Of a stretch of DNA of 46,301 nt, positions 1 to 46,301 are shown piece after piece. The DNA is taken from positions 1-46,301 of the IMG/VR virus record IMGVR_UViG_3300032093_000233; one strand, given 5' to 3'. The notes under the pieces are model-generated. The model did no database searches, was not told the DNA's origin, and saw nothing but the letters and a program-made list of their open reading frames with translations. Every line of letters starts with the position of its first letter. The stretch's first letter is position 1. A program made the position numbers and the translations under genes. The DNA is from a virus.

Positions 1-10
1 AACTTAAATA

Positions 11-292
11 ATGATGAATATAAGTGCTAATTACAAAGTTATTCCTTTATCTGGTACTATGGGTCCAGCTGAATTGGGAGATGGTGTTACGGCAAGTACA
101 GTACACAGAGTTTATTGCATATCTGCAGGTAATGTTACAATAAATGCAGCTGGTGGAGGAACCTTCACTTTCACAGCAAGTGCCGCAAATCAATATGTTG
201 ATGTTGTTGTTGGTTCTTTAACAGTAAATGCTGGTACTTTCATAGGGTTTAAATCTAAATTTATTCCTAGCCAATTTGGACCATTTAATTAA
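11..292 (+). CDS. Small beta-rich virion-type protein, unknown
   Basis: A 93-residue protein rich in Gly, Ala, Thr and Val with alternating hydrophobic residues, as in a small beta-sandwich. There is no signal peptide or membrane segment. Two adjacent ATG codons (11 and 14) are possible starts. It lies directly before the neck genes and ends 14 nt before the next start, so it is probably co-expressed with virion genes. Small proteins of this type are often capsid decoration or fibre-associated proteins, but I recognise no specific family. The upstream context is cut off by the window edge. Confidence 0.6.
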   Translation: MMNISANYKVIPLSGTMGPAELGDGVTASTVHRVYCISAGNVTINAAGGGTFTFTASAANQYVDVVVGSLTVNAGTFIGFKSKFIPSQFGPFN

Positions 293-306
293 TTAAATTT
301 CATAAA

Positions 307-1533
307 ATGAGTTACGGACAATATTGTGAAATAATATCTGAAGATTGTTTGAGCGGAATGACTCAAGAGCAAATTTCTAGAATTTATAGAAGAATTCGAA
401 GAAAGCTTGGTGAGCCAGTAATGGGTGTTGAGTTAGAAGATGAACAGTTAGAAGAATGTCTTTGTGAAGCCATTGAAGAATATTCTTCTTATATACATCA
501 ATGGGCTTTAGAAAACAGGCTTTCTCAAATGTTAGGTCTTCCAAATGATATTGATTTTACTTTAAAATTCGTTTCTCAAAATTTTGGATTTGAAAGAACT
601 TTTTCGACAGCTTATGCTGAACAAGTTAATGGATTAGGTGGTGTTAATAGTACAAGAGAACTTAAATTAGATTCTATACCATTGACTGCTGGTACGCAAG
701 ATTATGTTATTCCAGCAAATAGAGAAATAAATGAAGTACTTTGGTTTACTCCTAACTTTATTAATTTATTTGGATTAGACCCATTTGCAAATTCAAATAT
801 TGCTTTTTCTGAATTTGGCGCTTCTTTTGCTGGTCACACACTTTATCATGTAATGCCAGTCTATGATACTATCCTTACTGCACAAGCTGCAGAATTAAGA
901 AATAAAGTTAGAGGTTCTGAATATTCTTATAGAATAAGAGGTGGAGCTAATGGGACAAAAGTAATCTCTCTTTATCCAATACCAAGAAATAATACAAATA
1001 CTGGTCTTGGTGCTTCTAATATGGGTATTGGTGGTGGTGCAGGAACTCCAGGCACAATGTTTTATTATTATTATGATAAGATTGGTATAGGTGGAAATGA
1101 TTTGTACAGCGGTTTTACACAAAATCCTGGTTATACAGGTAGCACAAATCCTGTTGATGGACTCCCAAATCAAGGAAACGGTCTAGTTTCAGGTCCTTCA
1201 GATGCTATTTTATATAATTTAAGATATAATGAATTAAATGACCCAGCTAAAACTTGGGTTAAAAAATATGCTCAAGCATTAGCTAAAGAATTATTAGGGT
1301 TAGGTGTTAGAGGGAAATTTTCAGGTGAATTACCAATTCCAGATGCTACACTTACAATGAATCATGGTGATTTAATATCTAACGGTAGAGAAGACATGTC
1401 AAAATTAAAAGAAGAGTTAAGAGATTTATTAGATAGATTAAATTACAAAGCTCTTCTAGAAAATAATGCACTTATGCAAGAGTATGTTAACAAAACTCTT
1501 AGTTATGGTCCACTTCCTATTTATTTAGGATAA
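307..1533 (+). CDS. Neck / head-completion protein, T4 gp13-like
   Basis: A 408-residue protein. The first ~80 residues are helical and acidic (YRRIRRKLGEPV, then EEYSSYIHQW). A middle section, LTAGTQDYVIP followed by REINEVLWF, resembles gp13-type neck proteins of T4-like phages, which sit under the portal and with gp14 close the filled head. An internal Gly-rich, Tyr-rich stretch (about residues 235-275) looks like an insertion and explains the length, which exceeds T4 gp13 (about 310). The order gp13-gp14-gp15-sheath-tube supports the call. Similarity is by pattern only, so head-tail connector is safe and gp13 is likely. Confidence 0.6.
   Translation: MSYGQYCEIISEDCLSGMTQEQISRIYRRIRRKLGEPVMGVELEDEQLEECLCEAIEEYSSYIHQWALENRLSQMLGLPNDIDFTLKFVSQNFGFERTFSTAYAEQVNGLGGVNSTRELKLDSIPLTAGTQDYVIPANREINEVLWFTPNFINLFGLDPFANSNIAFSEFGASFAGHTLYHVMPVYDTILTAQAAELRNKVRGSEYSYRIRGGANGTKVISLYPIPRNNTNTGLGASNMGIGGGAGTPGTMFYYYYDKIGIGGNDLYSGFTQNPGYTGSTNPVDGLPNQGNGLVSGPSDAILYNLRYNELNDPAKTWVKKYAQALAKELLGLGVRGKFSGELPIPDATLTMNHGDLISNGREDMSKLKEELRDLLDRLNYKALLENNALMQEYVNKTLSYGPLPIYLG
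1518..1526 (+). promoter_or_regulatory. Candidate late-promoter element
   Basis: TATTTATTT within the last codons of the gp13-like gene, 19 nt before the gp14-like start. It matches the element seen before many virion genes here, but because it is inside coding sequence it may be chance. Confidence 0.3.
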
Positions 1534-1545
1534 TAACAATTTTAT

Positions 1546-2112
1546 ATGTCTGACAGAAATATAGGAAATAGCAATAGAGATAGAATGCTCAACAGGAATA
1601 TGAAAAAGCCTGCTGAAGCAAAAGAATTGGACAATTCACAAAAGGGTATAAAGTTATTCTTTGGCGAGAAAGAAAGAAGATTTTTTCAAAACGCAGGTAG
1701 AGAAATAACTGAAGACATATTACAAGAATCTTTCATATTATATAGGATTGACTATAAAAGAACTAGAACTCACGATTTATATGGCGAGTCTAAAAAGAAA
1801 GCTTATTTAGACCCAGTAGAAGTTTTCGGAAGAATTAACGTAGAAGTTCAAGAGCCTCAATATATGACGCCTGGAGGCTTGATTAAAAAGGGCTACGGTA
1901 AAATAACCGCCAGTATGTATGTAACTCACTTGGATGAATTAGGTGTAGAAATTAGAATGGGTGACTTTATGTATCATAAAGGTAATTATTATGAAGTTAC
2001 TGATGATGGAAGTTCAAATATAGATAACCAACATTCTTGGGGTGGGGATAAATTGTACTCAATAACAGTTAAAGGCGTCGAAGTTAACTCTGATGTATTT
2101 AATGCAAGATAA
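1546..2112 (+). CDS. Neck protein, T4 gp14-like
   Basis: A 188-residue protein. After a basic, disordered N-terminus, residues from about 55 on (ITEDILQESFILYRIDY) match the T4 gp14 pattern of a helix followed by a conserved basic/aromatic strand. Residues ~140-155 (RMGDFMYHKGNYYEVTDDG) match the gp14 segment containing GDLIYFP and FEINWVE. gp14 acts with gp13 to seal the DNA-filled head and dock the tail. The protein is shorter than T4 gp14 (256), lacking the acidic C-terminal extension. It starts 12 nt after the gp13-like stop. A TATTTATTT element lies 19 nt upstream inside the preceding gene. Confidence 0.65.
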   Translation: MSDRNIGNSNRDRMLNRNMKKPAEAKELDNSQKGIKLFFGEKERRFFQNAGREITEDILQESFILYRIDYKRTRTHDLYGESKKKAYLDPVEVFGRINVEVQEPQYMTPGGLIKKGYGKITASMYVTHLDELGVEIRMGDFMYHKGNYYEVTDDGSSNIDNQHSWGGDKLYSITVKGVEVNSDVFNAR

Positions 2113-2198
2113 GCATTAACAAGAATAAACAATATACTTAACGTTATTATATTAATCCGCCGTATGTTGGTAAAATAATCTGAACAGTTAAAAAAATT

Positions 2199-3017
2199 TT
2201 ATATAACGTCAATTTTAAAACCAACACTCTTTAAAATTGCAGACTCTTTTTTGCTATAAAAATATTTGCCTTTTTTTAATTGACCATATTCATATAGTTT
2301 TTCATATTCATTTTGCGTACAATTTTCTAAAACTTTCATATATTTCTTCTCTATTCTAAAAATACCCATCCCAGCCATCTTCTTTAATTGATTATAGCCA
2401 GTCATTTTTGTTTTATTAAACATTTCACCAATACTTTGACAACACAAATAAGATTCAAAGTTTATCCTTTCACTCGCAATTGACCTTTCTAGCCTTGTTT
2501 TTAAAACATCATTGTTAGCTAGTTTTTTGACTTGGTCTCTTTTCCGCATAAGCGAGTTGGACTTTCCTTTGATAGTATATTTTTGTTTATTGATGTTGTT
2601 TATTAAAACTTTAGAATATAATCTAGTTTTAATAACTTGTACACTTTCTGAATTATGAAAATATATAGAACCACATTTTTTGTTATGATTTATTCCATAT
2701 ATCTCTGAAATTTTTTCTATTGAAGAAAAAGTTATGTTTTTACCACCATCTTTATTTTTAATTATTTTAACAATTCCCATATCATTCATTTTATCTAAAT
2801 GAAATTTGATTGAACTGGGAGATGTTCCTATAAGTTTTGCAGCTTTTCTTACTGAAAAATTATAAATGGTAGAATTTGTATATAGATATTTTAATTTAAT
2901 AAAGTAAGAAAATGTTAGAATCTCTTCTTTTTCAATAATTTTTTTAATTAAACTATGAGTGATTCTTACTTTTTTCAAATTGAAAATTTTTTGCGAATAT
3001 ATGATTAATAAAATCAA
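2199..3017 (-). CDS. Helix-turn-helix protein of unknown role
   Basis: A 272-residue Lys/Ile/Asn-rich protein on the reverse strand between the gp14-like and gp15-like genes. Residues ~53-95 (VRKAAKLIGTSPSSIKFHLDKM, here given as VRKAAKLIGT then SPSSIKFHLDKM) form a winged helix-turn-helix, followed by a GIVKIIKNKDGGK wing. A second helix-turn-helix-like segment near the C-terminus (IGEMFNKTKMTGYNQLKKM) ends with another GIFRIEKKY wing, so it may bind DNA with two modules. The only nearby start is TTG at 3017; the first in-frame Met is around residue 76, so either TTG is used or the 5-prime end is degraded. Opposite orientation inside a structural block suggests later insertion, perhaps as a regulator or mobile-gene passenger. 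Confidence 0.55.
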   Translation of the reverse strand: MILLIIYSQKIFNLKKVRITHSLIKKIIEKEEILTFSYFIKLKYLYTNSTIYNFSVRKAAKLIGTSPSSIKFHLDKMNDMGIVKIIKNKDGGKNITFSSIEKISEIYGINHNKKCGSIYFHNSESVQVIKTRLYSKVLINNINKQKYTIKGKSNSLMRKRDQVKKLANNDVLKTRLERSIASERINFESYLCCQSIGEMFNKTKMTGYNQLKKMAGMGIFRIEKKYMKVLENCTQNEYEKLYEYGQLKKGKYFYSKKESAILKSVGFKIDVI

Positions 3018-3046
3018 AAATCAAATACTTATAAAAAAATATTTAA

Positions 3047-3055
3047 TATTTATAA
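3047..3055 (+). promoter_or_regulatory. Candidate late promoter for the gp15-like gene
   Basis: TATTTATAA, 23 nt before the ATG at 3079, in the gap between a reverse-strand gene and the gp15-like gene. The next virion gene therefore needs its own promoter, which supports the element being functional. Confidence 0.55.
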
Positions 3056-3078
3056 TAAAGGATAAATTTTAAATTTAA

Positions 3079-3795
3079 ATGTCTATTCAAAAAAATATCA
3101 ATAAAAATCTAGACGACAGTTTTAAAAATACAAATTATTTACCTCAAAAATTACTTCTTGAAGATATTGATAGAGGTATGAGGGATTTTGTTGTTGATAT
3201 AAATATTACAGTTGAAGACGCTGAAGGAAACGACTCAAGAGTACCAGTAATATTTTTAACACAAGAAAGATGGGCCGAATTTAAAATGAACTGGAAATTC
3301 TTAAAAGATGAAAGTGGAGAAGAAATAACAATGCCATTTATGACTTTAAGAAGAAAGGGCGTAAAAAAAGGAACAGCGCCAGTAAAAAGAACTATTCCAA
3401 AGAAATTAAAATTTACTTATGTAAAAGTTCCAACAACAGATGGTGTTTTGGGCGGTTATGAACTTTTTAAAATTCCTCAACCTACTTGGGTTGATGTTGA
3501 ATATGAATTAAGATTTGTAACTCATTATATGCAGGATGTTAATATTTCTTATGAAAAAATGTTGGAAGAAGCATTTTCTGACGGTCAAGGTTATATGAAA
3601 ATTAATGGATATAACATACCAGCTATTTTGGGAGACCCGAGTGAAGATAATACTGTTGATAATATAGATTCAGATAGATATTTTCAATTAGTTTATCCTT
3701 TAACTGTGTATTCTAGAATAGTAGACCCTAAGAAATTTGAGCGTGTTCAAACGATTACAAAAATTTCTATAGAAATTAGAGAGGATGAATGTTAG
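3079..3795 (+). CDS. Tail terminator / sheath stabiliser, T4 gp15-like
   Basis: A 238-residue protein. RVPVIFLTQERWAEFKMNW (about residues 55-73) matches the gp15 pattern RVPITYASKEHFMMKL, and VDVEYELRFVTHYMQDVN (around 145) matches its MIYELSIFTRYEDDMFQ. gp15 forms the hexamer that caps the tail tube and sheath and joins the tail to the neck. It is slightly shorter than T4 gp15 (272), lacking the Pro-rich tail. It ends with TAG, direct evidence that amber is a normal stop here. The sheath gene follows after 64 nt. Confidence 0.8.
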   Translation: MSIQKNINKNLDDSFKNTNYLPQKLLLEDIDRGMRDFVVDINITVEDAEGNDSRVPVIFLTQERWAEFKMNWKFLKDESGEEITMPFMTLRRKGVKKGTAPVKRTIPKKLKFTYVKVPTTDGVLGGYELFKIPQPTWVDVEYELRFVTHYMQDVNISYEKMLEEAFSDGQGYMKINGYNIPAILGDPSEDNTVDNIDSDRYFQLVYPLTVYSRIVDPKKFERVQTITKISIEIREDEC

Positions 3796-3813
3796 TTTTG
3801 ATTTTTTTTATCC

Positions 3814-3822
3814 TATTTATTG
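3814..3822 (+). promoter_or_regulatory. Candidate late promoter for the sheath gene
   Basis: TATTTATTG, 37 nt before the sheath ATG at 3860, followed by an A-rich leader without a Shine-Dalgarno sequence. Confidence 0.45.
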
Positions 3823-3859
3823 AAAAACTATAAACAAATTAATAAAAAACAATAATCAG

Positions 3860-6208
3860 ATGGCAACTATATTCGTATCGCCTGGTGTTTACACAAGAGA
3901 ACAAGATTTCTCAGTTTTCGCATCAAGAGTAGGTTTAACTAAATTAGGACTTGTAGGTTTAACTGAAAAAGGTCCAGCTTTTGAACCAATCAAAGTAAGA
4001 AGTACAGATGAATTTCTTTTTAGATTTGGTGGAACAAATACTGAATTACAACTTCCTTATGTGGCAAATGCCTTTTTATCACAATCAAATGAATTAACTG
4101 TAACTAGAGTTCTTGGTAAAGAAGGTTTCGTTGATTCTAACGCTTGGCTAATTAAAGCTGAAGGTTCTGGCGATAAGAATGGGGCTGTAATTGCAGTACT
4201 AAGAAGTAAATCACCAGATGAAGGAACAAGCTTTTATGCTAACAATGAAACTGACATTCAAATAGGTGTAGTAACTGCTGGAGCTCCTTTGTCTAATTTT
4301 GTTTTAAGTGCAAGTACTGGTTCTTATTTCTCTGCTTATACTTTGAATGTTACATTAGATGAAAGCAAAGAAAGTTATATAGTAAATGTTTTAGGTAAAA
4401 ACCCTAAGAAACTAGACGGAGATTATGGTATATATGTTGAATCTATATATCCTCACTTCTTGAGAGAAGCTGTTTCTAGAGGAGAAATTACTGGAATTAC
4501 TGCTCAATTAGTTTATTCTAACGGTGACACATCATTTACAGAATATGCTAAAGATACAGAATATACAAATCCTTCAACACCTTGGATTGTTTCTAATGTT
4601 GTTGGTGGACAAGTAAGAGATTTGTTTAAGTTTCAATCAATTTCTGATGGTAATTCTGCCAACAGAGAAATAAAAATATCAATTACAAATATTGATACTA
4701 TAACAAAAACTTTCGATGTATTAATTAGAGATTTTAACGATACTGATAGTTCTTCTTTCCAAACTGCACTTGAAAGATTTAGAGGCGTGTCAATGGACCC
4801 AACTCAAAGAAATTATATTGCAAGAGTAATTGGTACAACTGATGAAGAATATCCAAGACAATCTTTGTTTGTAACTATTGACATGGCTGAAGGGCATCCT
4901 TCAAATGTTGTTCCTGCTGGTTTTAAAGGATATTCTCAAAGACAGGCTGGATTAAGTGGTGAGACTGCTGCTCCATTCTATTATAAGACTAGTTATTTAT
5001 CTGGAGATTCTGTAAATAAAGTTTTCTTAGGAATTTCTGAATTAGCATATACAGGCTTTACTTCAAATCAAGTTAATTACGCAAATACAATAAATACAGT
5101 AGAGGCTGACATGTTTAAGTATGTTGGTGGACTTGCTAGTGGAATCACAACAATAGATGGTTTCCACCTTGAATCTACTGCTCCTGTTGGCTATATAAAA
5201 GGTGATTATAATGCACTTAGTGGTTATACTAAAGCTGAAAGAAAATTCACTTTAGCTCCTGCAGGTGGTTTTGATGGATGGAATAAGTTTAGAACTCCAA
5301 CTTTTACAGTTAATTCAAGAGATAATTCAAATAGAGAAGCATTTAAAGAAGCTGTTGACATTTATGTAAACCCTGAAGAAGTTGACATTAACTTATTTGC
5401 AACTCCTGGTATAAACTATTCAGAAAATGAGGAAATAGTTAAATATGCACTTGGAATAATAGAAGATAGAGCAGATACTCTTTACATCATTGATTCTCCA
5501 AGGCTCACTACTGACCAAGCAAAAGGAACTCCTGAAGAAGCAGTATTGAATATGCAAGATACAGGAATAGATTCTAGTTATGCAGCAACATATTGGCCTT
5601 GGGTTCAAATTGAAGACCAAACAAGTGGCAAATTTGTTTATATTGCTCCAACAGCAGAAGTTGTTAAATCAATTGCTTTAACTGATAATGTAGCATTCCC
5701 TTGGTTTGCGCCTGCAGGTATAAACAGAGGTACTGCTTCTGACATTGTTAGAAAAGCAGATATTAAGTTAAGTCAAGCACAAAGAGATACGTTATACGAA
5801 GGAAGAATTAATCCAATTGCAACATTTGTTCAAAACGGAGTTGTAATATATGGTCAAAAAACTCTTCAAGTTAGACAGTCTGCTCTTGATAGAATTAATG
5901 TTAGAAGATTACTGTTACAAATTAGAAGAATTGTTGCAGCTACTTCTCAGACATTATTGTTCGAACAAAACGACCAAACTTTAAGAGACCAGTTCTTATC
6001 TAAAGTTGAACCATTGTTGTTACAAATACAAAACCAAAGAGGTTTAAGTGGATTTAGAGTTGTAATGGATGAGTCTAATAACCCTGCAGAAGTTGTTGAC
6101 AGAAATACATTAGTAGGTAAGATTCAATTGAAACCAACTAGAACTGCTGAATTTATAGACCTTACGTTCCAAGTACTTCCTACTGGTGCTAGGTTTGAGG
6201 ATTTTTAA
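3860..6208 (+). CDS. Contractile tail sheath protein, gp18-like
   Basis: A 782-residue protein. The N-terminus has the sheath hallmark SPGVYTREQD (residues ~7-16), followed by GLTEKGPAFEP and VTRVLG. The conserved C-terminal sheath domain starts near residue 640: YEGRINPIATF, then VRRLLLQIRR, and a final strand FIDLTFQVLPTG. Sheath subunits form the contractile outer cylinder of myovirus tails; the terminal arms link neighbouring subunits. It is longer than T4 gp18 (659), the extra length lying in the variable outward-facing middle. A strong terminator follows 23 nt after the stop, so sheath and tube levels are controlled separately. Confidence 0.96.
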   Translation: MATIFVSPGVYTREQDFSVFASRVGLTKLGLVGLTEKGPAFEPIKVRSTDEFLFRFGGTNTELQLPYVANAFLSQSNELTVTRVLGKEGFVDSNAWLIKAEGSGDKNGAVIAVLRSKSPDEGTSFYANNETDIQIGVVTAGAPLSNFVLSASTGSYFSAYTLNVTLDESKESYIVNVLGKNPKKLDGDYGIYVESIYPHFLREAVSRGEITGITAQLVYSNGDTSFTEYAKDTEYTNPSTPWIVSNVVGGQVRDLFKFQSISDGNSANREIKISITNIDTITKTFDVLIRDFNDTDSSSFQTALERFRGVSMDPTQRNYIARVIGTTDEEYPRQSLFVTIDMAEGHPSNVVPAGFKGYSQRQAGLSGETAAPFYYKTSYLSGDSVNKVFLGISELAYTGFTSNQVNYANTINTVEADMFKYVGGLASGITTIDGFHLESTAPVGYIKGDYNALSGYTKAERKFTLAPAGGFDGWNKFRTPTFTVNSRDNSNREAFKEAVDIYVNPEEVDINLFATPGINYSENEEIVKYALGIIEDRADTLYIIDSPRLTTDQAKGTPEEAVLNMQDTGIDSSYAATYWPWVQIEDQTSGKFVYIAPTAEVVKSIALTDNVAFPWFAPAGINRGTASDIVRKADIKLSQAQRDTLYEGRINPIATFVQNGVVIYGQKTLQVRQSALDRINVRRLLLQIRRIVAATSQTLLFEQNDQTLRDQFLSKVEPLLLQIQNQRGLSGFRVVMDESNNPAEVVDRNTLVGKIQLKPTRTAEFIDLTFQVLPTGARFEDF

Positions 6209-6230
6209 TTTCTAATTATCAAATAAAATC

Positions 6231-6259
6231 AAAGGGATACAGAAATGTATCCCTTTTTT
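6231..6259 (+). terminator. Rho-independent terminator after sheath gene
   Basis: A perfect 10-bp stem (AAAGGGATAC at 6231-6240 with GTATCCCTTT at 6247-6256), a 6-nt loop, and a T run to 6259. Confidence 0.9.
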
Positions 6260-6317
6260 ATTAAAGATTTATTTTTTAAAAAAAATAAAAAAAACAATAA
6301 AAATTTTTTTTGTTTCA

Positions 6318-6326
6318 TATTTATAA
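6318..6326 (+). promoter_or_regulatory. Candidate late promoter for the tube gene
   Basis: TATTTATAA, 33 nt before the ATG at 6360. It lies between the sheath terminator and the tube gene, so a promoter is expected exactly here. This is one of the best-supported instances of the element. Confidence 0.65.
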
Positions 6327-6359
6327 TAGAACATAAGAAACAATTAAAAAAAAATAGAG

Positions 6360-6848
6360 ATGGCTGTAATGTTTAGACCAGTTCCAGTAGAACAGGAACC
6401 AAAAAGAAAAAATAGATTCGTACTTGAATTCCCTTCTGAATTAGGTATTGAATCATTCAATGTACAAACTTCTGGAAAACCTACAATAGAAATCGGTAGT
6501 ACTGAAATCCAATATATGAATACTAGCACATTCGTTGCAGGAAGATATAAGTGGAGCACAATTGATATTGAATTTATTGATGTAATAGGACCTTCTACTA
6601 CTCAAAAGGTTATGGAGTGGGTTAGACTTCATGCAGAATCTGCAACTGGTAGAATGGGTTATGCTGTTGGTTACAAAAAGAATTTAGTACTTAAGGCTTT
6701 AGACCCAGTTGGTGTTGAAGTTGAAAAGTGGACTTTAGTTGGATGCTTTATAACTAACGCTTCATTTGATAGTTATGATTATGGAGCAGATGATGTTTCT
6801 AGAGTAAAAATTACAGTACAGCCAGATAGATGTTTACTTAACGCATAA
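6360..6848 (+). CDS. Tail tube protein, gp19-like
   Basis: A 162-residue protein, the usual size for T4-type tube subunits (T4 gp19 is 163). It has the expected pattern: NRFVLEFPSEL near the start, a central KWSTIDIEFIDVIGPST, the helix KVMEWVRLHAE, and a final strand set VGCFITNASFDSYDYG ending VKITVQPDRC. Tube hexamers stack into the rigid inner tail channel. It has its own promoter-like element and is followed by a strong terminator, as expected for a highly expressed single-gene unit directly after the sheath gene. Confidence 0.95.
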   Translation: MAVMFRPVPVEQEPKRKNRFVLEFPSELGIESFNVQTSGKPTIEIGSTEIQYMNTSTFVAGRYKWSTIDIEFIDVIGPSTTQKVMEWVRLHAESATGRMGYAVGYKKNLVLKALDPVGVEVEKWTLVGCFITNASFDSYDYGADDVSRVKITVQPDRCLLNA

Positions 6849-6870
6849 AATAATAATAAATATACAAAAA

Positions 6871-6905
6871 AAGGAGACTAATTTGATGCGGTCTCCTTTT
6901 TTTTT
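6871..6905 (+). terminator. Rho-independent terminator after tube gene
   Basis: AAGGAGAC (6871-6878) pairs with GTCTCCTT (6891-6898) around a 12-nt loop, extendable by A-T pairs on both sides, followed by a T run to 6905. Confidence 0.9.
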
Positions 6906-6907
6906 AC

Positions 6908-6916
6908 TATTTATTT
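6908..6916 (+). promoter_or_regulatory. Candidate late promoter for the adhesion cassette
   Basis: TATTTATTT, directly after the tube terminator and 23 nt before the ATG at 6940. It is the first possible promoter for the fibre genes that follow. Confidence 0.55.
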
Positions 6917-6939
6917 TTAGCTATAAATTTATTTTGCAA

Positions 6940-7296
6940 ATGAGTTATTTAAGGTTATATAGAGATTTTTATTGTATAGAAATTGAAAATTTAAACGAAA
7001 CATACATTCCAATAAATGTCTTTGATGTAAGCGCTAATGTTATAATCAGAAATACAAATCAAACAATAGAAAGTCCAAATGTAATTTTTGAAACTTTAGG
7101 TAAATATTATGTAGATTTAACGGCTGGACTATATAGTATTGATGAAACATATGAAATAAATTGGTTAGTTAAATATACAGCAGAAAGTCCATTAAAAAAA
7201 TTAATAACAAGATTTAAATTAGTTCCTATAGTAGTTGGTCAAAATGTCGACATTAGATTAGAAACTAATGAAATAAGATTAGAAATTATAAGTTAA
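6940..7296 (+). CDS. Small beta-rich virion protein, unknown
   Basis: A 118-residue protein (MSYLRLYRDF at the start). I chose the ATG at 6940 over an in-frame ATG at 6883, because the latter lies in the loop of the terminator at 6871-6905 and upstream of the promoter-like element at 6908. The sequence is mostly predicted beta strands, with FETLGKYYVDLTAGLY followed by YEINWLVKY, recalling Ig-like modules that build baseplate and fibre bases. It ends 6 nt before a second small protein of similar make-up, so the two probably form a pair at the base of the fibres. The function is inferred from position only. Confidence 0.65.
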   Translation: MSYLRLYRDFYCIEIENLNETYIPINVFDVSANVIIRNTNQTIESPNVIFETLGKYYVDLTAGLYSIDETYEINWLVKYTAESPLKKLITRFKLVPIVVGQNVDIRLETNEIRLEIIS

Positions 7297-7302
7297 TAAA
7301 TT

Positions 7303-7662
7303 ATGTCACAAGGTCAGAAACCATTTATAATAAAAAGAAATGATACAGCACCTGCTTTAATAGCAACTGTTTATGACAAAGGCTGTTTGGGTAACTGGGA
7401 AAGATTTAACCTTACTACAGTTACACAAATTAATTTTTCAATGATTGATGATTGTGGTGTATTAATTATTTCTTCTCAATCCGCTCAAACTATATCTGCT
7501 ACCAGTGGAATTATACAATATAATTGGAAAGAAGGAGAAACTTCTATTTCTGGAAATTATGTTGGTGAATTTGAGCTTTTTTTTGCTGATGGAAAAAAAA
7601 TGTCTTTACCAAGAGAGGGTGGTATAAGCATTAAGATAGAAGATGATATAAATGATATGTAA
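7303..7662 (+). CDS. Small Ig-like / BppU N-terminal-like virion protein
   Basis: A 119-residue protein. It has the pattern of the N-terminal domain of phage baseplate upper proteins and similar fibre-base modules: FIIKRNDTAPAL near the start, then INFSMIDDCG, IIQYNWKEGET, YVGEFELFFADGKKMSLP and a final ISIKI strand. In that family the domain attaches a receptor-binding protein to the tail. Here it stands alone beside another small beta protein and just before fibre genes, which suggests an adaptor. It starts 6 nt after the preceding stop. Confidence 0.65.
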   Translation: MSQGQKPFIIKRNDTAPALIATVYDKGCLGNWERFNLTTVTQINFSMIDDCGVLIISSQSAQTISATSGIIQYNWKEGETSISGNYVGEFELFFADGKKMSLPREGGISIKIEDDINDM

Positions 7663-7672
7663 ATAAATAATT

Positions 7673-8227
7673 GTGTCTGGACAGTATTTTTATAAGATAA
7701 ATGATAATTTTTTACCAATTAGCGGTGGCACCGTTACTGGTGATAGCTACTTTAATGCTAGTTTATCTGCTAATACTTTTTACTCTGGTTCTACAAATCT
7801 TGAAGATATATTTTTAACTAGCACAGATATTTCTGGAACAACATTAACTGAAGGTAGTAACATTAATTTAGTACAAAATGGATTAAATTATAAAGTTTCA
7901 GTTCAAGATTCTCCCAGCTTTAATAATGTAAGTTTTTCAGGCGAAGCTTTTGGAGGAAATATATATGCAGATACAATAACTGGTGAAACTTATTATGTAA
8001 ACAATAAAATAGAACCATTAAATGATAATTCGGTTGACATTGGAAGTTCTTCTAAAAGATTTAGAAATATAAACACTGTCAGTGGAGCATCAACATTTTG
8101 GACTGCATCAACTGAGGTTTATACACAAAATTTAAATCTTGGAAATGATTTACTTGGCAATTCAAGAATTATTACAGCAAATAATTCAGTTATTCAAGAT
8201 GACACATTGTTTGGAGGAACATATTAA
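7673..8227 (+). CDS. Short fibre-type protein with the shared module
   Basis: A 184-residue protein starting with GTG (7673), 10 nt after the preceding stop. Near residue 34 it has TFYSGSTNLEDIF, a copy of the module recurring in the next fibre genes. Further on, DNSVDIGSSSKRFRNI is a motif common in phage fibre shafts. It ends in LFGGTY, and the next fibre protein ends in LDGGTY, an ending also seen in other T4-type structural proteins. It is probably a short fibre or the base of a longer one. The gene ends with TAA and is followed by a late-promoter-like element. Confidence 0.65.
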   Translation: MSGQYFYKINDNFLPISGGTVTGDSYFNASLSANTFYSGSTNLEDIFLTSTDISGTTLTEGSNINLVQNGLNYKVSVQDSPSFNNVSFSGEAFGGNIYADTITGETYYVNNKIEPLNDNSVDIGSSSKRFRNINTVSGASTFWTASTEVYTQNLNLGNDLLGNSRIITANNSVIQDDTLFGGTY

Positions 8228-8249
8228 ATTCAAATAAAAAAAAAATATA

Positions 8250-8258
8250 TATTTATTA
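8250..8258 (+). promoter_or_regulatory. Candidate late promoter for fibre gene
   Basis: TATTTATTA, 34 nt before the ATG at 8293, in a 65-nt gap with an A-rich leader. Confidence 0.55.
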
Positions 8259-8292
8259 ATAGTGATAAAAAATAAAAAATAAACAATAAAAA

Positions 8293-9954
8293 ATGGCAAC
8301 TAGAAGCACTACTCATGTATTAAAGAACTCGGATATAGTAAATAGACCGTTACCATCAGTCCTTATAAAAGGTGAACCTATTGTAAATACTGCAGATGGT
8401 ATTGTTTTTTTCTCTGGTTTTACAACTTCAACATCTGAATGGACTGCAGCAGGAACTGGTTCTACAGCAAACTTTTTTGAAGTAGGTTCAAATCTTTATG
8501 ATTTAAGATTAAGAAATCAAATAATCGAATATCAAGGTCAAAATGGTGGAGCATTAGTTGGTAAGTTCTTAAGTGGTACAACAAGTGGATTTGTTTTAGG
8601 TAATATTTCGGAAATACAAGGAGTTACAACAAGAGTTCAGCCTGGAGTAAATATATATACTGGAGGAACTGCTGATAACCCAACAGTTAATCTTACAGCA
8701 TCTCCTTCAATTGATAACCTTACTTTTTCAGGTACTGCAACTGGTGGAAATGTTTTTGCAACAAACGTAAGTGGTGGAACTATTTATTCTGGTTCAACAA
8801 ACTTATATGATATATTTGTTGACTCTGTAAATGCTGGTTCAAACACTACAATAGGAGGAACGGCTTCTAATCCAATAGTAAATTTAGTTGCATCACCTTC
8901 ATTTAATAATATCACTTATTCAGGAGTTTCAACTGGTGGAAGTTCAATAGCGACAAATGTATCTGCAACAACAGCATTTTACTCAGCAGGAACGTCTCTT
9001 GAGACTATAATATATAACATTGCCAATTCTACAGAAAGTATTACAAGTGTACAGCCTGGAACAAATATAACAACTGGAGGTACTGCTACAAATCCAATTA
9101 TAAATCTTACAGCATCACCTTCAGTTAACAATCTTACTTTTTCAGGTACTGCAACTGGTGGTAATATTTTTGCAACAAACGTAAGTGGTGGAACTATTTA
9201 TTCTGGTTCAACAAACTTATATGACATATTTGTTGACTCTGTAAATGCTGGTTCAAATATTACAATAGGAGGAACGGCTTCTAATCCAATAGTTAACGTT
9301 TCTTCTTCGCCTACATTCTCTGGACTTGTATCTGCTACAGGATTTACAGATTCAAGTTTAACTCAAGGAAGAGTTGTTTATGTTGGAACAAGTGGTAGAC
9401 TTGTTGATGAATCTGGATTTGAATACAATGATTCAACAAACTTATTAACAGTTGGAAATATAAATGTAACAAATGCTTCTGGAACAACTGCAACAATTGG
9501 ACAAGGAGGTTTAGTTATTGGTAGTGGAGGCTCAATATCAACTCCAGGAATAGGAAATTTAGTTGTTCATGGTGATTTAACTGTTTTCGGTACGGCTACT
9601 ACAGTTGCTACAAGTGAGCTTTACGTTGAAGACCCTCAAATTACATTAAATTATAATCCTACAGGTAGTAGCATTGTAACATCAGTAGCTTCTGGTATAA
9701 GAATTCAAGATGGTAGTGGATTGGTTGCATCTTCAGCAGTAACAAACACTGACGTTTATTTGACTGTTGCTCAAATGAATACATTCACTGGTGGTGATGC
9801 TTCTGAATATACTGGTTCTACTGGATATGTAAATAGAGCTTTCTTGACACAGTTAAATGATATAGTTATAAGAAATACTAATTTTAATAATGGTGCCCCA
9901 GATGGCGTTAGAGTTTTAGCTGAGTTTGATGTTTTAGACGGAGGAACTTATTAA
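8293..9954 (+). CDS. Tail fibre protein with duplicated shared module
   Basis: A 553-residue fibre-type protein. The N-terminus (VNTADGIVFFSGF) fits the attachment domain of many phage fibres. Residues ~140-335 contain two near-identical copies of a 138-codon block built from TASPS, TFSGTATGGN, SGGTIYSGSTNLYDIF and GGTASNPIVN. At about residue 425, HGDLTVFGTATTV followed by ELYVEDPQITLN is a recurrent fibre motif. The C-terminus ends in FDVLDGGTY. It is probably trimeric, mostly beta, and part of the adhesion apparatus. A strong terminator follows. Confidence 0.8.
   Translation: MATRSTTHVLKNSDIVNRPLPSVLIKGEPIVNTADGIVFFSGFTTSTSEWTAAGTGSTANFFEVGSNLYDLRLRNQIIEYQGQNGGALVGKFLSGTTSGFVLGNISEIQGVTTRVQPGVNIYTGGTADNPTVNLTASPSIDNLTFSGTATGGNVFATNVSGGTIYSGSTNLYDIFVDSVNAGSNTTIGGTASNPIVNLVASPSFNNITYSGVSTGGSSIATNVSATTAFYSAGTSLETIIYNIANSTESITSVQPGTNITTGGTATNPIINLTASPSVNNLTFSGTATGGNIFATNVSGGTIYSGSTNLYDIFVDSVNAGSNITIGGTASNPIVNVSSSPTFSGLVSATGFTDSSLTQGRVVYVGTSGRLVDESGFEYNDSTNLLTVGNINVTNASGTTATIGQGGLVIGSGGSISTPGIGNLVVHGDLTVFGTATTVATSELYVEDPQITLNYNPTGSSIVTSVASGIRIQDGSGLVASSAVTNTDVYLTVAQMNTFTGGDASEYTGSTGYVNRAFLTQLNDIVIRNTNFNNGAPDGVRVLAEFDVLDGGTY
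8720..8878 (+). repeat. Direct repeat, copy A, inside fibre gene
   Basis: This 159-bp stretch recurs at 9134-9292 with only a few substitutions and the same reading frame (offset 414 bp, 138 codons). Confidence 0.85.
9134..9292 (+). repeat. Direct repeat, copy B, inside fibre gene
   Basis: Near-identical to 8720-8878. Related but more diverged copies occur in the 1875-residue fibre gene downstream. Confidence 0.85.
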
Positions 9955-9973
9955 TATATTTAAATTTTATTTT

Positions 9974-10004
9974 AAAAAAAGGACGAAAATACGTCCTTTT
10001 TTTT
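9974..10004 (+). terminator. Rho-independent terminator after fibre gene
   Basis: GGACG (9981-9985) pairs with CGTCC (9992-9996) around AAAATA. Flanking A and T runs extend the stem, and a T run reaches 10004. Confidence 0.88.
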
Positions 10005-10067
10005 ATTAAATCATAAATAATGTTATAAAAAGACTAATAAGATTATTTACATTTTATTATTTTATAA

Positions 10068-10093
10068 TATTTATCAAATAGGACTATATAGTC
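10068..10093 (+). promoter_or_regulatory. Late-promoter-like element and adjoining palindrome
   Basis: TATTTATCA at 10068-10076 is followed by the perfect 12-bp palindrome GACTATATAGTC (10082-10093). They lie in the 172-nt gap between a terminator and the ATG at 10127. The palindrome sits where a transcript start or an operator would be. Its role is inferred. Confidence 0.35.
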
Positions 10094-10126
10094 TTTTATA
10101 TAAACAAATTATTATAAGTCATAAAT

Positions 10127-11644
10127 ATGACAAATAGAAATACTACATTCCTAGTAAAAAGGTCAAATGTACCTGGAAAGATACCGTCTCCTGGCGACTT
10201 AAAGCTTGGAGAATTGGCTTTAAATACAGCTGATGCAATATTATATGCATCTGGAACTACTGCAAACGATATTTTACCAATAGGATGGGATAGAATCAAT
10301 AGAACTGGAGATACAGTTAATGGTGATTTTGTCTTTAATGGTAGTATAGATGTCAATTCTTTATCTGCATCTACAATCTATTCTGGTTCTACGAACCTTT
10401 ATGACATATTTTTAACTTCTGGAGACTTATCTGGAACATCGGTATCAGCTGGCTCAAATATTATAGTTCAACAATCAGGTAATGACTATAAGGTTTCAGT
10501 TTCTGGCTCACCAATCTTTAATCAACTTACAACTTCGGGTCTTACAACTATAAATTCAAATTTTATAGTAACAGGAAATACAAATCTTGAGGCAATGTCT
10601 GCGTCAACAGTTTATGTTGAAGACTATATTCAATTTAATACTGGATATACACCAGGTGTTAGTACGGAAGGTAAGATGTATTGGGATGAACCAAATGGAA
10701 CCATAAGTCTTGGTATGCATGGCTCTCAAGTATCGCAACAAATTGGTTTAGAATATTATTACTACGTAAAAAATCAAAGTGGAGCAACAATTGAAAATGG
10801 TCGTGTTGTAAGAGCAGCTGGAACGTTGGGGGCTTCTGGTAGAATTTTAGGTAAGTATATGATTGCAAATGGTACTATACCTGCTAAGTATACACTAGGT
10901 GTTGCCACTGAAGACATAATAAATGGAGATGATGGTTATGTAACTGAATTTGGATTAGTTAGAGGGATTGATACAACAGGTACTCCTTATGGTGAAACAT
11001 GGAGTGAAGGTGATGTATTGTGGGTGTCTCCGACATTTGAGGGTGGATTAACCAATGTTGAGCCAAATTTCCCTAACTTGAAGATAGAAATGGCTATAGT
11101 AATTAGAGCTAATGCCAATGGTTCTATTTTCGTAAGACCACACAGATACCCGTCTACAAATGAAATTCAGGACATAATTTCTTCAGGTAGAACAAATAAT
11201 TCCATTCTTCAGTATAATGCTTCGATTAGTGGATATACAAATACGACAACTCCGACTCTGACTTCAGTTAGCGCAACAACAATATCAGGAGGAACAATAT
11301 ACTCAGGCTCAACTGATTTATCGGCTATTTTTCAGCCGATAAACAAAAGTCCTTATAATACATTTATTTTAACAGCAGGAACAAGTTATAGTTTTTCGGG
11401 CACAGTAAATACTTTGTCGATAAATAAAACAGCTGGGTCAGCCACGCAAGTAAATTTACCTTCAAATCCTAATACAAATGACTTCTTTGTAGTTAAAGAT
11501 AGAGCAGGTGTTTCATTTACGTATCCGATAACGATGTCAGGAGGAACAAAGACAATTGATGGAAACACATCATATGTTATAAAACTTAGAAATAATCCAT
11601 CACTCACCTTCCTATATGACGGTGAAGAATATATAGTAATTTAA
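10127..11644 (+). CDS. Tail fibre protein, multi-domain
   Basis: A 505-residue fibre-type protein. Residues 23-36 (GDLKLGELALNTAD) are a classic phage fibre N-terminal motif. TIYSGSTNLYDIF near residue 84 and TIYSGSTDLSAIF near residue 393 are copies of the shared module. From residue 181, EGKMYWDEPNG, then VYVKN-like YYYVKNQSG, FGLVRGIDTTGT and EGDVLWVSP form a domain common in phage structural proteins. The last ~90 residues (from FILTAGTSYSFSG) look like a separate beta-sandwich tip, a plausible receptor-binding head. It follows a terminator and so probably has its own promoter. Confidence 0.8.
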   Translation: MTNRNTTFLVKRSNVPGKIPSPGDLKLGELALNTADAILYASGTTANDILPIGWDRINRTGDTVNGDFVFNGSIDVNSLSASTIYSGSTNLYDIFLTSGDLSGTSVSAGSNIIVQQSGNDYKVSVSGSPIFNQLTTSGLTTINSNFIVTGNTNLEAMSASTVYVEDYIQFNTGYTPGVSTEGKMYWDEPNGTISLGMHGSQVSQQIGLEYYYYVKNQSGATIENGRVVRAAGTLGASGRILGKYMIANGTIPAKYTLGVATEDIINGDDGYVTEFGLVRGIDTTGTPYGETWSEGDVLWVSPTFEGGLTNVEPNFPNLKIEMAIVIRANANGSIFVRPHRYPSTNEIQDIISSGRTNNSILQYNASISGYTNTTTPTLTSVSATTISGGTIYSGSTDLSAIFQPINKSPYNTFILTAGTSYSFSGTVNTLSINKTAGSATQVNLPSNPNTNDFFVVKDRAGVSFTYPITMSGGTKTIDGNTSYVIKLRNNPSLTFLYDGEEYIVI

Positions 11645-11662
11645 TTTGAAATATTTATTAAT

Positions 11663-12916
11663 ATGAGCTTTACACTTAATAATGAAATAAGTTTTTCTGA
11701 CAGTCCAAATATAGATGCATTTGGTAGGTTGAGAACTAGTAATCCACAAGCTTTATTTTCATTCAATCAAACGCTTACAAGTGGTGCTACTATTATGGAA
11801 ACATATACAAGTGGTGGTACTGTAACTTTTAATTCAGGTGCATCTGAAACCCAATTCAACGTAACTGCAAATGGGCATAGAGTACTAAGGGAACAACATG
11901 GTTATAATATTTATCAGCCAGGCAAGTCTCAGTTAATATTTTTAACTGGAGTCTTTGGAACGCCGACAGCAAACGTTACAAAGAGAATGGGATATTACAA
12001 TGACGAAAATGGTTTATTCTTTTCTCAAACTGGTGGTACTAACACTTTTGGCGTTGTCTTAAGGTCTGATACAAGCGGTTCGATAGTTGATACATTCATA
12101 CCACAAAGTCAATGGAATTTAGACACATTAGATACTGGAAACACTTTAAACCCAAGCGGAATTCATTTGGATGTCACTAAGACAAATATTTTCTTAATAA
12201 ATTTTCAATGGCTAGGAGTTGGTAGAGTTATTTTTGGTTTAGATATAGATGGAGTTATAATTCCTGTACATCAAATTTTAAATGCCAACAATAAAACTTC
12301 GGTTTATATGAGAACCCCAAATCTACCAGTTAGATATGAAGTAACTTCTCAAGGCGGAACTGATAATACATTTAAGCAAATATGCTCATCTGTTATTTCA
12401 GAGGGAGGACAAGAACAGTTTGGTTTTACAACAGCAGTTTCTAATGGATTAAATACAAGAACATTTGCTTCTGAACAAGCAGTTATATCTGTTAGGTTGT
12501 CTCAACTTTTTAAAGGTAGAACAAATAGAATTTCAATCATACCATTATCTATTGATTTGTTAACAACTACAACAACTGTAACGGCAGAATGGAAGCTGAT
12601 ATTACAAAGGGGTTTTGCTGGAGAAAATAATCTAGGTGGCTCTCCAACATGGAATGCTTGGACTGCGACGACTGAAGGAACTCTGTTAGAATATTCAACA
12701 AATGGTACAATTGTAACTGGAGGAACTGTTTTAGATAGTGGCTATGTATTCACAACAAATCAAGTTGGGTCTAAATCTACCAATTCAATAGTTAGGAGTA
12801 AAGATTTCTTATCATTAGACTTTTCAGGAACAACTTCAGATTGGTTACATTTAGTTGTAAGTCCAAGTGTAAGCTCATCTTGGTCAGGTAAAATTTCATT
12901 ATTAGCACAATATTAA
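11663..12916 (+). CDS. Conserved virion structural protein of the fibre region
   Basis: A 417-residue protein of a type found in fibre regions of large phages. Residues ~18-28 (DAFGRLRTSNP) are followed by YQPGKSQLIF, KRMGYYNDENGLFF, VVLRSDTSGS, FLINFQWLGVGRV and MRTPNLPVRYE. The conserved order of these motifs is characteristic, although the exact role is unknown to me; a beta-rich adhesin or fibre component is likely. It starts 18 nt after the preceding stop. A TATTTATTA ends only 2 nt before the ATG, too close for a normal leader. It is followed after 9 nt by the large fibre gene. Confidence 0.7.
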   Translation: MSFTLNNEISFSDSPNIDAFGRLRTSNPQALFSFNQTLTSGATIMETYTSGGTVTFNSGASETQFNVTANGHRVLREQHGYNIYQPGKSQLIFLTGVFGTPTANVTKRMGYYNDENGLFFSQTGGTNTFGVVLRSDTSGSIVDTFIPQSQWNLDTLDTGNTLNPSGIHLDVTKTNIFLINFQWLGVGRVIFGLDIDGVIIPVHQILNANNKTSVYMRTPNLPVRYEVTSQGGTDNTFKQICSSVISEGGQEQFGFTTAVSNGLNTRTFASEQAVISVRLSQLFKGRTNRISIIPLSIDLLTTTTTVTAEWKLILQRGFAGENNLGGSPTWNAWTATTEGTLLEYSTNGTIVTGGTVLDSGYVFTTNQVGSKSTNSIVRSKDFLSLDFSGTTSDWLHLVVSPSVSSSWSGKISLLAQY

Positions 12917-12925
12917 TAAACAAAA

Positions 12926-15900
12926 ATGGCTTTTAATTATTCATACAATAAACAAGTAGTTCCGAGTGATTTATTTAATTCGGTAGTTGATGGATTGTCA
13001 ATTACACCAATGTATATTGACTATAATGCTCAAACATTTAATATAGATATTTGGTTTGAACAAGCATTAACTGCACCAGAAGAATCTATCTTAAATGATA
13101 TTGTTGCAAATATAATATTTGTAGACAAATCTAATTATGCAACATTTGAAAATGTAACCTCTACAGAGGGTGACATTACTTCGTTAACAGCAAATACTAT
13201 TGAAAGTAGTTTTTCGAACATTGGAGATTTAAGTGCGTCCACGATTTATTCGGGCAGCACTAACTTATATGATATTTTCCTAACATCAAGTGATGGAAAT
13301 GATATAACAAGAGTTCAGCCAGGGACAAATATAACAACAGGTGGAACTGCAAATAATCCTACAATAAATCTTGTAGATTCTCCATCAGTAAATAATATTG
13401 CATTTTCAGGAACAGCAACAGGAGGTAATATTTTTGCAACTCAATTAAGTGGTGGAACTATTTATTCGGGAAGTACAAATTTATATTCGATATTTGCACC
13501 AATTGGTTCTTCGGAGGGTGTACAAAATGTTTTGCCTGGCTCAAATATAACAACAGGAGGAACGGCTACAAGCCCAACAATAAATCTTTCAGAATCACCA
13601 TCAGTCAACAATCTTACTTTTTCAGGAACAGCAACGGGAGGTAATGCGTTTGCAACTCAATTAAGTGGTGGAACTATTTATTCTGGTTCAACAAATTTAT
13701 ATGATATATTTGTTGATTCAGTAAAATCGGGTTCAAACGTTACGATAGGCGGAACAAGTTCTAATCCGATAGTCAACATTACTGCATCACCTTCATTTAA
13801 TAATTTGACATTATCAGGAACAGCAACAGGCGGTAATGTGTTTGCAACTCAATTAAGTGGTGGAACTATTTATTCAGGAAGCACTGATTTATATAATATT
13901 TTTCTAGGATTAAATGATGATTATGTTAAAAATGTTGTAAATGTTGGAAAAGGCGGGAATGTAGAATTTTCATCAATAAAAGATGCCGTCGATTCAATTA
14001 CCGCAGCAACAACATCAAATCCATACGTGGTTAAGGTTGGTCCAGGCATGTACATTGAAGATACTATTACAATGAAAACAGGTATCTCGATTGTAGCAAA
14101 TTCACTTGGAAGTGTTTTAGTTATACCGACAGTAAATACAAACACTATATTTGTTGGTGCAGATGCGTCATCAATTGTTAACTTAGTTTTGACAAACGCT
14201 AGCGGTTCAGGAGGAAAAGCTGTTTACCATAATGGAACTGGCGGAACTGGGTTTTTAATTAAAGATTGTAATTTTAACGATAATGAAACTCAAGTTCATT
14301 GTTATGCCACTTCGGCTTCTTCAATAGTCTATATAGATAGGTGTAGTGTAACTGGAAATAACGCTTATGGGTTTAAGATAGAGAATACTGGCACAACTTT
14401 ATCTCAGGTGATATTCACTAATGGTACATACAAAGATACAACATTGCCTGTAACAACCGATTTCTTTACAGTATCAGGAACTGGTTCAACATGTACTATT
14501 ACAAATTCTACATTTAGAATTGCTCAATCAACAGGTTCAACATTTTTAAAAGCTCAAGATAGTGCTGACGTTAGAATCATTGGTTCAGTTATTAGAGGTT
14601 TTGAGAATGGATTATATTCTTTATCAGGAAATGGTGCACCAAACATCATTTGTGATTCCTTAGGAATATCAGAATGTACAAATGATATTTTAATAGAGCA
14701 TCCTGGAACGACAGGTTATTTTAATGGTATCTCAGAGTTTTCTAAAATCTCGATAAATAATGACGCTCCATTTTATTTAACAAATAATGATACTAAAATT
14801 ATTAAAGTCGCCAAAAAAGGAGAAGACTTTACATCTATTGCAGATGCTGTTAATTTTATTACAGACGCATCAAGTACTAATAGATATTTAATTAGTGTTG
14901 GGGCTGGAATTTTTTATGAGGATGAAATAGATTTAACAAATAAGCCGTTCATTAGTGTCGTCGGTGCAAGCATTCAATCGACTTTAGTAATTCCAAATAC
15001 AGGTACTCAGCACTTGTTTAAGATGGGTAATAATTGTGAGATTTCATTTATGTCACTTAGTGGCGTCGGCAATGGTTATTCAGCTGTATATGTATATGAC
15101 ATTGGAGATTTTGCACAAGCTCACAAAATCTCTATTATAGATTGTGATACAAATGTTCACGTAGAGTCTGTAACTCAAGATACAATATTCTATGGGGAAT
15201 ATATGGATTTTAATGGTAATTATAGTTATGGAGCAAAAGCAGTTGCAAACAATAATTATCAAGCTTTCATTAATTTAGAAAACTACTATATTTTCCCTTC
15301 TGGTGACGGAGTTCAAGTTGGTAACTTTGCGACAGGAAGTGGTGCAACTTTCAATATCCTATCTTCTTCTATGGCAGGAATGGGAAACACAGGAGAAACT
15401 GCTATTCATATAGAGGATGGAGCTTCATTAGATTGTACTTCTGTTGATATAGACTCATTCTATTATGGAATTAGAAATGCGAATGTAGGAAGTGATTGCT
15501 CATTTGACTTAGATGCTATTAGTATTACAAATTCTGGTCTTTATGATATTTCTATTGAAAATTCAACAACTACTGGAACTATACTTGGTTCAGCATCACA
15601 TACTCAAATTTTTAACGCTAGTAATTCTGTTTCTTGGCTTATATTAGATAGTACTGATGGAGAGTTAGATATCACCAATCAATTATCTGTAACATTTACA
15701 GATGGTACACATACAGACTTATCAACAATATTGATAAAGGGTGCTACTATGGGGATTATCGAAGGTGGTGTTATAACAGAAGTGAGTGGATTAACTATTA
15801 ATATAAGCACAGGTTTTGGGTATTTAGAAAAAGCTCCTAATACTAAGATATTGAAAAGAATTGATTGGGACTCTCAGGATTTGGTCTTACCAAGCAATTC

Positions 15901-18553
15901 TAATCTTTACATTTATTTCAATGAAAACGGAGTTTTATCTACATCTGGTTCTAGACCGAATTCGATAAATAATATAATTTTAGGCAGAGTTGTAACAAAT
16001 TCATCTATTGAGATTATTGATTTGTCTCCATTGAATGCAGAACATACTTCAAATAGATATTCTGATTTATTTACAGAAGCTATCGGACCTATATATGCAG
16101 ATGGTTCTATCGTTACAGAAAACACGACGCCTTTCCACCTAGATGCATCATCGGGTAAATATTACTATTCAACAAACGAGTTTAAGCCTACAGGAGGTAC
16201 TGATATAACTTTTGTTCAATATAACAGAACTGGATTAACTGGTTGGACATCTTCAGCAACTACTGTTGTTACGAATTCACTATATGATAATAATGGTTCG
16301 CTATCTGCCTTATCATCATCTTATTATACAAAACACACATTTTATTTGATTGGAGATAGTATTTATGAGCAATATTTATTAGTTTTAGGTCAAAATCAAT
16401 ATGCAACACTTCTTGAAACAGAGGATGCGTTATTACCTACTCCACCAACCTATTTTTCAGATTCATTAGTGCAGATTGCGAATATATATGTTCAAGAGGG
16501 TGCTACTGGAATTACGCAAGTTGAAGATATTAGACCTATTATCGGATTTAAAGCGGGAGGCGTAAATGCTTCCTCAACACATGGTAACTTACTTGGTCTA
16601 TCTGCTGACGACCATACTCAATACTTGCTTGTTGATGGTGGTAGAGCTATGTCTGGAAATCTAGATATGGACTCAAACAACATAGTGAATGCAGGTACAA
16701 TAAATGGTGTTTCAGCTCAAACACACTCTACAAGACACTTACCTAATGGAGCAGACCCTTTAAATACAGCAGCGCCTATAAGTATTTCAGATTCAAACTC
16801 AGAAGGTATTGCAAATTCATTTGCTAGGTCAGACCACCAACATGCTCATGGAGTTCATAGTGGCGGAACAACCCACTCAGTTGCAGATTCTACAACGGCA
16901 GGATTTATGTCTTCTACTGACAAGAACTACTTGGATTCATTACCAAGTCAGTTGAATACTAAATCTAGCTTGTCAGGAGCTACATTTACAGGGGCAGTTA
17001 ATGCAACATCACTAAGCGCTACAACACTAAGTGGCGGAACTATACTTTCGGGCTCAACTAATCTTTATTCAATATTTGCGCCTATTGGCACTATTGGGAG
17101 TGGTGGTGTGCAAAGTGTGCGACCAGGCTCGAATATAACGACTGGTGGAACTGCAGAAAGTCCGATAATAAATATTGTAGATTCACCTTCATTTAATGGT
17201 TTAAATGCTTCTGGGAATACAATTTTAAACGCAACAACAGCAATAACTCAATATGTAGAAAGCTATTTAAATATAGGAAATGCGAACCCTGAAACTACAG
17301 CAACATTGCATGTGACTTCTTTATCTGCTCAAAATCAAACTACTGATTTTGAACAATTCGGGTTTGGTTCTAATTTTAGGATTAGAAGAACGAATGGTAG
17401 CCCTTCTTCTAAGTCAACATTGTTGAGTGGTGACGTAATAGGTAATTTAAATTTTGCTGGTTATGATGGGGTTTCAAATTCAGCCTCTCAGTCACGCATA
17501 AGAGTTTTAACAACTGAAGATTGGTCTCCTACAAATCGTGGGACAAAAATGGAGTTTTCAGTAACTCCAATTGGTTCTATAGATAATACAACTTGTTTAA
17601 TTTTAAATTCTGATTGTAGTGCTGTTTTTTCAGATGGTTTATCTGCTAAGACAATTTCTGCAACAACAATATTTTCAGGCTCAACAAATTTATATTCAAT
17701 ATTTGCTCCTATTGGTACTATTGGTGGAGGTGGCGTTAAGAGTGTTCGACCAGGTTCAAATATAACAACAGGAGGGACTGCGGAGAACCCAATAATAAAT
17801 CTTGTAGATTCACCTTCGGTTAATAATTTGAATATTTCTGGGCTAACGACTTCAACAGATGGAGCAACATTTGTATCCCTTTCAGGAACAAATATATTTT
17901 CAGGAAGTACAAATTTAAATGTTTATTTTGATAGCATTAATGCAAGGCTTGAAACAGAGGCTAATTTATCTGGCGCAACATTTACAGGAACAGTTAATGC
18001 TCCAACATTAAGTGCGACTACATTCAGCGCCTCAAGTGCTACAGTTTTAAGTTCATTAAGATTCCCTGTATCACCTGTTTCTGGGTATATTTTAACATCA
18101 GATGCAAATGGTAATGCAGCTTGGCAGGCAAGTCCTGTTGGAACAGGTGCAACGAAGGTAGATTTACAAGGTGTGTCAACTGGTTCAACCGCAACAGCGA
18201 CATCGGCATTTGTAGACGTTCCAGGCATGACGTTTACAACAAAAAACCTTGGTAGTTCGGCAACAACATATGTAGCAAGATTTAATGCTCAAATAAGTAA
18301 TAATAACAATGCAGGTTCTTCTACATTTGCTATATTAAGAAATAATGTTGTACAACCAAGCTCAGTAAGGACAGTATCAAATTCTGGTGCTGCCATGACC
18401 AACTCAAACAGAAGTATATCAACATCTGCAACTATTACAGGTGTCACAAATGGTGATGTAATTAAAGTGCAGTTTAGTGCAGCAACTGGTACTGTAACTG
18501 TTACAAACAGAGGTTTTGATATTTTTGGAATTTTAAATGTTAATTTAGTTTAA
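12926..18553 (+). CDS. Giant tail fibre/spike with two beta-helix domains
   Basis: An 1875-residue adhesin, the largest gene here. Residues 1-85 are an N-terminal module shared with the next gene. About 100-330 hold four copies of the SGGTIYSGSTNLYDIF module. Residues ~333-600 (VGKGGNVEFSSIKDAV, then KVGPGMYIEDT) and ~622-905 (VAKKGEDFTSIADAV, then SVGAGIFYEDE) are two pectin-lyase-type right-handed beta-helices, the fold of polysaccharide-cutting tailspikes. Around 1217, HGNLLGLSADDHTQYLLVDGG and, around 1301, ARSDHQHAHG are standard fibre motifs (the first is 21 residues long including the last G). Three more module copies follow, then a domain with GDVIGNLNFAGYDG, and a final ~130-residue beta-sandwich (from about 1735) that may be the receptor-binding tip. 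Enzymatic activity is possible but no catalytic residues can be assigned by eye. Confidence 0.85.
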   Translation: MAFNYSYNKQVVPSDLFNSVVDGLSITPMYIDYNAQTFNIDIWFEQALTAPEESILNDIVANIIFVDKSNYATFENVTSTEGDITSLTANTIESSFSNIGDLSASTIYSGSTNLYDIFLTSSDGNDITRVQPGTNITTGGTANNPTINLVDSPSVNNIAFSGTATGGNIFATQLSGGTIYSGSTNLYSIFAPIGSSEGVQNVLPGSNITTGGTATSPTINLSESPSVNNLTFSGTATGGNAFATQLSGGTIYSGSTNLYDIFVDSVKSGSNVTIGGTSSNPIVNITASPSFNNLTLSGTATGGNVFATQLSGGTIYSGSTDLYNIFLGLNDDYVKNVVNVGKGGNVEFSSIKDAVDSITAATTSNPYVVKVGPGMYIEDTITMKTGISIVANSLGSVLVIPTVNTNTIFVGADASSIVNLVLTNASGSGGKAVYHNGTGGTGFLIKDCNFNDNETQVHCYATSASSIVYIDRCSVTGNNAYGFKIENTGTTLSQVIFTNGTYKDTTLPVTTDFFTVSGTGSTCTITNSTFRIAQSTGSTFLKAQDSADVRIIGSVIRGFENGLYSLSGNGAPNIICDSLGISECTNDILIEHPGTTGYFNGISEFSKISINNDAPFYLTNNDTKIIKVAKKGEDFTSIADAVNFITDASSTNRYLISVGAGIFYEDEIDLTNKPFISVVGASIQSTLVIPNTGTQHLFKMGNNCEISFMSLSGVGNGYSAVYVYDIGDFAQAHKISIIDCDTNVHVESVTQDTIFYGEYMDFNGNYSYGAKAVANNNYQAFINLENYYIFPSGDGVQVGNFATGSGATFNILSSSMAGMGNTGETAIHIEDGASLDCTSVDIDSFYYGIRNANVGSDCSFDLDAISITNSGLYDISIENSTTTGTILGSASHTQIFNASNSVSWLILDSTDGELDITNQLSVTFTDGTHTDLSTILIKGATMGIIEGGVITEVSGLTINISTGFGYLEKAPNTKILKRIDWDSQDLVLPSNSNLYIYFNENGVLSTSGSRPNSINNIILGRVVTNSSIEIIDLSPLNAEHTSNRYSDLFTEAIGPIYADGSIVTENTTPFHLDASSGKYYYSTNEFKPTGGTDITFVQYNRTGLTGWTSSATTVVTNSLYDNNGSLSALSSSYYTKHTFYLIGDSIYEQYLLVLGQNQYATLLETEDALLPTPPTYFSDSLVQIANIYVQEGATGITQVEDIRPIIGFKAGGVNASSTHGNLLGLSADDHTQYLLVDGGRAMSGNLDMDSNNIVNAGTINGVSAQTHSTRHLPNGADPLNTAAPISISDSNSEGIANSFARSDHQHAHGVHSGGTTHSVADSTTAGFMSSTDKNYLDSLPSQLNTKSSLSGATFTGAVNATSLSATTLSGGTILSGSTNLYSIFAPIGTIGSGGVQSVRPGSNITTGGTAESPIINIVDSPSFNGLNASGNTILNATTAITQYVESYLNIGNANPETTATLHVTSLSAQNQTTDFEQFGFGSNFRIRRTNGSPSSKSTLLSGDVIGNLNFAGYDGVSNSASQSRIRVLTTEDWSPTNRGTKMEFSVTPIGSIDNTTCLILNSDCSAVFSDGLSAKTISATTIFSGSTNLYSIFAPIGTIGGGGVKSVRPGSNITTGGTAENPIINLVDSPSVNNLNISGLTTSTDGATFVSLSGTNIFSGSTNLNVYFDSINARLETEANLSGATFTGTVNAPTLSATTFSASSATVLSSLRFPVSPVSGYILTSDANGNAAWQASPVGTGATKVDLQGVSTGSTATATSAFVDVPGMTFTTKNLGSSATTYVARFNAQISNNNNAGSSTFAILRNNVVQPSSVRTVSNSGAAMTNSNRSISTSATITGVTNGDVIKVQFSAATGTVTVTNRGFDIFGILNVNLV
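13313..13906 (+). repeat. Tandem shared-module repeats in giant fibre gene
   Basis: Units starting near 13403, 13619 and 13811 repeat TTTTCAGGAACAGCAAC-type DNA (the third as TTATCAGG) followed by CAATTAAGTGGTGGAACT, with periods of 216 and 192 bp. The reading frame is kept. Further copies lie near 17026 and 17645. Confidence 0.8.
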
Positions 18554-18555
18554 TT

Positions 18556-26302: not shown

Positions 26303-26953
26303 TTAAACATTTTTAAATTGCTCTGATATAATATTTCTAATTGTTTTTCTTAATTTTTGTTCTTGTAAATTAAAAAACTTTTCCTTTTGTTTTTCATAAT
26401 AAGATAGTGCTGGCTTTGAAAAATTTTCAAGTTGTTCTTTAGTAAAATCGTTTGCGCCATTTGAAAAAATAACAGTATCTATTAAATTTTTTAAATTTTG
26501 TAGTTTTAAATATTTAATTTCATGTGGATACATATCAGAAGTTTTAATCAACTTTTTATTGGCATAATATCTTTTTTCATCATCAGAAAGTTTATCAAAC
26601 CTATCTTTATTTAAAAAGTACCCAGATAAAACATTTACAGCCATCAAAACGTTTTTCCTCCATTCTTTATCCATGGAATCAAACAGCTCTTGTGTAAACC
26701 AACTCCTGTTCATGTTATAGCTATACAATTCTTTTTGAGTTTCATCAGATTGTTTCCATTCTTCTGGTGTTATCCAAGCTAGCTTTTGAAATCTTTTGTT
26801 TGTATATTTTTCAAGCTGTTTTTTATTAAGAAATTGAACTTCTTTTCTTGATAAATTTATATCAAAATTAATTAATTTATCTAAAAGCTCTTCTCTTTCT
26901 TTTTTTGAAAGAGAATCAATTTCATTTCTTTTATGTAATAGAGTTATATCCAT
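26303..26953 (-). CDS. Unknown charged helical protein
   Basis: A 216-residue reverse-strand protein, highly charged and helical (SLSKKEREELLDKL, then LSRKEVQFLNKKQLEKY, and near the middle LAWITPEEWKQSDETQKELY). It ends in TIRNIISEQFKNV. I prefer the ATG at 26953 over one at 26977, because a TATTTATAA late-promoter element (26964-26972, reverse strand) overlaps the extra codons. If so, it is a late gene and perhaps a virion or capsid-internal protein. It converges with the small gene after the portal. No family is recognised. Confidence 0.5.
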   Translation of the reverse strand: MDITLLHKRNEIDSLSKKEREELLDKLINFDINLSRKEVQFLNKKQLEKYTNKRFQKLAWITPEEWKQSDETQKELYSYNMNRSWFTQELFDSMDKEWRKNVLMAVNVLSGYFLNKDRFDKLSDDEKRYYANKKLIKTSDMYPHEIKYLKLQNLKNLIDTVIFSNGANDFTKEQLENFSKPALSYYEKQKEKFFNLQEQKLRKTIRNIISEQFKNV

Positions 26954-26963
26954 ATTTAATATA

Positions 26964-26972
26964 TTATAAATA
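26964..26972 (-). promoter_or_regulatory. Candidate late promoter, reverse strand
   Basis: Reads TATTTATAA on the reverse strand, 10 nt before the ATG at 26953. Confidence 0.45.
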
Positions 26973-26980
26973 TTCATTAA

Positions 26981-27013
26981 TTTTGATTATTTGTTGCTTT
27001 TTGCTTATATTTG
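26981..27013 (+). promoter_or_regulatory. Host-type (Bacteroidetes) promoter for the polymerase gene
   Basis: TTTTG (26981-26985), a 20-nt spacer and TATATTTG (27006-27013) match the Bacteroidetes TTTG...TAnnTTTG consensus. It lies 21 nt before the ATG at 27035. It probably gives expression by host RNA polymerase early in infection. Confidence 0.6.
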
Positions 27014-27034
27014 TAAATTGAAATAAAAAAAAAT

Positions 27035-30000
27035 ATGTTTATAGTATTTGATACAGAAACTACAGGCCTACCAGAAGATTTTAGCGCACCAATAACTGAC
27101 TTTGATAATTGGCCAAGAATAGTTCAATTAGCATGGAAAGTTTATGATGTAAATGGAAATGTTATAAGTACTTACAATAGAATTGTTAAGCCAGAAGGCT
27201 TTACCATACCGCCAGAGTCAATAAAGGTTCACAGAATTACAAATGAAAGGGCAAACTCAGAAGGATTACCTTTACTTGAAGTGTTAAACGAGTTTGTTCA
27301 ATGTATTAAAGAATCAAAATTTTTAGTGGCTCACAATATTAGTTTTGATAATAAAATTACTGGTTGTGAGTTTTTGCGAATGGGAATGCATAATTATATG
27401 AATGATATAATTCATGTTTGTACTATGAATTCAACAATTGATTATTGCAGAATACAAGGAGGTATGGGCTTAAAGCCGCCAACCTTAACAGAACTTCATA
27501 GTAAACTTTTCGGAAAAGGATTTGAAGATGCTCACGATGCATTAATTGACGTAGAGGCATTGGCTAAATGTTTTTTTAAATTAAAAGAAATAGGTGTTTT
27601 AGGTTTTGACGAAAATTGTATTCAATATTTAGATTCAAAATTTAGTGAGAAAAATATTTATGATAAATGGTCACAAAAAAATGGAGAACCAATAAGTCCA
27701 GTTAAATTGGTAAACTTTGGGGTTCATACATATAACTCTATATTAGAAGGTGCCGCATCGGCTAGTGATTACATAAAAAAAGCAAAAGAATTTAATCATG
27801 ATACTATCGTTTTAACAGATAAAGGAAATATGTCTGGCTCTTTTGCTTTTTATCAAAAGTGTAAAAATGAAAAGATAAAACCAGTAATTGGTTGCGAGTT
27901 TTATTTGAATGATAGCATAGGAGGTGAATATGAAGAAAAAATACAAGACACAAATGTATTACAGAAAATAATAGTAAAAAACAAAGATGGATATGTAAAT
28001 ATTAACAGATTAAATTACCTATCTTTTACAGAAGGTTATTATAGAGTTCCAAGAATCAAAACTGATTGGGTTTCAGAAAATAAAGAAGGTTTAATTTTAA
28101 CAACATCCTCTAAAGGTGGAATGGTTTCAAAATATGTTCAAAGAGGAAAATATGATTTGGCTGAAAATTACATAAAAAAAATGATTGAAATTTTCGGAAA
28201 ACAATCATATATAGCTGAAATATCATTAGAAGACAATCAAATACAGAGACAATATAACAAGTTTATTATCAACATGGCATCAAAATATGGAATGGCATTA
28301 ATTGTTGCCAATGATGTATATTATGCCAAAGAAGAAGATTCTGTTCTTCAAGATGTTTTGAGTTCTATCGACCAAAAGAAGTCTATAAAAAAATCTAGAA
28401 CAAAAGAAAATAGAAATATGAATTATGTTTCTGAGGACATTTTGTTAAACATGAATAAAGAGTTTGGCTACAATTATGATGAAAACTTTTTGAAAATGTG
28501 CATGATTACATCTAATAGAGTAGCTTCTATTTGTGATTTTGAATTTGAAGTTGATATAGAAAAATACCCAGAATATAAACCTACTCAAGATGTAATTGAA
28601 TATTTTGGAACAGATGATACTGAAGAAATAATAAAAAAATTATCTCATGCTAAATTAAATCAAAAATTAAAAATTTACGAAAAACAAGGTCCAATAGCAA
28701 TAGATGAAGAAAAAGTAAAAGAGTATAGAAATAGACTTGATTATGAGATAGAAGTAATTAAGGAGAAGAAAATGGTTGATTACTTTTTAGTTGTATGGGA
28801 GCTTATTAGATATTGTGGAGAAAATAATATCGAAGTTGGTCCTGGGAGAGGTTCTGCGGCTGGCTCTTTATTATCTTGGTGTTTAGATATAACAAAAATA
28901 GACCCATTAAGGTTTAAGTTGTATTTTGAAAGATTTTTGAACCCGACAAGAAAGGGTCCACCAGATATTGATATTGACTTTGAAACTGGTTCAGACGTTA
29001 AAACAGATGAGTTTCTTTATAAAAAATATGGCAAAGAATGCGTATTCCCAGTTATTACATTTTCAACTTTTAACGAAAAAGGATGTTTAAAAGATGTTTC
29101 TAAGGCTTTTGGTCAAGATGGAGGCTTTGAATCTGATGTTTTTGCTGTTACGAAAGAAATGCCTAAAATGTTCATGAAATATGACGGCGGACTGAAAGAG
29201 TGGATTGAGGACTGGAAATATAATCAAGAAGCTTCTGAAAGAGTTAAAGACTGGTTAAATGACTCTAAAAATAAAAAAATTATAGATACAACTTTAACTC
29301 TACAAGGTCAAATAAGGAATTTAGGTAAACATGCTGCTGGAATAGTTATTACTCCTGGTCCAGTTTGGGACTATATGCCAATTAATGTAGTTAAGGGAGT
29401 TAGAGTATCTGGCTTTCAAGAATCTGGTAGTGGAAAGGATTTATCAACATTAGGAATTCTTAAATTAGATAGACTTAATTTAACAACATTAAACATATTA
29501 AAAGAATCTATAAGACTTGTAAAAGAGAGAAAAGGTATTGACATTACTGAACAGGTAAAATATGTTGATTTAGATAATAAAGAATTGTTTGAAGAATTAA
29601 GACTAGGAAACAATCAAGGTATATTTCAGTTTGAATCTGATGGTATGTCTAAATTAATTAAAGACATGCACATAGAAAGTTTTGAAGAAATGGTTGCCGC
29701 AAATGCATTATATAGACCAGGGCCAATGGGTGTTGGGGCTCACGAAGAATATATAAGAAATAAAAAAGACCCAGAATCCATAAATCCAGTACACCCATCT
29801 CTTGAGCCTTTATTGAGAGAAACAAATGGTGTTCTTATTTTTCAAGAGCAACTTATGTTTATAGCTCATGAATTGGCAGGAATGAGCTTAGGTGAAGGTG
29901 ACAATTTGAGAAAAGTTATGGATAAGGCTTCTAAAATAATTAAAAAAAGTTTATCAGGGGAAGAATTAGAAGATAAAGAAATAAATGACAAAAGTTACAA

Positions 30001-31018
30001 AGAATATTCAAAGCTTTGGCAACAATTTAAGGAGGGTTGTAAAAAGAATGGCTTAGATGAAAATGCCATAAAGGATATAGAGGAATGGTTAATTAAGTAT
30101 TTGGGATATTCTTTTAATAGAAGTCACAGTGTTAGTTATTCGTATGTTGCCATGCAAACTCTTTTTATGAAGAAATATTATCCTGCTGAATTTTATACTG
30201 CTTTATTGAATCACGCAAAAGATGACGAACAGTGGTTATCAGCAGCTATAATGGCTGCTTTTACAAAAGGCATAAAGATATTGCCACCAAGTAGAAAATC
30301 TAAGTGGGAATGGACAATGTTAGACAATGAAAATATTTTAATGGGATTTTCTAGTATTAATGGTATGGGAGAAATTGCTTATAATGAACTTCAGGAAGCC
30401 GATATAGAAAATATTAAAAAAGACGAATTTTTTATGCGTCAATTTTCCAAATTTAATAAAGCAAATTTTGAAGCGTGTTTGTGTGCTGGCGTTTTCGATG
30501 ATTGGTCTGAATCAAGAGAGGAACTTCTTGAATTTAGAAAATTTAAAATTAAAAGAAACACTATGCAAATGGATTTATTTGGACAAAATAATTTTGATAT
30601 AATGGAAGAAAGTTTGTATGGTAAGTTTGAGCCTACTCCAAAAGAAGAAAAATATAAACAATTTATTAAAGTTTGTAGTATTGATTTAGATATTTTTCAT
30701 AAAATATCACAATTAAAAGAGAACTTTAGAAATCAATATAATATAAGTGTTCATTCTGTTATAGAATTCGACAATCCAGACAAATATTATTATTTTGTTT
30801 TAAGAGATTTTGTGCCAAAAATTTCAAAAAATGGAAAAAAGTTTTGGACTTTAGAGTTGAGTGATGGCGGAGCATCTGTTAAAGTTATCTTATGGGAAGA
30901 TGGTTATGATAGAGTAAAGGATTTATTAGAAAAAGGAGGAATTTATTTAACGAAATTTTCAAAAGATAAAAATTGGTTAAATTTTCAGGACGGATGTCAG
31001 TTTAGAAGGGTTTTTTAA
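27035..31018 (+). CDS. dnaE: DNA polymerase III alpha (C family) fused to a proofreading exonuclease
   Basis: A 1327-residue replicase. Residues 1-185 are a DnaQ-type exonuclease with all DEDDh residues: D6 and E8 (FDTETTGL), D105 (AHNISFD), H167 and D172 (HDALID). A PHP domain starts near H231 (VHTYNSILEG) but is degenerate, with LTDKGN (K263) in place of LTDHGN. The polymerase core has GPGRGSAAGSLLSWCLD, PDIDIDFE (D644, D646) and KLDRLNL (D812), followed by a fingers/HhH region. QMDLF (1178-1182) is a typical sliding-clamp-binding motif, and an OB fold ends the protein. Proofreading on the same chain makes it self-sufficient, probably with the host or a phage clamp. Confidence 0.95.
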   Translation: MFIVFDTETTGLPEDFSAPITDFDNWPRIVQLAWKVYDVNGNVISTYNRIVKPEGFTIPPESIKVHRITNERANSEGLPLLEVLNEFVQCIKESKFLVAHNISFDNKITGCEFLRMGMHNYMNDIIHVCTMNSTIDYCRIQGGMGLKPPTLTELHSKLFGKGFEDAHDALIDVEALAKCFFKLKEIGVLGFDENCIQYLDSKFSEKNIYDKWSQKNGEPISPVKLVNFGVHTYNSILEGAASASDYIKKAKEFNHDTIVLTDKGNMSGSFAFYQKCKNEKIKPVIGCEFYLNDSIGGEYEEKIQDTNVLQKIIVKNKDGYVNINRLNYLSFTEGYYRVPRIKTDWVSENKEGLILTTSSKGGMVSKYVQRGKYDLAENYIKKMIEIFGKQSYIAEISLEDNQIQRQYNKFIINMASKYGMALIVANDVYYAKEEDSVLQDVLSSIDQKKSIKKSRTKENRNMNYVSEDILLNMNKEFGYNYDENFLKMCMITSNRVASICDFEFEVDIEKYPEYKPTQDVIEYFGTDDTEEIIKKLSHAKLNQKLKIYEKQGPIAIDEEKVKEYRNRLDYEIEVIKEKKMVDYFLVVWELIRYCGENNIEVGPGRGSAAGSLLSWCLDITKIDPLRFKLYFERFLNPTRKGPPDIDIDFETGSDVKTDEFLYKKYGKECVFPVITFSTFNEKGCLKDVSKAFGQDGGFESDVFAVTKEMPKMFMKYDGGLKEWIEDWKYNQEASERVKDWLNDSKNKKIIDTTLTLQGQIRNLGKHAAGIVITPGPVWDYMPINVVKGVRVSGFQESGSGKDLSTLGILKLDRLNLTTLNILKESIRLVKERKGIDITEQVKYVDLDNKELFEELRLGNNQGIFQFESDGMSKLIKDMHIESFEEMVAANALYRPGPMGVGAHEEYIRNKKDPESINPVHPSLEPLLRETNGVLIFQEQLMFIAHELAGMSLGEGDNLRKVMDKASKIIKKSLSGEELEDKEINDKSYKEYSKLWQQFKEGCKKNGLDENAIKDIEEWLIKYLGYSFNRSHSVSYSYVAMQTLFMKKYYPAEFYTALLNHAKDDEQWLSAAIMAAFTKGIKILPPSRKSKWEWTMLDNENILMGFSSINGMGEIAYNELQEADIENIKKDEFFMRQFSKFNKANFEACLCAGVFDDWSESREELLEFRKFKIKRNTMQMDLFGQNNFDIMEESLYGKFEPTPKEEKYKQFIKVCSIDLDIFHKISQLKENFRNQYNISVHSVIEFDNPDKYYYFVLRDFVPKISKNGKKFWTLELSDGGASVKVILWEDGYDRVKDLLEKGGIYLTKFSKDKNWLNFQDGCQFRRVF

Positions 31019-31026
31019 TCCTTTTT
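31006..31026 (+). terminator. Probable terminator overlapping the polymerase stop
   Basis: AAGGGTT (31006-31012) pairs with AATCCTT (31017-31023), one G-T wobble, TTTT loop, then TTT. The stem includes the stop codon. It is weaker than the other terminators. Confidence 0.45.
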
Positions 31027-31494
31027 GTTTAACTTTTCTTTTATCTTGTCTTTTATGTCATAAAGAAGACCTTTTGGAAGATATCCTAATTGAGCAAGAT
31101 TTTCGTATATTGACACTATTAATGTACCAATAAGTCCACCATATACCATGCCTGGAAGCCATACGAATAAAGAAGAGTATATTGCAGCATTCCAACTAAT
31201 AGCTAACATTAAAACGTATATTGTTGATATAACAAATATTCTTGGCAATCTACTACTACTAAAAGTTTTATATACATAAGCTTTCCAGATTCCAGTTAAA
31301 GCGTCAATTCCAATTAAAAACAGCATAAAATAAACGGCTTGAACATCATTCCAAATATAATGTGTTATAAATGAAGTGAACATTGTTACTAAGGCTACTG
31401 TACCGTTAAATACCAAACTTTTGATTCCTACTAGGCATTCAAAGAATTCTCTTAAACTACTAAAACCTAATATTAATTTATTTTCTTGTATCAC
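31015..31494 (-). CDS. Holin, phage holin family 4-like
   Basis: A 159-residue protein with about four hydrophobic segments (from ~27, ~55, ~88 and ~112). The holin-4 pattern is clear: LIGIDALTGIWKAYVYK, then RIFVISTIYVLMLAISW, GLIGTLIVSIYENLAQLG and a charged C-terminus (DIKDKIKEKLNKK). Holins permeabilise the inner membrane at lysis. The start is GTG at 31494; the chain begins MIQENKL. It converges on the polymerase gene with overlapping stop codons (31015-31018). A reverse-strand late-promoter element 30 nt upstream fits late timing. No endolysin is recognised in this window. Confidence 0.82.
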   Translation of the reverse strand: MIQENKLILGFSSLREFFECLVGIKSLVFNGTVALVTMFTSFITHYIWNDVQAVYFMLFLIGIDALTGIWKAYVYKTFSSSRLPRIFVISTIYVLMLAISWNAAIYSSLFVWLPGMVYGGLIGTLIVSIYENLAQLGYLPKGLLYDIKDKIKEKLNKKD

Positions 31495-31516
31495 AATCTT
31501 TTTTTTTGTATATTTG
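31486..31516 (+). promoter_or_regulatory. Host-type (Bacteroidetes) promoter for the unknown-gene/recD2 block
   Basis: TTG (31486-31488), a 20-nt spacer and TATATTTG (31509-31516), 34 nt before the ATG at 31551. The -7 element is identical to that of the polymerase gene. Confidence 0.6.
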
Positions 31517-31524
31517 CTGTTTAG

Positions 31525-31533
31525 AAATAAATA
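31525..31533 (-). promoter_or_regulatory. Candidate late promoter for the holin gene
   Basis: Reads TATTTATTT on the reverse strand, 30 nt before the holin GTG. It is back-to-back with the host-type promoter of the forward block. Confidence 0.5.
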
Positions 31534-31550
31534 TTAAATAATATATTAAA

Positions 31551-31895
31551 ATGGCCGAATTTATTAAGAAAATAACATTTAAATATAAGAAAAAAGATGG
31601 TGAGGAAACTGTAAGAAACATTCTTGCACCAAAATTTTTAAAAGAATCTTTTAATTCTTTTAAAGAATTAGAAAAAGAACAGGTAAATTATATCTCTGGA
31701 TATGAAATAGAATCAGAAGGTATGGATGAAGATGAAATAAAAGAATATGAAGAATCAATTTGTGATTATTTTACTTTAGCATTACCTACAATGGAAGAGT
31801 ATTTAAAGGATTTAGGATTAAATCCAGACAAAGTAAAACAGAAATCTTTTAAAAAAGATGGAGTTTTAAATTATAAAATAATAAAAGATGAGTGA
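31551..31895 (+). CDS. Small acidic protein, unknown
   Basis: A 114-residue protein. A basic N-terminal strand pair (FIKKITFKYKKKDGEE) is followed by acidic helices (EGMDEDEIKEYEESICDYF) and a lysine-rich end. I recognise no family. It is the first gene of a forward block led by a host-type promoter and ending in the recD2-like helicase. It overlaps the next gene by 8 nt (ATGAGTGA), indicating translational coupling. Confidence 0.55.
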   Translation: MAEFIKKITFKYKKKDGEETVRNILAPKFLKESFNSFKELEKEQVNYISGYEIESEGMDEDEIKEYEESICDYFTLALPTMEEYLKDLGLNPDKVKQKSFKKDGVLNYKIIKDE

Positions 31896-32229
31896 CAAAA
31901 AAGAAAATAAGGTTGAAGATAGCTTTTGGGATTTAAAAGGCAAAAAAAATGTCAACACATTTTTTGGTGATGAAAATGCTTTTGGTGGAAAAAGGTTTTT
32001 AATTTTAGAAAAGATGAATTGCTCTAGATATGAAGTAATTAAAAAGTCTATGATTATAGGTAATTTATCAAAAAAAATAAAGTTTATATCAGAAAAAATT
32101 TCAGAAGCTGGTAGACAGCCTTCAGCCAATTATTTTATTGTTGGTAGTAATTTCTTATTAAATAAAGTTGAAGAGTCCGAAAACGGCTCAATAGATAATT
32201 TGGATTTTTTAGATGATTTATACAATTAA
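31888..32229 (+). CDS. Small protein, unknown
   Basis: A 113-residue protein. The centre contains FWDLKGKKNVNTFFGDENAF, then FLILEKMNCSRYEVIKKSM, and the chain ends in acidic DNLDFLDDLYN, which could be a short interaction tail. I see no known motif. It overlaps the previous gene by 8 nt and is followed directly by the next gene, so the three probably act together or at the same time. Confidence 0.55.
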   Translation: MSDKKENKVEDSFWDLKGKKNVNTFFGDENAFGGKRFLILEKMNCSRYEVIKKSMIIGNLSKKIKFISEKISEAGRQPSANYFIVGSNFLLNKVEESENGSIDNLDFLDDLYN

Positions 32230-32230
32230 T

Positions 32231-33316
32231 ATGGGTATTAAATTAAAGATAAAATCTATTAAAGATAGAGTAGAAAATGGAAACTTGTTAATTTATGTTC
32301 CTTTTGATATTGATTTAAAAAAAAATATTAATAATTATCTGTTTTTTGATTGGATTAAAAGTTGGGGTTTTAGATACAAGTACAACAACAAATTAAATGA
32401 AACTCATTTTATAATTCCTAAGAACTTTGATTTAAAAGAAGTTTTTTATAAAAGAGAACAATTTGAGTATTGTTTAGGGTTCAACAAAACAAGAGGTAAA
32501 AGCATGAGTGAAAGTGATTTTTTAGAGTTTGTTTATATGAAGTTTTTAAAGTCTATGGGTATTACAAAAAAAACAACATCTTTTGCAAGAGGTATTCAAG
32601 GTCACAAAAAAACAAAACTAACTGAAATGATGTATTATCATTTTGTGTGCAATAAATATGATAATAAAATAGATGACATTTTATATTTAGATGAAATTGA
32701 TTTAAATGAAAAGTCTTATCAATATTTGAAAAATTCATTACTAAAAACAGCAGACAATAAAGCTCTTATTTTATATAAAAATAGAGAAGAATTGCCAGAC
32801 TTGGATAATTTAAAATCTTATTTGAGGTTAAAAAAGATTAATAATTTACAAGTTAAATCCTCTAAAGGAGATAAAATAAAAGATTTTATGATTGGCTTTG
32901 AGGATAAATTTTCCAATCACAAAATGGCATATAATGCACTTTTTGGAATAATGTTTTCAAATGAGTCTGGTTCAATAAAAATAGATTTTTCAAATAAAGA
33001 AGACTTTGAAAAATCAAATGGTGTTTATTTAACAAATACTCTAACTAAACTTAAAGAACTTGGAATTTTATTTGAAAGAACTGAAGATTTTCATTCAAAC
33101 TTATTACAATTTTATTATATTAAATCATTTCAAACAACTAATCCTTATTTTTTACTTAATGCACTTGTAGAGCATTGTAAAAAAATAAACGAAATATATG
33201 ATAATAAAGATTATGATTTATTAAAAGATGATAATGTAAAAATATTTTTGACAAGTATGATGGAAGATTTAATTTTGGGTATGAAAAGTCTTGGATTATT
33301 TTTGGTCGAAGAATAA
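32231..33316 (+). CDS. Unknown 361-residue protein
   Basis: I chose the ATG at 32231, 1 nt after the preceding stop, rather than an in-frame ATG at 32213 that would overlap the previous gene by 17 nt. The protein is basic, mixed helix and strand. Visible segments are LLIYVPFDID near the start, a Lys-rich KKTTSFARGIQGHKKTKLTEMMYYH, here split as TSFARGIQGHKK and TKLTEMMYYH, and a helical C-terminal half (YLTNTLTKLKELGILFERTE resembles a DNA-binding helix pair). No family is recognised. Early or middle expression with recD2 is likely. Confidence 0.55.
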   Translation: MGIKLKIKSIKDRVENGNLLIYVPFDIDLKKNINNYLFFDWIKSWGFRYKYNNKLNETHFIIPKNFDLKEVFYKREQFEYCLGFNKTRGKSMSESDFLEFVYMKFLKSMGITKKTTSFARGIQGHKKTKLTEMMYYHFVCNKYDNKIDDILYLDEIDLNEKSYQYLKNSLLKTADNKALILYKNREELPDLDNLKSYLRLKKINNLQVKSSKGDKIKDFMIGFEDKFSNHKMAYNALFGIMFSNESGSIKIDFSNKEDFEKSNGVYLTNTLTKLKELGILFERTEDFHSNLLQFYYIKSFQTTNPYFLLNALVEHCKKINEIYDNKDYDLLKDDNVKIFLTSMMEDLILGMKSLGLFLVEE

Positions 33317-33324
33317 AATAATAA

Positions 33325-34095
33325 ATGATAAGTTTTAGAAAAGAAATATTGTTAGAGAAAAGAAATTTTAATTTTTCAAAATATGAAGAATTATATAATT
33401 TATTAATTCTTTTACCTAGTTTTTTAGAAAGATTTTCACCTTTTCAATATGAAGAGTCAATTTTACCTTCTTCAAAAATTAATTTTAGTTTTTACACTAG
33501 AACTAAATTAAGTACTGATTTTATACAAGACTTGTGCGGCTCTAATTTTAATGTTGAAATGGAGTTGGCAAGCATTGTTTCTGAGAGCATTTGTTCAGAA
33601 AGTGTTGTTAATTTTTTAAATTGTAACTATTATAATATAAAAAAAAGTATTATTATAGAAAAAAGAATTAGTTCAGATAAAAATAAGATAAAGAATTTTT
33701 TTAAAATTATGAATCTTATTTATAAAGACTATAATAAATATAATGATTTAATTGTTATTTCTAATGAATTTTATGAAGTTTTACTTTGTAATAAAGAAAA
33801 GACAGAGCTTGAACATATCCTTAAACTCAATGATGATTTAGATAATTATGCAATGGGGATGGCAATCGTTTTTTTATATAAAAAAAATGTTCCAATTTAT
33901 ATGAACAATTATGTTAAAAATGATAGTCTTTTTTTTGTAAAAAATATCAAAAAAGTAAAATTTAATTTAGAATTTATCTGTAATAAAAATTTTAAACCAA
34001 ATTATGACCCTAATACATTTGCTCCTTTTTTTGGTTTATTTAAGGTTAATGTTTTATATCCAAAAAATCTAATTACTTCACATTATAAAATATAA
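33325..34095 (+). CDS. Unknown; weak resemblance to the C-terminal part of gp23-type capsid proteins
   Basis: A 256-residue protein. The segments FNVEMELASIVSESI, DLIVISNEFYEVLL, VPIYMNNYVKNDSLFFV and NTFAPFFGLFKVNVLYP fall in the order of T4 gp23-type HK97-fold capsid proteins, which have a helix, a (V)xxSPE strand, VYVDPYA...YVMVGYKG and TFQPxxGFKTRYGMxxxP. The match is weak and the N-terminal E-loop region is missing or unrecognisable. If real, it could be a minor vertex-type capsid relative; if not, the protein is simply unknown. It lies between an unknown gene and recD2, which is unusual for a capsid gene. Confidence 0.4.
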   Translation: MISFRKEILLEKRNFNFSKYEELYNLLILLPSFLERFSPFQYEESILPSSKINFSFYTRTKLSTDFIQDLCGSNFNVEMELASIVSESICSESVVNFLNCNYYNIKKSIIIEKRISSDKNKIKNFFKIMNLIYKDYNKYNDLIVISNEFYEVLLCNKEKTELEHILKLNDDLDNYAMGMAIVFLYKKNVPIYMNNYVKNDSLFFVKNIKKVKFNLEFICNKNFKPNYDPNTFAPFFGLFKVNVLYPKNLITSHYKI

Positions 34096-34099
34096 AAAT

Positions 34100-36409
34100 A
34101 TGGAAAATAAAGAAAGCAAAACAGTTATAACTGGAGTAATTAAAAGAGTTAAATTCCACAATCCAGCCAATGGATATGGAATTTTAAGTGTTGAGTTAAT
34201 TGAAAATCAAGATGTAAAAGACAACGTTACAGTTACTGTTAATCAACCAAAATTATACGAAGGTGTTACTATGAGTTTTACTGGAGATTGGATAAAACAT
34301 CCTAAGTTCGGTAAACAATTTCAGGCAGAATCTTGCTATGAATTGCCGCCAGCCACAAAAGAGGCTGTAGTAAGATATTTAAGTTCTGGATTCTTTCCTG
34401 GTATTGGTCCAGCAACAGCCAGAAAAATTGTTAGTTATTTTGGCGATGATGCACTGGAGGTTTTCAGAAAAAATATTGATAGACTTTCTGAAGTTAAAGG
34501 TATCAACAAAAAGAAACTTGATAGTTTAAAGGAGAATTGGAGACAAAATCAAGAAATGAATAATATTATGCTTTTTTTGCAAGAGCATATGGTTAACACT
34601 ATTTTTTCTGTAAAAATCTATAAAGAATACGGTATAAACTCTATCCCAGTAATAAAAAAGAATCCTTATAAATTATCAACAGATATTCATGGTGTAGGCT
34701 TTGCTATGTCAGATAAATTGGCAATGAGTTTAGGCTTTGATGAAAGAGGTGAAGAAAGAATAAATGCCGCTATACATCACATTTTAAGTCATAACCAAAC
34801 TGACGGTCATTGTTATTTAACTGAAAGACAAATTAAGGGAAGAGTTAAAAGTCTTTTAGGTATAGATGTTTCAGGGCAAATTGAAGAAATACTGGAGAAG
34901 CAACAATTAGAAGAGAAAATAGTATGTATAAATTTCTCTAAAGATAACGGAAGAGAAGAAAGAAGATATTATTCAAGAGATATATATTATGACGAAAGAT
35001 ATGTTGCAGAAAAGGTTATAAGGCTTGCCAAAAAGAAATATGTAAGCGATACAAGAGAGTTAAGGAATAGGCTTGTAGATATGCTTAGTAAATCTGAAAT
35101 TAAATTAAGTGATGAACAGTTTGATGCTTGTATAGGCGTACTTTCAAACGGTCTTTCAGTTTTAACTGGAGGTCCTGGTGTTGGTAAGTCAACAACTGTA
35201 AAGTTTATTTATGAAATATTGAGAAGCATCAATAAAGATGTTGTTTTGGCTGCACCAACTGGACGAGCCGCTCAAAGATTGATGGATATAATTGGAGAGG
35301 AAGCTAAAACAATACATAGACTTTTGAAGTGGGATGTTGCAAATAATAGGTTTAGAAAGTGTGAAAAGGATTTGCTGGAAGCTGATTTTATCATATTAGA
35401 TGAATCTTCTATGATTGATATTAGATTGGCCGCATCTTTTTTGAGAGCAATATCTCCAGGGACTCAAGTGTTGATAGTTGGCGATAAAGACCAGTTACCT
35501 TCTGTTGGGCCTGGGAATCTTATGGCTGATTTTATTAAGAGCGAATGTATACCAATTTATAGCTTAACTAAAGTTTTCAGACAGGCTGAGCAATCGAAGA
35601 TAATTAGTTATGCCCACACAATGAATAAAGGAGTCACACCAGATGTACAAACTCCTTTTGAAAAGCCAGAAATATGGCAAAATGGTACTGATTGTATGTT
35701 TATAGACACATCAATGAATCCAGAAAAAATCACAGAACCTTTTAGCACTTTAAAGTATGGAATGGATGCTCTGGATACTATTGTTAAATTGTACAAAGAA
35801 ATAATACCTAAATATATGGGTAAAGAAACTGAAATACAGATTTTAGCTCCAATGAACAAAGGTTCTATAGGAACTAAAGAAATTAACAAAAGAGTACAAG
35901 AAGCAATAAATCCTAAGGCAGAAGGCAAAAATGAGTTAATAATAGGAGAAAGAGTTTTTAGAGAAGGAGATAGAGTTATACAAACTGCAAACAATTACGA
36001 CCTAAACGTTTTTAACGGAGATATTGGTTATATTAGGAGAATTAATACAGGAGACTCTAGTTTTATTGTAGACTATGGAAATAGCAAATTTTCTAAATTG
36101 ATTCATTATGAAAGGTCTAATTTAATTGAAATAGAATTAGCTTATGCAATCACAATACATAAGTCTCAAGGTAGTGAATTTAAATGTGTTATTATACCAA
36201 TTTTAAATCAACATTATATAATGCTTTATAGAAATTTGATTTATACTGGATTGACTAGAGCTAAAGCTATGGGAATACTTCTTGGGGAAAGAGAAGCATT
36301 TGAAAGGTCAATAAAAAATATTGACCCTAATATTAGACAAACTTCTTTGAAAAGATTTTTAAGAGAACACTATGAACAAATAGAAGCAGAATTAGAATTT
36401 TTAAATTGA
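34100..36409 (+). CDS. recD2: RecD2-type SF1 DNA helicase
   Basis: A 769-residue 5-to-3-prime helicase. The N-terminus is the RecD2-specific OB/pin region (TGVIKRVKFHNPANGYGIL), followed by helix-hairpin-helix repeats (FFPGIGPATARKIV, SEVKGINKKKLD, DIHGVGFAMSD). Helicase motifs are GGPGVGKST (K363), APTGRAAQRL, LDESSMID (D434, E435), VGDKDQLPSVGPG, KVFRQAEQSKI, HKSQGSEF and YTGLTRAK. The length fits bacterial RecD2 (about 720-860) and far exceeds T4 Dda (439). It probably acts in replication restart or recombination. It ends with TGA and overlaps the reverse-strand endonuclease gene by 9 nt. Confidence 0.93.
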   Translation: MENKESKTVITGVIKRVKFHNPANGYGILSVELIENQDVKDNVTVTVNQPKLYEGVTMSFTGDWIKHPKFGKQFQAESCYELPPATKEAVVRYLSSGFFPGIGPATARKIVSYFGDDALEVFRKNIDRLSEVKGINKKKLDSLKENWRQNQEMNNIMLFLQEHMVNTIFSVKIYKEYGINSIPVIKKNPYKLSTDIHGVGFAMSDKLAMSLGFDERGEERINAAIHHILSHNQTDGHCYLTERQIKGRVKSLLGIDVSGQIEEILEKQQLEEKIVCINFSKDNGREERRYYSRDIYYDERYVAEKVIRLAKKKYVSDTRELRNRLVDMLSKSEIKLSDEQFDACIGVLSNGLSVLTGGPGVGKSTTVKFIYEILRSINKDVVLAAPTGRAAQRLMDIIGEEAKTIHRLLKWDVANNRFRKCEKDLLEADFIILDESSMIDIRLAASFLRAISPGTQVLIVGDKDQLPSVGPGNLMADFIKSECIPIYSLTKVFRQAEQSKIISYAHTMNKGVTPDVQTPFEKPEIWQNGTDCMFIDTSMNPEKITEPFSTLKYGMDALDTIVKLYKEIIPKYMGKETEIQILAPMNKGSIGTKEINKRVQEAINPKAEGKNELIIGERVFREGDRVIQTANNYDLNVFNGDIGYIRRINTGDSSFIVDYGNSKFSKLIHYERSNLIEIELAYAITIHKSQGSEFKCVIIPILNQHYIMLYRNLIYTGLTRAKAMGILLGEREAFERSIKNIDPNIRQTSLKRFLREHYEQIEAELEFLN

Positions 36410-36856
36410 TAGAATTTCTTTTTTAATTCTTTCTATAACTGCGTTTCTATCTTTTTTTAGTTCTGATTCCCATACACGAAAGATATTGTAGCCCATTCCT
36501 TTTGCTATAATATCTTTCCATTTATCGTTTTTTACACTTCTTTTCTGCATTTCATTTAATGTGGTATATTTTTCTGGGTTTGCATGAAAATAATCGCCAT
36601 CTACTTCACAAATAGTCTTTGTTGAGGGAATATAATAATCAAATATTTTTCCTTTTAATATTTTTTGAGATTCATATTCAATATTAAGTTCTTTTAATAT
36701 TGATTCAAATTCTCTTTCTGGCCAAGTTTTATTTTTGTCCATTTTATAGGACTGTGCATTCAAATATTTAATTTTCTTTATTGGATTATTTGTTAAAGAT
36801 TTTTTTTGTCTTCTCAGTATACTAGCTACTTTTTTCTTTTTTTCATATTCATTCAT
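36401..36856 (-). CDS. Vsr-like / DUF559-type endonuclease, probable homing enzyme
   Basis: A 151-residue protein. A basic N-terminal tail (~40 residues) precedes a small PD-(D/E)XK nuclease: TWPEREFESIL (E47), IFDYYIPS (D73), ICEVDGDYFH (E84, D86, H91), a long helix with KNDKWKDIIAKGMGY and a final FRVWESEL. This order is typical of Vsr and of phage EDxHD homing endonucleases of the I-Bth0305I type. It lies on the opposite strand to its neighbours and overlaps recD2 by 9 nt, as expected for a free-standing homing gene inserted tightly between genes. A short patch mismatch-repair role is less likely. Confidence 0.75.
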   Translation of the reverse strand: MNEYEKKKKVASILRRQKKSLTNNPIKKIKYLNAQSYKMDKNKTWPEREFESILKELNIEYESQKILKGKIFDYYIPSTKTICEVDGDYFHANPEKYTTLNEMQKRSVKNDKWKDIIAKGMGYNIFRVWESELKKDRNAVIERIKKEILSI

Positions 36857-36920
36857 AATATATAAATAATGCTTTACTTTTAAAAACTAAATATTATAAT
36901 TATAAAAAATTAGAAGCAAC

Positions 36921-36929
36921 TATTTATAA
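36921..36929 (+). promoter_or_regulatory. Candidate late promoter for the gp26-like pair
   Basis: TATTTATAA, 19 nt before the ATG at 36949, in a 92-nt gap between a reverse-strand gene and the baseplate genes. A promoter is required here. Confidence 0.6.
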
Positions 36930-36948
36930 TTAAATAAAATATTAAAAT

Positions 36949-37833
36949 ATGTCAGAAGAAATTAATTTAGGAGGAACAAGACCTCAACAACAAGCAAGCA
37001 GCAATCCTTTAGAGCCTCAAGTTACTACAAGAAATCAAGAAATCGCTCAAAAACATGATATACCAGAGCAGTTCATAGATACTGAATTTATGGTTCCTAC
37101 TGATTTTGTTGATTTACCTTCAAAGGGAATATTTTATGCAAATAAAAAGAGTTCAGTAGAAGTTAAATATTTGACTGCAGAAGATGAAAACATTCTTACT
37201 AGTGGTGATTTAATTAAGAGTGGAAAAGTTTTAGACGTTTTATTGGATAATGCAATAGTTGATAGAGAAATAAATTCTGAAGATTTATTGACTGGAGACA
37301 GAAATGCAATACTAATAAACCTTAGAATTACTGGTTATGGTGATGAATATGAAACAAAAACTAATTGCCCTAGTTGTGGACATACAAATAAGAGAGAAAT
37401 ACTTCTTTCAAGTTTAAGCTCAAAAGAAGTTCCATTTAAGCCAGATTCTGATGGAATGTTTACTGTTCAGCTACCTAAATGTAAAGCTAATATTAGATTT
37501 AGACTTTTAACTGGGAGGGATGAGCAAAGACTTAGAAAAGTTGCTGAACTTGGCAAGAAAACAATAGGTAAAAATGTAAAAGTTGAAACTATATTGACAG
37601 AAAAGTATCTTTTGCAAATTATGGATGTAAATGGTAATACTGACAAAACCTATATTAAAAAATTCATATCAGTAATGCCTATTGCAGACAGCTTATTTTT
37701 TAGAGAATATTTGTCACAAGTTGAACCAGGAATAGATTTAAATCATGATTTCGAATGTGAAAATTGTGGTAAAAATTATGAACAAGAAGTTCCAATTACT
37801 GCAAAATTATTTTGGCCAAACGCTAATGTATAA
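36949..37833 (+). CDS. Baseplate hub-type protein, T4 gp26-like, zinc ribbon
   Basis: A 294-residue protein of the T4 gp26/base-plate family. After a disordered Gln/Pro-rich N-terminus it has FVDLPSKGIFYANKKSSVEV, KYLTAEDENILTSGDL and LLTGDRNAIL. Two Cys pairs, CPSC (C140, C143) and CENC (C270, C273), probably hold one zinc ion. ISVMPIADSLFFREYL and QVEPGIDLNHDFECENC (final motif overlapping the second pair) complete the signature. gp26 is a minor hub component in T4. It overlaps the next gene, a paralogue, by one base (TAATG). Confidence 0.8.
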   Translation: MSEEINLGGTRPQQQASSNPLEPQVTTRNQEIAQKHDIPEQFIDTEFMVPTDFVDLPSKGIFYANKKSSVEVKYLTAEDENILTSGDLIKSGKVLDVLLDNAIVDREINSEDLLTGDRNAILINLRITGYGDEYETKTNCPSCGHTNKREILLSSLSSKEVPFKPDSDGMFTVQLPKCKANIRFRLLTGRDEQRLRKVAELGKKTIGKNVKVETILTEKYLLQIMDVNGNTDKTYIKKFISVMPIADSLFFREYLSQVEPGIDLNHDFECENCGKNYEQEVPITAKLFWPNANV

Positions 37834-38816
37834 TGTCTTATAGAGATATAGTCATAAATAATAATGTGCCCTTTGATGAGATTTTGATTCCATCTAAGGG
37901 CATTTTTTATGAAAACAAAAAAGATAGTTTTCTTGTTAAATATTTAACTGGGAAAGAGGAAAATATCTTGACATCACCTACATTAATTGATTCAGGAAAA
38001 GCTGTTGAAATGGTAATGAGCTCATGTATATTAGATTGGGAGGGTGATGTTAAGGATGTTTTGGTTGGAGACATAAATGCTGTAATCATATATTTACGTT
38101 CAACGTCTTATGGGGATAATATAAAATATGAACACCAATGCCCAAAATGTAAAACAAATTCAGAAAATACTTTAACTCTTTCTTCTTTAGAAATGAAAGA
38201 TGTTACAGAACTCCCAGATGAAAATGGTTTATTTACTTTTGTTTTACCAAAGATGAAAATAAAAGGAGAAAATGTTGTTATAAAATTTAAGCCCAAAACT
38301 TTAGGTGATGAAATTAAAATACTTAAAGAAATTGAAGTAAACAAAAAAGTTTTAGGAGATGTTATATTTGACAAAAAAGTAGAGATAACTTACAGAAATC
38401 AAATAGTTAGCATAAATGATATAGACGATGACTCTTTTAAGTTAAAAATAATTAAAAGTATGCCTTTGGGAGATTCTTTAAAATTTAGAGAATTTATTGA
38501 TAGTGTTGAACCTGGAATTGACAATACAATTAATAGCGAATGCTATTCTTGTGGATTTGTTCAAAAAAATAAAATTCCAATTGATTATAATTTTATAAGA
38601 TTAGGAACAGAATATAGGGAAAATATGATGGAAGAAATATTTCTTATTTCATATTACGGAAAAGGTGGATTTACCAGAAATGATGTTTTTAATATACCTG
38701 TAAATGAAAGAAGGTGGATTTTACAGAGAATACAAGAAGAGGTTGACAAAAGGAATCAAGCAGAAAGAGAAGCTGTAAATAAAGCAAAAAGTCAATCAAA
38801 CTCAAGAAGACTATAA
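37833..38816 (+). CDS. Second gp26-like baseplate protein, zinc ribbon
   Basis: A 327-residue paralogue of the preceding protein. ILIPSKGIFYENKKDSFLV, KYLTGKEENILTSPTLI, VLVGDINAVI and SMPLGDSLKFREFI match line by line. The zinc pairs are CPKC (C103, C106) and CYSC (C237, C240). It has an added C-terminal ~60 residues (FLISYYGKGGFTRNDVFNIP and a charged end rich in Lys/Gln/Ser) that the first copy lacks. The start shares one base with the previous stop, so translation is coupled. A heteromeric hub is likely: the pair probably arose by duplication. Confidence 0.78.
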   Translation: MSYRDIVINNNVPFDEILIPSKGIFYENKKDSFLVKYLTGKEENILTSPTLIDSGKAVEMVMSSCILDWEGDVKDVLVGDINAVIIYLRSTSYGDNIKYEHQCPKCKTNSENTLTLSSLEMKDVTELPDENGLFTFVLPKMKIKGENVVIKFKPKTLGDEIKILKEIEVNKKVLGDVIFDKKVEITYRNQIVSINDIDDDSFKLKIIKSMPLGDSLKFREFIDSVEPGIDNTINSECYSCGFVQKNKIPIDYNFIRLGTEYRENMMEEIFLISYYGKGGFTRNDVFNIPVNERRWILQRIQEEVDKRNQAEREAVNKAKSQSNSRRL

Positions 38817-38949
38817 GTAATATTGCAAAAACAATTTTTATTTCTTATTATTGCATAAACTAAAAAAAATTAGTAAAAAGTAGCGTTATTAACCATAATT
38901 TGGCATATTGCGTTACGAAAAACAAAAAAAACATTTAAAAAATAAAAAT

Positions 38950-39327
38950 ATGAAAAATTTAAAATTAGAAAAAACAGATTTAATAGTATTGTGGACTAAA
39001 AATTGTAAAAATACAAGAGATGTTAATTCTTTTTTAATACAAGGCTCAGAAGAAAGTCCATATTATTTGCTTGAAGTAAATGATAAAGTTTCTTTATATA
39101 TTTCCGCAAATAATACAAACAAAGGTGACAATGGATATTCTTATAAAATAGGTGTTATATTTGAAAAATTTGTTGAATATATAAATTTTGATATTGACAA
39201 ATCTGAATTTGATTCTTTGGTTAATTTGTTTATAGAACAAAAAGAAAAATCTATGAATGAAATGGTAAAAGACATAATTTTTAAAGGTGAAAATATTCTT
39301 AAGACTATGATTAATGATATTGAATAA
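38950..39327 (+). CDS. Small protein, unknown
   Basis: A 125-residue protein from the ATG at 38950 (an in-frame TTG at 38908 would add 14 residues, but the ATG has the usual A-rich leader). It starts MKNLKLEKTDLIVLW, has a central strand-rich section (YYLLEVNDKVSLYISANN, YSYKIGVIF) and a helical C-terminus (KEKSMNEMVKDIIFKG). No family is recognised. It sits at the start of a group of probable baseplate genes, 133 nt after the gp26-like pair. Confidence 0.55.
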   Translation: MKNLKLEKTDLIVLWTKNCKNTRDVNSFLIQGSEESPYYLLEVNDKVSLYISANNTNKGDNGYSYKIGVIFEKFVEYINFDIDKSEFDSLVNLFIEQKEKSMNEMVKDIIFKGENILKTMINDIE

Positions 39328-39329
39328 TA

Positions 39330-39938
39330 ATGTATTGGAATACGTTTAAAGAGTTTGAGGAATATCTTTTCGATAAAGGTCTAGGTCCTTTTGATGAAAA
39401 TATTCCTCCTTATAGCACAGATATTGATATTGAAAATTCATTTTTAATTAATAGCTATTATAGCTTATATTTGAAAATGAAGAATGAATTTAAATTTCAA
39501 CAAACACAAATAAATCAAAAGACGATTAAGGAATATGTTGAAATTGTATTGCCTCAAGTTAATGAATTAATTAAAAACAATTCTTATTTTTATACTTTCG
39601 CCAGAACTCCAGCAAGTTCTTTTTCTTATATTGAAGATAATATAATTTATAATAAAGCATTTGCAGTTAGTGCTTATAGAACTTATTATGATTATAAAAC
39701 AATGTCTACAAATAGAAGAAAAATATTATCCGAATCTATAAAATTAAATTATGACAATTTTGCATTTAATACTATATTATCAAAAAGAGACTTAAAAAAA
39801 GCAAGTAGTTTAAATAGCGACATTTTACTTATCCCTTATTGTTTAGACGCTCAATATTTAGACAAAATTAATAATGTATTTTTTTTTAATTTAAGAATTT
39901 CAAAAATTTTAATCTCTAAAGATGTTAAATTGCTTTAG
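39330..39938 (+). CDS. Unknown protein of the baseplate region
   Basis: A 202-residue protein, aromatic and rather Asn/Lys-rich, starting 2 nt after the preceding stop. YWNTFKEFEEYLFDKGL and a DIDIENSFLINSYYSLY helix open it; TFARTPASSFSYIEDNIIY lies in the middle; a C-terminal LLIPYCLDAQYLDKI and FFFNLRISKILIS follow. No motif identifies a function. Position suggests a virion or baseplate part. Confidence 0.55.
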   Translation: MYWNTFKEFEEYLFDKGLGPFDENIPPYSTDIDIENSFLINSYYSLYLKMKNEFKFQQTQINQKTIKEYVEIVLPQVNELIKNNSYFYTFARTPASSFSYIEDNIIYNKAFAVSAYRTYYDYKTMSTNRRKILSESIKLNYDNFAFNTILSKRDLKKASSLNSDILLIPYCLDAQYLDKINNVFFFNLRISKILISKDVKLL

Positions 39939-39956
39939 TAAATATAAAAAATACAC

Positions 39957-39965
39957 TATTTATTA
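39957..39965 (+). promoter_or_regulatory. Candidate late promoter
   Basis: TATTTATTA, 14 nt before the ATG at 39980, in a 41-nt gap. Confidence 0.5.
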
Positions 39966-39979
39966 TTAGTATATTTTTT

Positions 39980-40447
39980 ATGAAAGATTTAAATTTTATA
40001 AGACAAATTATTAGAGAAGCTTTATCCGAAAGGGTTGAGTCTGGCAAAACTGGTATTCAAAGACTTAAGCAACAAGGATATTTGGGTGATGAAGAAAATA
40101 TGCCAATAGAGTCTTCTGATTATTATGTAAAGCTTAAGGGACATCCTTTGTTTTCGTTTTCATTTAATGATTTGGAAAATAAAAGAAGTTTTATTTCAAA
40201 TAAAATAAAAGGAAAAATTGGCGTTTCTGGCAATGTATACGAAGCATTTAAAATTTTAGATAAAAAATTTGAAAAAATTGCATCAAATATTAAATCGGCC
40301 TTTTCTAAAAAAGTAAATCCAGCTACTCCAGATATTAAAGACTTTTCCAACGTTTCAATGGAAATAAAAGAATTTTTAAAAAACAATTCTTCTTCATTGT
40401 TAAATGATAAAGATATTATATCTTGGTACAGATTAGATTCTATATAA
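39980..40447 (+). CDS. Unknown protein with a capsid-targeting-like N-terminus
   Basis: A 155-residue Lys/Ser-rich protein. The first 18 residues (MKDLNFIRQIIREALSER) form an amphipathic helix ending in LSE, similar in form to the capsid-targeting sequence of T4 internal head proteins (MKTYQEFIAEA), which the prohead protease cuts after (I/L)xE. The rest is helical and basic (FKILDKKFEKIASNIKSAF). This is a pattern observation only. It starts 41 nt after the preceding gene and ends 4 nt before the next. Confidence 0.5.
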   Translation: MKDLNFIRQIIREALSERVESGKTGIQRLKQQGYLGDEENMPIESSDYYVKLKGHPLFSFSFNDLENKRSFISNKIKGKIGVSGNVYEAFKILDKKFEKIASNIKSAFSKKVNPATPDIKDFSNVSMEIKEFLKNNSSSLLNDKDIISWYRLDSI

Positions 40448-40451
40448 TAAA

Positions 40452-41957
40452 ATGGACTACGAAAAGAAAATAAAAGAATTAGAAATTCAAACTGAAAGCA
40501 TACTTGGCGGACTAGGAAGAGCGTTGAGAGGATTGGGTATGGGAATAAGAGGAGAGCGTTTTACTGATTCTGATGTTGAAGTTCAAAAAAAAGGTAAAAA
40601 AGCTCAATATTCTGATGCGGTTAGGATGTCAGACCCAAATTATGACCCAGTTGGTGAGGCTGAATTATACTTAATAGGAGATGGTTCTGCAGAAGTGGTA
40701 GACAAAGAAATATCTTCCATCTTATTTTTTGAATATAATCCAATTGAAAGTAAAATAAGAGGCTCTTTTGTTAAAGTGGCCAATAAAGAAAAAGCTTTAA
40801 AGTATAATCCGCAATTAGAATGGTTATTTAAAGGTAATTATGAAGCTACTGAAATCGGATTAACTAAACTTCCGTTTACTAGTTCTGGTGGAGTTAAGGG
40901 AAAAACTGTAAGGTTTGAAGGTATTTGGCATAGTGGAACATTTAGCGGAGTAATGAGGGGCGACTCAGAAATAAATGGCGGACAAATTATAGATGGACAT
41001 TACATATCTGGTGCTGAAGGATTTAAGATAGACCCTTGGGATTTAAAAAGTGGTGGATACTCTGTTTCGCAAGGTTTTGTTTTTGGAAAATATAGATTGG
41101 CTAAAGAAAATACAAAATATAAAAGACTTTCTATAACACAAGCTCCAGTAGACACAGTAATAAAAATTGTTGACAATAACGATGAGGAGTTTATTTTAAA
41201 AGTAGAAAAAGGAATAGATTTTTCTTCTTTGGACATGAAAATAAATGGTCAGGTTGTTTCTTGGGATAATTTTAATAGAAATGCTGCTAATTTTGAAAAT
41301 ACTTTTATAAATGTTGGAAAACCTTTCTCTATACCAGGTTTAATAGAAATTAATAAAGGAGTACAATCAATAGAAGTTAAGTCTAAAGAATATGTAGGAC
41401 AAGCAACAGATTCAAATAATCAACAAGCCACAGCTCAATCATCAACAGTTAATGCAGATAAATTTGATATTAAAACAAAAAGACCTGGTTGGACACCTCC
41501 TAGCGGTTACTATTTATTTGATATAGATTTAAATGACTCTAATTTAATTGATGAAATAAGTAAGTTTAAAAACGATATAAATTCAGGTAAATTTTTTAAA
41601 TATATAGAAATCTTTAGGCAACTTGTTGATGAAGGAAGAATTGATGGATATGGAAAGTATCCTAATTTAGCATTTATATATCCTAAAAACATAGGCGCTT
41701 CATATAAATCTGAAGATTCAAAAAGAGATGCTCTGATGAAATATTTTTCTGATTTTAGAGAATATGTAATAGATAATTTTAAATCTGATAATGTTTCTAA
41801 ATATTATTTAAATAAATTAAAAAAAGAGATATTATCTGTAACGCCAACTAAAACAACAACAAAGGCAACACAAACTTCCAGAAGAGCAAAACCTCTAAAA
41901 GAGGGTGATAATAGCCTTTCAATATTGAGTATATTAAAAAATACTATTAAGTTGTAA
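40452..41957 (+). CDS. Probable virion protein with MORN-like turns
   Basis: A 501-residue protein. A short helix (ILGGLGRALRGLGMGIRGER) near the start is followed by a mixed domain. At about residues 150-190 a repeated turn pattern (VRFEGIWHSGTFSGVMRG, INGGQIIDGHYISGAEGF) resembles the MORN-like/beta-solenoid segments of phage structural proteins. A Gln/Ala/Thr-rich linker (~320-335) leads to a C-terminal helical domain with a Lys/Thr-rich end. Position before the membrane protein and tape measure suggests a tail or baseplate part. No enzymatic motif is visible. Confidence 0.55.
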   Translation: MDYEKKIKELEIQTESILGGLGRALRGLGMGIRGERFTDSDVEVQKKGKKAQYSDAVRMSDPNYDPVGEAELYLIGDGSAEVVDKEISSILFFEYNPIESKIRGSFVKVANKEKALKYNPQLEWLFKGNYEATEIGLTKLPFTSSGGVKGKTVRFEGIWHSGTFSGVMRGDSEINGGQIIDGHYISGAEGFKIDPWDLKSGGYSVSQGFVFGKYRLAKENTKYKRLSITQAPVDTVIKIVDNNDEEFILKVEKGIDFSSLDMKINGQVVSWDNFNRNAANFENTFINVGKPFSIPGLIEINKGVQSIEVKSKEYVGQATDSNNQQATAQSSTVNADKFDIKTKRPGWTPPSGYYLFDIDLNDSNLIDEISKFKNDINSGKFFKYIEIFRQLVDEGRIDGYGKYPNLAFIYPKNIGASYKSEDSKRDALMKYFSDFREYVIDNFKSDNVSKYYLNKLKKEILSVTPTKTTTKATQTSRRAKPLKEGDNSLSILSILKNTIKL

Positions 41958-41966
41958 TATTTATTT
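41958..41966 (+). promoter_or_regulatory. Candidate late promoter
   Basis: TATTTATTT immediately after the stop at 41957, 39 nt before the ATG at 42006. Confidence 0.5.
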
Positions 41967-42005
41967 CTTTTGTTCGTTATATCATTATAACATAAAAATT
42001 TAATT

Positions 42006-42605
42006 ATGTCAAAAGAATTTGAAAAAAGATATGGAAGACCAATGGCTGGCTCTAAATCAGTTCAACAAGTAAGTGTAGAAGAAAATAGTGCTCTTGTTAA
42101 AGTTCTATTATTTCCACTAAAAGCTTTATTGTATGTGTTTAGAATTTTTGTGATTGGCCCAAAACCACATAATTTCATTAAATGGGGTGCAAGTGTTAAT
42201 CCTGAAACTTTATTATCTGGATTTGCCATGACATTTACAAGCTTGTTTATGTTTCTTTATCTAAGCGATATAGGTAAATTTCTAGAACAAAGTGAATTTT
42301 TTGGTGAATTTTTAGGTATTGCAAAAGGTATAATCATTATTTATTTGCTTATACAATTTGTTAGAGGAATAGCTTTCTTGGGTGGAACAGACATTATACC
42401 ATTGCATGGAACTATAGGTTCACAAGTTAAATTTCATGATGGAATTTATAGAGGAAACGAATATGGTCCTGATGTTGAAGGTGCATTTAAAGGCACTAGA
42501 AAAAGTAACATGGAAGATTTTATGGGTTACATGGACTCAAAAATGTCTTGGATGAGCAACCCTCAAAAAGAAAAATATTTCAAAGATATGTTCGGCGGTA
42601 AATAA
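42006..42605 (+). CDS. Membrane protein of the tail region, unknown
   Basis: A 199-residue protein. Hydrophobic stretches at ~30-50 (VKVLLFPLKALLYVFRIFVI), ~67-85 (LLSGFAMTFTSLFMFLYL) and ~102-120 (GIAKGIIIIYLLIQFV) suggest two or three membrane segments. The C-terminal ~75 residues are soluble and polar (TRKSNMEDFMGYMDSKMSW). It lies alone between a late-promoter-like element and a strong terminator, just before the tape measure. It may join the tail to the membrane during DNA entry, or act on the host membrane; neither is shown. Confidence 0.6.
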   Translation: MSKEFEKRYGRPMAGSKSVQQVSVEENSALVKVLLFPLKALLYVFRIFVIGPKPHNFIKWGASVNPETLLSGFAMTFTSLFMFLYLSDIGKFLEQSEFFGEFLGIAKGIIIIYLLIQFVRGIAFLGGTDIIPLHGTIGSQVKFHDGIYRGNEYGPDVEGAFKGTRKSNMEDFMGYMDSKMSWMSNPQKEKYFKDMFGGK

Positions 42606-42625
42606 AATAAATAACACTTTAAATT

Positions 42626-42653
42626 AAAAGAGGCTTATGGCCTCTTTTTTTTT
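42626..42653 (+). terminator. Rho-independent terminator before tape measure
   Basis: AAAAGAGGC (42626-42634) pairs with GCCTCTTTT (42640-42648), a TTATG loop, and a T run to about 42652. Confidence 0.9.
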
Positions 42654-42692
42654 GTTTACTTTAAAAAAAAAATCAATAAAATTATTGTAAGA

Positions 42693-42701
42693 TATTTATT
42701 A
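42693..42701 (+). promoter_or_regulatory. Candidate late promoter for the tape measure gene
   Basis: TATTTATTA, 18 nt before the ATG at 42720, between a strong terminator and the gene, so a promoter is expected here. Confidence 0.65.
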
Positions 42702-42719
42702 ATAAATTACATTAATTTT

Positions 42720-46301: not shown

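What the first reader, a model, noticed from the sequence alone, without database searches (positions are those of the whole stretch)
7772..17925. One fibre module shared by four adhesion genes
Copies of (S)GGTIYSGSTNLYDIF, usually with GGTASNPIVN and TFSGTATGGN, occur in the genes at 7673, 8293, 10127 and 12926, about twelve times. Near-identical DNA copies (8720-8878 and 9134-9292) keep frame, so recombination could add, remove or swap blocks between fibres. This looks like a modular system for changing fibre length or receptor range without a reverse transcriptase.
Basis: partly seen in the sequence, partly recalled or inferred. Interest (0 to 1): 0.7.

Follow-up and report, generated by a model that had tools for sequence, protein, structure and literature searches.

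The report
Shared repeat module in phage tail-fibres
Four tail-fibre genes of an uncultured T4-like phage are built partly from the same 60-74 amino-acid repeat, and comparison with relatives shows that copies are gained, lost, homogenised and used as joints for swapping fibre parts over evolutionary time, a well-known style of tail-fibre evolution here seen with a repeat family that the databases searched do not list.

Summary
The core motif occurs exactly 12 times in the four named genes (shuffled expectation 0.0015). The full repeat is a 60-74 aa unit; complete units lie only in the genes at 8293 and 12926, while 7673 and 10127 carry the core plus a variant half. The block 8719-8880/9133-9294 is 96% identical, with 48 of 52 synonymous-capable codons identical against 24 expected, so it is a recent copy. 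Other copies are old: the 17-aa core is identical in 10127 and 12926 but only 4 of 17 codons match.

Relatives refute "identical copy number everywhere". The 8293 family keeps its N-cap (97-113 aa) and C-cap (154-195 aa) while the shaft varies from 84 to 706 aa. The window has exactly one 64-aa unit more than L013/L014. L017 carries a perfect 216-bp tandem duplication. Near-identical contigs (99.99% and 99.2%) show no change, so turnover is slow in these samples.

Best reading: ordinary modular tail-fibre shaft evolution by homologous recombination among repeats, like T4 gp37 duplications and T-even adhesin swapping, not a dedicated diversity generator. Receptor-range effects are untested. Side finding: the gap between the two middle fibre genes is a recurrent GIY-YIG homing-endonuclease site in relatives.

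The parts
7673..8227 (+). Small fibre gene (184 aa): core motif at 7763-7813, variant half-unit about 7847-7999, C-terminal part shared with more than 100 ORFs of related loci
   Evidence: weak PHROG tail fiber match
8293..8598 (+). N-cap of fibre gene 8293 (aa 1-102), constant in relatives
8629..8817 (+). Repeat unit 1 of gene 8293
   Evidence: profile hit
8719..8880 (+). Recently copied block, 96.3% identical to 9133-9294; 48/52 synonymous-capable codons identical vs 24.1 expected
8818..9009 (+). Repeat unit 2 (variant with SATTAFYSAGTSLETIIYNIA)
9043..9231 (+). Repeat unit 3, near-copy of unit 1
9133..9294 (+). Partner of the recently copied block
9232..9339 (+). Terminal half-unit before the C-cap
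9367..9954 (+). C-cap of gene 8293 (ELYVEDPQITLNYNPTG ... LDGGTY), constant in relatives
9955..10126 (+). Intergenic slot with an intrinsic-terminator-like hairpin; empty here, holds a GIY-YIG gene in many relatives
10127..11644 (+). Fibre gene (505 aa): N-cap 10127-10351, core motifs 10361-10411 and 11282-11332, middle domain about 10607-11221, own C-terminal domain about 11330-11641
11663..12916 (+). Virion structural protein without the module
   Evidence: phrog_1645 E=1.8e-79
12926..13210 (+). N-terminal domain of the large fibre gene, shared only with L042/L069 among the loci
13229..13903 (+). N-terminal array: lone core 13229-13279, units 13307-13495, 13520-13711, 13712-13903
13904..15805 (+). 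Two right-handed beta-helix (pectin-lyase-like) domains, predicted
   Evidence: AlphaFold2 pLDDT 75.6, Foldseek to pectin methylesterases, alginate lyases, phage tailspikes; Pfam Pectinesterase below cut-off
15803..16645 (+). Middle domain, 56-67% identical in other phages in other gene contexts
17027..17230 (+). C-terminal array, first part: core 17027-17077 and half-unit
17231..17623 (+). Extra 131-aa domain between two module copies, absent from L042
17654..17929 (+). C-terminal array, second part: core 17654-17704, half-unit, core 17879-17929
18023..18550 (+). C-terminal domain of the large fibre gene

Best explanation
The repeat is a structural shaft or joint unit of trimeric tail fibres. 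Copies of this one family sit in four fibre genes of a T4-like myovirus, between constant attachment caps and variable distal domains. Because copies share DNA stretches, ordinary homologous recombination during phage replication and mixed infection occasionally duplicates or deletes units, homogenises copies within a gene and less often between genes, and lets domains be joined or exchanged at unit boundaries. Selection keeps the in-frame products. Shown: the anatomy, copy-number differences among relatives, recent copying in some pairs, constant caps with variable shaft, domains in different gene contexts. Inferred: trimeric shaft structure, the recombination route, and any effect on fibre length in the virion or on host choice.
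For: N-cap 97-113 aa (CV 0.04), shaft 84-706 aa (CV 0.46), C-cap 154-195 aa (CV 0.07) in 29 non-identical relatives. Window vs L013/L014: one extra 64-aa unit; L024 is shorter again, at 83-86% DNA identity among L013, L014 and L024. L017 holds two identical copies at spacing 216 (236-nt exact tract) with a sharp edge; L052 a 131-nt tract at spacing 246. Nearest DNA neighbour of a unit lies in the same genome for 40 of 84 units vs 3.8 in shuffles. Codon test: z>3 in 21% of same-gene pairs, 5% of cross-gene pairs in one genome, 1% of pairs between genomes. Cross-gene examples: window 12926 unit 2 with 8293 (z 4.1 and 3.9), L042 (5.2), L049 (4.1). Domains change context: L020, L035 and L094 fuse the 10127-type N-cap to the beta-helix/middle domains that the window keeps in 12926.
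Against: No change among near-identical contigs. Several copies are old: 10127 and 12926 cores identical in 17 residues but in only 4 of 17 codons. Swap points at joints may reflect selection for intact domains rather than homology-driven recombination. The structure of the repeat could not be modelled (g8293 pLDDT 40) and no solved structure matches its profile. No infection data.
Confidence: 0.8

Rival explanations
1. A dedicated diversification system: the repeats exist to generate fibre variants at high rate within a phage population, like a contingency locus or a reverse-transcriptase-free analogue of a diversity-generating retroelement.
For: Shared repeats in four fibre genes, copy-number differences among relatives, a perfect tandem duplication in L017, and a contig (L015) that ends at window base 8810, the last base of the 58-nt exact repeat, as expected if assemblers meet ambiguity there.
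Against: Identical copies in contigs at 99.99% and 99.2% identity. The repeats are diverged (mostly 65-85% DNA identity), which does not favour frequent slippage. No recombinase or reverse transcriptase tied to the locus was found.
Confidence: 0.07
2. Pure structural conservation: the copies are ancient paralogous shaft repeats kept alike by protein selection, with no recent exchange.
For: Several copies are alike in protein but not in codons; most cross-gene pairs in one genome show no codon excess (mean z 0.92, 5% above 3).
Against: The 8719/9133 block has z=7.0, and L017, L052, L016 and L042 show the same; unit number differs between relatives.
Confidence: 0.08
3. Homing-endonuclease-driven exchange: GIY-YIG endonucleases in the intergenic slot cut fibre loci lacking them, and repair copies flanking fibre segments between phages, so the module turnover is partly a by-product of homing.
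For: GIY-YIG genes lie within 1.2 kb downstream of the 8293-type gene in 9 of 47 distinct relatives; in 20 chosen contigs 7 of the 19 above-cut-off hits lie in this one slot (with some selection bias).
Against: The window and its 69.9 kb near-twin contig have none; relatives without it also vary in shaft length; no cut site is known.
Confidence: 0.05

Closest known systems
T4 gp37 long-tail-fibre adhesin: duplications of a small domain widen host range (Tetart et al. 1996, J Mol Biol 258:726; seen here only as a citation)
   Same: Short domain inside a fibre gene is duplicated in frame, changing fibre architecture
   Different: Here units sit in the shaft of several genes, sequence is unrelated at the level searched, and host range is untested
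[quoted passage not shown] 1998, J Mol Biol 282:543; gp38 with conserved glycine motifs flanking hypervariable segments)
   Same: Conserved repeated motifs flank variable receptor parts and serve as exchange points
   Different: Motif is a 17-aa shaft joint shared by four genes, not gp38 glycine motifs; exchange mapped only by comparison of contigs
Domain shuffling in phage receptor-binding proteins (Smug et al. 2023, PMC10684548)
   Same: Tail fibre and tailspike genes share recently exchanged fragments
   Different: Here a repeat family inside one genome, with unit copy-number change
Pectin-lyase-like phage tailspikes (e.g. HK620, Sf6, CBA120 TSP3)
   Same: Right-handed beta-helix fold predicted for the centre of gene 12926
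   Different: Two tandem beta-helices inside a 1,875-aa fibre flanked by repeat arrays; no catalytic test
YadA-type head repeats (L018 shaft)
   Same: Repeat stack used as the fibre shaft in a relative with the same caps
   Different: Unrelated repeat that replaces the present module; below Pfam cut-off

Membership tests
T4-like modular tail-fibre genes | Located in the tail gene cluster of a contractile-tail phage | tested here: met
   Tail sheath 3860-6208 (phrog_23, E=7.5e-77) and tail tube 6360-6848 (phrog_4542) directly upstream
T4-like modular tail-fibre genes | Constant attachment part with variable distal or shaft part among relatives | tested here: met
T4-like modular tail-fibre genes | In-frame repeat copy-number change among relatives | tested here: met
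T4-like modular tail-fibre genes | Sequence homology to T4 gp34/gp36/gp37/gp38 or gp12 | tested here: not met
   No PHROG or Pfam family for 8293, 10127, 12926 above cut-off; no phage record matches 8293. It works like them; not filed as a homologue
T4-like modular tail-fibre genes | Copy number or swaps change host range | not testable with these tools
   needs isolates
Diversity-generating retroelement | Reverse transcriptase near a variable target gene | tested here: not met
   PF00078 absent from window, L009 contig (69.9 kb) and L042 contig (95.4 kb); all fragments
Contingency tandem-repeat locus | Copy-number variants among near-identical genomes | tested here: not met
   win/L009/L010/L015 at 99.99% and L024/L025 at 99.2% show no change; few genomes
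Pectin-lyase-like tailspike (part of 12926) | Right-handed beta-helix fold | tested here: met
   (prediction, weak full-length TM because of two domains)
Pectin-lyase-like tailspike (part of 12926) | Polysaccharide-degrading activity or binding | not testable with these tools
   none

The most novel reading that the evidence does not exclude
One interchangeable repeat family acts as a universal joint across all fibre genes of a phage lineage, with cross-gene gene conversion, and homing endonucleases that repeatedly enter the gap between two fibre genes help drive exchange of fibre blocks between phages.
Probability: 0.1. Interest if true: 0.6.

Novelty: new member of a known kind. Interest (0 to 1): 0.4.

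Why it matters
It gives a clear, datable example in uncultured T4-like phages of how fibre shafts grow, shrink and swap ends while the caps stay fixed. It also separates recently copied blocks from merely conserved ones, a distinction that repeated motifs alone do not give. The module marks fibre genes that PHROGs and Pfam miss. Short-read assemblies sometimes break at these repeats, so natural fibre variation in metagenomes may be undercounted, which long reads could test.

Tried and rejected
AlphaFold2 of the whole 8293 protein with 17 relatives gave pLDDT 40 and was not used, as can happen for an intertwined trimer folded as one chain. The module profile found nothing among solved structures. 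The 131-aa extra domain at 17231-17623 was scanned for elsewhere to test the cassette idea; only the near-identical contig came back, so its source is unknown. L146/L147 (99.87% identical) differ by 253- and 148-nt indels in a related fibre gene, but the indels break the frame and no direct repeat was found at the coordinates tested, so an assembly error or a dead gene is as likely as a fibre variant. A diversity-generating retroelement was rejected for lack of a reverse transcriptase. The raw nearest-neighbour excess was not taken as proof on its own because shared codon usage could cause it; the codon test is the control, and it reduces the cross-gene signal to a few pairs. The module alignment could not be used on genome contigs; a two-unit window sequence found one weak relative in a metagenome-assembled bacterial contig.

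Full report
What is there. The window is a 46,301-bp virus record from a T4-like contractile-tail phage: tail sheath, tail tube, terminase, portal and DNA polymerase and baseplate hub genes. Behind the tube gene lie the fibre genes 7673, 8293, 10127 and 12926. The core motif occurs 12 times in them and nowhere else in six frames, against 0.0015 expected in shuffled proteins. A profile of the whole unit finds a 60-74 aa repeat made of a half with SPSxNNLTFSGTATGGN, the core LSGGTIYSGSTNLYDIF, and a half with PGSNITTGGTAxNPIINL. Full units are in 8293 and 12926; 7673 and 10127 have the core with another half-unit. Profile hits cover 20-46% of the four proteins.

Which copies are recent. The block 8719-8880/9133-9294 differs at 6 of 162 nt. 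Among 52 codons for the same degenerate amino acid, 48 are identical against 24.1 expected from this record's codon use (z=7.0). By contrast the 17-aa core is identical in 10127 and 12926 with only 4 of 17 codons alike (z=-2.1). So part of the pattern is recent copying and part is old conservation. Over 84 units of 25 loci, 21% of same-gene pairs, 5% of cross-gene pairs in one genome and 1% of pairs from different genomes exceed z=3.

Relatives. Scans of viral contigs gave three near-identical contigs (L009, L010, L015; one mismatch each over 19,951, 10,939 and 8,810 nt) with the same copies where they overlap, and many diverged relatives. For the 8293 family the N-cap and C-cap are nearly constant in length while the shaft runs from 84 to 706 aa. 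Some relatives use other repeats between similar caps, such as the YadA-head-like SHAEG repeats of L018. The window is longer than L013 and L014 by exactly one unit, LTFSG...SPSFNN, and that unit is the recently copied block. L024 is shorter by a further unit, and L011 has another domain placed between module halves. L013, L014, L024 and L011 are 82-88% identical to each other, so unit number changes within such groups, while the 99.2% pair L024/L025 shows no change. L017 carries two perfectly identical copies at spacing 216.

Exchange between genes. Window 12926 unit 2 resembles the 8293 units more than any unit of another genome (83% vs 72% DNA identity) with a codon excess (z 4.1 and 3.9). 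L042 and L051 come from one metagenome and overlap by 51 exact bases at their contig ends, so they are probably neighbouring pieces of one genome (inference). They share the variant GRFTSLSATTLSGGTILSGGTNLY in several genes, with a 150-nt stretch 89% identical between two of them. Domain contexts also change: in L020, L035 and L094 the 10127-type N-cap is fused to the beta-helix and middle domains that here belong to 12926. In 12926 an extra 131-aa domain sits between two module copies that are 79% identical over 191 nt, and it is absent from L042.

What the genes are. The centre of 12926 is predicted as two right-handed beta-helices (pLDDT 75.6), resembling pectin methylesterases, alginate lyases and phage tailspikes, so a receptor-polysaccharide role is plausible for that gene. 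For 7673, 8293 and 10127 the name fibre rests on position, repeat architecture and the N-terminal GE...NTADG pattern (from general knowledge), not on a family match: PHROGs and Pfam give nothing above cut-off, apart from a weak PHROG tail-fibre match for 7673, and no annotated phage record matches 8293.

Mechanism. The most economical account is homologous recombination among repeats within and between fibre genes, with selection for in-frame products. Direction is not proven for each case: the window unit may have been gained, or an older four-unit state may have been homogenised here and lost in L013; L016 has a similar alternating arrangement. Swap points at joints can also reflect selection against broken domains.

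Comparison with the known. This works like T4 gp37 domain duplication and T-even adhesin swapping at conserved motifs (cited), and fits the general domain shuffling of receptor-binding proteins (PMC10684548). It is not shown to be homologous to those genes. The repeat family is absent from the family libraries and solved structures searched. I class it as a new member of a known kind.

A side finding deserves its own look: the 172-bp gap after gene 8293 is empty here apart from a terminator-like hairpin, but holds a GIY-YIG homing endonuclease gene in at least 9 of 47 distinct relatives. A Pfam search over 20 chosen contigs puts 7 of its 19 above-cut-off hits in that slot. Homing there could promote fibre exchange, but nothing tested links the two.

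Noticed in passing
window 9955-10126 and the equivalent gap in L012/L013, L020, L056, L087, L092, L097, L098, L109, L117, L120, L125, L152: The gap between the 8293-type and 10127-type fibre genes is a recurrent insertion site for GIY-YIG homing endonuclease genes in relatives (9 of 47 distinct relatives by motif; 7 of 19 Pfam hits in 20 chosen contigs).
   Followed up: partly
window 6264-6868 versus L011, L013, L014, L021, L024, L026: The tail tube gene lies directly after the sheath in the window, but in these relatives the matching sequence is inverted and several kb downstream of the fibre genes.
   Followed up: no
window 8753-8810; L015 contig end: The L015 contig stops at the base corresponding to the end of the 58-nt exact repeat; L042, L051, L054, L055 and L056 also have contig ends in or near module arrays, suggesting assembly breaks at these repeats.
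   Followed up: partly
window 21708-23375 and 23415-24065: Two neighbouring ORFs both match terminase large subunit families, which may mean a split or partly duplicated gene.
   Followed up: no
L018 7613-10597: A relative with the same fibre caps has a 706-aa shaft with 19 SHAEG-type YadA-head-like repeats.
   Followed up: partly
window 7673-8227 and 8293-9954: Both proteins end in GGTY, and orthologues end in GG[SNTV][YFW]; the shared C-terminal tail may be an assembly signal.
   Followed up: no
L157 4869-5558: The module occurs in a contig labelled as a deltaproteobacterial metagenome-assembled genome; it may be a phage or a mis-binned contig.
   Followed up: no
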